A stretch of DNA of 64,000 bases from Streptomyces seoulensis (GTDB lineage Bacteria; Actinomycetota; Actinomycetes; Streptomycetales; Streptomycetaceae): assembly GCA_013364255.1 (NCBI GenBank), contig CP054936.1, positions 5,660,353 through 5,724,352 of the forward strand, given 5' to 3'. Positions within the stretch are counted from its first letter, which is position 1. Each line of letters begins with the position of its first letter. Both the position numbers and the translations under genes were made by a program. The notes below the pieces were generated by a model, which worked only from the letters and a program-made list of their open reading frames with translations, did no database searches and was not told the DNA's origin. Shown piece by piece: positions 1-64,000 of this stretch.

Positions 1-531
1 ACCGGTGAGGCGGTGCAGGGCGCCGGTGGTGACGACGAGCTGCGGCGGGTGGCCCGGCAGCCACCAGGCGTCCGGGTACTCGTCCTCCAGCACCAGCATC
101 GGGCCGCGGGCCGCGGGGAGCCCGGCGGGCAGGTCGGGGGCGCGTTCGCGCAGGTGGGCGCGGGCCAGGCCGCGGCGCCGGTGGACCTCGGCGGCCTCCC
201 GGCCGAGCATCGCCGTGGTCCAGGCCGCGCCGCAGGCCAGCAGCAGGGTGAGGACGGCGGCCCACACCGGGGCGGCCGACAGGTCGTAGGCGGCGGTCAC
301 GGCGGGCGGCGCGGGCGCGAACACCTGGTCGCGCACGGTGTGGAAGACGGCCGCCGCGCCGAGCACCAGGGCGGCCAGCGCGCACAGCAGCACGGTGGCG
401 ACCAGGCACTGCCACACCCACAGCGCGACCACGGGCTCCCGTTCGGGCCAGCCGGCCCGGGTCAGCGCGCGGGGGACCGGCACGGCCGTCGTCAGTGCGA
501 CGGCGCACAGCAGGAGCAGACAGACGGTCAT
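1..531 (-). CDS. M56 (BlaR1-type) membrane metallopeptidase, N-terminal part; cut by window start
   Basis: Reading leftward from an ATG at 531, the frame stays open for 177 codons to the first base of the window, so only the N-terminal half is present. It starts with a hydrophobic segment (about residues 1-20), followed by two more (about 38-62 and 90-110). A soluble stretch then includes PQLVVTTGALHRL, which resembles the segment just before the zinc motif in BlaR1/M56 peptidases. The HEXXH motif would lie beyond the window. In actinobacteria these proteases usually sit next to a BlaI/MecI repressor gene. None is visible upstream, so the partner may lie downstream outside the window. The family call is moderately sure and the substrate is unknown. 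Confidence 0.7.
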   Translation of the reverse strand, partial: MTVCLLLLCAVALTTAVPVPRALTRAGWPEREPVVALWVWQCLVATVLLCALAALVLGAAAVFHTVRDQVFAPAPPAVTAAYDLSAAPVWAAVLTLLLACGAAWTTAMLGREAAEVHRRRGLARAHLRERAPDLPAGLPAARGPMLVLEDEYPDAWWLPGHPPQLVVTTGALHRLTG

Positions 532-763
532 GCCACGGACTCCGGTCCTGATCGGAGGGGGCGGATGTCGGGTGGTGCTGTGTGAGGCGGTGCTGAGCGG
601 TGCTGAGAGGTGCCGCGGAGGAGCGTCCGGCCCCGCGACCGGCCCGGGGCCGGCCCCGCGTGCGGCCTGCCGTCAGTATGACGGTGCCGGACGCCGCGAG
701 TCAGGACCCGAGGGCGGCCGAATCGCGCCCCCGGGACCGCCGGCCCCGTCACGGTCGAGCCGC

Positions 764-819
764 GACGCTCACGCCGTGACGCTCACGCCGCGACGCTCAC
801 GCCGCGACGCTCACGCCGT
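764..819. repeat. Four 14-bp tandem repeats overlapping the 3' end of fumarylacetoacetase
   Basis: Four head-to-tail copies of GACGCTCACGCCGY. The last copy supplies the stop codon and last codons of the fumarylacetoacetase gene. The unit is not a multiple of three, so copy-number change just outside the stop would not alter the protein. Confidence 0.8.
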
Positions 820-2022
820 GACGATCCGGCCCGTGACCTCGCCGAGCCCCACCCGCGTGCCGTCCGGGCCCGGCGCCCAGGCCGACAGCGTCACCACGTC
901 GCCGTCCTCCAGGAACGTCCGCTTGCCGTCCGGCAGTTCGAGCGGCTCCCGGCCGTTCCAGGTCAGCTCCAGCAGCGAGCCGCGCTGCGCCGGCTCGGGT
1001 CCGCTCACCGTGCCCGAGCCGTACAGGTCGCCGGTGCGCAGCGAGGCGCCGTTGACCGTCATGTGGGCGAGCTGCTGCGCGGCCGTCCAGTACATGGTGG
1101 AGAACGGCGGCTCGGACACCGTGTGCCCGTTGATCGCGACGGAGATCCGCAGGTCGTAGCCGCCGGGCCCGTCCGCGGCGTCGTCCAGGTAGGGCAGCAG
1201 CGGATGCGTGCGCCGCGGCGGGGCCACCCGCGCGTCCTCCAACGCGTCCAGCGGAGTGATCCACGCCGACACCGACGTGGCGAACGACTTGCCGAGGAAC
1301 GGGCCGAGCGGGACGTACTCCCAGGCCTGGACGTCCCGCGCCGACCAGTCGTTGAGCAGGCAGAGCCCGAAGACGTGCTCGCGGAAGCTCTCCAGCGACA
1401 CCGGCCGCCCGGTCCGCGACGGCACGCCCACCACGAAGCCGACCTCGGCCTCGATGTCCAGCCGCACGGAAGGTCCGAACACCGGCTCGGGGTCGGCGGG
1501 GCCCTTGCGCTGGCCGGCCGGGCGCACCACGTCCGTGCCCGAGACCACCACCGTGCCCGAGCGGCCGTGGTAGCCGATCGGCAGGTGCTTCCAGTTGGGG
1601 GTGAGGGAGTCGGCGGCGTCCGGGCGGAAGATCTGGCCGACGTTGCGGGCGTGGTTCTCGGACGCGTAGAAGTCGACGTAGTCGGCGACCTCGAAGGGCA
1701 GGTGCAGGGTGACCGAGTCGAGCGGGTGCAGGAACGGCGCGACGGTCTCCTGGTGCGCGGGCACCGTCACCCACGCGGTCAGCGCGCGGCGCACGTCCGA
1801 CCAGGCGGTGCGGCCGGCGGCCAGCAGCGGGTTCAGGGTCGGCCGGGCCAGCAGGGCGGCGTACGGCGAGCCGAGCGCCAGGGCCGCGGCGCCCGCGTCC
1901 AGGACGTGGTCGCCGAGCCGGACGCCGACGGTCCTCTCCTGCGATCCGGCGCGGGAGAAGACGCCGTAGGGAAGGTTGTGCGGACCGAAGGGGTCGCCCT
2001 CGGGGACCTCGAAGGGGGGCAT
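811..2022 (-). CDS. fahA: Fumarylacetoacetase
   Basis: Predicted to hydrolyse 4-fumarylacetoacetate to fumarate and acetoacetate, the last step of tyrosine/homogentisate breakdown, in the cytoplasm. The 403-residue length fits the family. The fold signature DFYASENHARNVG (D117, H124) matches the metal and catalytic histidine segment of fumarylacetoacetases, and E191/E193 in DIEAEVG match further metal ligands. GKSFATSVSAWI is also typical. An in-frame start 23 codons upstream exists, but the ATG at 2022 is preceded by AGAGG at good distance and begins the conserved N-terminus. It is divergent from the ATP-grasp gene. No homogentisate dioxygenase gene lies nearby. Confidence 0.93.
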   Translation of the reverse strand: MPPFEVPEGDPFGPHNLPYGVFSRAGSQERTVGVRLGDHVLDAGAAALALGSPYAALLARPTLNPLLAAGRTAWSDVRRALTAWVTVPAHQETVAPFLHPLDSVTLHLPFEVADYVDFYASENHARNVGQIFRPDAADSLTPNWKHLPIGYHGRSGTVVVSGTDVVRPAGQRKGPADPEPVFGPSVRLDIEAEVGFVVGVPSRTGRPVSLESFREHVFGLCLLNDWSARDVQAWEYVPLGPFLGKSFATSVSAWITPLDALEDARVAPPRRTHPLLPYLDDAADGPGGYDLRISVAINGHTVSEPPFSTMYWTAAQQLAHMTVNGASLRTGDLYGSGTVSGPEPAQRGSLLELTWNGREPLELPDGKRTFLEDGDVVTLSAWAPGPDGTRVGLGEVTGRIVTA

Positions 2023-2143
2023 CGGTACTGCCTCTCTTTCGTCTGCCGTGCGTGCCGTGCGGGCCGGACCGCGTTCGTGCGGTCGGGCCACACGTTACGG
2101 GGGCGCCGGCCGTTTCCGGCAGTGTCTAAAGAGTTTGCAATGT

Positions 2144-2172
2144 CCCAATTGGCCTTGTCGGAGCGCCCAATT
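2144..2172. promoter_or_regulatory. Direct CCCAATT repeats in the divergent fahA / ATP-grasp control region
   Basis: CCCAATT occurs at 2144-2150 and 2166-2172, 22 bp or about two helical turns apart. The first copy is part of the palindrome CCAATTGG. This AT-richer island stands out from its GC-rich surroundings between the two divergent starts, so it may be a regulator site. No regulator gene is adjacent. Confidence 0.3.
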
Positions 2173-2235
2173 CCGGCTTAGCGTCCTTTGGGCGCGGACG
2201 GGCTGAACCGCTCCGCAGGACACGTGGGGGGACCC

Positions 2236-3507
2236 GTGGCCAGGAGAACCGTCGGCGTGCCGTTCGAGGCCGACCCGGACGTGCCGGGGCTCGTCGTCAA
2301 GTTCGGCGACTACCCGCTGCACCACGGCGGGGTGGGGGCGATCCGCAGCCTGGGCCGGGCGGGCGTCCCCATGTACGCCGTCACCGAGGACCCGTACACC
2401 CCGGCGGCCGCCTCCCGGTACCTCCGACGCGCGTTCGTCTGGCCGACCACCGGCACGGAGGACGCGGGCCGCCTGGTGGAGGGCCTGCTGCGGATCGCCC
2501 GCCGGATCGGCCGCCCGGCCGTCCTGGTGCCCACCGACGAGGAGGCCGCCGTCCTGATCGCCGAGCACCGGGGCGCGCTCGCCGGCCCCTTCCTCTTCCC
2601 GCCCGTCGAGCCCGGCCTGCCGCGCCGCCTGGCCAGCAAGCAGGGGCTGCACGAACTGTGCGTGGAGCACGGCGTGCCGAGTCCGGCGGCCGCCTTCCCG
2701 GGGTCGTACGACGAGATCGCGGCGTTCGCCGAGACGGCCCGCTTCCCGGTGGTGGTCAAGAACCGCGAGGCGTTCGTGCGGCGCAGCCGGCCGGCCGTGC
2801 ACGGCACCACCCGGGTCGCCACCCGCGCGGGACTGCTCTCGCTCGCCCGCGACTGGGGCGAGCGGCCCGGCGTGATCCTTCAGGAGTACCTGCCGCGCGA
2901 GCAGGCCGAGGACTGGATCGTGCACGCCTACTTCGACCGCGACTCCACCCCGCTCGCCCTGTTCACCGGCGTCAAGGTGCGCTCCTGGCCGCCGCACGCG
3001 GGCATGACGGCGAACGCGTACGTGGTGGACAACCCCGAACTCGCGGACCTCGCCGCGCGGTTCGTCAAGCAGATCGGCTTCACCGGGATCGCCGACCTCG
3101 ACCTGCGCTTCGACCGGCGCGACGGGCGGTACAAGCTGCTGGACTTCAACCCGCGCGTGGGCGCCCAGTTCCGGCTGTTCGAGAGCGAGGCGGGGGTGGA
3201 CGTGGTGCGCGCCATGCACCTCGACCTGACCGGGCGGCGCGTCCCGGAGGGGGAGCAGCGGGCCGGCCACCGCTACGTCGTGGAGAACATCGACCTGCCC
3301 GCCTGGCTCGCCTACCGGCGCAGCGGCTACACCACCCCGCACGCCCCGGCGCGGGCGAGCGGGACCGAGCTGGCCTGGCTGGCGGGCGACGACCCGATGC
3401 CGTTCCTCACGATGCTCGCCCGCTTCGTGCGGCCGGGGGCCCGGCACCTGTACCAGCTGTGGCGCACCAGTCGGCGCGGCGGCGGCCCGCCCGGCACGGG
3501 CGCCTGA
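2236..3507 (+). CDS. ATP-grasp domain protein (carboxylate-amine ligase-like)
   Basis: A 423-residue soluble protein with an ATP-grasp fold. The N-terminal part (VVKFGDYPLHHGGVGAIRSL) resembles the pre-ATP-grasp domain. The middle has the ATP-binding segments VVVKNREAF and VILQEYLPRE, and the C-terminal part has the metal site LLDFNPRVGAQFR. Family members join a carboxylate to an amine or thiol with ATP, but the substrate cannot be told from sequence. I chose the GTG at 2236 because a GGGGGA sits just before it. A TTG 16 codons upstream is in frame but lacks a binding site. No recognisable biosynthetic partners lie alongside; the downstream HAD phosphatase is separated by a repeat array. Confidence 0.8.
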   Translation: MARRTVGVPFEADPDVPGLVVKFGDYPLHHGGVGAIRSLGRAGVPMYAVTEDPYTPAAASRYLRRAFVWPTTGTEDAGRLVEGLLRIARRIGRPAVLVPTDEEAAVLIAEHRGALAGPFLFPPVEPGLPRRLASKQGLHELCVEHGVPSPAAAFPGSYDEIAAFAETARFPVVVKNREAFVRRSRPAVHGTTRVATRAGLLSLARDWGERPGVILQEYLPREQAEDWIVHAYFDRDSTPLALFTGVKVRSWPPHAGMTANAYVVDNPELADLAARFVKQIGFTGIADLDLRFDRRDGRYKLLDFNPRVGAQFRLFESEAGVDVVRAMHLDLTGRRVPEGEQRAGHRYVVENIDLPAWLAYRRSGYTTPHAPARASGTELAWLAGDDPMPFLTMLARFVRPGARHLYQLWRTSRRGGGPPGTGA

Positions 3508-3547
3508 GCGGACCTATGCGGATGCGGTCATCTCGCCCGGGACGAGC

Positions 3548-3711
3548 GGGGGTTGGCCGGTGCGAGGGGGTCCGTGCGCGCGGGGGTTGGCCGGTGCGCG
3601 GGGGTGCGTGCGCGCGGGGGTTGGCCGGTGCGCGGGGGTGCGTGCGCGCGGTGGTTCCGGGGGCGCCCGGGGTGCGTGCTCGCGGTGGTTCCGAGGGCGC
3701 CGGAGGTCCGT
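3548..3711. repeat. 34-bp tandem repeat array (about five units)
   Basis: Three near-identical 34-bp units start at 3548, 3582 and 3616, each built on GGGGGTTGGCCGGTGCG. Two diverged units continue in the same period from 3650 and 3684. The array ends in the promoter region of the HAD gene. It is extremely G-rich on the plus strand. Confidence 0.85.
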
Positions 3712-3716
3712 ATTCT
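3711..3716 (+). promoter_or_regulatory. Candidate -10 box for a leaderless HAD transcript
   Basis: TATTCT fits the TANNNT -10 pattern and ends six bases before the ATG at 3723. Transcription would therefore begin at the start codon itself. There is no well-placed ribosome binding site, which agrees with a leaderless mRNA. The -35 is not clear. Confidence 0.4.
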
Positions 3717-3722
3717 CTGATC

Positions 3723-4535
3723 ATGGCCGCTCCCCCTCCCCCCGCGTACGCCCTCATCGCCACCGACCTGGACGGAACGCTGCTGCGCGGCGACGACACC
3801 GTGTCCGAACGCTCCCGCGCCGCGCTCGCCCGGGCGGCGGCGGCCGGCGCCCGGCACCTCGTGGTGACCGGACGGCCCGCGCCGCGGGTGCGGCCGCTGC
3901 TGGCGGCCCTCGGCGGGCCGGGGCTGGCGGTGTGCGGCCAGGGCGCCCAGCTCTACGACGCCGTGGCGGACCGGCTGCTGTGGTCGGTCACCCTGGACCG
4001 GGAGACGGCCGAGACCGCGCTCGGCAAGATCGAGGCCGAGGTGGGGGAGGTGTACGCCGCGGTCGACCAGGACGGCGTGGACGGGCTCACCCTGATCGAG
4101 CCCGGGTACCGCATGCCGCACCCGACCCTGCCCGCCCGGCGGGTCGAGCGGCGCGACGAGCTGTGGCGGGCGCCGATCAGCAAGGTGCTGCTGCGCCATC
4201 CCGCCCTGAGCGACGACGAGTTGGCGGCGGCGGCCCGGGGCGTGGTCGACTCGCTGGCCACGGTCACCATGTCGGGGCCGGGGACCGTGGAGCTCCAGCC
4301 GTGCGGCATCACCAAGGCGACCGGTCTCGCGCTGGCCGCCGAGCACCTCGGGCTCGGCCGGGAGAGCGCCCTCGCCTTCGGCGACATGCCCAACGACATC
4401 CCGATGTTCCGGTGGGCTGCCCGGGGCGTCGCCATGGCCAACGCCCACCCCGAACTCCTGGCGGTGGCCGACGAGGTCACCACGTCGAACGAGGACGACG
4501 GCATCGCCGTCGTCCTCGACCGGTTGTTCGCCTGA
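3723..4535 (+). CDS. HAD superfamily phosphatase, Cof/IIB type
   Basis: A 270-residue cytoplasmic hydrolase of the Cof-type HAD family. Motif I DLDGTLL places the nucleophile and acid at D15 and D17. VVTGR is motif II, the lysine of ISKVLL is motif III, and GDMPNDIPMF is motif IV. The large C2B cap between motifs II and III fits sugar-phosphate or other small phosphoester substrates, but the real substrate is not visible. The ATG at 3723 is the first start before motif I. A GGAGGT lies about 17 bases upstream, too far to be effective, hence the leaderless proposal. It stands alone between the 34-bp repeats and the convergent SLT gene. Confidence 0.88.
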   Translation: MAAPPPPAYALIATDLDGTLLRGDDTVSERSRAALARAAAAGARHLVVTGRPAPRVRPLLAALGGPGLAVCGQGAQLYDAVADRLLWSVTLDRETAETALGKIEAEVGEVYAAVDQDGVDGLTLIEPGYRMPHPTLPARRVERRDELWRAPISKVLLRHPALSDDELAAAARGVVDSLATVTMSGPGTVELQPCGITKATGLALAAEHLGLGRESALAFGDMPNDIPMFRWAARGVAMANAHPELLAVADEVTTSNEDDGIAVVLDRLFA

Positions 4536-4574
4536 GGCGGGCCGGGCCGCTGGGGGCGGCCCGGCCGGGCTCGG

Positions 4575-5054
4575 TCAGTACGCGCTGTAGACGTTGTCGA
4601 TCGAGCCGTAGCGCGCCGCGGCGTAGTTGCAGGCGGCGGTGATGTTCGCGACCGGGTCGTAGATGTCGAACGACGTGCCGGCCACGTGGTACGTGTTGAA
4701 CGTCGGCTGGATCACCTGGAGCAGACCCTTGGACGGGATGCCCTTGGCGGCGTTGGAGTCCCAGAGGTTGATGGCCAGCGGGTTGCCGGAGGACTCGCGG
4801 ATGATGTTGCGGTGGATGCCGTTGTAGGAGCCCGGGATGCCCTTCTCGGCCATGATCGCCAGGGACTCGCGGATCCAGCCGTCGAGGTTGTTCGGGTACG
4901 AGACCGAGCTGACGGCCTTGGTGGTGGCCGGGGCCGCGGAGGCGCTGGTGGCGCCGATCAGCGGGACGGCGAGGACGGCGGCACCGGTGCCGCTGACGGC
5001 GAGGGTGCGCAGGATGCGGGCGGTACGGGTACGGCGCTGACCGGTTGCGGCCAT
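4575..5054 (-). CDS. Secreted lytic transglycosylase-like (SLT fold) protein under a c-di-AMP riboswitch
   Basis: A 159-residue exported protein predicted to cleave peptidoglycan glycan strands. Residues 1-40 form a twin-basic, hydrophobic signal peptide ending ATSASA, with cleavage expected near residue 40. The mature part has the SLT signature IIRESSGNP with catalytic Glu87, then KGLLQVIQPTFN at about 109-120 and NITAACNYAAARYG, typical of the goose-lysozyme/SLT fold. The ATG at 5054 follows AGAGGAAG at good distance. Its leader is a ydaO-type riboswitch, the usual control of actinobacterial cell-wall hydrolase and Rpf genes. It is short for a transglycosylase and has no LysM or other anchor. 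Confidence 0.9.
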   Translation of the reverse strand: MAATGQRRTRTARILRTLAVSGTGAAVLAVPLIGATSASAAPATTKAVSSVSYPNNLDGWIRESLAIMAEKGIPGSYNGIHRNIIRESSGNPLAINLWDSNAAKGIPSKGLLQVIQPTFNTYHVAGTSFDIYDPVANITAACNYAAARYGSIDNVYSAY

Positions 5055-5065
5055 GGGGGACTTCC

Positions 5066-5235
5066 TCTCCGTCGCCTGCGAGGTGAGCTGTCGGGTTCGG
5101 GCGGGGAGGTGCCCGGCCGCGCCCCGAAGGGCACGGCTTCACCCCGAGCCGTTCCGGCACGGCGTACGACGTAGGACGACGTACGGCGCTCCGGCCCGGC
5201 GACTTACCTGGGTCCCCCGCTCCTGCCATGGGTGT
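5066..5235 (-). ncRNA. c-di-AMP riboswitch (ydaO/yuaA type) in the leader of the SLT gene
   Basis: Read on the minus strand, the leader shows the ydaO-type conserved blocks in order: GCGGGGGACC (from about 5220), GGGGTGAAGCC (5145-5135), and the 3' block CCCGACAGCTCACCTCGCAG (about 5095-5076) followed by GGCGAC. The start codon follows about 20 bases after the 3' block. Ligand binding is known to reduce expression of the downstream gene in this class. The exact 5' edge (helix P1) was judged by eye. Confidence 0.93.
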
Positions 5236-5290
5236 CGGTTCGTTGGATTCGGGCGGCGGCAGGATTCGGCGTTCCGCCCGACTGGCCCGG

Positions 5291-5320
5291 AACGTATGCG
5301 AGAGCACATGTCCAGAACAA
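5291..5320 (-). promoter_or_regulatory. Promoter for the riboswitch-SLT transcript
   Basis: On the minus strand TTGTTC (5320-5315) and TACGTT (5296-5291) are 18 bases apart, a good vegetative sigma (HrdB-type) match. The predicted transcript starts near 5284 and would have a leader of about 230 bases containing the whole riboswitch. Confidence 0.55.
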
Positions 5321-5462
5321 GTGCCGAAACCACACCTCGTCCTAATTGACCTTGGTCTGGGGCGTTTGGGATGCTTGATCCTTTGCATTCGCCAAGAGTC
5401 AACTGGCTTGCCGGGAACGGGAAAGCGGGGTGTCGCGACGGGCCGGGGTGAGGGGGCCCCGC

Positions 5463-5476
5463 GTGACTCAAGTCAC
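5463..5476. promoter_or_regulatory. Crp-like site 1
   Basis: GTGACTCAAGTCAC is a palindrome with 6-bp arms and fits the Streptomyces Crp pattern GTG-N6-GNCAC exactly. It lies about 143 bases upstream of the SLT -35 box. Confidence 0.5.
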
Positions 5477-5558
5477 GGTTTGCCGGGCGGGAGGGCAATA
5501 ACGGCTAAGCGGAATTGGGATGCCAATACGGTTAAATCGGGCCATGGCGCTCACGTAT

Positions 5559-5572
5559 GTGACGGTCGTCAC
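5559..5572. promoter_or_regulatory. Crp-like site 2
   Basis: GTGACGGTCGTCAC fits GTG-N6-GNCAC. With flanks it reads TGTGA-N6-TCACT, one base off the classical CRP consensus. It is 96 bp from site 1 and about 270 bp upstream of the polyprenyl synthase start. Confidence 0.5.
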
Positions 5573-5658
5573 TTCTGGTGACGTCCTGGCCCTGGCGTAC
5601 GTGTGTACCTGTGGGCATGTGTGCGAGGGAGGGCGACCGCAGTACGGGAGGAGCGAGT

Positions 5659-5699
5659 CGATATATATCTGTTCATACCTGGCGATGAGATGTATATCG
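5659..5699. promoter_or_regulatory. AT-rich inverted repeat upstream of the polyprenyl synthase gene
   Basis: CGATATATATCT (5659-5670) and AGATGTATATCG (5688-5699) form 12-bp arms with one mismatch and a 17-bp spacer. An AT-rich block like this is rare in the window. It could be a regulator operator or the start of a structured leader. Confidence 0.4.
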
Positions 5700-5843
5700 G
5701 GCGCGATCCGATACCGCCTGGCCTGTAGAGGTGGGCACTGGCGGTGATCGAAACCTGACCGGATACGCTGACTTGAGTGATGGCAGCGACCTATCGACAA
5801 ACCGTGTAATCGCCAGCAGACACCAGCAGACAGGAGACACCTC

Positions 5844-6854
5844 GTGACCGTCGTCGGGCCATTCGGGCTGAGCGTGCGGGACCAGGCTGTCGAAGCCGAT
5901 GTCCAGGCCGGGTTGACGGCTGTCGAGGAAGGGTTGCTCGAAGCCACCAAGAGCGAGGTCCCCTTCATCACGGAGGCCGCGCAGCACCTCGTCAAGGCGG
6001 GCGGGAAGCGGTTCCGGCCCCTGCTCGTCATGCTCGCGGCGCAGTTCGGCGACCCGTACGCGCCCGGGATCGTGCCCTCGGCCGTGGTCGTGGAGCTGAC
6101 CCACCTGGCGACGCTCTACCACGACGACGTCATGGACGAGGCCGCGGTGCGCCGCGGGGTGGCCAGCGCGAACACCCGCTGGGCCAACTCGGTCGCGGTG
6201 CTGACCGGCGACTTCCTGTTCGCCCGCGCCTCCCAGATCCTCGCCGACCTCGGTCCCGAGGCGGTCCGGGTGCAGGCCCTGGCGTTCGAGCGGCTGGTCA
6301 CCGGCCAGATCCTGGAGACCGCGGGACCGCAGGACGGCCGGGACCCGGTCGACCACTACCTGGACGTCCTGGCCGGCAAGACGGGCTCGCTGGTCGCCGT
6401 CTCCTGCCGGTTCGGCGCGATGATGTCGGGCGCCGACGAGACGGTCGTGGACGTGCTGACGCAGTACGGCGAGCGGCTCGGCGTCGCCTTCCAGCTCGCC
6501 GACGACGTCCTGGACATCGCCTCCGACTCGCACGAGTCCGGCAAGACGCCCGGCACCGACCTGCGCGAGGGCATCGCGACCCTGCCCGTGCTGCGGCTCC
6601 GCGAGCGCGCGGCGCGGCTGGGACAGGCCGAGGACGTCGCCCTGTGCGAACTGCTCGCCTCCGACCTCGCCGACGACGCCCGGCTCGCCGAGGCGCTGAC
6701 CGCGCTGCGCGCCCATCCGGCCCTGGAGCAGGCCCGCCGGGACACCGTGCGCTACGCCGAGGAGGCGCGCGCGGCGCTGGCCCCGCTGCGGGAGTGCGAC
6801 GCCAAGGCGGCGCTGCTCCAGCTGTGCGACGCGGTGGTGCACCGGGCCGGCTGA
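5844..6854 (+). CDS. Long-chain polyprenyl diphosphate synthase (menaquinone side chain)
   Basis: A 336-residue trans-isoprenyl diphosphate synthase. The first Asp-rich motif is HDDVMDE (D94, D95, D98) and the second is DDVLD at 220-224. GGKRFRP at 53-59 is the conserved substrate-binding arginine region. The residues before the first motif (LATLY) lack the bulky pair typical of short-chain enzymes, so a long product such as a C40-C45 chain for menaquinone is likely. The GTG at 5844 follows CAGGAGA. In Streptomyces this gene lies in the same neighbourhood as complex I genes, which use menaquinone, so the context supports a quinone role. Chain length cannot be fixed from sequence. Confidence 0.9.
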   Translation: MTVVGPFGLSVRDQAVEADVQAGLTAVEEGLLEATKSEVPFITEAAQHLVKAGGKRFRPLLVMLAAQFGDPYAPGIVPSAVVVELTHLATLYHDDVMDEAAVRRGVASANTRWANSVAVLTGDFLFARASQILADLGPEAVRVQALAFERLVTGQILETAGPQDGRDPVDHYLDVLAGKTGSLVAVSCRFGAMMSGADETVVDVLTQYGERLGVAFQLADDVLDIASDSHESGKTPGTDLREGIATLPVLRLRERAARLGQAEDVALCELLASDLADDARLAEALTALRAHPALEQARRDTVRYAEEARAALAPLRECDAKAALLQLCDAVVHRAG

Positions 6855-6893
6855 CGCCGCCCGCACCCCCCGCTTCCCGGCGCTCGTCGTCCG

Positions 6894-6907
6894 GTCCCCT
6901 AGGGGAC
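6894..6907. terminator. Palindrome downstream of the polyprenyl synthase gene
   Basis: GTCCCCTAGGGGAC is a perfect 14-bp palindrome 40 bp past the stop. It is flanked by CGCCGCCC and GGGCGGCG, which could extend the hairpin. There is no T-run, as is common in Streptomyces terminators. It could instead be an operator. Confidence 0.35.
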
Positions 6908-6930
6908 GGGGCGGCGAGGCCCCTGGATGT

Positions 6931-6947
6931 CATACCCCAGTCGTATG
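6931..6947. promoter_or_regulatory. Inverted repeat upstream of the LolA-like/ABC operon
   Basis: CATAC-N7-GTATG is a perfect inverted repeat. Its layout resembles the short inverted repeats bound by NarL/LuxR-type response regulators in front of Streptomyces ABC exporter operons. No regulator gene is adjacent. Confidence 0.35.
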
Positions 6948-7103
6948 CGCGGTTGCCTCCGCGGGCTGACGTATCTTCGCCGCCGATTTGGTCGGATGGA
7001 AGTACGGACCACACCACTCCTCACCGATTCGGGTGAGAATGGCGGCTCAGGGTGGGGACAGTACCGACGGGCAGCCGCCGCCGACCACGGAGGTAGGGCA
7101 GAC

Positions 7104-8387
7104 ATGGCACCGTACGAATCCGACGGCAGCAGGGACGTCGAGGAGACCGACGTCCCGCACTCGCGGCGGCGCAAGGCCGCCCGCTACGCCGTACCGGCAG
7201 CGGTGGTGGGGGTGGCGGCGGCGACCATCGGGCTCGTCCCGGCGCTCGCCGACTCCGGCGACCCCGACCTGCCGAAGATCACCGCACAGCAACTCGTGCA
7301 GAAAATCGCCGAGTCGGACGTCGAGCAACTGTCCGGCACCGTGCGGATCAACACCGACCTGGGCCTGCCGGACCTCGGCGGACTGGAGAGCGGGCTCACC
7401 TCCGGCGCGGCCGGGGACGGCTCCGGATCGTCCGCCGACCCGTCCGCCAAGCTGACCGAACTGGCCTCCGGCACCCACACCCTGCGCGTGGCCGCCGACG
7501 GGCCGGACCGGCAGAAGGTCTCGGTGATCGAGAGCGCCGCCGAGTACAGCCTGATCCACAACGGCGAGGACGTCTGGGGCTACGACAGCAAGTCCGACGC
7601 GGTCTACCACGAGACCGCCGACACCGCCGAGACCGCTGGCACCGCCGCCCAGGACGGCGCCCGGCACGGGCGGCAGGGCCTCGGCCAGGCGCCCGCCACG
7701 CCCAAGGACTTCGCCGAGCAGGCCCTGAAGGCGGTCGACGACACCACGTCGGTCACGGTCGACGGCACCGCCCAGGTGGCCGGGCGGGACGCCTACAAGC
7801 TGGTCGTCAAGCCCCAGCACGCCTCCGGCACCACGGTCGGCGTGATCAGCGTCGCGGTGGACGCCAAGACGGGGCTCCCGCTGAAGTTCACGCTCACCCC
7901 GGCGAGCGGCGGGGCCGCCGTCCTGGACGTCGGCTTCACCCGGATCAGCTTCGCCGAGCCGGCCGCGGGCACCTTCGACTTCACCCCGCCCAAGGGCGCG
8001 AAGATCACCGAGGGCAAGGACGCCGGGGGCGCGAAGGGCGCGGACGGCAAGGCGCGGGAGCACTCCGGCGACGTGCCGCAGGGGTTCGGCCCGGGCGCGG
8101 GTCTGCTCGGGGGCGGCGGCGCGGACGGCGCGAAGGTCCTCGGCAAGGGCTGGAACTCCATCGCCACTTACGACACCGGCCAGAAGGGCGGCATCCCGTC
8201 GTCCTCCGCGGGCGGTGACCTCGGCGGCTTCCTCGGCTCGTTCGGCGACAAGGTGTCCGGCACGTTCGGCAAGGGCACGGTCTTCTCCACCCGCCTGATC
8301 AACGCCCTGATCACGGACGACGGCAAGGTCTACGTCGGCGCGGTCACCAAGGACGCGCTGGTGAAGGCGGCCGACGCCGCACACTGA
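7104..8387 (+). CDS. Exported LolA/RseB-like protein
   Basis: A 427-residue protein with an N-terminal membrane or signal segment at about residues 28-50 (AVPAAVVGVAAATIGLVPAL). The exported domain looks like the LolA/MucB-RseB half-barrel fold, with segments such as LRVAADGPDRQKVSVIE and GLPLKFTL. A Gly- and Lys-rich linker follows at about 300-345. Members bind lipids or act as anti-sigma partners; which applies here is unknown. The ATG at 7104 has GGAGGT nine bases upstream. Upstream in-frame starts lack this and would add an Arg-rich tail. It is followed after 36 bp by an ABC transporter, so the three genes are probably one operon. Confidence 0.75.
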   Translation: MAPYESDGSRDVEETDVPHSRRRKAARYAVPAAVVGVAAATIGLVPALADSGDPDLPKITAQQLVQKIAESDVEQLSGTVRINTDLGLPDLGGLESGLTSGAAGDGSGSSADPSAKLTELASGTHTLRVAADGPDRQKVSVIESAAEYSLIHNGEDVWGYDSKSDAVYHETADTAETAGTAAQDGARHGRQGLGQAPATPKDFAEQALKAVDDTTSVTVDGTAQVAGRDAYKLVVKPQHASGTTVGVISVAVDAKTGLPLKFTLTPASGGAAVLDVGFTRISFAEPAAGTFDFTPPKGAKITEGKDAGGAKGADGKAREHSGDVPQGFGPGAGLLGGGGADGAKVLGKGWNSIATYDTGQKGGIPSSSAGGDLGGFLGSFGDKVSGTFGKGTVFSTRLINALITDDGKVYVGAVTKDALVKAADAAH

Positions 8388-8423
8388 CCCGGCCGACGCC
8401 GCCCGACCGAATCGAGGAAGCCG

Positions 8424-9419
8424 ATGGACGAGGCGGCCGCCGCCACGGAAACGCCCCCGCCCGCCTCGTCTCCCCAGGAGGCGGGCGAGGAGGGCGCCAT
8501 CCGCACCCGCGCGCTCACCAAGCGCTACCGCGGCGGACAGCTCGCCGTGGACGGTCTCGACCTGACCGTCCCGGCGGGCAGCGTCTTCGGCTTCCTCGGC
8601 CCGAACGGCTCCGGCAAGACCACCACCATCCGCATGCTGATGGGGCTCATCGAGCCCACCTCCGGCACGGCGCGGGTGCTCGGCCGGCCCATGCCCCGCC
8701 ACACCCGCACCGTGCTCCCGCACGTCGGCGCGCTCATCGAGGGACCGGCCCTCTACGGCTTCCTGTCCGGCCGCGACAACCTGCTGCGCCAGGACGCCGC
8801 CGACCCGACCGCCGACCCCCGCACCCGGCGGGCCAGGGTGGCCGCCGCGCTGGACCGGGTGGGCCTGGCGGCCGCCGCAGGCAAGAAGGCCAGGGCCTAC
8901 TCCCTGGGCATGAAGCAGCGCCTGGGCCTGGCCGCCGCCCTGCTCCAGCCGCGCCGACTGCTGGTCCTGGACGAGCCGACCAACGGCCTCGACCCGCAGG
9001 GCATGCGCGAGATCCGCACCCTGGTGCGCGAGCTGGCCTCCGACGGCACCACCGTCTTCCTCTCCTCCCACCTGCTGGACGAGATCGAGCAGGTGTGCAC
9101 GCACGCGGCGGTCATGGCGCGGGGCCGGCTCGTCGTCCAGGGCCCGGTCGCCGACCTGGCCGCCGGGGCGCGCGGCCGGCTGGTGGTGACCACGCCCGAC
9201 CCGGCGGAGGCCGCCCGGGTGCTGAAGGAACAGGGCGCCGGCGACGTCACGGCCGACGGCGACCGGGTGAGCGGCGAGCCGCCGGAGCGCGACCTCGCCG
9301 AGGTGACCGCGGCGCTGGTGACGGCGGGCGTCCGGGTCCGGGGCCTGGGGATCGAACGGGCCTCGCTGGAGGACGCGTTCGTGGCGCTCACGGGGGAGGG
9401 GTTCGATGTCGCGGGCTGA
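8424..9419 (+). CDS. ABC transporter ATP-binding protein
   Basis: A 331-residue ATPase of a type-2 (exporter) ABC system. Walker A is GPNGSGKT at 59-66, the signature is YSLGMKQRL near 163, and Walker B is LLVLDEPTNGLD near 180-190, with the switch histidine in FLSSHLLDE. A C-terminal extension of about 100 residues is typical of drug- or lipid-export ATPases. Its stop overlaps the permease start by 14 bp, so translation is probably coupled. The substrate is unknown. The preceding LolA-like gene suggests a lipid or envelope substrate, but this is inference. Confidence 0.92.
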   Translation: MDEAAAATETPPPASSPQEAGEEGAIRTRALTKRYRGGQLAVDGLDLTVPAGSVFGFLGPNGSGKTTTIRMLMGLIEPTSGTARVLGRPMPRHTRTVLPHVGALIEGPALYGFLSGRDNLLRQDAADPTADPRTRRARVAAALDRVGLAAAAGKKARAYSLGMKQRLGLAAALLQPRRLLVLDEPTNGLDPQGMREIRTLVRELASDGTTVFLSSHLLDEIEQVCTHAAVMARGRLVVQGPVADLAAGARGRLVVTTPDPAEAARVLKEQGAGDVTADGDRVSGEPPERDLAEVTAALVTAGVRVRGLGIERASLEDAFVALTGEGFDVAG

Positions 9420-10344
9420 CACGACGGCGGAACTTCGGGACGAGGGTCCCGTAAGGGGAGTAGGGGCCGTAGGGGAAGCAGCGCCCGTACGGGCCGTGCG
9501 GCCGCTGTGGAGCCTCGGGCTGCTGCGCAACGAACTGCTCACCACCCTGCGCCGCTGGCGCACCCTCGCGCTGCTCGCGGTGCTGGCCGCCGTACCGGTC
9601 CTGATCGGGGTGGCCGTCCGGATCGAGACGGGCGGGGCGGCGGCGCACGGCGGCGGGGACGGCGGCGGCCAGGGCCCGGCGTTTCTCGCGCAGATCACCA
9701 ACAACGGGCTGTTCCTGGTGTTCACCGCGCTGGCCGCGACCCTGCCGGTGTTCCTGCCGCTGGCCGTCGGGGTGGTCGCGGGCGACGCGATCGCCGGCGA
9801 GGCGAGCGCGGGCACCCTGCGCTACCTGCTCGTCGCCCCGGCCGGCCGGACCCGCCTGCTGCTCACCAAGTACGCGACGGTGCTGGCCTTCTGCCTTGTC
9901 GCCACGCTGGTCGTCGCCGTCTCGGCGCTCGCCATGGGCGTGCTGCTCTTCCCGCTCGGCGACCTGACCACCATCTCCGGCACGCGGATCGGTTTCGCCG
10001 AGGGGCTGGGCCGGGCGCTGCTGATCGCCCTCGTCGTCGCCGCGTCGCTGACCGGCCTCGCCGCCCTCGGCCTGTTCGTCTCGACGCTGACCCACAGCGG
10101 CGTCGCGGCGATGGCGACCACCGTGGGCCTGCTGATCACCGCCCAGATCCTCGAACAGGTACCGCAGTTGCACGCGATCCAGCCGTACCTCTTCCCGCAC
10201 TACTGGCTGTCCTTCGCCGACCTCATGCGCGAGCCGGTCTACTGGGACGGCCTGGTGAAGAACCTGGAACTCCAGGCGCTGTACGCGGCGGTGTTCGGCT
10301 CGGCGGCCTGGGCCCGGTTCACGACCAAGGACATCACGGCGTAG
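9406..10344 (+). CDS. ABC transporter permease (ABC-2 family)
   Basis: A 312-residue integral membrane partner of the preceding ATPase. After a basic N-terminal tail come about six hydrophobic segments, beginning with TLALLAVLAAVPVLIGVAV. The pair AGDAIAGEASAGTLRYLLVA is the family signature of ABC-2 permeases. The ATG at 9406 lies inside the end of the ATPase gene. A large periplasmic loop with a Gly/His-rich stretch (AAHGGGDGGG) follows the first membrane segment. Confidence 0.9.
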   Translation: MSRADTTAELRDEGPVRGVGAVGEAAPVRAVRPLWSLGLLRNELLTTLRRWRTLALLAVLAAVPVLIGVAVRIETGGAAAHGGGDGGGQGPAFLAQITNNGLFLVFTALAATLPVFLPLAVGVVAGDAIAGEASAGTLRYLLVAPAGRTRLLLTKYATVLAFCLVATLVVAVSALAMGVLLFPLGDLTTISGTRIGFAEGLGRALLIALVVAASLTGLAALGLFVSTLTHSGVAAMATTVGLLITAQILEQVPQLHAIQPYLFPHYWLSFADLMREPVYWDGLVKNLELQALYAAVFGSAAWARFTTKDITA

Positions 10345-10375
10345 CCCCGCGCGGCGCCGGGAACCCGACGGGGCG

Positions 10376-10981
10376 TCAGCCGAGGCGGCCCGCCGCGCCG
10401 GTGAGGCGGGCCAGCGGTTCGGCCTCGCGCGGCGGGCGGCCGCTCAGGTCGCCGAGACGCCAGTCGGGCACCCACGGGACGCGGTAGACGTCGATGACGG
10501 CCTCGATCGGCCGCACCCGCTGGGCGAGCTGCCGCGGCAGCCGCCCCGGCGCGTCCGCCACCAGCACCACGGCGTCCAGGTCCAGCCCGGCCGGCGCCCC
10601 GCCCCGGCGGAACGTTTCGACGGCCCGTACCGCCGCGTCGAGTCCGGCCGCGTGCGTCCGCGCGACCAGCAGCACCGAGCGCGGCGCGGCCGCCCCGGGC
10701 CAGTCCCGCCCGCAGTCGTGGCCCCCGTACACCGCCGCGAGCGTGGTCACGCCGGCGCCGCCGTGCGTGGCCACCCAGGAGTAGCGCCGGGCCAGCGCGG
10801 ACGGCACGCCCGCGGGCATGCCGACGGCGTGAGCGGGCACTCGTTCCGGTGCGCCGGTGACGGCGTCGGCGACGGCGCCGGTCGCGTTCCCGGTGCCGGG
10901 ACGGGCGCCCGGGTGGGCGTGGGCGTCGGCCACCGGCCCGCGGATCCATATCTCCGGTCCTTGCCGCACGCCACTTCGCAT
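10376..10981 (-). CDS. Conserved actinobacterial protein with a degenerate P-loop (DUF6668-like)
   Basis: A 201-residue protein. The segment WVATHGGAGVTTLAAVYGG aligns by eye with the Walker A of ParA/MinD-type ATPases, but the catalytic lysine position is valine (GGAGVTT). Later segments SVLLVARTHAAGLDAA and LDAVVLVADAPG resemble the following strands of the same fold. It may therefore be a non-hydrolysing relative of a ParA/TadZ-like protein. The ATG at 10981 follows GGGGGGAAC. It is divergent from the Pro-rich TPR-like gene, a pairing that suggests a shared role. The function is unknown and the DUF assignment is from memory. Confidence 0.6.
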   Translation of the reverse strand: MRSGVRQGPEIWIRGPVADAHAHPGARPGTGNATGAVADAVTGAPERVPAHAVGMPAGVPSALARRYSWVATHGGAGVTTLAAVYGGHDCGRDWPGAAAPRSVLLVARTHAAGLDAAVRAVETFRRGGAPAGLDLDAVVLVADAPGRLPRQLAQRVRPIEAVIDVYRVPWVPDWRLGDLSGRPPREAEPLARLTGAAGRLG

Positions 10982-11157
10982 GCCCGTTCCCCCCTCGTCA
11001 TCCCGATGATCGTCGCGCTCGGAACGTTACCCAGGTCACGGGGACGCGGTTCCTGGTGCGAGTCTGTGACGTCGCGGTGACCTGGGAAGCGCAGGCGAGC
11101 GGAGAGACTCGACAGTACGCGCAGGGCCGGATGGCTCGCATCCGAGTGAGGAAGACG

Positions 11158-12504
11158 ATGTCTCGACTGAGCCGCGAGAAGAAGCGGGAAGACAAGCGCG
11201 CCGCACGCGCGGCGGTGTCCGTGGCGGCGCCGATCGCCGTCCACGTGCCCGCGGACGGAGCCGGCTCCGGGGCCGCGGACGGGATCGGCTCCGGACCGGT
11301 GGCCGGGCCCGGCGCGCGGGCCTGGGCCTCGGTCGACGGCGTACGGATCCAGCCGGGCCCCGGCGAGGAGATCCAGCAGGCCGTCCTGAACCACCTGCAC
11401 CGCATCGCCCTCGCCACCGGCCGGCCCGTCCTCGCCACGGTCACCGACGAACGCATCGGCTACGTCGTCCCCCTCCAGGTCAGCGGCGACGGATCCAGCG
11501 CCTTCACCGCCGAGCCCCTGCGCACGGCCCCCGCGCCCGTACCCGCCCCCGCCCCCGCGCTGCCGGCCGCGCCCCGCCCGAGCGGCGCCGTCCGCCTGCG
11601 CAAGCCGTCCCGGGACGGGCAGTCGCCCGAGGACCGGGCCACGCACGTGCTGCGGAAGGTGCCGCAGCCGGCGCGGGGCCCCGAGCCGGCGTTCCCGCCG
11701 CCCGCGACCGCCGAGCCCGCTCCCCTGGGACAGTTCGGCCCGCCGCCGGTGATGGCCCCCGCCTCACCCGAGGCCCCCGGTGTCCCCGGAACCCCGCAGG
11801 CCCCCGCAACCCCGCAGGCCCCCGGCGTGACCGGAACCCCGCAGGCTCCCGCCGCACCCGAGCCGGCCGCCCTCCCTGAAGCGCGCTCACCCCGCCCGGC
11901 CAAGGCCCTCGTCGACCCCGCGGCCTACCTCGACCTCGACCCCGACTCCAAGTACACCCCGCCCCGCGGCTTCGACGCCGTGGCCGAGGCGGTGCTCGGC
12001 GAGGACCCGAGGGACGCCGGGGGCGAGAGCGGCGTCGTCCTGCTCGCCGAACCCCTGGAGCGGGTCAACGAGGCGGTGCGGGCGGGCCGGATCGAGGAGG
12101 CGGCGTCCCTCGCCGCCGACGCCGTCGCGGAAGCCTCCGGCACGCTCGGCCCCGACCACCCCGAGGTGCTGCGGCTGCGCGAACTGTCGGCCTACATCGC
12201 CTACCTGGCCGGCGACCCGCTGCACGCCTTCCGGCTCTCGCTCGACCTGGCCGGCGTCCACCGCCGCACCGGCGACGACGAGGGCGCCTACGGCAACGTA
12301 CGCAGCGCGGCCACGGCCTGGCGCGCGGTCCGCGATCCGGAGCAGGGCCTCGCCCTGGGCCGCGAACTGATCGGACTGTGGAGCGAACTCCTCGCGGCGG
12401 GCGGCCCGGCCACCGAGGACCCGGACGAACTGGAGTCCGCCCGCGCCCGCATGGACCGCCTCACCGAACGGGCCCGCAAACAGGCGACCGAGCCGACGGA
12501 CTGA
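11158..12504 (+). CDS. Protein with Pro/Ala-rich middle and TPR-like C-terminus
   Basis: A 448-residue protein of unknown function. It has a basic N-terminus (SRLSREKKREDKRAAR), then a globular part at about 50-130. A long low-complexity Pro/Ala region at about 130-250 contains repeats such as PGVPGTPQAPATPQAPG. A helical C-terminal region at about 300-440 (AASLAADAVAEASGTLGPDH, LRELSAYIAYLAGD) looks like tetratricopeptide repeats. The ATG at 11158 has TGAGGA upstream; an ATG nine codons earlier is possible. It has no signal peptide. It is divergent from the degenerate P-loop protein, with 176 bp between the starts. Confidence 0.6.
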   Translation: MSRLSREKKREDKRAARAAVSVAAPIAVHVPADGAGSGAADGIGSGPVAGPGARAWASVDGVRIQPGPGEEIQQAVLNHLHRIALATGRPVLATVTDERIGYVVPLQVSGDGSSAFTAEPLRTAPAPVPAPAPALPAAPRPSGAVRLRKPSRDGQSPEDRATHVLRKVPQPARGPEPAFPPPATAEPAPLGQFGPPPVMAPASPEAPGVPGTPQAPATPQAPGVTGTPQAPAAPEPAALPEARSPRPAKALVDPAAYLDLDPDSKYTPPRGFDAVAEAVLGEDPRDAGGESGVVLLAEPLERVNEAVRAGRIEEAASLAADAVAEASGTLGPDHPEVLRLRELSAYIAYLAGDPLHAFRLSLDLAGVHRRTGDDEGAYGNVRSAATAWRAVRDPEQGLALGRELIGLWSELLAAGGPATEDPDELESARARMDRLTERARKQATEPTD

Positions 12505-12537
12505 CCCGGACCGGCGGACACCGGCCGGCCGCCCGCC

Positions 12538-13026
12538 TCAGTGGAGGCAGAACTCGTTGCCCTCCGGGTCCGCCAGCACCACCCACTCCCCGGCCGGCTC
12601 CGTCACGCGCCGCAGCACGCTCGCCCCGAGCCCCTCCAGCCGCTCCAGTTCCGCGGCCCGCCGCTCCTCGCCGGGATGCAGGTCGAGGTGGAGCCGGTTC
12701 TTGCCGGACTTCGGCTCCGGCACCCGCTGGAACAGCAGCCGCCGCCCGAGTCCCGTACCCCGCTCCAGGTCGTACGGGTCCCCGGGATGCCGTACGCCGA
12801 TCAGGTCCCGGAAGGCCGGGCGGCCGTGGAACTCGACGGTGGCCGCGCCCGGCAGCGTGCCGAGTTCCAGCAGCCGCTCGATAAACGCGCTGTTGTCCTC
12901 GACCTCGTAGTGCAGCGCGGCGGCCCAGAAGTCGGCCTGGGCGTGCGGGTCGGCGGCGTCGATGACGAGCTTCCAGTGCACCGGTGCGGGCGCGGGGACG
13001 TCGGGCGTCGCAGGCGTCTGTGTCAT
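12538..13026 (-). CDS. VOC-family (glyoxalase-like) protein
   Basis: A 162-residue protein with two beta-alpha-beta-beta-beta units of the vicinal-oxygen-chelate fold. WKLVIDAADPHAQADFWAAAL opens the first, and KNRLHLDLHP followed by PAGEWVVLADPEGNEFCLH closes the second. The H and E positions of RLHLDL and NEFCLH fit metal-ligand positions, but VOC proteins do many things (dioxygenases, resistance, isomerases) and no specific reaction can be named. It is convergent with the gene before it and followed on the same strand by rarD after 48 bp. Confidence 0.8.
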   Translation of the reverse strand: MTQTPATPDVPAPAPVHWKLVIDAADPHAQADFWAAALHYEVEDNSAFIERLLELGTLPGAATVEFHGRPAFRDLIGVRHPGDPYDLERGTGLGRRLLFQRVPEPKSGKNRLHLDLHPGEERRAAELERLEGLGASVLRRVTEPAGEWVVLADPEGNEFCLH

Positions 13027-13074
13027 GTGCCCCTTTATAGTGCCCGGCCCGTTTATAGGCCCCGGACCGGCCGC

Positions 13075-14118
13075 CTACGCCTCCACGGAATCGGTGCCGG
13101 ACCGGGGAGCGCCCACCGCCCCGGCCGCCTCCACCGCCGTCTCGGCGGGCCCGGCGGCCCCGACCGCCCCGCCCACTCCGGCCCCGGCGCTCCGCGCCCG
13201 CGCCGTCGCCTCCGCCCTGAGCCGGGCCGAGCGGTGGGCCGTGCGCAGGCCGTCCCAGGTCAGCAGCGACAGGGCCAGCCAGACCAGGGCGAAGCCCGCC
13301 CACCGCGCGGGCGGCATCGACTCGTGGAAGTAGACGACGCCCAGCACGAACTGGAAGACCGGGGCGAGGTACTGCAACAGGCCCAGCGTGGACAGCGGCA
13401 CCCGGATCGCGGCGGCGCCGAAGCAGACCAGCGGCAGCGCGGTGACCACGCCGGTGGAGGCGAGCAGCGCCGCGTGCCCGGCGCCCTCGGTCGTGAACGT
13501 CGCCTCGCCGTGCGCGCCCAGCCACAGCAGATAGCCGAGCGCGGGCAGGAACTGCACGGCCGTTTCGGCGGCCAGCGACTCGACACCGCCCAGGTTGACC
13601 TTCTTCTTCACCAGGCCGTACGTGGCGAAGGAGAAGGCGAGGCACAGCGAGATCCACGGCGGCTGGCCGTAGCCGACGGCGAGCACCAGCACGGAGGCCG
13701 CGCCGGTGGCGACCGCCGCCCACTGCACGGGCCGCAGCCGCTCCTTCAGGAGGAGCACGCCCATCGCGATGGTGACCAGCGGGTTGATGAAGTAGCCGAG
13801 GGACGCCTCGACCACATGGCCGCTGTTGACGGCCCATATGTAGACGCCCCAGTTGACGGTGATCACCGCGGCGGCGACCACGATCAGCCCGAGCTTGCGT
13901 GGTTGGCGCAGCAGTTCCCCGGCCCACGCCCAGCGCCGTACGGCGAGCAGGGCCACGATCACGAAGGCGAGCGACCACACCATCCGGTGCGCGAGGATCT
14001 CCGCCGCCCCCGCGGGCTTCAGCAGCGGCCAGAACAGGGGCACCAGGCCCCACATCCCGTAGGCCGCGAAGCCGTTCACCAGTCCTGTGCGCTTCTCGCC
14101 GCGCGACTTCTCGGTCAC
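13075..14118 (-). CDS. rarD: RarD-type EamA-family transporter
   Basis: A 347-residue inner-membrane protein with about ten hydrophobic helices in two EamA halves. The opening GFAAYGMWGLVPLFWPLLK and the segment AAVITVNWGVYIWAVNSGHV are diagnostic of RarD. VYFHESMPPARWAGFALVW lies near the end. The GTG at 14118 has GGAGG six bases upstream; a longer reading adds 18 residues without support. The C-terminus ends in an Ala/Pro/Gly-rich cytoplasmic tail. Transport substrates of RarD proteins are not settled. Confidence 0.88.
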   Translation of the reverse strand: MTEKSRGEKRTGLVNGFAAYGMWGLVPLFWPLLKPAGAAEILAHRMVWSLAFVIVALLAVRRWAWAGELLRQPRKLGLIVVAAAVITVNWGVYIWAVNSGHVVEASLGYFINPLVTIAMGVLLLKERLRPVQWAAVATGAASVLVLAVGYGQPPWISLCLAFSFATYGLVKKKVNLGGVESLAAETAVQFLPALGYLLWLGAHGEATFTTEGAGHAALLASTGVVTALPLVCFGAAAIRVPLSTLGLLQYLAPVFQFVLGVVYFHESMPPARWAGFALVWLALSLLTWDGLRTAHRSARLRAEATARARSAGAGVGGAVGAAGPAETAVEAAGAVGAPRSGTDSVEA

Positions 14119-14297
14119 GGCCCCTCCTTCTCGCCCGGCCCTCTCGCCCGGCTGCGCCCCTGCGGCAAGCAAGAAGGTAACGCCGGACGCCCCCGCCTGT
14201 CATGCCCGTATCGCCATACGGTCATGACAGGCGGGGGTCGCGCATCAGACGGGGCCGCGGACCGGGCCGCGGCACCCGTGCGCCGCGCCGGGGCGGC

Positions 14298-15152
<855 letters not shown>

Positions 15153-15209
15153 GGCTGAATCTCCTTGAGGGGTGGCTTCTGACACTCACCTTAGGAGGTG
15201 CACTAACTG

Positions 15210-15237
15210 TTGGTAAGTACCCACTTTGAAGTAAGGT
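15210..15237 (+). promoter_or_regulatory. HxlR-regulator promoter and likely operator in the divergent region
   Basis: TTGGTA (15210-15215) and TAAGGT (15232-15237) are 16 bases apart. The -10 ends six bases before the ATG at 15244, predicting a leaderless mRNA. GTAAG and AGTAAGG repeats around 15212-15237 could be the binding site for the HxlR protein acting on both promoters. Confidence 0.45.
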
Positions 15238-15243
15238 ACGGGC

Positions 15244-15669
15244 ATGGCAGTAAGCACAGAGGAGGCGGCGGGAGCCGCGCGAAAGAGCGCCGACCCGGCG
15301 CTGTGCCCGTACCGGCTGGTCCTGGAGCACGTCACCAGCCGCTGGGGCGTGCTCGTCCTGATCGAACTGCTCGACCGCCCGCACCGCTTCAGCGAGCTGC
15401 GCCGCGCGATCGGGCGGACGAGCGGCCGGCAGGTCAGCGAGAAGATGCTGACCCAGACGCTGCAGACCCTGGAACGCGACGGTCTGGTGCACCGGGACGC
15501 CAAGCCGGTGATCCCGCCGCGCGTCGACTACTCCCTCACCGGCCTCGGCCGCGAGGCCGCCGAACAGGTGCGCACCCTCGCCCGGTGGACCGAGCACCGC
15601 ATGGCGGACGTCGAACAGGCCCGCCAGGCGTACGACGAGGCCCGGGCCGCGCACAGCGCCCGGGCCTGA
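15244..15669 (+). CDS. HxlR-family winged-helix regulator
   Basis: A 141-residue DNA-binding protein. The HxlR core is clear: SRWGVLVLIELLDRPHRFSE, then the recognition region MLTQTLQTLERDGLVHR. A single cysteine near the N-terminus, C21 in ALCPYRL, sits where QorR/YodB/HypR proteins carry their redox-sensing cysteine. The neighbour gene encodes a quinone-reductase-like enzyme, so it is probably a redox or quinone sensor repressing that gene and itself. Confidence 0.88.
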   Translation: MAVSTEEAAGAARKSADPALCPYRLVLEHVTSRWGVLVLIELLDRPHRFSELRRAIGRTSGRQVSEKMLTQTLQTLERDGLVHRDAKPVIPPRVDYSLTGLGREAAEQVRTLARWTEHRMADVEQARQAYDEARAAHSARA

Positions 15670-15760
15670 CGAACCGCGCACGGCGGACCCGGCGCACGTC
15701 AGCGCACCGCCCGCCCGCAGCGGTGCGCCGTACGTCCACAGCGGTGAGCCGTACGTCCCG

Positions 15761-16885
15761 TCAGCCGACGACCGTCCAGGTGTCGCCGCCGGCCAGCAGG
15801 GCGGCCAGGTCGCCCTTGCCGCGCTGCTCGACCGCGGTGTCGAGCTGGTCGGCCATCAGCGTGTCGTAGACCGGGCGTTCGACGGAGCGCAGGACGCCGA
15901 TCGGGGTCTGGTGCAGGGTGTCCGGGTCGGCCAGCCGGGACAGCGCGAACGCGGTGGTCGGGGAGGCGGCGTGGGCGTCGTGGACGAGGAGGTCGGCCTC
16001 GTTCTCGGGCGTCACGGTGACGACCTCCAGGTCGCCGGTGCGCACGTCGCGCACGACACCGCGGCTGCCGTCGGGCCCGAACCGGATCGGCTGCCCGTGT
16101 TCGAGGCGGATCAGCGCCTCCTCGGCGCGCTGCTTGTCCTTCAGGGCGTCGAAGGCGCCGTCGTTGAAGATGTTGCAGTTCTGGTAGATCTCGATGAGCG
16201 CGGTGCCGGGATGGGCGGCGGCCTGGCGCAGCACCTCGGTCAGGTGCTTGCGGTCGGAGTCGATGGTCCGCGCCACGAAGGACGCCTCCGCGCCCAGCGC
16301 GAGGGAGACCGGGTTGAACGGCGCGTCCAGCGAGCCCATCGGCGTCGACTTGGTGACCTTGCCCAGCTCGGAGGTCGGGGAGTACTGCCCCTTGGTCAGG
16401 CCGTAGATCCGGTTGTTGAACAGCAGGATCTTGAGGTTGACGTTGCGGCGCAGCGCGTGGATGAGGTGGTTGCCGCCGATCGACAGCGCGTCGCCGTCAC
16501 CGGTGACCACCCACACGCTCAGATCGCGCCGCGAGGTCGCCAGGCCCGTCGCGATGGCCGGCGCCCGGCCGTGGATGGAGTGCATCCCATAGGTGTTCAG
16601 GTAGTACGGGAAGCGGGAGGAGCAGCCGATGCCGGAGACGAAGACGATGTTCTCCCGGGCCCGCCCCAGCTCCGGCATGAAGCCCTGCACGGCGGCGAGG
16701 ATGGCGTAGTCGCCGCAGCCCGGACACCAGCGCACTTCCTGGTCGGACTTGAAGTCCTTCATGGACTGCCGGGCCTCGGCCTTGGGCACCAGGGAGAGCG
16801 CCTGGACGGTGTCCGCGCCGGGGGCGGGCGGGGCGGTCGGGATGGACGGGGCGGACGGGGCGGACGGGGCGGATGTCTCAGCCAT
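15761..16885 (-). CDS. korB: 2-oxoglutarate:ferredoxin oxidoreductase, beta subunit
   Basis: A 374-residue TPP-binding subunit that, with KorA, oxidises 2-oxoglutarate to succinyl-CoA and reduces ferredoxin. The iron-sulfur cysteines are seen in RWCPGCGDY (C54, C57) and SGIGCSS (C88), with a further Cys in YQNCN. The TPP motif is GDGDALSIGGNHLIHALRRN followed by LFNNRIYGLTKGQYSPT. The N-terminal 25 residues are an SAP-rich low-complexity tail encoded by 9-bp repeats. The ATG at 16885 overlaps the korA stop by 8 bp, so the two are translationally coupled in the order korA-korB. Confidence 0.95.
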   Translation of the reverse strand: MAETSAPSAPSAPSIPTAPPAPGADTVQALSLVPKAEARQSMKDFKSDQEVRWCPGCGDYAILAAVQGFMPELGRARENIVFVSGIGCSSRFPYYLNTYGMHSIHGRAPAIATGLATSRRDLSVWVVTGDGDALSIGGNHLIHALRRNVNLKILLFNNRIYGLTKGQYSPTSELGKVTKSTPMGSLDAPFNPVSLALGAEASFVARTIDSDRKHLTEVLRQAAAHPGTALIEIYQNCNIFNDGAFDALKDKQRAEEALIRLEHGQPIRFGPDGSRGVVRDVRTGDLEVVTVTPENEADLLVHDAHAASPTTAFALSRLADPDTLHQTPIGVLRSVERPVYDTLMADQLDTAVEQRGKGDLAALLAGGDTWTVVG

Positions 16886-18806
16886 CGATGGCCTCCTTGA
16901 GAGCCGTGGCGAGCTGTTCGGCCTTGAACGGCATCCCGTTGACCTGGTTGTAGGAGTGGGCGTCCACCAGGTACTTCGCCCGGACCAGGGTGGCGAGCTG
17001 CCCGAGGTTCATCTCGGGGATGACGACCTTGTCGTAGCGTTCGAGGACCGTGCCGAGGTTCTTCGGGAACGGGTTGAGGTGGCGCAGATGGGCCTGCGCG
17101 ATCGCCTCGCCGCCCGCCCGCAGCCGGCGCACCGCCGCCGTGATCGGCCCGTACGTCGATCCCCAGCCCAGCACCAGCGTGCGGGCGCCGTCCGGGTCGT
17201 CCACCTCGACGTCAGGGACCTCGATGCCGTCCACCTTGGCCTGACGGGTGCGGACCATGAAGTCGTGGTTGGCCGGGTCGTAGGAGATGTTGCCCGTGCC
17301 GTCCTGCTTCTCGATGCCGCCGATGCGGTGCTCCAGGCCCGGCGTGCCCGGCACCGCCCACGGGCGGGCCAGCGTCCTGGCGTCCCGCTTGTAGGGCCAG
17401 AACACCTCGGTGCCGTCGGCGAGGATGTGGTTGGGGCCGGCCGCGAACCGCACGGTCAGGTCGGGCAGTTCGGCCGGCTCCGGGATCCGCCAGGGCTCGG
17501 AGCCGTTGGCCAGGTAGCCGTCGGACAGCAGGAAGACCGGCGTGCGGTAGGTCAGCGCGATCCGGGCCGCCTCCAGGGCCGCGTCGAAGCAGTCGGCGGG
17601 GGTGCGCGGCGCGACCACCGGCACCGGCGCCTCGCCGTTGCGGCCGTACATCGCCTGGAGCAGGTCGGCCTGCTCGGTCTTGGTCGGCAGCCCGGTGGAG
17701 GGGCCGCCGCGCTGGATGTCGACGATCAGCAGCGGCAGTTCCAGCGACACGGCCAGGCCGATGGTCTCCGACTTCAGCGCCACGCCCGGGCCGCTCGTCG
17801 TCGTCACCGCCAGCGAACCGCCGAAGGCGGCCCCCAGCGCCGCGCCGATCCCGGCGATCTCGTCCTCGGCCTGGAAGGTGCGCACGCCGAAGTTCTTGTG
17901 CTTGGACAGCTCGTGCAGGATGTCCGAGGCCGGCGTGATCGGGTACGAGCCCAGGTACAGCGGCAGGTCCGCCTGCCGGGAGGCCGCCACCAGGCCGTAG
18001 GACAGGGCGAGGTTGCCGGAGATGTTGCGGTAGGTGCCGACCGGGAAGGCCTGCGCGGCCGGGGCCACCTCGTAGGAGACGGTGAAGTCCTCGGTCGTCT
18101 CGCCGAAGTTCCAGCCCGCCCGGAACGCGGCGATGTTCGCCGCCGCGATCTCCGGCTTCTTGGCGAACTTGCTCCTCAGGAACTTCTCGGTGCCCTCGGT
18201 CGGCCGGTGGTACATCCACGACAGCAGCCCCAGGGCGAACATGTTCTTGCTGCGCTCGGCCTCCTTGCGGGAGAGGTCGAACTCCTTGAGCGCCTCGACG
18301 GTCAGCGTGGTCAGCGGCACCGGGTGCAGCTGGTAGCCGTCCAGCGAGCCGTCCTCCAGCGGGGACGCCGCGTAGCCGACCTTCTGCATGGCGCGCTTGG
18401 TGAACTCGTCGGTGTTGACGATGATCTCCGCACCGCGCGGCAGGTCGCCGATGTTCGCCTTCAGGGCGGCCGGGTTCATCGCGACCAGCACGTTGGGCGC
18501 GTCGCCGGGGGTCAGGATGTCGTGGTCGGCGAAGTGCAGCTGGAAGGAGGAGACGCCCGGCAGGGTGCCGGCGGGGGCGCGGATCTCGGCCGGGAAGTTC
18601 GGCAGTGTCGACAGGTCGTTGCCGAAGGACGCCGTCTCCGAGGTGAACCGGTCGCCCGTGAGCTGCATGCCGTCACCCGAGTCACCCGCGAAGCGGATGA
18701 TCACCCGCTCCAGTCGGCGGACGTCCTTCGCTCCGGCCGCCCCGCGCTGCTCTCCTAGGACGGCTCCGTCGGCCTGCTCCGTTGGACTGCTGACCTGGCT
18801 GGTCAC
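16878..18806 (-). CDS. korA: 2-oxoglutarate:ferredoxin oxidoreductase, alpha subunit (gamma-alpha fusion)
   Basis: A 642-residue fusion. The N-terminal gamma-like domain has IIRFAGDSGDGMQLTGDRF and the C-terminal alpha domain has SYPITPASDILHELSKH and AEDEIAGIGAALGAAFGG. The length and order are typical of actinobacterial KorA. In actinobacteria this enzyme works alongside or instead of 2-oxoglutarate dehydrogenase and supplies low-potential electrons. The GTG at 18806 follows AAGGAGG at ideal spacing. It lies beside a two-component system and a NADH-module-free nuo operon, which suggests reduced ferredoxin could feed respiration (inference). Confidence 0.95.
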   Translation of the reverse strand: MTSQVSSPTEQADGAVLGEQRGAAGAKDVRRLERVIIRFAGDSGDGMQLTGDRFTSETASFGNDLSTLPNFPAEIRAPAGTLPGVSSFQLHFADHDILTPGDAPNVLVAMNPAALKANIGDLPRGAEIIVNTDEFTKRAMQKVGYAASPLEDGSLDGYQLHPVPLTTLTVEALKEFDLSRKEAERSKNMFALGLLSWMYHRPTEGTEKFLRSKFAKKPEIAAANIAAFRAGWNFGETTEDFTVSYEVAPAAQAFPVGTYRNISGNLALSYGLVAASRQADLPLYLGSYPITPASDILHELSKHKNFGVRTFQAEDEIAGIGAALGAAFGGSLAVTTTSGPGVALKSETIGLAVSLELPLLIVDIQRGGPSTGLPTKTEQADLLQAMYGRNGEAPVPVVAPRTPADCFDAALEAARIALTYRTPVFLLSDGYLANGSEPWRIPEPAELPDLTVRFAAGPNHILADGTEVFWPYKRDARTLARPWAVPGTPGLEHRIGGIEKQDGTGNISYDPANHDFMVRTRQAKVDGIEVPDVEVDDPDGARTLVLGWGSTYGPITAAVRRLRAGGEAIAQAHLRHLNPFPKNLGTVLERYDKVVIPEMNLGQLATLVRAKYLVDAHSYNQVNGMPFKAEQLATALKEAIDG

Positions 18807-18869
18807 TGAACTGGACCTCCTTCGAGGCGGCTGTGGAAGCGGCCTTCGCGAAGACCGTTCCCGGTGTCA

Positions 18870-18875
18870 ACCCTA
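18870..18875 (-). promoter_or_regulatory. Candidate -10 box for korAB
   Basis: TAGGGT on the minus strand fits TANNNT and would start the transcript about 57 bases before the korA GTG. No convincing -35 is seen. The palindrome CTTCGCGAAG (18844-18853) lies just downstream in the leader. Confidence 0.3.
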
Positions 18876-19042
18876 CGACCGTCTGTTGCGCCTTCCCGGC
18901 ACGGTTCGCATGCTGGACGCGCCCGCGGGGGCCGCCCCGATGCCCTGCCGTGTCACTCCGTGCCGGCCCGCCGGACCTCCTTCACCATGCTCCGTGCCCG
19001 CCCTCCCGCCGCGCTCGCGCACGGCTCGACACCACCCGTTAC

Positions 19043-19055
19043 TGACACAGTGTCA
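19043..19055. promoter_or_regulatory. Perfect 13-bp palindrome between korA and the response regulator
   Basis: TGACAC-A-GTGTCA, just past the end of the response regulator gene and about 240 bp upstream of korA. It looks like an operator for a dimeric regulator. No family is assigned. Confidence 0.35.
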
Positions 19056-19060
19056 ACCGG

Positions 19061-19720
19061 TCACGAGTTCAGATAGGTGAGGACGGCGAGAACACGCCGG
19101 TGATCCCCGTCACTCGGCGACAGGCCCAGTTTCAGGAAGATGTTGCTGACGTGCTTCTCCACCGCGCCGTCGCTCACCACCAGCTGCCGGGCGATCGCCG
19201 AGTTGGTCCGCCCCTCGGCCATCAGCCCGAGCACCTCGCGCTCGCGCGGCGTCAGATTGGCCAGCACGTCCTGCTTGCGGCTGCGTCCGAGCAGCTGGGC
19301 GACCACCTCCGGGTCCAGCGCGGTGCCGCCGCGGGCCACCCGGACCACCGCGTCCACGAACTCCCGCACCTCGGCGACCCGGTCCTTGAGCAGGTAGCCC
19401 ACCCCGCGGCTGGAGCCGGCCAGCAGCTCGGTGGCGTACCGCTCCTCGACGTACTGCGAGAGCACCAGCACGCCCAGCTCCGGGTGGGCCTTGCGCAGCC
19501 GCACCGCCGCCCGCACGCCCTCGTCGGTGTGCGTCGGCGGCATCCGCACGTCCGCGACGACGACGTCGGGCAGCTCGCCCGCGTCGTGCAGCTCGGTGAC
19601 GGTCTTGATCAGCGCCTCGGCGTCACCCACACCGGCCACGACATCATGCCCCCGGTCGGTCAGCAACCGGGTCAGCCCCTCCCTCAGCAGCACCGAGTCC
19701 TCGGCGATGACCACCCGCAC
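19061..19720 (-). CDS. NarL/LuxR-family response regulator
   Basis: A 219-residue two-component regulator. The receiver domain has the acidic pair in VVIAEDSVLL, the phospho-acceptor D57 in VVVADVRMPP and the lysine in YLLKDRV. The output domain has the LuxR helix-turn-helix NLTPREREVLGLMAEGRT with AIARQLVVSDGAVEKHVSNI. I chose the GTG at 19720 because GTGGAGGAC lies just before it; a GTG four codons earlier is possible. It is the only regulator beside two paralogous histidine kinases, so both may feed it. Likely targets are the flanking korAB and nuo operons (inference). Confidence 0.9.
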   Translation of the reverse strand: MRVVIAEDSVLLREGLTRLLTDRGHDVVAGVGDAEALIKTVTELHDAGELPDVVVADVRMPPTHTDEGVRAAVRLRKAHPELGVLVLSQYVEERYATELLAGSSRGVGYLLKDRVAEVREFVDAVVRVARGGTALDPEVVAQLLGRSRKQDVLANLTPREREVLGLMAEGRTNSAIARQLVVSDGAVEKHVSNIFLKLGLSPSDGDHRRVLAVLTYLNS

Positions 19721-20088
19721 CCTGTCCTCCACGATCTTCGGCCCCCCACAGCCTCGTACTGCCTCGTACAACTTCGTACAACCTCGTCCAGCCCTTTACC
19801 GGCCCGCACCGGCCCGTACCGCCCCGTACAGCCCGGGCGCACGGCCGTCCGCACGGACGGCGGCACAGGGTCCAGCATTCCAGCCTCCGGGCCGCGGCAC
19901 GCCCGGAGCAGGGAAGTCGAGGGCTTTGTCCGGGACGCGGGGCTCAACCTCTCGGGGGCTTGAGAGGGTCACGCCTCAGGGGCGCACCGGATCCGATCCG
20001 GTGCGCCCCGTGTCTTCGTCCCGCCGCCCGCGCCGCGTACCGCTCCCGCCGCCCGCGCCGCGTACCGCTTCCGGGAACCCGTAGGGGT
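19721..20088. other. Intergenic region between the response regulator and kinase 1
   Basis: About 370 bp without a gene. Near 19750-19785 it holds short direct repeats of CCTCGTAC(T/A) type (CTCGTACTG, CTCGTACAA, TTCGTACAA), read as TTGTACGAG on the coding strand. Near 19800-19830 are CCGGCCCGTAC-like repeats. These could be operator repeats for the regulator gene. The strong kinase terminator lies at its right end. Confidence 0.5.
19979..20009 (-). terminator. Terminator downstream of histidine kinase 1
   Basis: Perfect 14-bp arms GGGGCGCACCGGAT and ATCCGGTGCGCCCC around a 3-base loop, 80 bp past the kinase stop on the minus strand. It should separate the kinase and regulator transcripts. 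Confidence 0.75.
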
Positions 20089-21504
20089 TCAGCGCCGCCA
20101 GGGCAGCTCCGCCGTCACCCGGGTGGGGCCGCCGGCCGGCGAGTCCACCAGCAGGATCCCGTCCACCGCGTCCAGCCGCTCGGCCAGCCCCGCGAGCCCC
20201 GACCCGGCGGCGGCGTCCGCGCCCCCGATCCCGTCGTCGGCGACCTGGAGCATCAGCCGGTCCTCGGAGCGCCACACGTCCACCGTCGCGGACCGGGCCC
20301 CGCTGTGCTTGCTGATGTTCTGCAACAGCTCGGAGACCGTGAAGTACGCGATGCCCTCGATCGCCGGAGCCGGCCGCTGGGCGAGATCCACCTCCACCCG
20401 CACCGGCACCGTGCACCGCGAGGCCACCGCCGACAGCGCCGCGTCCAGACCGCGGTCGGTCAGCACCGCCGGGTGGATCCCGCGGGCCAGGTCGCGCAGC
20501 TCCTGGAGCGCCGTCTTCACCTCGCCGTGCGCCTCGTCCACCATCCGCGCCGCCGCCCGCGGGTCCTCGGCCAGCTTCTCCTTCGCCAGCCCGAGATCCA
20601 TCGCCAGCGCCACCAGCCGCGCCTGCGCGCCGTCGTGCAGGTCCCGTTCGATGCGCCGCAGATCGGCCGCGGCCGTGTCCACCACGACCCCCCGGTCCGA
20701 CTCCAGCTCCACCACCCGCGCCGACAGCCGCGACGGCCCCAGCAGCCCGTACACCAGCACCCGGTCCACCGTCGTCAGCGCCCGCACGATCCACGGCGTG
20801 GCCAGCGTCAGCAGCAGCCCCACCAGCGCGGTCATCGTGATCTCGAACGGGTTGTCGAGGTAGACGCTGTGGTGGGCGTCGCCGTAGAGCTGGATGCCGC
20901 CGCGCCCGGCCCACGTCGGGAAGACCCAGAACCACAGCGGGTACGTCAGGAACGACCACCCCACCGTCCAGAAGACCACGGCGACCACGAAGGAGAACAC
21001 CGCCCACGGGAACTGCACCAGCGCGTAGAGCACGGCCCGCCAGGACGCGCCGCTCCTGAGCACCGCCCCCGTCCAGGTCAGGACGCCCCCGCCGGTCGTC
21101 CGCAGCGGCTCCGGCTCCCGCACGTCCAGGCCCAGCAGCCCGCGCGCCCGCGCCCGCTCCAGCGAGCCGAAGAGCCGGCAGCCGGCCAGCGCCGCCGCCA
21201 GGACCGGGATGCCGAGGAACGTCACCAGCAGGCCGGCGCCCAGCGACACCATGGTGACGGCGTAGGTGAACAGCATGATGCCGATCGGCAGGCTCAGCAG
21301 CACATAGCCCAGCTCCCGCCAGCTGCGCGCCTCGACCGGCGCCCGCAGGCCCGCGGGCAGCAGATGCCGGCGCCGGTCGTCGCCCCGCTGGTCGCCCCGG
21401 TCGTCGCCCCGGCCGTGGAGGCCGGGCCCGCCGAAGGGCTCGTACCCGGACCCGGGTCCGTGCCCCTCTCCCTGCCCGAACTGCGTTCCGTACTGGGTGG
21501 CCAT
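20089..21504 (-). CDS. Sensor histidine kinase (HisKA_3 / NarX-like), paralogue 1
   Basis: A 471-residue membrane kinase. A Gly/Asp-rich cytoplasmic tail (1-50) is followed by hydrophobic segments at about 66-107, 158-195 and 222-240. The DHp motif is RRIERDLHDGAQARL with phospho-accepting H290, and the ATPase domain has the N-box FTVSELLQNISKHS and G-box VADDGIGG. There is no PAS or GAF domain, so sensing is probably by the membrane segments. Its catalytic core is closely related to the kinase encoded just upstream, so the two look like a tandem duplication. The ATG at 21504 lacks a close Shine-Dalgarno; GAGGGGAAC is about 15 bases away. Confidence 0.9.
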   Translation of the reverse strand: MATQYGTQFGQGEGHGPGSGYEPFGGPGLHGRGDDRGDQRGDDRRRHLLPAGLRAPVEARSWRELGYVLLSLPIGIMLFTYAVTMVSLGAGLLVTFLGIPVLAAALAGCRLFGSLERARARGLLGLDVREPEPLRTTGGGVLTWTGAVLRSGASWRAVLYALVQFPWAVFSFVVAVVFWTVGWSFLTYPLWFWVFPTWAGRGGIQLYGDAHHSVYLDNPFEITMTALVGLLLTLATPWIVRALTTVDRVLVYGLLGPSRLSARVVELESDRGVVVDTAAADLRRIERDLHDGAQARLVALAMDLGLAKEKLAEDPRAAARMVDEAHGEVKTALQELRDLARGIHPAVLTDRGLDAALSAVASRCTVPVRVEVDLAQRPAPAIEGIAYFTVSELLQNISKHSGARSATVDVWRSEDRLMLQVADDGIGGADAAAGSGLAGLAERLDAVDGILLVDSPAGGPTRVTAELPWRR

Positions 21505-21525
21505 CGACGTCGTCCGTTCCCCTCA

Positions 21526-21633
21526 TGAGCCGCGTGTGCCGCGTGAGCCGTATGTGTCGTGTGAGCCGCGTGCGCCTGGTGTGCCGCGTGCGCCTGGTGT
21601 GCTGCGTGCGCCTGGTGTGCCGCGTGCGTGGTG
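21526..21633. repeat. 9-bp tandem repeat array (about 12 units) between the two kinase genes
   Basis: Twelve consecutive 9-bp units of the type TGAGCCGCG / TGTGCCGCG / TGCGCCTGG. The second half forms a stricter 18-bp period (GTGCGCCTGGT at 21570, 21588 and 21606). It lies immediately upstream of the kinase 1 start codon on that gene's side. Confidence 0.85.
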
Positions 21634-21729
21634 CGTCGCGGCGGTGGTCGTCCCGCTCTACCTCCAGCCTCCTCGGCCGCAGGTCGCGGGGCCATGGAGC
21701 GCGTCGGCGTCTTGGCCGGGGGGTTTTCC

Positions 21730-23001
21730 CTACCCCCTGCGGGCGGAGCCCGGCTCGGCGCCGGGGCCGGCCGAGCGGTCCCGCCACGGCAGCTCCGCCG
21801 TGACGGCGGTCGGACCGCCCTCGGGCGAGTCGACGAGGAACAGCCCGTCGACCGCGCCCAGCCGCTCCGCGAGACCCCGCATGCCCGACCCGCCGTCCAG
21901 CCGCGCACCGCCCTGGCCGTCGTCCCGCACCTGGACCAGCAGCCGGTCGCCCGACCGCCACACCTCCACCGACGCCGACTTCGCCCCGCTGTGCTTGCTG
22001 ACGTTCTGCAACAGCTCGGAGACCGTGAAGTAGGCGATGCCCTCGATGGCCTCGGCCGGGCGTTCGGACAGGTCCGCCGTCACCTTCACCGGCACCGTGC
22101 AGCGCGAGGCCACCGACGACAGGGCGGCGTCCAGACCGCGGTCGGTCAGCACCGCCGGGTGGATCCCGCGGGCCAGGTCGCGCAGCTCCTGGAGGGCCAG
22201 CTTCACCTCGCCGTGCGCCTCGGCGACCATCGCGGCCACCAGCTCGTCGGACTGCCCCTCCAGCAGCTTCTCCTTGGCCAGCCCCAGCCCCATGGCCAGA
22301 TTGACCAGCCGGGCCTGCGCGCCGTCGTGCAGGTCCCGCTCGATGCGCCGCAGGTCGGCGGCGGCCGTGTCCACCACCACCCCGCGGTCCGACTCCAGCT
22401 CCGCGATCCGCCGCTCCAGCTCGTCGGAGGGCGACAGCAGGGCGCGCACCATCGCCCGGTCCACGTTCGTCAGCCCGCGCGCGATGAAGGGCAGCACCGG
22501 CCACAGCACGAACAGGGACGTCAGGGTGACGCAGAAGGTGAGGATGCCCCAGGGCAGCCGGATGAAGTCGTACAGGACCGTGCGCCAGCCCACCGGGTCC
22601 TTCAGCATCAGCCACAGCCGGTTGAGCCGGCCCTGCGTACGGGCCGGCGGCAGCCGGCTCGGCTCCTCGATCCGCAGCCCGAGCAGCTTGCGCGCCCGCG
22701 CCCGCTCCATCCGGCCCAGCTGCCGCGCCCCCGCGAGCCCGGTCGCCAGCAGCGGGAAACCGATCACGGTCACGGTCAGCAGACCGCCGGTGAACAGCAC
22801 GCACATCACGTACAGGAAGCCGAACAGCGACACCGGCAGGTTCGCCAGGAGATGCGTGATCTCCTTCCAGGTGGGCAGGTCGTAGGCGAAGCGGACCGGC
22901 GGCAGCCGGTCCTGGCCCTGGTCCCGGTCGGGCCGGCCCAGGCCCCGGGCCCCTGCGCCGGACGCCGCCGGGCCGGCGGCGGAGGAGATAGGTGCGGTCA
23001 T
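21730..23001 (-). CDS. Sensor histidine kinase (HisKA_3 / NarX-like), paralogue 2
   Basis: A 423-residue paralogue of the neighbouring kinase. Hydrophobic segments lie at about 55-90 and 148-175. The DHp motif ADLRRIERDLHDGAQARL places H225, the N-box is FTVSELLQNVSKHS and the G-box is VRDDGQGG. The shared stretch from ESDRGVVVDTAAAD to the end is nearly identical in order, while the membrane parts differ, which suggests different signals. The ATG at 23001 starts a typical N-terminus; a longer reading adds an unsupported basic tail. It is divergent from nuoA, 214 bp away. Confidence 0.9.
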   Translation of the reverse strand: MTAPISSAAGPAASGAGARGLGRPDRDQGQDRLPPVRFAYDLPTWKEITHLLANLPVSLFGFLYVMCVLFTGGLLTVTVIGFPLLATGLAGARQLGRMERARARKLLGLRIEEPSRLPPARTQGRLNRLWLMLKDPVGWRTVLYDFIRLPWGILTFCVTLTSLFVLWPVLPFIARGLTNVDRAMVRALLSPSDELERRIAELESDRGVVVDTAAADLRRIERDLHDGAQARLVNLAMGLGLAKEKLLEGQSDELVAAMVAEAHGEVKLALQELRDLARGIHPAVLTDRGLDAALSSVASRCTVPVKVTADLSERPAEAIEGIAYFTVSELLQNVSKHSGAKSASVEVWRSGDRLLVQVRDDGQGGARLDGGSGMRGLAERLGAVDGLFLVDSPEGGPTAVTAELPWRDRSAGPGAEPGSARRG

Positions 23002-23102
23002 ACGGGCCAGCGTGCCGCGCGGCGCGCCCGCGCGCCATGAGGTCGGCCGCCCTGGTCCGGCGGGGGATAACCCCACCCCGCGTCCCACCCTGTGACGGGC
23101 TG

Positions 23103-23131
23103 CTTACCCGCTCTTTATCAGGGCCTAGACT
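23103..23131 (+). promoter_or_regulatory. Candidate promoter of the second nuo operon
   Basis: CTTACC (23103-23108) and TAGACT (23126-23131) are 17 bases apart, giving a start near 23138 and a leader of about 78 bases. The leader contains ATCACGGACATCACAGACAT, a short direct repeat. The -35 match is weak. Confidence 0.4.
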
Positions 23132-23215
23132 CCCGTGCGTACGGATCACGGAACGCGCGACATGCACATCACGGACATCACAGACATCACGAGGCCAGGG
23201 AGCGAGGGACTGACG

Positions 23216-23632
23216 GTGCCTGAGACGATGCCGGAGACGGTGCGGGGGTCGACCGTCGTCGCGGCGGACTACTTCCACTCCTACTCGGTCGCCGGGCTGC
23301 TCGCCGTCGTCGGTGTGCTGTTCGTCGCCGTGGCGTTCGGCGCGGGGCGGCTGCTGCGGCCGGTGGTGCCCACGCCCGAGAAGCTCCTGACCTACGAGTG
23401 CGGCGTCGACCCGGTGGGCGAGGGCTGGGCCCACACCCAGGTCCGCTACTACGTCTACGCGTTCCTGTACGTGATCTTCGCCGTCGACTCGATCTTCCTG
23501 TTCCCCTGGGCGACGGTCTTCGCCGACCCCGGCTACGGCGCGGCGACGCTCGTGGAGATGTTCGTCTTCCTGGGCTTTCTGACCGTGGGCCTGCTGTACG
23601 CATACAAGAAGGGCGTCCTGGCATGGACGTGA
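23216..23632 (+). CDS. nuoA: Complex I-like subunit NuoA (second cluster)
   Basis: A 138-residue membrane subunit with three helices. [15 protein letters not shown] is the conserved loop with the cysteine of NuoA, and [19 protein letters not shown] is helix 2. Normal NuoA has a D-V-E-type acidic pair here (FDVEALFLF in E. coli), whereas this protein has A-V-D, so one acid is lost and Glu is Asp. I chose the GTG at 23216 with GAGGGA upstream; ATG codons at 23162 and 23228 are alternatives. First gene of the ten-gene operon; its stop overlaps nuoB. Confidence 0.92.
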
Positions 23633-24303
23633 ACCCCGCGGACGCGAACCGTACGGACGCGAACCCCACGGACGCGAACCCCATGGACGCGAACCGGACG
23701 GAGCCCGTCGCGCTGCCCGAGCCGAAGCGGCTGGGCGTGCTCTCCCGGCTGGCCCCCGAGCCGATGAAGGTCGTCCTGAACTGGGGCCGCCGCTACTCGC
23801 TCTGGGTCTTCAACTTCGGCCTCGCCTGCTGCGCGATCGAGTTCATCGCCGCGTCGATGGCCCGCCACGACTTCATCCGCCTGGGCGTAATCCCGTTCGC
23901 GCCCGGCCCGCGCCAGGCCGACCTGATGGTGGTCTCCGGCACGGTCACGGACAAGATGGCCCCGGCGGTCAAACGCCTGTACGAACAGATGCCCGAGCCG
24001 AAGTACGTCATCTCCTTCGGCGCCTGCTCCAACTGCGGCGGCCCCTACTGGGACTCGTACTCCGTCACCAAGGGCGTCGACCAGATCATCCCGGTGGACG
24101 TCTACGTCCCCGGCTGCCCGCCCCGCCCGGAGGCGTTGCTCCAGGGCATCCTGAAGCTCCAGGAGAAGATCGCCCGCGAGTCGCTGGGGGAGCGGTACGG
24201 GACCGGCACGACGCGTCCCTCCACGGCGGCGCTGCAGAGCGGACTGGTCGAGCCGCCGGCCGCTGGGACCCCCGGCGGCGGGGCCGAAGGGGACGCGCGA
24301 TGA
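23623..24303 (+). CDS. nuoB: Complex I-like subunit NuoB (second cluster), carries cluster N2
   Basis: A 226-residue peripheral subunit. The four ligands of the terminal [4Fe-4S] cluster N2 are present: C69 and C70 in [10 protein letters not shown]135 in FGACSNCGG and C165 in [19 protein letters not shown] and PRQADLMVV are typical. The N-terminus is odd: residues 2-26 are five DANxT-like pentapeptides encoded by a 15-bp tandem repeat. The C-terminus has an extra Gly/Ala-rich tail. The ATG at 23623 overlaps the nuoA stop and its own stop overlaps nuoC by four bases, so translation is coupled. It normally contacts NuoD, which this operon lacks. Confidence 0.95.
23626..23700. repeat. 15-bp tandem repeat inside nuoB (five units)
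   Basis: Five units of the type GACGCGAACCCCACG, exactly 75 bp in frame, encoding [25 protein letters not shown]. Likely variable in copy number between strains. Confidence 0.9.
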
Positions 24304-25631
24304 CCGGTGTCGGCTGGCTGCCCGCGCCCACCGAGGAACTGTTCGGCGCGGCGGCCACGGCGGAGGAGTCCTACGAGGTCCTGACGGTCGACGTACCGCC
24401 GGAGGCGTGGCTGTCCGCGCTGCTGACCGCCCGCGACGAGCTGGGCTGCACCTACTTCGACTGGCTGAGCGCGGTCGACGAGCCCGGCACGGGCTTCCGC
24501 GTCTCGGCCCACGTCGTCGCCCTCGCCCCGGTGCGGCGGCTGCTGGTGCGCACCACGGTCCCGCACGACGCGCCCGTCCTGCCCACCGCGGTGGAGGTGT
24601 ACGCGGGCGCCGGCTGGCACGAGCGCGAGACCCACGAGATGTTCGGCGTCGGCTTCACCGACCACCCGGGGCTCGACCACCTGCTCCTCCCGGAGAACTT
24701 CGAGGGCCACCCCCTGCGCAAGGACTTCGTCCTGGCCGCCCGGGTCGCCAAGGCGTGGCCGGGCGCGAAGGAGCCGGGCGAGTCCGAGCACGGCGGGCCC
24801 AAGCGCCGCCAGATGCTGCCGCCGGGCGTGCCCGACCCCAACGAGTGGGGCCCCATGAAGGGCCGGATCCCGGCCGCCCCGGCCCGCCCGGCCCGCGCCG
24901 CCGCCGACCGTCCGGCCCGCGCCGCCGCCGACCGTCCGGTACGCCGCACCCGTACGGCGGCCGAGGGCTCCGCGGGCCAGGCCCCGGCAGCCGGCGCCGC
25001 CGCGGCGACGGAGGGCGCGGCCGGACCGGAAGGCGCGGCGGGGCCGGGAGGCGCGGCCGGGACACCGGGCGCGCCGAGCGCCCCGGCACCCGGCGAGGCG
25101 CCCGCCACGAGCGGCACGCCCGGCGCGCCCGGAACACCCGGCGCGCCCGCGAGTCGGCCGCGTCGCACGCGGAGCGCGAGCCAGGGTTCCGCGAGCCAGA
25201 CGGCCCCCCGCCCCGAGGACACGGGAACGGAGAGCCCGGCGGCGCCGGTCGCCCCGCCCCCCGGAGAGGCGACCGGCGGCGCACGGCCGACCGGCCCCCG
25301 CCGCGCACGCAGCGCGTCCGGCGGCTCGGCCTCCCAGCGGACCGCCCCGGACAACGCCCCGGAGCGCAAACCGCCCGCGCCCCCGCGCAGCGCGGACGCC
25401 CCCTGGCACCACGCCCGCCCGGCCTTCGACGAAACCGAACCCGAAGCCGAACCCGAAGCCGCACCTGAACCCGAGCCCGTACCGGCCCCCGGACCCCCCA
25501 AGGCCGCCGACGAAAAACCGGCAGCCTCCGAGAACCCCGAGGCCGCCCCCGACAACCGCAACAACCCCAACGACCCCAACAGCCCTGACAACCCCCACAA
25601 CCCCGACGACCCCGAGGGAGGCACGCGGTGA
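24300..25631 (+). CDS. nuoC: Complex I-like subunit NuoC with a very long disordered tail (second cluster)
   Basis: A 443-residue protein. Residues 1-170 are a normal NuoC (30-kDa subunit) domain with [25 protein letters not shown] and GHPLRKDF. The remaining roughly 265 residues are low complexity: Ala/Arg-rich ([16 protein letters not shown]), collagen-like Gly-Ala-Pro runs ([13 protein letters not shown]), two RSAS(Q/G)GSAS motifs, Glu-Pro repeats ([16 protein letters not shown]) and an Asn/Pro/Asp-rich end. Standard NuoC proteins are about 180-250 residues. The tail keeps an open frame with host-like codons, so it is probably translated. The next gene is nuoH, where nuoD-E-F-G would normally lie. 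Confidence 0.92.
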
Positions 25632-26596
25632 ACGACGTGGCCGACGTCGCCCTGCGACTCCTGATCGTCTTCGTGGTCTTCCTCACCTTCCCGCTGATCG
25701 TCGGCCAGACCGAGCACAAGGTGATGGCGCACATGCAGGGCCGACTCGGCCCCATGTACGCGGGCGGCTTCCACGGCTGGGCGCAGCTCGTCGCGGACGG
25801 CGTGAAGTTCGCGCAGAAGGAGGACGTGGTCCCCGCGGGCGCGGACCGCCGCGTCTTCCAGCTCGCCCCCGCCGTCGCCCTGCTGCCGTACCTGCTCGTC
25901 CTGCTCGCGATCCCGATCGGCCCCGGCGAGGGCGCAGTCGGCCAGGTGATCGACGCGGGCGTCTTCTTCGTACTGGCCGTGATGGGCGTCGGCGTGCTCG
26001 GCGCGCTGATGGCCGGCTGGGCCTCCGCCAACAAGTTCTCCCTGCTCGGCGGCCTGCGCACCGCCGCACAGCTGCTCGCCTACGAACTGCCGATGCTGCT
26101 CGCCGCCGCCTCCGTGGCGATGGCGGCCGGCACCGTCTCGCTGCCCGGCATCCTCGACGCCTTCCACTGGTGGTGGCTGCCCTGGCAGATCGTCGGCGCG
26201 GTCGTCTTCTTCGTGGCCGGCCTTGCCGAACTGCAACGGCCGCCGTTCGACATGCCGGTCGCCGACTCGGAGATCATCTTCGGCGCGTACACCGAGTACA
26301 CCGGCCTGCGCTTCGCCCTGTTCCTGCTCGCCGAGTACGCCGGGATCGTCGTCCTGTGCGGCCTGACCACCGTGCTCTTCCTGGGCGGCTGGCACGGCCC
26401 CTGGGGCGCCGACGGCCTCGGCTGGGTGTGGACGCTGCTGAAGACCGCCGTCCTCGCCTTCGTCGTCATCTGGCTGCGCGTCACCTACCCGCGGCTGCGC
26501 GAGGACCAGCTCCAGAAACTCTCCTGGACCCTCCTCGTGCCCCTCGCCCTCGCCCAGATCGCCCTCACCGGCGTCGTCAAGGTGGTGATCCGGTAA
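25628..26596 (+). CDS. nuoH: Complex I-like subunit NuoH (second cluster)
   Basis: A 322-residue membrane subunit with about eight helices, which links the quinone site to the membrane arm. [20 protein letters not shown] and VKFAQKED are the conserved opening. The quinone-chamber loop at 201-218 reads [18 protein letters not shown], while usual NuoH has ETNRxPFDLPEAExEL. The TN pair is LQ, and the acids of PEAE are partly lost (V, D). [17 protein letters not shown] follows as normal. It starts with GTG overlapping the nuoC stop. Confidence 0.95.
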
Positions 26597-26598
26597 CC

Positions 26599-27204
26599 AT
26601 GTCCCCCCTCCCTGGCCTCCCCGGCTCCGGCCTCGCCAAGGGGCTGGCCGTCACCCTGCGCACGATGACGCGGAAGACCGTCACCGAGCAGTACCCCGAG
26701 ACCCAGCCCGACCTGCCGCCCCGCACCCGCGGCGTCATCGGCCTGTTCGAGGAGAACTGCACGGTGTGCATGCTGTGCGCCCGCGAGTGCCCCGACTGGT
26801 GCATCTACATCGACTCCCACAAGGAGACGGTGCCCGCGGCCGCCCCCGGCGGCCGGGAACGCAGCCGCAACGTCCTCGACCGGTTCGCCATCGACTTCTC
26901 CCTGTGCATGTACTGCGGCATCTGCATCGAGGTCTGTCCCTTCGACGCGCTGTTCTGGTCGCCGGAGTTCGAGTACGCCGAGACCGACATCCGCGACCTC
27001 ACCCACGAGCGCGACAAGCTGCGCGAGTGGATGTGGACCGTGCCGGCCCCGCCCGCCCTCGACCCCGGCGCCGAGGAGCCCAAGGAACTGGCCGCCGCCC
27101 GCAGGAGCGCCGAGAAACTGGCCGCCCAGCAGGAGGCCGAGGCCGCGCGGGCCGGCACCGAAGAGACCGAGAAGACCGGGGAGACAGGGGAGGGGGCGGA
27201 GTGA
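26599..27204 (+). CDS. nuoI: Complex I-like subunit NuoI, 2x[4Fe-4S] ferredoxin (second cluster)
   Basis: A 201-residue ferredoxin-like subunit. It has two complete cluster motifs: C54, C57, C60 and C64 in [12 protein letters not shown], and C103, C106, C109 and C113 in [12 protein letters not shown]. The N-terminal amphipathic helix [16 protein letters not shown] is typical for docking to the membrane arm. The C-terminal 50 residues are a charged Ala/Glu-rich coil. Without NuoE-F-G, this subunit would be the natural electron entry point, possibly for ferredoxin. ATG start two bases after the nuoH stop. Confidence 0.95.
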
Positions 27205-27932
27205 ACCTCGCCGCGCAGACCCACGGCTTCCTCTCCCCGACCGGCGTCGAGATCGCCTTCCTCCTCGTCGGCCTGGCCACCTTCGGCGCCGCCCTGGTCA
27301 CCGTCACCACCAAGCAGCTGGTGCACGCCGCGCTGTGGCTGGTCGTGACCCTCGGCGGCCTCGCCGTCGAGTACCTCCTGCTCACCGCCGAGTTCATCGC
27401 CTGGGTGCAGGTCCTCATCTACGTCGGTTCCGTCGTCGTCCTCCTGCTGTTCGGGCTGATGCTCACCAAGGCCCCCATCGGCCGCTCCCCAGACGCCGAC
27501 TCGCCCAACCGCTGGGCCGCCCTCGCCGTGGCCGTCGCCGCCGCGGCCGCCCTGGTCTGGGTGGTCGCCGACGCCTTCCGCACCACCTGGATCGACCTGG
27601 ACGGCGCCGCCGCCGGCACCACCCGGGTCACCGGCGAGAGCCTCTTCCAGAACTGGGTCCTGCCCTTCGAGGCCCTCTCCGTCCTCCTCCTGGCCGCCCT
27701 GGTCGGAGCGATCGTCCTGTCCCGCAAGGCCAAGGCCGACGCCGACGCCACGACGGACACCGCCACCCCACCCGCGGCCGCCACCCGCCCCCCGGCACCC
27801 GGCGCCACCCGCACGCAGGCACCCGGCACCACCCGCCCCCCGGCACCCGGCGGCGCCCAGACCCCCGCCCCCGGCAGCCCACAGGCCCCCGCCCCCGGCG
27901 GCGACCGGTCCGCCGAGGAAGGCGCCCGCTGA
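27201..27932 (+). CDS. nuoJ: Complex I-like subunit NuoJ with Pro-rich tail (second cluster)
   Basis: A 243-residue membrane subunit. Five helices occupy about residues 1-180, including the conserved helix 3 segment [20 protein letters not shown]. After [10 protein letters not shown] a 60-residue Pro/Ala/Thr tail follows with repeats APGATR, APGTTR, APGGAQ and APGSPQ. Ordinary NuoJ ends near residue 180-200. It starts at a GTG overlapping the nuoI stop (GTGA). Confidence 0.93.
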
Positions 27933-28357
27933 TGCACCTCGTCTATCCCGCCGTACTCTCCGCCCTCCTCTTCTGCACCGGCCTGTACGGCGTCCTCGCC
28001 CGCCGCAACGCGATCCTGGTCTTGATGTCCGTCGAGCTGATGCTCAACGCCGTCAACCTCAACCTCGTCGCCTTCGACGTCTGGCTCAGCAAGGCCGCCG
28101 TCGAGACCCTGCACTCCGGGCAGGCCCTGACCCTGTTCACCATCGCCATCGCCGCCGCCGAGATCGGCATCGGCCTGGCGATCGTCCTCGCCGTCCACCG
28201 CGACCGCGGCACCTCGGACATCGACCGGCTCCGCGCCGCCGCCGAGGGACCCGACGACGATCCCGACGACTCCGACGCCCCCGGCCACGACAGCGGCGCC
28301 GCCGCGACCGCGCGGGGCGCCGCGCAGGCCGACGAGAAGGCTGAGGCCACCGCGTGA
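27932..28357 (+). CDS. nuoK: Complex I-like subunit NuoK (second cluster)
   Basis: A 141-residue three-helix membrane subunit. The two buried acids of the proton path are present: E35 in [12 protein letters not shown] and E77 in [13 protein letters not shown] charged, disordered C-terminal tail of about 45 residues (rich in Asp, Ala and Gly) extends it beyond the usual 100 residues. The ATG overlaps the nuoJ stop by one base (TGATG) and the end overlaps the nuoL start. Confidence 0.95.
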
Positions 28358-30348
28358 CCACGACCACCCTCGCCGTCCTCGTCCCCCTCCTGCCGTTCCT
28401 CGCCGCCGTCGCCGGACTGCTGCTCGGCCGCACCGCACCCGGCTTCGTCCGCCCGCTCGCCGTCCTGCCGGCCCTCGCCTCCCTCGTCCTGGCCGTGCTG
28501 GTCGCCGCCGACCAGGGCGGCGGCCGGGCGATCGACGCCGCCACCCGTCTCACCCCCACCGGCTCGGTCCCCATCGACCTCGCCCTGCACATCGACGGCT
28601 TCGCCGCGCTCGTCGCCGTCCTGGTCGCCGTCGTCGCGACCTGCGTGCAGATCTACTCGACGGGCTACCTGCGCGACGACCCGCGCTACCCCTCCTACGC
28701 CGCCCTCGTCTCCCTGTTCACCTCCGCGATGCTGCTCGTCGTCTACTCCGGTGACCTGATGGTGCTGCTGGTTGGCTGGGAGGTCATGGGCATCTGCTCC
28801 TACTTCCTGGTCGGCCACTACTGGGAGACCCCCGAGGCCCGCGCCGCCTCCCTCAAGGCATTCCTGGTCACCAAGCTCGGCGACGTCCCCTTCCTGATCG
28901 GCCTGTTCGCCCTGGCCACCGACGCCGGCTCGTTCCGGATCACCGAGATCCTCGGCGCCGTCGCGAGCGGCAACCTGCACCACCCCACCCTGATCGCCCT
29001 GCTGCTCCTGGCGGGCGTGGCCGGCAAGTCGGCGCAGTTCCCGCTGCACACCTGGCTGCCCGACGCGATGGCCGGCCCCACCCCCGTCTCCGCGCTGATC
29101 CACGCCGCGACCATGGTCGCCGCCGGCGTCTACTTCACCGCCCGGCTCCTCCCCGTCTTCCAGGCCTCCTCGGCCGCCATGACCGTCCTCGCCGTCATGG
29201 CCGCCGTCACCATGGCCGGCTCGGCGCTCGCCGCACTCGCCCAGGACGACATCAAGCGCGTCCTCGCCTACTCGACCATCGGCCAGCTCGGCTACATGAC
29301 CGGCGCCCTCGCCGTCGGCGACCGCGGCGCCGCCGTCTTCCACCTCCTGTCCCACGGCGCCTTCAAGGCGCTGCTGTTCCTCGCCGCCGGCACGGTCATC
29401 CACGCCGCCGGCACCAACTCGCTGGCCGCCATGTCCCGCATGGGCAACCTGCGCGACCGCGTCCCGGACGCCTACTGGACGATGACCGTCGCGCTCCTCG
29501 CCCTCGCCGCGATCCCTCCCTTCAGCGGCTTCTTCTCCAAGGAATCCGTCCTCGGCGCGGCCGAGCACACCGCCACCGGGCACACCGCCCACGCGCCCGG
29601 CGCGGCCGGCTGGATCGTCCTGGTGGCCGGACTGCTCACCGCCGTGCTCACCGCCGCGTACGCGACGCGCCTGTGGCTGCTCGCCTTCCGCGGCCGCGGC
29701 GCCGACGCGCCCAGCCACGGCAGGCAGCCGCTGACCATGAACACCGTGCTCTGGGTGCTCGCCGTGCCCTCACTCGCCTTCGGCGGCCTCGCCTACCGCG
29801 TGCTGCCCGACTGGTTCGGCGGCGGCTCCCTCGCCCCGGCCCTGACCACCTCCGTGCTCGGCACCGGCCTGGCCCTGGCCGGCGGCATCGTCACCTACGG
29901 CGCCTGGCGGCACACCACCGCCCTCACCGCCCGCACCCCGATGGGCGCGGTCGCCGCCCACCACGAGGCCGACGCCGGACTGGTCGAGGCCGAGGCCATC
30001 GCCAGCCATCGCCCCGCCTACGGCGACATCGCCTACGCACCCGACCCCGCCGACCCCGGACGGCTGCTGCTCGGCCCGCTGCACCGGCACGCCGCCGCCG
30101 GCTTCCACCTCGACGCCGTGTACGCGGCCCTCCTCGTCCGCCCCGTCCTGGCCGCGGCCGACCTCGTCCGCTTCCTCGACCGCGAGGTCGTCGAGACCTA
30201 CGTACGCGCCGCCGGAGGCGTACCCCGGCTGCTCGGGGCCGCCGTACGGCGCGCCCAGACCGGCAATGTGCAGACCTATGTGAGCGCGCTGCTCGCCGGC
30301 ACCGTCGTCCTGACGGTCGCCGTCGTCCTCGTCGCCACGGGAGCGTGA
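28354..30348 (+). CDS. nuoL: Complex I-like antiporter subunit NuoL (second cluster)
   Basis: A 664-residue membrane subunit with the antiporter-like core. [19 protein letters not shown] carries the key glutamate, and [20 protein letters not shown] carries the helix-7 lysine and broken-helix prolines. [18 protein letters not shown] and HAFKALLFL-type segments ([14 protein letters not shown]) follow. The C-terminal part after about residue 500 corresponds to the lateral helix region. These residues fit a working proton channel. GTG start overlapping nuoK; nuoM follows six bases after the stop. Confidence 0.96.
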
Positions 30349-30354
30349 GCAGGC

Positions 30355-31929
30355 GTGATCGGTATCAGCGAGTCAGTGATGCAGTTCCTTCTGGCGTTCG
30401 TCGTCGTCGGCCCGCTCCTGGGCGCGCTCGCCGCCCTCCTGCCGGCGCCGCCCGGACTGAAGGGGAAGTCGCCCGAGCAGGCCGTGCTCCGGCACGGCGT
30501 GACCGTCACCGGCGCCGTCCTCGCCGCCGCGATCGTCCTCGCGCTCGGCTTCGACCGCCACCACCCGTCGACGATGCAGGCCACGACCGACATCAGCTGG
30601 ATCCCCGCACTCCACGTGCGCGTCCACCTCGGCATCGACGGCATCTCCCTCCCCCTCGTCGTCCTGAGCGCGCTGCTGACCTTCCTCTGCACGCTCTACA
30701 GCTACTTCAAGCCGCCCGCGGGCCCGAGCCCGAAGGGCTTCGTCGCCCTGCTGCTCCTGCTGGAGTCCGGCACCCTCGCCACCTTCTCCGTCCTCGATCT
30801 GCTGCTGTTCTTCCTCGCCTTCGAGACCGTGCTCATCCCGATGTACTTCCTCATCGCCCGCTGGGGCGGCGAGGGCCGGCGGGCCGCCGCCTGGCGGTTC
30901 ATCCTCTACACCCTCCTCGGCTCGGTGGTCATGCTGCTCGGCCTGCTCCTGATCGGGCTCAAGACGGGCACTTCGGACATGGTGGCACTCGCCACTGACA
31001 ACGGCCGGTCACTCAGTGCGTCCGTGCAGGTCATCGCGGTGATCGCGATCGGGCTCGGGCTCGCGGTGAAGACCCCGATGTGGCCGCTGCACAGCTGGCT
31101 CCCGGACGCCCACACCGCCGCCCCCACCGTCGGCTCCGTCCTGCTGGCCGGCGTCCTGCTGAAGATGGGCACGTACGGCTTCGTCCGGATCCTGCTGCCG
31201 ATCGCGCCGCACGGCTTCCACACCTTCGCGCCCTACCTCGCCGCCCTCGCCGTCGCCGGGATCGTCTACGGCTCCCTGGCCTGCCTCGCGCTGGCCAGAC
31301 AGGGAGCCAAGGGCGACCTGAAACGGCTCATCGCCTACTCCTCCGTCGGCCACATGGGCTTCGTGCTCCTCGGCATCGCCACCATGACCCCGACCGGCGT
31401 GAACGGCGCCCTGTTCGCCAACATCGCCCACGGCCTCATCACCGGCCTGCTGTTCTTCCTGGTCGGCGCGCTCAAGGACCGCACCGGCACCACCGACCTC
31501 GACGCCCTGGCGAAGGAGACGGGAGCGGCCCTGTACGGCAAGGCGCCCCGCCTCGGCGGCCTGCTCGCCTTCGGCGCGGTCGCCTCGCTCGGCCTGCCCG
31601 GCCTCGCCGGGTTCTGGGGCGAGATGCTCGCCCTGTTCGGCGCGTTCGAGCCCGCCGCCGGCCTGAGCCGGCCCGCCTTCCTCACCTTCACGGCGATCGG
31701 CGCGTTCGGCACCCTGCTCACCGCCGCCTACATGCTCGTCGTGGTCCGCCGCGTCTGCATGGGCGGCGTACCGCGGCAGGCGCCGAGCCTGCCCGACGTG
31801 CGCGGCTTCGAGTTCGCGGCGTGGACCCCGCTCGTCGTCCTCACCGTCCTCGCCGGGCTGTGGCCCAAGGCCCTGCTCGGGCTCACCGACCCGGCCGTGC
31901 AGCAGCTCCTGGCAGGAGGCACCCGATGA
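30355..31929 (+). CDS. nuoM: Complex I-like antiporter subunit NuoM (second cluster)
   Basis: A 524-residue membrane subunit with about 14 helices. It keeps the proton-path glutamate in [16 protein letters not shown] and the lysine in [38 protein letters not shown] and [20 protein letters not shown] are family segments. The GTG at 30355 is the best-placed start; an ATG eight codons later is an alternative. It is coupled to nuoN by a 4-base overlap. Confidence 0.96.
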
Positions 31930-33449
31930 GCGCCCTGGCCCAGCCGCTCGCCGCCTCGGCGGTGCAGTCCGTCGACTGGCTCGCGATCGCGCCGCCCACC
32001 CTCACCGCCGTGATCGCCCTCGTGGCGCTGGTCGCCGACCTGTTCCTGCCGCAGGCGCGCAAGCCCCTGCTCGGCTGGGTCTCGGTCGCGGGCCTCGCCG
32101 CCGCCGGACTCCTCCTGCTGCCGCTGCTGCACGGCGACCGCGCCGCCTTCTGCCTGACCGGGCAGCCGGCCGTGTGCAGCTACCGCGCCGACCACTTCAC
32201 CCTCGTTATCCAGTTCCTGGTCCTCGGCGGCGCCCTCCTGGCGGCCCTGCTGTCGGTCACCGCGCTCAAGGACGCGCGCGGCGGACTGCCCGAGGGCGAG
32301 TACTGGTTCCTGCTGCTGTCCTCCGCCGCCGGCGCCGCCCTCCTGCCCGCCGCCCGCGACCTGGCCACCCTCGTCGTCGCCCTGGAGGTCGCCTCCCTGC
32401 CCGCGTTCGCCCTCGTCGGCATCCGGCACGGCGACCGCAGGTCCTCCGACGCGGCCCTGAAGTTCTTCCTGTCCTCGGTCACCGCCACCGCCGTCAGCCT
32501 GCTCGGCGTCAGTTTCGTCTACGCCACCACCGGCAGCCTCTACCTCACCCGGATCGCCGAGCGCGTCCAGCACGTCGACGGGCAGCTGCACACGCTCGCC
32601 CAGACCGGCGTCGTCCTCACCCTCGTCGGCTTCGCCTTCAAGCTGGCCGCCGTCCCCTTCCACTTCTGGGTGCCCGACACCTACGTGGGCGCGCCCCTGC
32701 CGATCGCCGCCTACCTGTCCGTCGTCGGCAAGGCGGTCGGCTTCACCGGCCTGATCCTCGTCACCGTCGTCGCGTTCCCCTCCTACGGCGACGTCTGGGG
32801 CCCCGCGCTGGCCGTGCTGGCCGCGCTGACCATGACCGTCGGCAACGTCGGCGCGCTGCGCCAGCGGGCCACGCGCGCGCACAGCGCGGTACGGCTGCTC
32901 GCCTGGTCCTCCGTCGGCCAGGCCGGCTACCTCCTGGTGCCGATCGCCGCCGCCGGCTCCACCAAGGACCCCCAGAAGGCGATCGGCTCCACGGTCGCGT
33001 ACGCCCTCATGTACGCCGCCGTGAACCTCGGCGCGTTCACCGTGGCCGCGCTCGTCGGCCGTACCCGCAGGCACAACCGGGTCGCCGACTACCGCGGCCT
33101 GTACGCCGCCAACGCGCCGGCCGCCCTCCTGCTGGCCTTCTTCCTGCTCTGCCTGGCCGGGCTGCCGCCGGGCGTCATCGGCCTGTTCGCGAAGGTCACC
33201 GTCTTCTCGGCCGCCGTCGACGCGGGACTCGGCTGGCTCGCCGTCGTCATGGCCGTCAACGTCGTCATCGCGCTGTTCTACTACCTCCAGTGGACGGCCC
33301 TGCTCTTCCGCGCCCCCGAGGGCGAGGCCGCCGGGCACCGCGTCCCCGCCCCGCTCACCGCCGCCCTCACCCTGACGGGCGTCCTCGGCGTCGCCCTCTC
33401 CGGCGCGCCCCAGCTGGTGCTGCGCTTCGCGGCCCAGAACCTGTTCTGA
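31926..33449 (+). CDS. nuoN: Complex I-like antiporter subunit NuoN (second cluster)
   Basis: A 507-residue membrane subunit and last gene of the operon. [19 protein letters not shown] holds the conserved glutamate, and [20 protein letters not shown] holds the lysine and the broken-helix region. [20 protein letters not shown] is also typical. The ATG at 31926 follows CAGGAGGCACCC, the clearest ribosome binding site inside the operon. It is followed by about 300 bp of GC-rich intergenic DNA before htpX. Confidence 0.95.
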
Positions 33450-33516
33450 GACCCGCGCCCGCCCCCCGGCCCGCCCCGAGGGCTCACGGGCCCGTCCCAG
33501 GGGCGGCCGGGCGTCG

Positions 33517-33532
33517 CCCCGCGCGCGCGGGG
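33517..33532. terminator. GC-only palindrome downstream of nuoN
   Basis: CCCCGCGCGCGCGGGG, a perfect 16-bp palindrome 68 bp past the nuoN stop. It is followed by a second inverted block around 33530-33560 (GGCACCC / GCGCGCGTGCC). It is the most likely end of the nuo transcript, though no T-run is present. Confidence 0.4.
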
Positions 33533-33607
33533 CACCCGATCACCACGCGCGCGTGCCGCCCGGCATCCGGCTCACCCGGACGGCCCGCGCGCCGCCGTGC
33601 ACGCCGG

Positions 33608-33633
33608 GGAACCCGGGGCCCCCGCCTGGCGTT
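33608..33633 (+). promoter_or_regulatory. ECF-type promoter candidate for htpX
   Basis: GGAAC (33608-33612) is followed after exactly 18 bases by GTT (33631-33633). This matches the thiol-stress sigma-R pattern GGAAT-N18-GTT with one change and is also close to the sigma-E pattern. It predicts a start near 33640, about 105 bases upstream of htpX. Chance matches are possible in GC-rich DNA. Confidence 0.4.
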
Positions 33634-33745
33634 GACCAGTACGGAAGGGTCCACTGGACGGGACAGCAGCACACGTCTCGGCACCGGTGGCACCGAACAG
33701 CAGCAAGCGAAGGGTTCCCCTGCCGCACCACTTGGAGGGCGTACC

Positions 33746-34609
33746 GTGCACCGCCGGCACAACGGGCTCAGGACCGCAGTACTCCTCGGGGGACTGTCCG
33801 CACTCATCATCGTCATCGGCAGCCTCTTCGGCCGCACCGGCCTGATCGTGGCGGTGCTCGTCGCGCTCGGCACCAACGCGTACGCGTACTGGAACAGCGA
33901 CAAGCTGGCCCTGCGCGCGATGCGCGCCCGCCCGGTCAGCGAGTTCGAGGCGCCCGCCCTGTACCGCATGGTCCGCGACCTCTCCACCCAGGCCCGCCAG
34001 CCCATGCCCCGCCTGTACATCTCCCCGACCGAGGCCCCGAACGCCTTCGCCACCGGCCGCAACCCGCGCAACGCCGCCGTGTGCTGCACGGAGGGCATTC
34101 TGCGCATCCTGGACGAGCGCGAGCTGCGCGGCGTCATCGGCCACGAGCTGAGCCACGTCTACAACCGCGACATCCTGATCTCGTCCGTCGCCGGCGCCCT
34201 CGCCTCGGTGATCATGTTCCTGGTCAACTTCGCCTGGCTGATCCCGGTGGGCCGCTCGGACGACGACGACGGACCGGGCCTGTTCGGCATGCTGCTGATC
34301 ATGATCCTGGGCCCGCTCGCGGCCACCCTCATCCAGCTGGCCATCAGCCGCTCCCGGGAGTACGAGGCGGACGCCTCCGGGGCCCGCATCACCGGCGACC
34401 CGCTCGCCCTCGCCGGCGCCCTGCGCAAGCTGGAGGCGGGCACCCAGCAGCTTCCGCTGCCCCCCGAGCCGCGCATCGAGACCGCCAGCCACATGATGAT
34501 CGCGAATCCCTTCCGCCCGGGCCAAGGACTGTCGAAGATGTTCTCGACACATCCACCCATGGCGGAGCGCATCGCCCGCCTCGAACAGATGGCAGGTCGA
34601 CAGCAGTGA
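33746..34609 (+). CDS. htpX: Membrane zinc protease HtpX
   Basis: A 287-residue M48-family protease for quality control of membrane proteins. Two hydrophobic segments lie at about 10-45. The zinc motif is HELSH at H133-H137 with catalytic E134, and the third ligand lies in [13 protein letters not shown]. Two more membrane segments lie between ([15 protein letters not shown] and [19 protein letters not shown]). The GTG at 33746 has GGAGG 8 bases upstream. The stop overlaps the yccF start (GTGA), so the two form an operon. Confidence 0.96.
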
Positions 34610-34998
34610 AGACAATCCTCAACGTCATCTGGGTGGTCCTCAGCGGCTTCTGGCTGTTCCTGGCCTACCTCCTGGCCGGCGTGCTGCTGTGCGTCACGGT
34701 GATCGGCATCCCGTTCGGCATAGCGGCCTTCCGGATCGGCGTCTACGCCCTGTGGCCCTTCGGGTACACCACCGTCGAACGCCGCGACGCGGGCGCGCCC
34801 TCCTGCGTCGGCAACGTGCTCTGGCTGGTCCTGGCCGGCTGGTGGCTGGCGATCGGCCACATCGTCACCGGCGTCCTCCTGTGCGTCACGATCATCGGCA
34901 TCCCGTTCGGCATCGCCAACTTCAAGCTGATCCCGGTCTCGCTGCTGCCGCTGGGCCGCGAGATCGTCCGCACGGACCAGCCGTTCGCGGCCCGCTGA
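34606..34998 (+). CDS. yccF: YccF-family membrane protein
   Basis: A 130-residue protein with two copies of the YccF domain. [18 protein letters not shown] and [18 protein letters not shown] are nearly identical, and each is preceded by a hydrophobic helix. The function of the family is unknown. It is translationally coupled to htpX, an association that suggests an envelope role. Confidence 0.9.
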
Positions 34999-35124
34999 CA
35001 CCCGGGACGCGGTCCGCCGCAACCATGGGGCGCGGCCGCGGCGTCCTCCTCATCGACACGGCACGAACACGCGTGTGGCACGCACGACGGCCGGAGCGGT
35101 CGGCGAGAAGGGCAGGTTCAGGGC

Positions 35125-35391
35125 ATGGGCGTCATCAGCTGGATCATCCTGGGACTGTTGGCCGGGGCCATCGCGAAGCTGCTGCTGCCGGGCCGCGACC
35201 CGGGCGGCTTCATCGGCACCACGCTCATCGGCATCGCGGGCGCGTTCATCGGCGGCTGGATCTCGGCCCGCTGGCTGGACCACCCGGTCTCCAAGCACTT
35301 CTACGACGGCGCCACCTGGGCCGCGGCGATCGGCGGCTCACTGGTCCTGCTGATCGCCTACCGGATCCTGTTCGGCAACTCACGCGACTGA
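35125..35391 (+). CDS. GlsB/YeaQ/YmgE-family small membrane protein
   Basis: An 88-residue protein with three hydrophobic helices and Gly-rich packing: SWIILGLLAGAIAKLLLPG, GGFIGTTLIGIAGAFIGGWI, and a C-terminal AAAIGGSLVLLIAYRILFG. It matches the transglycosylase-associated/GlsB family, often stress-induced and of unclear role. Start ATG at 35125 with a purine-rich AAGGGCAGG upstream. Confidence 0.9.
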   Translation: MGVISWIILGLLAGAIAKLLLPGRDPGGFIGTTLIGIAGAFIGGWISARWLDHPVSKHFYDGATWAAAIGGSLVLLIAYRILFGNSRD

Positions 35392-35412
35392 GCGCGACCC
35401 GCCACCGAGCGG

Positions 35413-35448
35413 CCGAGGGCGGGCACCCCCATGGGCGCCCGCCCTCGG
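35413..35448. terminator. Bidirectional terminator between the GlsB-like gene and yajQ
   Basis: Perfect 12-bp arms CCGAGGGCGGGC and GCCCGCCCTCGG with a 12-base loop, in the convergent gap between a plus-strand and a minus-strand gene. Confidence 0.8.
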
Positions 35449-35489
35449 CGGTACCGGACGATCCGGGACGGGCCCGAGGCCCCCCGGAC

Positions 35490-35978
35490 CTACCGGTAGT
35501 TGACGAACTGCAGCGCGAAGTCGAAGTCCTGCCCCTTGAGCAGCGCGATCACGGTCTGGAGGTCGTCCCGGCTCTTGGAGCTGACCCGCAGCTCCTCGCC
35601 CTGGACCTGCGCCTTGATGCCCTTGGGGCCCTCGTCGCGGATCAGCTTCGCCACCTTCTTCGCGTTCTCCTGGGAGATGCCCTCCTCGATCGTCGCGAAG
35701 ATCTTGTACTCCTTGCCGGAGAGCTGCGGCTCACCCGCGTCCAGCGCCTTCAGCGAGATGCCCCGCTTGATCAGCTTGGACTGGAAGACGTCGAGAACCG
35801 CGGTCACCCGGTCCTCGGAGTTCGCCTCCATGAGGATCTTCTCACCGGACCACGAGATCGAGGCGCCCACGCCCTTGAAGTCGTAGCGCTGCGAGATCTC
35901 CTTGGCGGCCTGGTTGAGGGCGTTGTCGACCTCCTGCCGCTCGACCTTCGAGACGATGTCGAAACTGGAGTCGGCCAT
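35490..35978 (-). CDS. YajQ-family nucleotide-binding protein
   Basis: A 162-residue protein closely matching YajQ. It opens [20 protein letters not shown] and closes [27 protein letters not shown]. Members bind nucleotides or RNA, and some bind cyclic di-GMP. Two ferredoxin-like alpha-beta domains are expected. The ATG at 35978 has AGGA just upstream; longer readings add an unsupported tail. Confidence 0.95.
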
Positions 35979-36214
35979 GTCCTGTGGCTCCTTGTATCGG
36001 GGTGTGTCGGGGTGCGTGTCGGTGCGTGCCGGCGGGTGGGGGAGACCGCCGGGCCGGGACCCGACGGCCCCGGTCCGCATCCGCCCCAGCCTAGCCATCC
36101 CCGCTCCACCCGGTGCTGATCAATCGGGTGGCGAAGCACCCCCGCGCATCGGGTATTGTTTACGTCGTTGCCAGGGAGCACCGCCGAAAGGCGGTTCGAA
36201 CGGCAGCAAACCCC

Positions 36215-36296
36215 GGCGGTGTGCCCGAGCGGCCAAAGGGAGCAGACTGTAAATCTGCCGGCTCAGCCTTCCCAGGTTCGAATCCTGGCGCCGCCA
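36215..36296 (+). tRNA. tRNA-Tyr (GTA)
   Basis: 82 nt. The acceptor stem GGCGGTG pairs with CGCCGCC and the discriminator is A. The anticodon arm GCAGA-CTGTAAA-TCTGC gives anticodon GTA. A long variable arm typical of bacterial tRNA-Tyr is present, and the T arm is CCAGGTTCGAATCCTGG. CCA is not encoded. The 3' half is the left attachment site of the adjoining island. Confidence 0.97.
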
Positions 36297-36303
36297 CACT
36301 GGG
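36245..36303. repeat. Left attachment repeat (attL), within tRNA-Tyr
   Basis: Begins GACTGTAAATCTGCCGGCTC and runs through the tRNA 3' end to CACACTGGG. The copy at 38842-38900 differs only at repeat positions 12 (T to C) and 48 (C to T). Confidence 0.85.
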
Positions 36304-36306
36304 GAA

Positions 36307-36348
36307 AACCCCCTCCGACCAGCCTTAACGGCAGGTCGGAGGGGGTTT
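36307..36348 (+). terminator. Terminator after tRNA-Tyr
   Basis: AACCCCCTCCGACC pairs with GGTCGGAGGGGGTT, followed by TTCTTCATT. A strong intrinsic terminator. Confidence 0.9.
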
Positions 36349-36469
36349 CTTCATTCCTGAGCACTGTTCGATTCAGCGGAGGATCTGGGCGGGGTGTCTC
36401 CCTTGGTACCGCCTGATTCCCACCTCTGATCAGGACGCGTCCCCCAGGCGCCCCCCGGGGGAGGTGGGA

Positions 36470-36604
36470 TCACTCGGGCTCATTCCACTCGCGCAGCGCC
36501 GCATCGATCCGGCTGTTCGCCCGCTCGCGGGTCTGGTCCGAAACCTTGTCGTACACCTTGTGCAGTACCGCGATGCTGCGGCCGGCGCGTCGCGCGCGGT
36601 CCAT
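36470..36604 (-). pseudogene. C-terminal remnant of a tyrosine site-specific integrase
   Basis: Minus-strand codons from about 36604 to the stop at 36470 encode RARRAGRSIAVLHKVYDK, then a short helix ending IDAALREWNEPE. This matches the C-terminal end of actinobacterial phage/ICE integrases, where the pattern AGxSxxVLxxxYxK holds the catalytic tyrosine (present here as VYDK). The usual histidine of AGHS is Arg here. No Arg-box or core-binding domain can be found upstream in any frame, so about nine tenths of the gene is missing. Its place next to the att-bearing tRNA fits an integrase. Confidence 0.65.
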
Positions 36605-37293
36605 TGCGTCCACTCCTGAGCTGTCGTGGGCTTCCTGCGTCCCGGTATGTCCCACTGCAGCCCCCCCGATCCACCTCTCCCCGAAGACCGGGCAGCTGCT
36701 ACAACCCAGCTCGTTCCTGCCCGGTGGGTGACCAGGTGTCACTGGCCTAGCGCAGTTCCCTGCCGTCGACCTATGGGGCATCTGCGGGGCATGTGGCCGC
36801 ACTCGGTGACGAAGCCCAGATCAAGCGGGGTGTTATGCGCGGTCTATGAAGCTGCTGCGCTACCGCCTGCTCGCGTCCGAGGGTTGGTTGGCAGACCTGC
36901 GCAGTTACTCACGATGCCTCCCGTACGAGGCGCGGTGGCACCGGAGGCATGCTTCGTCGGCCTGCTGGGCGGAGCGCTCGCGGAGTTGGTCTACAGGGGT
37001 GTCACAGGCCCTCACGCGCACGGCGCTTTCGGTTTGCTGTGGATGGCAAGCGCAGAACGTCAGGAACAAGTGGGCGCGGTCATCGGGAGGGCGAGGCCGG
37101 CGGGCACTGGGCCGCCGCAGATGTTCGGAGCGGCATCCGCGAGCGGCTGCGTCTCGGTGTGTACGCGTCCGCGGCTAAAGGGACGTCAATCTGCTGCGGG
37201 TGTCCGCAGGTCGCCGCGAGGTCAAGTATGGCCACCGCAGCAATGAATAATCCAAGTGCGGCGAAGTGGATCCTTCTGGACAGCCAACCGCGG
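36605..37293. other. Non-coding or decayed DNA inside the tRNA-Tyr island
   Basis: About 690 bp in which I see no gene with convincing codon pattern or family match, although several open frames exist on both strands. Composition is less GC-rich and codon periodicity is weaker than in the surrounding chromosome. It probably holds the decayed body of the integrase and other lost element genes. Confidence 0.5.
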
Positions 37294-37323
37294 TTGTGTA
37301 CCTGAGTGGGTGTCGGATAGTGT
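37294..37323 (+). promoter_or_regulatory. Promoter candidate for the DndB-like gene
   Basis: TTGTGT (37294-37299) and TAGTGT (37318-37323) are 18 bases apart. The predicted start lies near 37330 with a leader of about 40 bases carrying a strong ribosome binding site. Confidence 0.5.
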
Positions 37324-37368
37324 CCCGGCTCACTGCGACGCACCCAGCGCCTTACAAGGAGGACGTTC

Positions 37369-38598
37369 GTGTCCAGCACCCTCAAGCCCGTCACTACGGG
37401 TTTTCCTGTCAAGCTCACTGTGGTGCGCAAGACGCTCGCCATCGGCACCCTCGACATCGAGAACCTGCTCCACATGGTCAACGACCCGGTGAAGGTCGAG
37501 CGGGACGCTGCCAAGGACGCCAAGGCGGGCCATGAACCCGATGAGTACGCCAAGTTGCGAGCCATGGTGCAGCGGATGATCGGCACCGCCGCTAGCCCAA
37601 AAGCCAAGAACATCGGCAGCTATGCCGACTACATCGCCGACGGCCTCAAAGGCGACCTCGGTCACGGCTGGTCGGTCCCGCCGATCACCCTCTGGTGCCC
37701 CCGACCGCTGGACATCCAGGAGGACGGCAGCGCCTTCTTCCCGATCCGAGATGGTCTGATCGCCATCGACGGCGAGACCCAGATCACCGCCATGCACCGC
37801 ATCAAGAAGACCCCCGGCGCGTTCCAGCTCGGCGATTTCGACTTCGACAACGCGATGATCGCCTTTGAGGTCTACCACGGCATCAGTCCCTTGGAGGCCC
37901 GACAAATCTTCCACGACCGCAACCTCAAGGGCGCTCCCGTGGACAAGTCCCTGGCCATGTCCATGGACATGCGCGACTTCGGTACCTCTGTGACCCAGAT
38001 GCTCGTCGATTCCACTACCGTCGCTGTCAACGGTCTGGAAACCCCCCTTGCGAAGCTCATCCTCACCGGCAAGCGCCAGGTCAGCCCCAGCGCCCCCGAG
38101 TGGTTCACCCTCTCCGGTCTGCGGACCCTGGTCGTCACGACCATCCTCGGCAAGACGGGTATCCACGCGGCGTCCGGCGACGTGGAGGCCTCGGACATCC
38201 CGGGAGAGCCCGATCCCAAGACGGTGAAGCGAGAGACGGTCGAGCTCTTGGCCGACTTCTTGCGCGAGAACGCCTACCTGTTCGAAGCGAAGACCGCCAT
38301 CACCGCGCCCGCGGTCCTGGCCGGGCTCGGGGCTCTCCTGCACCGGGAAACCTCGTGGACCAAGGAGCCGCTCTCCTTCGAGCAAACGACCGAGGATCTG
38401 CTGAAGGACGTGCAGTGGAATCGTGAGGCCGCCTACTGGGGCGGCATCGCCGCCAAGGTCAACAGCAAGAACGTCGTTTCCTGGGCCGGCGGCGCCCGCG
38501 ACTCGGGACACAAGGTTTACGAAGCCCTCAGCAACCCGATCTCCACTGCTGGGCAGCAGGTTCGCGGCCTGCTGCCCAACCAGGCCGCCACCGCGTAG
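37369..38598 (+). CDS. Orphan DGQHR-domain protein, DndB-like
   Basis: A 409-residue soluble protein. The central motif IAIDGETQITAMHRIKK (about 131-147) is a variant of the DGQHR box of DndB and related proteins. It is followed, as in the family, by IAFEVYHGISPLEARQ and the FHDRNLKGAPVDKSL segment (181-195), which resembles the F..N..Q...V..SL box. DndB is a regulator or accessory of DNA phosphorothioation (dnd) systems. No dndA, C, D or E gene lies in the window, so this copy is an orphan. The GTG at 37369 has AAGGAGG at ideal distance. It is the only intact gene of the tRNA-Tyr island, with its own promoter and terminator. A phage-defence or DNA-modification role is plausible but unproven. 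Confidence 0.75.
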   Translation: MSSTLKPVTTGFPVKLTVVRKTLAIGTLDIENLLHMVNDPVKVERDAAKDAKAGHEPDEYAKLRAMVQRMIGTAASPKAKNIGSYADYIADGLKGDLGHGWSVPPITLWCPRPLDIQEDGSAFFPIRDGLIAIDGETQITAMHRIKKTPGAFQLGDFDFDNAMIAFEVYHGISPLEARQIFHDRNLKGAPVDKSLAMSMDMRDFGTSVTQMLVDSTTVAVNGLETPLAKLILTGKRQVSPSAPEWFTLSGLRTLVVTTILGKTGIHAASGDVEASDIPGEPDPKTVKRETVELLADFLRENAYLFEAKTAITAPAVLAGLGALLHRETSWTKEPLSFEQTTEDLLKDVQWNREAAYWGGIAAKVNSKNVVSWAGGARDSGHKVYEALSNPISTAGQQVRGLLPNQAATA

Positions 38599-38617
38599 CC
38601 ATCGCCACGGCACAGAG

Positions 38618-38652
38618 GGTCCCCCTCCTCGCTTGCACCGGGGAGGGGGACC
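38618..38652 (+). terminator. Terminator of the DndB-like gene
   Basis: GGTCCCCCTCC pairs perfectly with GGAGGGGGACC around a 13-base loop, 20 bp after the stop. Confidence 0.85.
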
Positions 38653-38841
38653 GCCCATCTTCCTAGATGTTGGTGTCGACGCGGATACCGCGGTTGCTGT
38701 AACGGGGATAAGCGCCCTCGCGGGCACCGGGCAGGAAGCCAGACGGCTCAGCCGTGGCCAGTCCGTCTTCTGCGGGGTGGGTGTGGGGCGGGGGTGTTCC
38801 TACCGGGGCATAGGCGCTGGTCAGGGGTTGCTGCTCGCGCG

Positions 38842-38900
38842 GACTGTAAATCCGCCGGCTCAGCCTTCCCAGGTTCGAATCCTGGCGCTGCCACACTGGG
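38842..38900. repeat. Right attachment repeat (attR), a 3'-half copy of tRNA-Tyr
   Basis: Matches 36245-36303 at 57/59 positions. There is no 5' half, so it is not a working tRNA. The bases just left of it make an anticodon stem GCGGA/TCCGC, one base pair different from the intact tRNA on both strands of the stem. Confidence 0.85.
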
Positions 38901-38904
38901 AAAA

Positions 38905-38943
38905 TCCCCTCCTCCTGCGAACACGCAGCGGGAGGGGGTTTGT
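38905..38943 (+). terminator. tRNA-type terminator to the right of attR
   Basis: CCCCTCC and CTGCG pair with CGCAG and GGAGGGG, ending in GGGTTTGTTCGTT. It is a second version of the terminator found after the intact tRNA-Tyr, as expected if the original tRNA end was displaced by integration. Confidence 0.8.
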
Positions 38944-39024
38944 TCGTTGTCGGTAGACGTGGTGGGACTCACTCCGGCCGGGCGAGTGTCGACGCCGTAG
39001 CGGTTGTCGGCGGGTCGGCCGGCC

Positions 39025-39054
39025 TTGTGTCGTCGGCCGTGTCCTCCGTAGGTT
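39025..39054 (+). promoter_or_regulatory. Promoter for a leaderless transcript of the 39061 gene
   Basis: TTGTGT (39025-39030) and TAGGTT (39049-39054) are 18 bases apart, and the -10 ends six bases before the ATG at 39061. No ribosome binding site is present. Confidence 0.5.
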
Positions 39055-39060
39055 CGCCCC

Positions 39061-39573
39061 ATGGGACTCTTCGACAAGCTGACCGGCACTCAGCGCCCGC
39101 CAGAGGGGGTGTCGCCCGTTGCGCGGGAGGCGTTGCGCGAGGCGCTGCTCGGGCTCAGCCGGCCCGAGGTTCCCTACGTCGTTCGCTACGGCGGCGGTGA
39201 GCAGTGCGATCTGCTGGCGGAGTGGCGGTTGCGAGAGCCGGCCTGGCGGCACGTCTTCGTCCAGTCCCAGATCAGTCACGCCGTGCGGATCCGGATGCGG
39301 CTGGATCCCCGGGAGAACGAGGTCCGCGCCCTTGAGGAGCAGTGGGAGCTGAGCCGGACCGACAGCCCGACGGGGCTCCAGGTCACCTCGGAGTACACGC
39401 GCGGGCCGAGCCGGACCGTCAGCCGCCGGTGGACCATCGGGCGCGGGACCGACGGGCACATCGAGGCGACGGAGACCTTCCGTTTCGACAGCGCCCAGCT
39501 GCGCGAGCCGCTGCGCGACACCGTCCTCCGTTCCGGCTGGACCTGGCGCGGCGTGGTCTTCGGCAAGCTGTGA
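39061..39573 (+). CDS. Conserved hypothetical protein
   Basis: A 170-residue soluble protein I do not recognise. It opens GLFDKLTGTQRPPEGVSP and contains VPYVVRYGGGEQCDLLAEWR and SHAVRIRMRLDPRENEVRAL. It ends SGWTWRGVVFGKL. The alternating strands and many Arg/Glu residues suggest a beta-rich fold, perhaps a lipocalin- or SRPBCC-like cup, but this is a guess. It has no signal peptide or membrane segment. Codon use is like the host. Confidence 0.75.
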   Translation: MGLFDKLTGTQRPPEGVSPVAREALREALLGLSRPEVPYVVRYGGGEQCDLLAEWRLREPAWRHVFVQSQISHAVRIRMRLDPRENEVRALEEQWELSRTDSPTGLQVTSEYTRGPSRTVSRRWTIGRGTDGHIEATETFRFDSAQLREPLRDTVLRSGWTWRGVVFGKL

Positions 39574-39667
39574 GGGCGTCGGCCACGAGCGGCGCGGGCG
39601 TCGGCCACGGGCGGCGCCTCCGGGGGAGCCGAGCCTGAGTGTCAGTGCCCCGGTGCACACTGGGCCC

Positions 39668-39880
39668 ATGTCCTCGCGTCGCAGAGTCTGTCCCGTGTGC
39701 CGTCGTGAGATCGCCGTCGTCGCCGGCCGGTACGCGCGGCACGATCCGCCCGGCGCACGCGAGAGCGGTGAGCTGACGTCCTGTCCCGGCTCCCGCAGCA
39801 CCGCCCAACTCGGGGCCGCGCAGCCGTCGCTGGACGGGTACGTCGTCCCCGAGTTCCCCGGGCAGCTCACGCTGTTCTAG
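39668..39880 (+). CDS. Small zinc-ribbon-like protein ending in a beta-clamp-type motif
   Basis: A 70-residue protein. CPVC (C8, C11), H25 and C39 could form a zinc site. The chain ends exactly with QLTLF (66-70), which matches the QL(S/D)LF-type pentapeptide by which polymerases and repair proteins bind the DNA sliding clamp. The rest is low complexity. I chose the ATG at 39668 because it begins the Cys-bearing segment; a GTG five codons earlier is possible. A CACACT six bases upstream would allow a leaderless mRNA. The function is unknown. Confidence 0.6.
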   Translation: MSSRRRVCPVCRREIAVVAGRYARHDPPGARESGELTSCPGSRSTAQLGAAQPSLDGYVVPEFPGQLTLF

Positions 39881-39979
39881 CCGGCCCGCGCCTCTGGCCG
39901 GACTCGCGGTTCGGGCCGACTCGCCGTTCCGGCCGGCCCGCCGTTCCGGCCGGCCCGCCGCCCGGGCCGGTCCCCAAGT

Positions 39980-40636
39980 TCAGTTGCCCGCCACCGACTT
40001 CACCGCCACCGACACCGGCGTCGAGCCCGCCACGAGTTCCAGGGTCAGCCCGGCCGTCGCCGGCGTGTCCACCAACTCGGCGAGGACCGTGGCCACGTCG
40101 TCGCGGGTCACCGAACCCCGGCCCGTGCTCGCCTCCAGCCGCACCTGGCCCGTGCCGGGCTCGTCCGTCAGCGAACCGGGGCGCAGGATCGTCCAGTCCA
40201 GCGCCTCCTGGGCGCGTACGTGGTCGTCCGCCTCGCCCTTGGCCCGCAGGTACACGTCGAACACCTCGTCGCCCGCGTGACCCGCGTCGGCGCCCATCGC
40301 CGACACCACCACATGGCGCCGCACCCCCGCCCGGACGGCCGCGTCGGCGAACAGCACCGCCGCGCCCTTGTCCACCGTGTCCTTGCGGCCCGCGCCGCTG
40401 CCCGGTCCGGCGCCCGCCGCGAACACCGCCGCGTCCGCGCCCCGCAGCCGTTCCGCGACCTCCTCGACCGAGGCCGACTCCAGGTCCAGCACGATCGGTT
40501 CGGCGCCGGCCGCGCGGAGATCGTCGGACTGTTCGGCGCGGCGGACGATCCCCGCCGCCTCGTCCCCGCGCGCGGCGAGCAACCGCTCCAGCCGCAGCGC
40601 GATCTGACCATGACCCCCAGCGATGACAATGCGCAT
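39980..40636 (-). CDS. NAD(P)-binding (NmrA/SDR-like) protein
   Basis: A 218-residue Rossmann protein of the atypical SDR type. RIVIAGGHGQIALRLERLLA is the dinucleotide-binding start, AAVFAAGAGPGSG follows strand 4, and VVVSAMGAD plus DWTILRPGSLTDEPG are family segments seen in NAD(P)H-binding YwnB/YhfK-like proteins. The usual Tyr-x3-Lys is seen as YLRAKGEAD. The ATG at 40636 begins strand 1 directly. Substrate unknown. Confidence 0.85.
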   Translation of the reverse strand: MRIVIAGGHGQIALRLERLLAARGDEAAGIVRRAEQSDDLRAAGAEPIVLDLESASVEEVAERLRGADAAVFAAGAGPGSGAGRKDTVDKGAAVLFADAAVRAGVRRHVVVSAMGADAGHAGDEVFDVYLRAKGEADDHVRAQEALDWTILRPGSLTDEPGTGQVRLEASTGRGSVTRDDVATVLAELVDTPATAGLTLELVAGSTPVSVAVKSVAGN

Positions 40637-40806
40637 GTTTCCGACCGTACGCCCGGACAGCCCCATCCGCCGCACAACCCCGGCCACACCCTAGGCACAC
40701 GCCCCACCGCGCTCCTACGCGCTGGGGCGCGCACACCACCTCACGCCGCACCCCCGCGCACGCCGCACCCCACGCACGCCGTACACCTCGCGCTGCCCCC
40801 GCCCCC

Positions 40807-42087
<1,281 letters not shown>

Positions 42088-42309
42088 CGCACTCCAGCTA
42101 CGGGGGACGACAGCTACGGGGGACGGCGAGGGACTACTACGGGAACGGCACGGGACGGCGGCCAGGAGAGGCCGGCGCAAGATCACGCAGAGTGAGTCGA
42201 GCCTAGGGTCGCCGCCCGCGCGGACGGGGGAGGAGCGCAATAGTCGTACCGGTGTGGCACGAGGTCAGCGGGGTGCGGAGACGTCGGCGGCGGGGGCGCG
42301 GGAACGGAT

Positions 42310-42339
42310 TTGGGCGAACGGCCGGGGACCGTGTAATGT
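42310..42339 (+). promoter_or_regulatory. Promoter for tRNA-Thr / tRNA-Met / rpmG
   Basis: TTGGGC (42310-42315) and TAATGT (42334-42339) are 18 bases apart, putting the start about 5 bases before the tRNA. Confidence 0.5.
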
Positions 42340-42350
42340 CTTCATCGCTC

Positions 42351-42423
42351 GCCCCAATAGCTCAGTCGGCAGAGCGTCTCCATGGTAAGGAGAAGGTCTA
42401 CGGTTCGATTCCGTATTGGGGCT
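42351..42423 (+). tRNA. tRNA-Thr (GGT)
   Basis: 73 nt. The acceptor GCCCCAA pairs with TTGGGGC and the discriminator is T. The anticodon arm CTCC-ATGGTAA-GGAG gives GGT. D and T arms are normal and CCA is not encoded. Confidence 0.97.
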
Positions 42424-42469
42424 CTGGTGTGAGAGGTTCCCGTCGCAAGGCGGGAACTGATCTCATCAA

Positions 42470-42542
42470 AGCGGTGTAGCTCAGTCGGTAGAGCAAGCGG
42501 CTCATAATCGCTGTGTCACCGGTTCAAGTCCGGTCACCGCTA
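42470..42542 (+). tRNA. tRNA-Met (CAT)
   Basis: 73 nt. The acceptor AGCGGTG pairs with CACCGCT and the discriminator is A. The anticodon arm AGCGG-CTCATAA-TCGCT gives CAT. The first base pair A-T and the D arm fit elongator tRNA-Met rather than initiator. Confidence 0.95.
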
Positions 42543-42631
42543 CTGACAGTAGCCGATTGCGGGGTCGGTCCTTCGATCGGCTACTCTTTCCTGCGTTAAA
42601 CAGTCCATCCGTTCGTCTTAGGAGCACTCAC

Positions 42632-42796
42632 GTGGCTGCCACCGACGTCCGCCCGAAGATCACGCTGGCCTGCGTGGAGTGCAAGGAGCGGAACTACATC
42701 ACCAAGAAGAACCGGCGTAACAACCCGGATCGTCTGGAGATGAAGAAGCACTGCCCGCGTTGCAATGCGCACACCGCGCACCGCGAAACGCGATAA
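42632..42796 (+). CDS. rpmG: 50S ribosomal protein L33
   Basis: 54 residues. It keeps both CXXC pairs (C14-C17 in CVEC and C41-C44 in CPRC), so it is the zinc-binding (C+) form of L33. The GTG at 42632 has GGAG upstream. Its place just after tRNA-Thr and tRNA-Met, and before the dehydratase pair, murB and secE-nusG, follows the conserved actinobacterial order. Confidence 0.97.
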
Positions 42797-42808
42797 AACA
42801 GGCTCATC

Positions 42809-42844
42809 CATGAGGCCGTCCCCACACCAGGGGGCGGCCTCATG
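42809..42844 (+). terminator. Hairpin between rpmG and the dehydratase genes
   Basis: CATGAGGCCG pairs perfectly with CGGCCTCATG and is extended inside by CCCC/GGGG. It is followed by GTGTTTC. It may end the tRNA-rpmG transcript or attenuate read-through. Confidence 0.7.
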
Positions 42845-42880
42845 GTGTTTCACACAGCTGACACCAGGAGGTGCCGGGCC

Positions 42881-43333
42881 ATGGCGCTCGACCAGTCCTT
42901 CGTGGGGCGGTCCTACCCGCCCACCGACCCCTACGAGGTGGGCCGGGAGAAGATCCGGGAGTTCGCGGAGTCGGTGGGGGACGCCAATCCGGCGTACACG
43001 GACCCGGAGGCCGCCAAGGCGCTGGGCCACCCGGATGTGATCGCCCCGCCGACCTTCGTCTTCGCGATCACCTTCAAGGCCGCGGGCCAGGTCATCCACG
43101 ACCCGCAGCTCGGCCTCGACTACAGCCGTGTGGTGCACGGCGACCAGAAGTTCGCCTACGCCCGCCCCGTGCGCGCCGGTGACCGGCTGACCGTCACCAC
43201 CACCATCGAGGCGATCAAGTCCATGGCCGGGAACGACATCCTGGACGTCCGCGGCGAGGTGCGCGACGAGTCCGGCGAGCACGTCGTGACCGCCTGGATC
43301 AAGCTGGTGGCCCGCGCGGCCGAGGGGGCGTGA
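42881..43333 (+). CDS. FAS1-type (MaoC-like) dehydratase, HadA/HadC-like
   Basis: A 150-residue hot-dog fold protein. VGRSYPPTDPYEVGREKIRE and ESVGDANPAYTD match the N-terminal MaoC-like dehydratases of mycobacterial HadA/HadC type, and HGDQKFAYARPVRAGDRLT is the second family block. This half normally lacks the catalytic His/Asp and pairs with a catalytic partner, here the next gene. The ATG at 42881 has AGGAGGT upstream. Likely part of fatty-acid or related (3R)-hydroxyacyl dehydration. Confidence 0.9.
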   Translation: MALDQSFVGRSYPPTDPYEVGREKIREFAESVGDANPAYTDPEAAKALGHPDVIAPPTFVFAITFKAAGQVIHDPQLGLDYSRVVHGDQKFAYARPVRAGDRLTVTTTIEAIKSMAGNDILDVRGEVRDESGEHVVTAWIKLVARAAEGA

Positions 43334-43340
43334 GGAAGCG

Positions 43341-43769
43341 ATGACGGCGAAGATCGCCTACGACGACGTCGAGGTCGGCACCGAACTGCCGGCCCAGTCC
43401 TTCCCCGTGACCCGCGCCGCCCTCGTCCAGTACGCGGGCGCCTCCGGGGACTTCAACCCGATCCACTGGAACGAGCGGTTCGCCAAGGAGGTCGGGCTGC
43501 CGGACGTGATCGCGCACGGCATGTTCACCATGGCCGAGGCGATCCGCGTCGTCACCGACTGGACCGGCGACCCGGGCTCCGTCGTCGAGTACGGCGTCCG
43601 CTTCACCAAGCCGGTCGTCGTCCCCGACGACGACAAGGGCGCCCTGATCGAGGTCGCCGGCAAGGTCGGGGCCAAGCTCGACGACAACACGGTGCGGATC
43701 GACCTGACCGTCACCAGCGCCGGCCAGAAGGTCCTCGGCATGTCCCGGGCGGTCGTCCGCCTGGCCTGA
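43341..43769 (+). CDS. MaoC-type (3R)-hydroxyacyl dehydratase, HadB-like
   Basis: A 142-residue catalytic hot-dog protein. The hydratase motif YAGASGDFNPIHWNERFAKE contains the catalytic Asp and His, and PDVIAHGMFTMAEAIRVV follows. It begins 8 bases after its partner gene, so the two form an operon and probably a heterodimer. The order rpmG, hadA-like, hadB-like parallels the mycobacterial rpmG2-hadA-hadB region. Confidence 0.92.
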   Translation: MTAKIAYDDVEVGTELPAQSFPVTRAALVQYAGASGDFNPIHWNERFAKEVGLPDVIAHGMFTMAEAIRVVTDWTGDPGSVVEYGVRFTKPVVVPDDDKGALIEVAGKVGAKLDDNTVRIDLTVTSAGQKVLGMSRAVVRLA

Positions 43770-43909
43770 CGGCCCCTGGAGCGCCTGGAGCGCCCTGACG
43801 CCCACCTGCGGCACGCCGCCCCCGGCCCACCCGGCCCGCGGGCGGCGCGCCGCCGGACGACGGGCTCCCAGCGACCGGCCCGCGCACGGGGCGGCCGCCC
43901 GTGATCTCG

Positions 43910-43915
43910 TAGTCT
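43910..43915 (+). promoter_or_regulatory. -10 box for a leaderless murB transcript
   Basis: TAGTCT ends six bases before the murB GTG. No ribosome binding site is present. Confidence 0.45.
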
Positions 43916-43921
43916 GGGCCC

Positions 43922-44977
43922 GTGCAGGTACTCCACGACGCGCCCCTCGCCCCGCTGACCACCTTCCGGCTGGGAGGCCCCGCGACCCGGCTGATCACCG
44001 CGACCACCGACGCCGAGGTGATCGACGCCGTGCGCGAGGCCGACGCCGCCGGCACCCCGCTGCTCGTCATCGGCGGCGGCTCCAACCTGGTCATCGGCGA
44101 CAAGGGCTTCGACGGCACCGCCCTGCGCATCGCCACCCGCGGCTTCGCGCTCAGCGGCACGACGCTGGAGCTGGCCGCGGGCGAGGTGTGGAGCGACGCC
44201 GTCGCCCGCACCGTCGAGGCCGGACTCGCCGGCGTCGAATGCCTCTCCGGCATCCCCGGCTCCGCCGGCGCCACCCCGATCCAGAACGTCGGGGCGTACG
44301 GCCAGGAGGTCTCCGCCACGATCACCGAGGTCGTCGCCTACGACCGCACGGCCGGCGAGACGGTGACCCTGACCAACGCCGAGTGCGCGTTCTCCTACCG
44401 GCACAGCCGCTTCAAGGACCAGCCCGAGCGGTACGTCGTCCTGCGCGTCCGCTTCCGGCTGGAGGACGCCGGCGGCCTGTCCGCCCCCGTCAAGTACGCC
44501 GAGACGGCCCGCGTGCTGGGCGTCGAGGCGGGCGACCGGGTCGCCCTCACCACCGCCCGCGACACGGTGCTCAAGCTGCGCGCCGGCAAAGGCATGGTGC
44601 TCGACCCCGAGGACCACGACACCTGGTCGGCCGGGTCCTTCTTCACCAACCCGATCCTCACCGACACCGCCTTCGCCGCCTTCCGCGCCCAGGTGCGCGA
44701 ACGGCTGGGCGAGGGCGTCGAGCCGCCCGCCTACCCGGCCGGCCAGGGCCGTACCAAGACCTCGGCGGCCTGGCTGATCGACAAGGCCGGCTTCACCAAG
44801 GGCTACGGCAGCGGACCGGCCCGCATCTCCACCAAGCACACGCTCGCCCTCACCAACCGCGGCGGCGCCACCACCGAGGACCTGCTCGCCCTGGCCCGCG
44901 AGGTCGTGGCCGGCGTCCGGGACGCCTTCGGGGTCACCCTGGTCAACGAGCCGGTGACGGTCGGCGTCAGCGTCTGA
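43922..44977 (+). CDS. murB: UDP-N-acetylenolpyruvoylglucosamine reductase
   Basis: 351 residues. An FAD enzyme that reduces UDP-GlcNAc-enolpyruvate to UDP-MurNAc with NADPH in peptidoglycan synthesis. The FAD motif VIGGGSNLVIGDKGFDG, the pyrophosphate-binding LSGIPGSAGATPIQNVGAYG, AGSFFTNPI with the catalytic serine, and TSAAWLIDKAGFTKGYGSG are all present. The GTG at 43922 starts directly at the conserved LAPLTTFRLGGPA region. Confidence 0.97.
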   Translation: MQVLHDAPLAPLTTFRLGGPATRLITATTDAEVIDAVREADAAGTPLLVIGGGSNLVIGDKGFDGTALRIATRGFALSGTTLELAAGEVWSDAVARTVEAGLAGVECLSGIPGSAGATPIQNVGAYGQEVSATITEVVAYDRTAGETVTLTNAECAFSYRHSRFKDQPERYVVLRVRFRLEDAGGLSAPVKYAETARVLGVEAGDRVALTTARDTVLKLRAGKGMVLDPEDHDTWSAGSFFTNPILTDTAFAAFRAQVRERLGEGVEPPAYPAGQGRTKTSAAWLIDKAGFTKGYGSGPARISTKHTLALTNRGGATTEDLLALAREVVAGVRDAFGVTLVNEPVTVGVSV

Positions 44978-45080
44978 GCCGTCGCGGCGGCGGAGGCGGC
45001 CGAGCCGTCCGGGCCGGCGTCAGGGGCTGTCACAGGCATCGCATAGGGTCGGTTCCCGTTCGACAGGGAGGGGAACAACC

Positions 45081-45809
45081 ATGCGGGGCGGACGAAGAGG
45101 GGGTGCCGTCGTGGCGGCGGCCGTGCTGGCCGGTGCGCTCGCCACGGGCTGCGGGCCCTCGGCCACGCCGGGCGGCGACGACGCCGGCCGCGGGACGCCG
45201 ACCGCACCGCCGACGCCCAAGGGCCCCGTGCGGATCGTCGAGTCGCTCGCCCCCGACGGCACCACCGTCCGCGTCGGCTCCCCGGCCGCGAAGACCGTCG
45301 TCACGGTCTACGAGGACCTGCGCTGCCCGGTCTGCGAGGAGTTCGAGACCCAGGGCGGGGCCGGCGCCCTGCGCGGGATGGTCCGCTCCGGCGAGGTGCG
45401 GGTGGAGTACACGCTCGCCTCCTTCCTGGACGCCCGGCTCGGCGGCCACGGCTCCGAGAGGGCCGCCAACGCCCTGCGCGCCGCCCTGGACGCGGGCAGG
45501 TTCGCCGAGTACCACGACGTGCTCTACGCCCACCAGCCCGAGGAGAGCGTCGACGGCTACACCGACGCGTACCTGCTGAAGCTGGCCGGCCAGGTGAAGG
45601 GCCTGCGCGGCAAGGAGTTCGACGCCGCGGTCAAGGGCATGAAGTACCGCGGCTTCGTGACCGCCTCCGAACGCGCCTTCGACACCTCGGGCGCGACCGG
45701 CACGCCCACCATGAAGGTCAACGGCAGGATCGTCGACGACTGGCTGGCGGGCGGCCTCTTCGACGCGGGCATGCTGCCCACGGTGATCCGGACGATGGCC
45801 GAGGACTGA
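45081..45809 (+). CDS. Thioredoxin-fold (DsbA-like) lipoprotein
   Basis: A 242-residue exported protein. A basic start and hydrophobic stretch end in LATGC, a lipobox with C24 as lipid site. A Gly/Pro/Thr-rich linker follows to about residue 48, then a DsbA-type domain. Its active site is CPVC (C81, C84) in YEDLRCPVCEEFE, and the cis-Pro loop is TGTPTMKVNG. It probably oxidises or isomerises disulfides of exported proteins. The ATG has GGGAGGGG upstream. A -10-like TAGGGT lies at 45044-45049. Confidence 0.88.
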   Translation: MRGGRRGGAVVAAAVLAGALATGCGPSATPGGDDAGRGTPTAPPTPKGPVRIVESLAPDGTTVRVGSPAAKTVVTVYEDLRCPVCEEFETQGGAGALRGMVRSGEVRVEYTLASFLDARLGGHGSERAANALRAALDAGRFAEYHDVLYAHQPEESVDGYTDAYLLKLAGQVKGLRGKEFDAAVKGMKYRGFVTASERAFDTSGATGTPTMKVNGRIVDDWLAGGLFDAGMLPTVIRTMAED

Positions 45810-45866
45810 CCGAGCCGCCGCCCGGCGTCCGCCGCCCGGCCCCGTCATCCGACCCCGCCATCGGCC

Positions 45867-46898
45867 TCAGCTCGTCAGCCAGTCGTCCACGCCCGACAGC
45901 AGTTTCTCGCGCAGGTCCTCCGGGGCCGCCGAGGCGCGGATCGACTGGCGGGCCAGCTCGGCCAGCTCGGCGTCCGTGAAGGAGTGGTGGCGGCGGGCGA
46001 TGTCGTACTGGGCCGCCAGGCGCGAGCCGAACAGCAGCGGGTCGTCGGCGCCGAGCGCCATCGGCACGCCCGCCTCGAAGAGCGTGCGCAGCGGAACGTC
46101 CTCGGGCTTCTCGTAGACGCCGAGGGCCACGTTGGAGGCCGGGCACACCTCGCAGGTCACGCCCCGGTCGGCGAGCCGGCTCAGCAGGCGCGGGTCCTCC
46201 GCCGCGCGCACCCCGTGGCCGATCCGCCGCGCTTCCAGGTCGTCCAGGCAGTCGCGGACCGAGGCCGGGCCGGTCAGCTCGCCGCCGTGCGGGGCCGCGA
46301 ACAGGCCGCCCTCGCGGGCGATCGCGAACGCCCGGTCGAAGTCACGGGCCATGCCCCGGCGCTCGTCGTTGGACAGCCCGAAACCGACCACGCCGCGGTC
46401 GCGGTAGCGCACGGCCAGCCGGGCCAGCGTGCGGGCGTCCAGCGGATGCTTCATCCGGTTGGCCGCCACCAGGACCCGCATCCCGAGACCGGTGTCACGC
46501 GACGCCGCCTCGACCGCGTCCAGGATGACCTCCAGCGCCGGGATCAGCCCGCCGAGCCGGGGCGCGTACGACGTCGGGTCGACCTGGATCTCCAGCCAGC
46601 CCGAGCCGTCCCTGATGTCCTCCTCGGCGGCCTCGCGCACCAGCCGCTGGATGTCCTCGGGCTCGCGCAGGCAGGAACGCGCCGCGTCGTACAGCCGCTG
46701 GAAGCGGAACCAGCCCCGTTCGTCGGTCGCCCGCAGCCTGGGCGGCTCACCGCTGAACAGGGCGTCCGTCAGCGCCTCGGGCAGGCGCACGCCGTACTTG
46801 TCGGCCAGTTCCAGCAGGGTGGTGGGCCGCATCGACCCGGTGAAGTGCAGGTGCAGATGGGCCTTCGGCAGGTCAGAGACATCACGTACACGCTCCAT
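45867..46898 (-). CDS. add: Adenosine deaminase-family protein
   Basis: 343 residues. Metal ligands lie in KAHLHLHFTGS (H14, H16 or H18), the middle motif is FAAPHGGELTGP with the catalytic His-Glu pair, and LGADDPLLFGS holds the distal Asp pair. It is predicted to deaminate adenosine to inosine, or a modified adenine nucleoside. The ATG at 46898 has GGGA upstream; a GTG six codons earlier is possible. HFTGS replaces the usual HLDGS/HLEGT, a small departure that could affect substrate choice. Confidence 0.88.
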   Translation of the reverse strand: MERVRDVSDLPKAHLHLHFTGSMRPTTLLELADKYGVRLPEALTDALFSGEPPRLRATDERGWFRFQRLYDAARSCLREPEDIQRLVREAAEEDIRDGSGWLEIQVDPTSYAPRLGGLIPALEVILDAVEAASRDTGLGMRVLVAANRMKHPLDARTLARLAVRYRDRGVVGFGLSNDERRGMARDFDRAFAIAREGGLFAAPHGGELTGPASVRDCLDDLEARRIGHGVRAAEDPRLLSRLADRGVTCEVCPASNVALGVYEKPEDVPLRTLFEAGVPMALGADDPLLFGSRLAAQYDIARRHHSFTDAELAELARQSIRASAAPEDLREKLLSGVDDWLTS

Positions 46899-46978
46899 TC
46901 CCAGATCCTGCCGCACGCCGGGGCCCCACCGGTAGCCGTTTCCCCGTTCGTGAGCTTGCTCGCACGCACAAACGAGGG

Positions 46979-47018
46979 GGCCGGTCCAACCGACTCACGT
47001 GAGTAGGTTGAACCGGCC
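46979..47018 (-). terminator. Long palindromic terminator of the aminotransferase gene
   Basis: Two 20-base arms, GGCCGGTCCAACCGACTCAC and its near-perfect complement with two mismatches and no real loop, lie 30 bp past the aminotransferase stop and before add. Confidence 0.8.
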
Positions 47019-47047
47019 CGTAACGCCCCGCGAAGCAGGCGGGCGCG

Positions 47048-48274
<1,227 letters not shown>

Positions 48275-48441
48275 ACCGCCCATCGTTCCAGACCGCGAAC
48301 GCCGCGGGCACACGGGTTTCACCCACTGGGCAGGACCGGTCTACGACGTGAACACCCGTCCGGATCCGTGCTCCGGCCAGGCGATCTTCGTCCCGGGCCG
48401 CCGCCGGGCGTCGCGCGCGGGACATCCAAGAACACTTTCTG

Positions 48442-48471
48442 TTCGACGCTGGGCCGCGGACCACGTACACT
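48442..48471 (+). promoter_or_regulatory. Promoter of the tRNA-Trp - secE - nusG transcript
   Basis: TTCGAC (48442-48447) and TACACT (48466-48471) are 18 bases apart, placing the start near 48478, about 77 bases before tRNA-Trp. Confidence 0.55.
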
Positions 48472-48554
48472 CTCACCTCGTTGGCCTTCAGCAGCCGCCG
48501 CACCCGGTGCGCACCGGGCATCCGGTCGGATGCGGTACGTTGGGGGACACACAA

Positions 48555-48627
48555 AGGGTCGTAGCTCAATTGGTAGAGCACTGGTCTCCAAAACCAGCGG
48601 TTGGGGGTTCAAGTCCCTCCGGCCCTG
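48555..48627 (+). tRNA. tRNA-Trp (CCA)
   Basis: 73 nt. The acceptor AGGGTCG pairs with CGGCCCT (one G-T pair) and the discriminator is G. The anticodon arm CTGGT-CTCCAAA-ACCAG gives anticodon CCA. Located directly upstream of secE, as is usual. Confidence 0.97.
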
Positions 48628-48737
48628 CTACACACACCTTCGCCAGGGATGTGTGCGCGCATGTACGTACAGAAATGCACCGCCGTGCGGCTCGACCGGG
48701 CGCGGCACGGCCACGACCCGGAATCAGGTGAGGACGC

Positions 48738-49025
48738 ATGACGGACGCCGTGGGCTCCATCGACACGCCTGATGCCCAGGACGAGGTGGCGGAGTCCAAG
48801 AAGAAGCCCCGCAAGGGCGGCAAGCGCGCCAAGAAGGGCCCGCTGAAGCGTCTTGCGCTCTTCTACCGGCAGATCGTCGCGGAGCTCCGCAAGGTCGTCT
48901 GGCCGACGCGTGGCCAGCTGTCGTCGTACACCACCGTGGTGATCTTCTTCGTCGCCATCATGATCGCCCTGGTGACCGTGATTGACTATGGGCTCAACCA
49001 CGCGGCCAAGTACGTCTTCGGCTGA
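48738..49025 (+). CDS. secE: Preprotein translocase subunit SecE
   Basis: 95 residues. A Lys-rich cytoplasmic N-terminus (KKKPRKGGKRAKKG) leads to the conserved amphipathic segment FYRQIVAELRKVVWPTR and a single membrane helix VIFFVAIMIALVTVIDYGL. This is the short one-helix Gram-positive form. Part of the SecYEG channel. Confidence 0.97.
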   Translation: MTDAVGSIDTPDAQDEVAESKKKPRKGGKRAKKGPLKRLALFYRQIVAELRKVVWPTRGQLSSYTTVVIFFVAIMIALVTVIDYGLNHAAKYVFG

Positions 49026-49037
49026 GCCAAGAGCGAA

Positions 49038-49065
49038 GGGCGCCGTGGTTACCGGCGCCCCTTTT
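49038..49065 (+). terminator. Hairpin between secE and nusG
   Basis: GGGCGCCG-T pairs with A-CGGCGCCC and is followed by CTTTT. It is placed 42 bp before nusG and may act as a partial terminator. Confidence 0.75.
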
Positions 49066-49106
49066 CGCATGTTCCACCCCTATGTATCCAGGAAGAAGCA
49101 GCCACC

Positions 49107-49982
49107 GTGTCTGACCCGAACCTGAACGACGCCGTCGAGCCGACCGAGTCCGTGGATGACGAGCTCGACATCGTCGAAGGCGCCGACGAGGTCGACGAGG
49201 CCGAGGCTGTCGAGGCCGCCGCGGGCGAGCCGGCCGAGGAGGCCGCGCTGCACGTCGAGGACGAGGCCGCCGACGAAGAGGCCGTCGAGGACGAGGCGGA
49301 GGACGCTGAGACCGACGACGCCGAGGCCGGCGAAGAGGCCGTCGCTCAGGAGCCCGAGCCCGAGGTGGACCCGGTCACCAAGCTCCGCGAGGAGCTGCGC
49401 ACGCTGCCCGGCGAGTGGTACGTGATCCACACCTACGCCGGCTACGAGAAGCGCGTGAAGGCCAACCTGGAGCAGCGCGCCGTCTCGCTGAACGTCGAGG
49501 ACTTCATCTACCAGGCCGAGGTGCCCGAGGAAGAGATCGTCCAGATCAAGAACGGCGAGCGCAAGACCGTCCGGCAGAACAAGCTGCCCGGTTACGTCCT
49601 CGTCCGCATGGATCTGACGAACGAGTCCTGGGGCGTCGTCCGCAACACCCCGGGCGTCACCGGCTTCGTCGGCAACGCCTACGACCCCTACCCGCTGTCC
49701 CTGGACGAGATCGTGAAGATGCTCGCCCCGGAGGCGGAGGAGAAGGCCGCCCGCGAGGCCGCCGAGGCCGAGGGCAAGCCGGCGCCGCAGCGCAAGGTCG
49801 AGGTCCAGGTGCTGGACTTCGAGGTCGGCGACTCGGTCACCGTCACCGACGGCCCGTTCGCCACGCTCCAGGCGACCATCAACGAGATCAACGCCGACTC
49901 GAAGAAGGTCAAGGGCCTCGTCGAGATCTTCGGCCGCGAGACCCCGGTCGAGCTGAGCTTCGACCAGATCCAGAAGAACTAG
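49107..49982 (+). CDS. nusG: Transcription termination/antitermination factor NusG with acidic N-terminal extension
   Basis: 291 residues, against about 180 in E. coli. Residues 1-95 are a very acidic, Ala/Glu/Asp-rich extension. The NGN domain starts at [19 protein letters not shown] (about 100) with [10 protein letters not shown] and [10 protein letters not shown]. The KOW domain lies near 235 ([19 protein letters not shown]) and ends [11 protein letters not shown]. Such extensions are known in high-GC actinobacteria. The GTG at 49107 follows AGGAAGAAG. Confidence 0.97.
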
Positions 49983-50003
49983 TTCTTTCTGGACGAACCG
50001 CTT

Positions 50004-50053
50004 CCGCGCAGGTCAGGCGGGCTGCTCGCAGCCGGTCTGACCTGCGCGGTTTT
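50004..50053 (+). terminator. Terminator of the secE-nusG transcript
   Basis: CCGCGCAGGTCAG pairs perfectly with CTGACCTGCGCGG and is followed by TTTT. The loop holds a second small hairpin. Confidence 0.92.
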
Positions 50054-50152
50054 CAGCCGCACAGCTATACCCGTTATCGTTGTGCGGTATGCCTGCGTCC
50101 GGGTGGTTTCCCGGAGGCGGGCAGGACCCGAATCGAAAGGACCCGGAGAGCC

Positions 50153-50587
50153 ATGCCTCCCAAGAAGAAGAAGGTCACGGGGCTCATCAAGCTCCAGATC
50201 AACGCCGGTGCGGCGAACCCGGCGCCGCCGGTCGGTCCGGCGCTCGGCCAGCACGGCGTGAACATCATGGAGTTCTGCAAGGCCTACAACGCCGCGACCG
50301 AGTCGCAGCGTGGCTGGGTCATCCCGGTGGAGATCACGGTCTACGAGGACCGTTCCTTCACCTTCGTGACCAAGACCCCGCCGGCCGCGAAGATGATCCT
50401 CAAGGCCGCTGGTGTCGAGAAGGGCTCCGGCGAGCCCCACAAGACCAAGGTCGCGAAGATCACCGACGCGCAGGTCCGCGAGATCGCGCAGACCAAGCTG
50501 CCCGACCTCAACGCCAATGACCTGGACGCCGCCGCGAAGATCATCGCCGGCACCGCGCGTTCCATGGGCATCACGGTCGAGGGCTGA
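50153..50587 (+). CDS. rplK: 50S ribosomal protein L11
   Basis: 144 residues, matching L11 throughout: [52 protein letters not shown] and [10 protein letters not shown]. It binds the GTPase-centre rRNA and is the stringent-response sensor partner. ATG with GGAG upstream. A weak promoter (TTCAGC, 17 bases, TATCGT at 50075-50080) lies between the nusG terminator and this gene. Confidence 0.98.
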
Positions 50588-50682
50588 ACCCCACCTTCGT
50601 AGTCATGCGGCCGTGAAACGCCGCACGTGGCAGGGCCTGCTCGGCCCGTACCACGACTCCTTTCCACACCACAGGAGCAGTT

Positions 50683-51408
50683 GTGAGCAAGCGCAGCAAG
50701 GCTCTCCGCGCTGCGGACGCCAAGATCGACCGGGAGAAGCAGTACGCCCCGCTCGAGGCCGTCCGTCTCGCCAAGGAGACCTCCACGACCAAGTTCGACG
50801 GCACCGTCGAGGTCGCCTTCCGCCTGGGTGTCGACCCGCGCAAGGCCGACCAGATGGTCCGTGGCACCGTGAACCTTCCGCACGGCACCGGCAAGACCGC
50901 CCGGGTCCTGGTCTTCGCGACCGGTGACCGTGCTGCGGCCGCGGAGGCCGCGGGCGCCGACATCGTCGGCTCCGACGAACTGATCGACGAGGTGGCGAAG
51001 GGCCGTCTGGACTTCGACGCCGTCGTCGCCACCCCGGACCTCATGGGCAAGGTCGGCCGCCTCGGCCGCGTCCTCGGCCCGCGTGGTCTGATGCCGAACC
51101 CGAAGACCGGCACCGTCACCCCCGACGTGGCCAAGGCCGTCACCGACATCAAGGGCGGCAAGATCGAGTTCCGCGTCGACAAGCACTCGAACCTGCACTT
51201 CATCATCGGCAAGACGTCGTTCGACGACGACAAGCTGGTGGAGAACTACGGCGCCGCGCTGGAGGAGATCCTCCGTCTGAAGCCGTCCGCCGCCAAGGGT
51301 CGCTACATCAAGAAGGCCGCCATCAGCACCACGATGGGCCCCGGCATCCAGATCGACCCGAACCGCACCCGCAACCTCCTCGTCGAGGAGGACCCGGCCG
51401 CGGTCTGA
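50683..51408 (+). CDS. rplA: 50S ribosomal protein L1
   Basis: 241 residues. The L1 core is seen in [40 protein letters not shown] and [20 protein letters not shown] start after a CAGGAG ribosome site. It probably forms one operon with rplK, 95 bp upstream; the gap contains a GC-rich hairpin that could be an autoregulatory L1 site (not proved). Confidence 0.98.
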
Positions 51409-51431
51409 GCCTCCGGCTCACATCGGTCGAC

Positions 51432-51473
51432 GACGAGCCCCGCAACCGAACGGTTGCGGGGCTCGTCCCTTTT
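51432..51473 (+). terminator. Terminator of rplK-rplA
   Basis: GACGAGCCCCGCAACC pairs perfectly with GGTTGCGGGGCTCGTC around a GAAC tetraloop, then CCCTTTT. Confidence 0.95.
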
Positions 51474-51475
51474 CC

Positions 51476-51505
51476 TGGAGTCCACTGGAGTCCACTGGAG
51501 TCCAA
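51476..51505. repeat. Three 10-bp tandem repeats after the rplA terminator
   Basis: TGGAGTCCAC, TGGAGTCCAC and TGGAGTCCAA head to tail, followed by a decayed copy. Each unit contains the palindrome GTGGACTCCA-like half sites. Confidence 0.75.
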
Positions 51506-51548
51506 TGGATTCCCCTCGGATTCCGGTGGGACTTTCTGTGAGACGTCT

Positions 51549-51565
51549 GTACGGCTCTTCCGTAC
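51549..51565. promoter_or_regulatory. Inverted repeat upstream of the lipoprotein gene
   Basis: GTACGG-CTCTT-CCGTAC, a perfect 6-bp inverted repeat about 20 bp before a possible -10 box TAGCGT (51585-51590). A candidate operator over the -35 region. Confidence 0.4.
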
Positions 51566-51624
51566 GGTTGTCAGTGGCCCGCGCTAGCGTGCGGGACACA
51601 GCGAACGCATAGGGGTGGGGCGAA

Positions 51625-52554
51625 ATGACGAACAGGACCGTACGCCGGACGACGCTCTCGATCGCGGCGGTGGCCGCGCTGACGGGGGTGGCGGCCTGCG
51701 GATCCGGATCCGGTTCCGGCGGCGGCCAGGGCGGCAAGGGATCGCTCCCGATGAGCCCCGTGGCGGCCCTGCGGGCGGCCGAGACGTCCACCGCGAAGGC
51801 CGACTCGGCCCGGGTCGAGTCGACCACCAGCATGGGCACCCTGATGTCCATGAAGGCGGACGGCTCGCTCGCCTGGGGCCACGGCCTCACCGGCACGATG
51901 ACGATCACGTACACCGGCGGCACCGCGGCCGAGACGCTGCGCAAGCTCGGCAACACGAAGACCGAGGCGCGCTACCTGCCCGAGGGCTACTACACGAAGA
52001 TGAGCGACCAGTACGCCGGCGCGCTGGGCGGCAAGCACTGGCTCAAATACGCCTACGCCGACCTCGCCAAGGCGGCCGGCGGCTCCGGCGCGTACCTCAC
52101 GGACCAGATGCAGAACAGCACGCCGAACCAGGGCGTGCGCCTCCTGCTGGCCTCCGGCGACGTGAAGAAGGTCGGTGAGGACCAGGTCGCCGGACAGCGG
52201 GCCACGCACTACGCGGGCACGGTGAACGTCGCCGACTTCGCCGACAAGACCAACCACAACCTCTCGGCCGGCCAGCTCGCCTCGCTGAAGAAGCAGCTCG
52301 GCCAGGCCGGCATCAGCACCGAGACCGTGGACATCTGGATCAACGACCAGAACCTGCTGGTGAAGAAGACCGAGAAGGCCGACACCACGAACGGCGCCAT
52401 GGCCACCACCGCGGTCTACCGCGACTACGGCGTGAAGGTCTCGGTCACCGCGCCGCCGGCGGGCGACACCGCGGACTTCGCGGAGCTGCTCAAGCAGCAG
52501 GGCGCCGGGGCCGACTCCGCCTCCGGCAGCGCCACCGCCCCGGCTGGCTCCTGA
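51625..52554 (+). CDS. Lipoprotein of the LppX/LprG-like class
   Basis: 309 residues. The signal peptide ends in LTGVAAC with lipid-bearing C25, followed by a Gly/Ser-rich linker. The mature domain, with ALRAAETSTAKADSARVE, YYTKMSDQYAGAL and VDIWINDQNLLVKKTEKAD, resembles the half-barrel lipid-carrier lipoproteins of actinobacteria. It lies between rplA and rplJ, a place where Streptomyces genomes carry such a lipoprotein. The function is unknown. Confidence 0.82.
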   Translation: MTNRTVRRTTLSIAAVAALTGVAACGSGSGSGGGQGGKGSLPMSPVAALRAAETSTAKADSARVESTTSMGTLMSMKADGSLAWGHGLTGTMTITYTGGTAAETLRKLGNTKTEARYLPEGYYTKMSDQYAGALGGKHWLKYAYADLAKAAGGSGAYLTDQMQNSTPNQGVRLLLASGDVKKVGEDQVAGQRATHYAGTVNVADFADKTNHNLSAGQLASLKKQLGQAGISTETVDIWINDQNLLVKKTEKADTTNGAMATTAVYRDYGVKVSVTAPPAGDTADFAELLKQQGAGADSASGSATAPAGS

Positions 52555-52639
52555 CCGCACGGGACGCCGCCGCACGAGCCGTACGGCCCGGTGCCCGCCG
52601 GGCCGACGTCACCCGCCCGGCGGCCCGTGCCGTGCGGAT

Positions 52640-52669
52640 TTGCCTGGCGGCGTCCCGTTCGCGTACGCT
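52640..52669 (+). promoter_or_regulatory. Promoter of rplJ-rplL
   Basis: TTGCCT (52640-52645) and TACGCT (52664-52669) are 18 bases apart, predicting a start near 52676 and a 240-base leader. Confidence 0.65.
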
Positions 52670-52675
52670 CCTCAG

Positions 52676-52860
52676 GAAGCCAAAGACCGCTGGTCGTTGC
52701 CGTGCACTCGTACGAGGGTGCGGTGGCCGAAGGATCCGCTGTATATGCGGACGACCCGCGCAGGTGACTGTGGAAGAACTCCCGGAGTCCGCACGCTCAT
52801 GGCGTGTGTCCGACCGGTCGAGTCCGCCCCGTGCCCTGCGCCGGGGCGTTTCGTTTTCTC
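52676..52860 (+). ncRNA. L10-type ribosomal protein leader with attenuator
   Basis: The long rplJ leader contains AAAGACCGCTGGTCG and later GCAGGTGACTGTGGAAG, which fit the kink-turn-type binding site for the L10-(L12) complex. It ends in a terminator-like hairpin listed separately. The class is known to give autoregulation of rplJL. The boundaries are estimates. Confidence 0.7.
52826..52859 (+). terminator. Attenuator in the rplJ leader
   Basis: GCCCCG pairs with CGGGGC, followed by GTTTCGTTTTC, 55 bp before rplJ. It is placed as a leader attenuator. Confidence 0.65.
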
Positions 52861-52914
52861 AGTCCTCCTTCGGGTCCGCGCGGTCCGAATCACCCGGAAG
52901 GAGGCCGAGGCTCT

Positions 52915-53445
52915 ATGGCGAGGCCCGACAAGGCTGCCGCGGTGGCCGAGCTGACGGACAAGTTCCGCAACTCGAACGCCGCCGTGCTGACCGAGTACCG
53001 CGGTCTCACCGTGGCGCAGCTCAAGACGCTGCGCCGTTCGCTCGGTGAGAACGCCCAGTACGCCGTGGTGAAGAACACGCTGACCAAGATTGCGGCCAAC
53101 GAGGCCGGGATCACGACGCTGGACGACCAGTTCAATGGTCCGACGGCTGTCGCCTTCATCACCGGTGACCCGGTGGAGTCGGCGAAGGGTCTCCGTGACT
53201 TCGCCAAGGACAACCCCAATCTCGTCATCAAGGGCGGTGTCCTTGACGGCAAGGCGCTGTCCGCCGACGAGATCAAGAAGCTTGCGGACCTTGAGTCCCG
53301 CGAGGTTCTGCTCTCCAAGCTGGCGGGTGCCTTCAAGGGCAAGCAGTCCCAGGCTGCTTCGCTCTTCCAGGCGCTCCCCTCGAAGCTCGTCCGCACCGTG
53401 GACGCGCTTCGCGCCAAGCGCGACGAGCAGGGCGGTGCCGAGTAA
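52915..53445 (+). CDS. rplJ: 50S ribosomal protein L10
   Basis: 176 residues. [39 protein letters not shown] and [17 protein letters not shown] are the L10 core; the C-terminal helix that binds L7/L12 dimers follows. The ATG at 52915 has AAGGAGG upstream. Confidence 0.98.
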
Positions 53446-53585
53446 CTCGGCTCGCTTTCTGACCCTGGCCGCCTGAGCGGCACGGGTCGCAGCGGGCCCG
53501 ACGTCTACGCAGCAATGCCGTAAGGCACACGCCCGCCTCACCCAGTACATCCGGCACCTGCCGATCAGTGGAAGGATCGCCCATC

Positions 53586-53969
53586 ATGGCGAAGCTCACC
53601 CAGGAAGACCTCCTCGCCCAGTTCGAGGAGATGACCCTCATCGAGCTCTCCGAGTTCGTGAAGGCCTTCGAGGAGAAGTTCGACGTCACCGCCGCCGCGG
53701 CCGTCGCCGTTGCGGGCCCGGCCCAGGGTGGCCCGGCCGCCCCGGTCGAGGAGGAGAAGGACGAGTTCGACGTCGTCCTCACCGGCGCCGGCGACAAGAA
53801 GATCCAGGTCATCAAGGTCGTGCGCGAGCTGACCTCCCTCGGCCTGAAGGAGGCCAAGGACCTGGTCGACGGTGCGCCGAAGCCCGTCCTGGAGAAGGTC
53901 AACAAGGAGGCCGCGGACAAGGCCAAGGAGTCCCTCGAGGGCGCCGGCGCCTCCGTCGAGGTCAAGTAA
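53586..53969 (+). CDS. rplL: 50S ribosomal protein L7/L12
   Basis: 127 residues. The N-terminal dimer domain [20 protein letters not shown], an Ala/Gly hinge and the C-terminal factor-binding domain with [20 protein letters not shown] are all normal. The ATG at 53586 has AAGGA upstream; an in-frame ATG six codons earlier is not supported. Confidence 0.98.
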
Positions 53970-54068
53970 CACCTCCCCGGGTCCGCACGGACTCCTGCGT
54001 GCCGCCGGCGGCCCGCGGAACGTTCCTCAGGACGGTCCGCACCGGGCTGTAACGCGAACGCACCGAAG

Positions 54069-54098
54069 AGCGATCATCCATCCGGGTGGTCGCTTTTC
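54069..54098 (+). terminator. Terminator after rplL
   Basis: AGCGATCA pairs with TGGTCGCT (one G-T pair), followed by TTTTCGCG. Confidence 0.75.
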
Positions 54099-54126
54099 GC
54101 GTTCCCGGGGGGTGGCTGTGGCGGCC

Positions 54127-54154
54127 TTGCACCCCACACCGGGAGGGGTAAGGT
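54127..54154 (+). promoter_or_regulatory. rpoB promoter candidate 1
   Basis: TTGCAC (54127-54132), 16-base spacer, TAAGGT (54149-54154). The start would be near 54161, about 450 bases before rpoB. Confidence 0.5.
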
Positions 54155-54400
54155 GATCTTCGTCGTGCCTCAGGAGACCACCGGCGGCGGGCCGCACGTG
54201 ACGATCGCGGCATCCGGTTCGGGCCGGGGAGGCCTTGACGAACCGCACGCAGCGCGCAATTCTCAGGACGCGTCGTCACGAGGATCCGAATCCGAGGCAT
54301 GGATCGACGGCGAAGAGGGCAGTATCAACCTGGCGTTGAGGGCAGCAGGCCATAGGGCGGTGACGACGACGAGGGTTATGGCAGACCGGCACACCGGCAC

Positions 54401-54429
54401 TGGACATCAGTGGGCCAAGTGGCTACACT
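54401..54429 (+). promoter_or_regulatory. rpoB promoter candidate 2
   Basis: TGGACA (54401-54406), 17-base spacer, TACACT (54424-54429). A strong vegetative promoter match with a start near 54436. Confidence 0.6.
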
Positions 54430-54613
54430 GACCCTTTGCGCTGCCTGTTAGCTGTCCCCTGCCCGTCACCAGGGGCATGCCCTCGCCCGAGCATCGAAGA
54501 CCGGACCGCACCTGACCTGGCCCACCCAGCCACGTCGGGCACCGTCTGTCCCGATGGCCGGAAGAGGGGCCGGTACGCGCGTAGTGAGTCCGAGCCCTCG
54601 GAAGGACCCCCTC

Positions 54614-58099
<3,486 letters not shown>

Positions 58100-58112
58100 C
58101 GGGAGTCCGGCA

Positions 58113-58138
58113 GGGGCCTCACCGATGAGTGAGGCCCC
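58113..58138 (+). terminator. Hairpin between rpoB and rpoC
   Basis: GGGGCCTCAC pairs perfectly with GTGAGGCCCC around a 6-base loop, with no T-run. It probably tunes or marks processing of the rpoBC message rather than ending it. Confidence 0.65.
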
Positions 58139-58201
58139 CGCCGACCCCCAGGCCCCCGTTTCAGACCACAGACTTACAACCCTGAGAGGGATTGACGCAT
58201 A

Positions 58202-62125
<3,924 letters not shown>

Positions 62126-62144
62126 GACACCTGCCTGACGCACT

Positions 62145-62179
62145 GAAGGGCGGCCACTCCCAGGGGGTGGCCGCCCTTC
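62145..62179 (+). terminator. Terminator of rpoBC
   Basis: GAAGGGCGGCCAC pairs perfectly with GTGGCCGCCCTTC around a 9-base loop, 20 bp after the rpoC stop. Confidence 0.85.
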
Positions 62180-62640
62180 GGCGTCCGCTCCACGACGGTG
62201 GGCCGCCCCTGACATCAAAAGATTTCACGATGCGTCGAGTTGAGTGAGGGTGCCGGTGGGAGGGCCCTGCCGGCGACGGTCCTCTACGGTGCCTGCGCGA
62301 TCGGGCCGCAGCTGGTCACGTAGGCCCTGGTCGGCGCTCTGCGTGGCCTTGCCGGCCATCGCCGGGGTGACCCCGCTGCCGCGGCCCCACGACGCTTGGA
62401 GCCCCGGTTTCCCGGTCATGCCGCCCCTGGGGCCGCAGCCGCCGGCCGCGTCGGGGCGGTTCGGTGCCGTGGCGCTCGCGGCGGCGCTGCCGCTCGCCGA
62501 CGTCCTGGCCTGGAAGGGAAGACTCGGCAGGCAAAAGGATCAAGAGGACATCAAGTTGATCCGCGACCACCTGGGGCACCCGAAAGCGTGAGTTCCCTCA
62601 CCCGAGGCAGACCGGCGTGTCGGGGTGGGACGCATTTGTT
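62180..62640. other. Spacer between rpoBC and the rpsL transcript, with gene debris
   Basis: About 460 bp. It contains the fragment described at 62469-62591 and a minus-strand open stretch (62225-62419) that ends QGPPTGTLTQLDAS and has no recognisable domain. No complete gene is evident. It looks like an insertion or decayed gene between two essential operons. Confidence 0.5.
62469..62591 (+). pseudogene. C-terminal fragment resembling a nucleotidyltransferase-type protein
   Basis: The last 40 codons before the TGA at 62589 encode LPLADVLAWKGRLGRQKDQE followed by [14 protein letters not shown]. This resembles the C-terminus of nucleotidyltransferase-fold proteins (toxin/AbiEii-like), which end in a Lys, then R-x-K-D-x-x-D-I helix. 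The sequence upstream in the same frame is Pro/Arg-rich and looks non-coding, so this is probably the 3' end of a lost gene. The assignment is tentative. Confidence 0.4.
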
Positions 62641-62669
62641 TTGACCGAAGTCCGTGAGGTAGGTACGCT
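62641..62669 (+). promoter_or_regulatory. Strong promoter of the str operon (rpsL-rpsG-fusA)
   Basis: TTGACC (62641-62646), 17-base spacer, TACGCT (62664-62669). It is the best vegetative match in the window, with a start near 62676 and a leader of about 190 bases. Confidence 0.85.
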
Positions 62670-62865
62670 CAGACCTTGTGCCTGGGGTGTGCCCTGGCTC
62701 TCGTGCGTGCCTTCAGACCGCGTCGGGGGCCGCTATCGGCCACCGCAATCTGCGCCTCTTTCTGCTCGTGCGGCGGGAGTCCGCGGGATTCGACACACCC
62801 GACCGCGTGGGTCGGCGATGTTCCAGGTTAGCTGTACCTATCGGCACACAGAAACCGGAGAAGTA

Positions 62866-63237
62866 GTGCCTACGATCCAGCAGCTGGTCCGTAAGGGCCG
62901 GCAGGACAAGGTCGAGAAGAACAAGACGCCCGCACTCGAGGGTTCGCCCCAGCGTCGTGGCGTCTGCACGCGTGTGTTCACGACCACCCCGAAGAAGCCG
63001 AACTCGGCCCTGCGTAAGGTCGCGCGTGTGCGTCTGACCAGCGGTATCGAGGTCACTGCTTACATTCCGGGTGAGGGACACAACCTGCAGGAGCACTCCA
63101 TCGTGCTCGTGCGCGGCGGCCGTGTGAAGGACCTGCCGGGTGTTCGCTACAAGATCATCCGCGGCTCGCTCGACACCCAGGGTGTCAAGAACCGCAAGCA
63201 GGCTCGCAGCCGTTACGGCGCCAAGAAGGAGAAGTAA
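62866..63237 (+). CDS. rpsL: 30S ribosomal protein S12
   Basis: 123 residues from a GTG with GGAG upstream. The streptomycin-related segments [19 protein letters not shown] and [11 protein letters not shown] carry the normal (sensitive-type) lysines. First gene of the str operon; rpsG starts 2 bases after its stop. Confidence 0.99.
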
Positions 63238-63239
63238 GA

Positions 63240-63710
63240 ATGCCTCGTAAGGGCCCCGCCCCGAAGCGCCCGGTCATCATCGACCCGGTCTACGGTTCTC
63301 CTCTGGTGACCTCCCTCATCAACAAGGTGCTGCTGAACGGTAAGCGCTCCACCGCCGAGCGCATCGTCTACGGCGCCATGGAGGGTCTGCGTGAGAAGAC
63401 GGGCAACGACCCGGTCATCACGCTGAAGCGCGCGCTGGAGAACATCAAGCCGACCCTCGAGGTCAAGTCCCGCCGTGTCGGTGGCGCCACCTACCAGGTG
63501 CCGATCGAGGTCAAGCCCGGTCGCGCCAACACCCTCGCGCTGCGCTGGCTGGTCGGTTACTCCCGCGCCCGTCGCGAGAAGACCATGACCGAGCGCCTGC
63601 TCAACGAGCTCCTCGACGCCTCCAACGGCCTGGGCGCCGCTGTGAAGAAGCGCGAGGACACGCACAAGATGGCCGAGTCCAACAAGGCCTTCGCGCACTA
63701 CCGCTGGTAG
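63240..63710 (+). CDS. rpsG: 30S ribosomal protein S7
   Basis: 156 residues, full-length S7: [54 protein letters not shown] and [11 protein letters not shown]-type segment ([20 protein letters not shown]). It nucleates assembly of the 30S head. Confidence 0.99.
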
Positions 63711-63749
63711 TCGCTACCCACATCGAGACCGAGAGAAGACTGAAGCCTT

Positions 63750-64000
63750 ATGGCTACCACTTCACTTGACCTGGCCAAGGTCCGCAACATCGGGATCATG
63801 GCCCACATCGACGCGGGCAAGACGACCACCACCGAGCGGATCCTGTTCTACACCGGCGTCTCGTACAAGATCGGTGAGGTCCACGACGGCGCTGCCACCA
63901 TGGACTGGATGGAGCAGGAGCAGGAGCGTGGCATCACGATCACCTCTGCTGCCACCACCTGTCACTGGCCGCTGGACGACGTCGACCACACCATCAACAT
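63750..64000 (+). CDS. fusA: Elongation factor G, N-terminal part; cut by window end
   Basis: ATG at 63750 with GAGAGAAG upstream. The first 83 codons are present and include the G1 loop [19 protein letters not shown] and the switch region [14 protein letters not shown]. The rest lies beyond the window. Third gene of the str operon. Confidence 0.98.

Follow-up and report, generated by a model that had tools for sequence, protein, structure and literature searches.

The SLT-domain wall-hydrolase gene found in this Streptomyces seoulensis window (the whole 64-kb stretch of DNA that was analysed) is probably controlled at two levels, by cAMP acting through Crp and by c-di-AMP acting through a riboswitch, a reading to which we give odds of roughly two in three on the strength of sequence comparison. 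Under the proposed mechanism, cAMP-loaded Crp would bind a palindrome upstream of the gene (site A) and change, most likely raise, transcription from the predicted promoter P1, while c-di-AMP bound to the leader would lower SLT expression. The initial annotation of this DNA had placed the enzyme under both signals by way of the riboswitch and two Crp-like palindromes: the riboswitch and site A bear this out, the second palindrome (site B) does not, and binding by Crp itself is presumed from the sequence.

The SLT gene and its c-di-AMP riboswitch

The gene lies on the minus strand (4575..5054) and encodes a 159-aa protein with a lysozyme-like transglycosylase domain (PF01464, E 7e-8; 32.5 bits, cut-off 21.3), the N-terminus of which carries a stretch that looks signal-like by eye. 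Directly 5' of it, on the same strand, Rfam places a c-di-AMP (ydaO/yuaA) riboswitch aptamer (RF00379, 5250-5060, ahead of the gene at 5054-4575). The match reaches 54 bits, where the gathering score is 38 (E 9.8e-10 for the whole 64-kb window), and covers model positions 1-134, so that the presence of a c-di-AMP riboswitch on a wall-hydrolase gene, as first proposed, is confirmed by a full-length match to the ydaO model that exceeds its curated score. At the 5' end of the Rfam-placed aptamer (5250), the alignment contains non-standard pairs. The adjoining stretch at 5251..5276 (minus strand, beginning GAACGCCGAATCCTGCC), which falls outside the Rfam placement, fits the model consensus acGCcgAAucc better by eye than the strand that Rfam placed and is highly conserved across orthologues; the real aptamer start is thus probably near 5276 rather than 5250, and the riboswitch occupies almost the whole SLT leader. 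The genome of the organism holds five RF00379 riboswitches and encodes a DisA-type domain (c-di-AMP synthase). Rfam also places four plus-strand tRNA genes in the window, at 36215-36296, 42351-42423, 42470-42542 and 48555-48627.

The ribosome-binding site (RBS) of the SLT gene follows immediately 3' of the aptamer, and a terminator scan returned no terminator-like site or hairpin at the SLT leader, which together lean towards a riboswitch that would act on translation rather than on transcription. Taken by itself, the predicted fold of the leader is no better than those of its shuffles (z -0.86). Published accounts of related switches describe both modes of action: termination is given as the mechanism at rpfA (PMC10117811), translational control is assumed for a ydaO-type riboswitch of S. 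lividans (PMC8079986), and translational control is indicated for the nlpC riboswitch of Corynebacterium glutamicum (PMC9960051).

Conservation and ownership of the upstream palindromes

Two palindromes lie between the SLT gene and a divergent polyprenyl diphosphate synthase gene (5844..6854, plus strand; PF00348, E 5.9e-60). Pattern search locates site A, a strongly conserved Crp-type palindrome GTGA-N6-TCAC, at 5463-5476 (GTGACTCAAGTCAC), and the poorly conserved site B at 5559-5572 (GTGACGGTCGTCAC). Both read GTGAC-N4-GTCAC, with no other instance in the 64-kb window, and both fit the Streptomyces Crp consensus GTG(N)6GNCAC of Gao 2012, quoted for S. coelicolor in PMC10033298. Their presence had been correctly annotated at the outset, and the distances of 143 and 239 bases then given from the promoter are right if counted from the -35-like hexamer TTGTTC (5315-5320). 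It might be argued that GTG-N6-GNCAC is frequent in a GC-rich genome and that such matches arise by chance and mean nothing. The loose pattern does occur 1299 times genome-wide against 664 for its control, so the loose consensus alone proves little; the strict palindrome GTGACN4GTCAC, however, has 26 genomic copies, and its reversed control has 2. Taking two strict palindromes per 8.35 Mb as the chance rate, about 2e-4 would be expected in the 789-bp intergenic region, which was picked after the fact. For site A, which is moreover kept amid diverged sequence (below), chance is contradicted, and as an account of the locus it is exceedingly improbable; it may explain site B.

Orthologous upstream regions were drawn from genomes of the genus and from named contigs. 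The alignment comprises 66 regions with the riboswitch motif (the window and 65 named contigs, almost all of which carry a Streptomyces label), numbered by that motif, GGCAGGAGCGGGGGACCCA, with position 0 at 5227; 15 of the 81 sequences (the window and 80 named loci) were omitted for want of the motif (at most one mismatch) plus 420 bp above it, and one locus, L073, ends at a contig edge. The rows represent related species and are not independent trials. Within the 420 bp above the motif, GTGA-N6-TCAC occurs in 62/66 regions; in the alignment, all eight GTGA/TCAC bases of site A are present in 62 rows, and the other 4/66 have a single mismatch. Its position varies little, falling between -272 and -244 in 59 rows and at -193 or -203 in three (L102, L110 and L112). 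Controls were far less frequent: with a different gap (0-15), these half-sites appear in at most 11/66 regions, permuted half-sites in at most 7/66, and the runner-up among all 256 tetramer palindromes with a gap of 6, CCCG, in 23/66. Averaged over pairs of rows, identity reaches 98.5% in the half-sites of site A and 40% in the adjoining linker, so the surroundings have diverged widely around a preserved site. These comparisons show site A to be maintained by selection at a nearly fixed upstream place.

A second exact site, the counterpart of site B, is found in 6/66 rows (the window, L053, L057, L058, L079 and L098), which gives no support to site B as a general component of the arrangement; it is probably either lineage-specific or part of the divergent synthase gene. 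Presence in orthologous upstream regions had been set beforehand as the test of the two annotated Crp-like sites, and it separates them: site A recurs, exactly or with one mismatch, in all 66 rows, and site B in 6/66.

As both sites are intergenic between the SLT and synthase genes, they could in principle belong to the latter, leaving the SLT gene with its riboswitch only. In keeping with this, site A lies near -70 of a possible plus-strand -10 element, TACGGT (5527-5532, by eye), and the distance between site B and the start of the synthase gene is 284-285 bp in the window, in L053 and in L079, and by arithmetic in L008 too. Separation of the two genes in other genomes speaks against it. Where the synthase starts no more than 1200 bp from the riboswitch, site A is exact in 47/48 rows, and where the synthase is farther away or unseen in the available DNA, the exact site remains before the SLT gene in 15/18. 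Seen from the synthase, among the best 30 loci from 101 genomes searched (a sample that favours near relatives), all 16 with an SLT leader within 1.5 kb have the exact site, and none of the other 14 has one within 900 bp. Three of these 14 have an exact site at -1366 to -1387: in two (L213 and L224) an SLT-like match lies slightly beyond it by coordinates, and in the third (L208) the site departs from the consensus of site A. In a further three (genomes G011, G022 and G068) the SLT gene lies farther along the same contig and is preceded, at about 400 bp, by an exact site A (L031, L035 and L025). Site A thus probably belongs with the SLT gene, and we consider ownership by the synthase gene unlikely. 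Above site A there is also a moderately conserved, AT-richer block (5492-5540; minus strand CCGATTTA...CAATTCC), which is present in L052 too, where no synthase is seen upstream.

A candidate reader, the predicted promoter and a conserved block

Among the cNMP-domain proteins surveyed, Crp is the most likely reader of site A. A cNMP-binding domain is encoded at six places in the genome, and in a Pfam scan of five of these proteins one carries a Crp-type helix-turn-helix (HTH_Crp_2, 66 bits) and is the Crp orthologue; of the others, two are encapsulin-shell proteins and two have no DNA-binding match in that scan. The sixth place (L166), outside the Pfam scan, looks sensor kinase-like by eye. 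The Crp orthologue has a helix, GASRETVNKAL, identical to that of CRP chain 3i54, which we take to be the Mycobacterium tuberculosis protein.

A competing reading, which we regard as a minority one though it deserves more weight than ownership by the synthase, is that a factor other than Crp reads site A and prefers GTGAnTTGRSTCAC, in which case the SLT gene would not be under cAMP control. This would account for conservation inside the palindrome: at inner positions 5-9, T is found in 47/66 rows, T in 62/66, G in 64/66, A or G in 64/66 and G or C in 65/66, and because these inner bases (TTGR) are conserved beyond what Crp should need, another or an additional factor may read the site. Against it stand the occurrence of a Crp-type helix-turn-helix in one of the five scanned proteins and the architecture of the site, since GTGA-N6-TCAC is a half-site and spacing of the Crp/GlxR type, in line with the Crp consensus quoted above (PMC10033298). 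BldM, by way of its group I site, was considered as a specific alternative and rejected: its consensus, TCACcCgnncGgGTGA (PMC4125116), has the same half-site letters in the reverse order to those of site A. Elsewhere in the genome, a sequence identical to site A occurs at C1:4693331-4693344 (L047), between two divergent-looking genes that by eye are GAF/PAS-like and flavin-reductase-like; it is a candidate member of a site A regulon.

The predicted promoter P1 (5291..5320, minus strand) consists of TTGTTC (5320-5315), an 18-nt spacer and TACGTT (5296-5291), and is proposed from orthologue conservation, its hexamers falling within the most conserved upstream stretch in the 66 rows and likewise in 48 rows. 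Its start would be expected near 5284, shortly ahead of the point at which the aptamer probably begins (about 5276). Of the promoter elements reported for S. lividans (PMC8079986), the -10 TAnnnT is fitted by P1 and the -35 nTGACn is fitted poorly. A generic sigma-70 consensus scan did not pick P1 up. Lying over the -35-like hexamer is an imperfect inverted repeat, CACTTGT-N5-ACATGTG (5305-5323, minus strand), which is highly conserved in orthologues and may be an operator.

The centre of site A (5469.5) is about 185 bp above the P1 start, as predicted from sequence. Class I and class II Crp sites of E. coli have their centres around -41.5 or -61.5, reaching out to about -93, and site A appears too far away for simple activation by Crp from the predicted P1. 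At this distance Crp probably needs a second factor or DNA bending: it would make none of the usual direct contacts at -41 or -61, and would work either with a second factor at a conserved block that lies between site A and P1 or through a bend in the DNA.

That block, defined by orthologue alignment (5346..5404, minus strand), reads AGTTGA..CTTGGC...CGCAAAGGATCAAG, then CAAGGTCAA; among the 62 rows where site A is exact, 54 have the block at an offset of 64-66 bp to P1. Its core has one exact copy in the genome, and the idea of a genome-wide motif found no support, as one exact and three one-mismatch copies compare with 1 for the reversed control. A small coding sequence was likewise unsupported: no frame is open in all of the 48 cleanest rows, stops interrupting three frames in 48/48 and the remaining three in 16, 11 and 9 rows, and there is no clear three-base rhythm to the conservation. 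Among the 52 rows with a good block core, which are related to one another, the distance from site A to the core is 81.5-85.5 bp in 44, 92.5-96.5 bp in seven and 117.5 bp in one (L092). Roughly one helical turn separates the two clusters; a period test from which the 117.5-bp row was excluded did not single out 10.5 bp, and a helical phasing of site A with the block is suggestive only.

Coupling of the two signals does not extend to riboswitch genes at large. Within 1.5 kb above the five riboswitch loci of the genome, an exact GTGA-N6-TCAC is found at one and a one-mismatch version at one more, and with an exact site at 1/5 loci a general coupling of cAMP and c-di-AMP was rejected.

Hydrolases reported under dual control and the meaning of the SLT promoter

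The pairing of a Crp-family regulator with a c-di-AMP riboswitch has already been reported, for rpfA and nlpC, and the SLT gene looks to be a further example. In S. coelicolor, at least one Rpf is described as subject to a cAMP-binding protein, a c-di-AMP riboswitch and ppGpp-linked proteolysis (PMC5133688), and RpfA is placed under Crp, with expression of the hydrolase SCO5466 suppressed in a crp mutant (PMC5693915); both review statements cite St-Onge 2015. Like the SLT gene, rpfA encodes a wall-lytic enzyme behind a ydaO-type leader with reported Crp control, although the enzyme is a different one. In C. glutamicum, the nlpC operon has a c-di-AMP riboswitch and is listed under GlxR, MtrAB and EsrISR (PMC9960051), which again unites a wall hydrolase, a Crp-family regulator and the riboswitch on one gene. 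It differs from the SLT case in encoding an NlpC/P60 peptidase at the head of an operon, with a switch that the same source places at translation. In that source, GlxR control of nlpC is a citation rather than a result of section 3.4, and the nlpC reporter signal was slightly higher without MtrAB. A closer likeness may be SLIV_15360 of S. lividans TK24, a 'Transglycosylase' gene with a ydaO leader (PMC8079986, Table 3) and possibly the SLT orthologue by analogy of enzyme class and riboswitch family; unlike at the SLT gene, no Crp site is mentioned for it in the accessible part of that paper. A search of the open-licence literature, to which the Gao 2012 Crp targets do not belong, found no mention of a Crp site on the SLT gene.

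Comparison with rpfA was made over the best 30 loci from 61 genomes searched, a sample favouring near relatives. None of these 30 has an exact GTGA-N6-TCAC within 1 kb upstream; one-mismatch sites occur at nine (four at -15 in the leader, the rest scattered), and the loose GTG-N6-GNCAC lies within 480 bp at two. In S. seoulensis itself, the rpfA locus (L168) has a degenerate stretch, GTGGGATGAGTCTC, at about -305 to -292 of the start codon, which is partly conserved, 8 of the best 30 loci being identical through GTGGGATGAGT. By arithmetic its centre falls some 61 bp upstream of the rpfA start as predicted, which is a usual position for Crp, judged by E. coli, and the reports of Crp control at rpfA may trace to this stretch. 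The two genes would then be opposites, the SLT gene having the better site at an unusual distance (about 185 bp) and rpfA the weaker site at the usual one. What stands out at the SLT gene is the unusual spacing of site A and the conserved block between it and P1. A bolder version of the dual-control reading would give the SLT hydrolase, and not rpfA, the clearest Crp site of any c-di-AMP-switched wall hydrolase in this comparison. Crp would then drive the gene over a distance of about 185 bp, in helical register with a co-activator element specific to the locus, as a long-range input on top of the riboswitch, and production of the enzyme would call for high cAMP together with low c-di-AMP; in this full form the reading is doubtful, and we offer it tentatively.

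Germinating Streptomyces spores need their wall to be cut at the right moment. If dual control of the SLT gene is true, a second hydrolase with a conserved, near-perfect Crp-type site and a riboswitch of the same family would indicate that stacked control by cAMP and c-di-AMP recurs, and the SLT promoter would offer a cleaner test case for it than rpfA, with its 0/30 exact sites among the best 30 loci.
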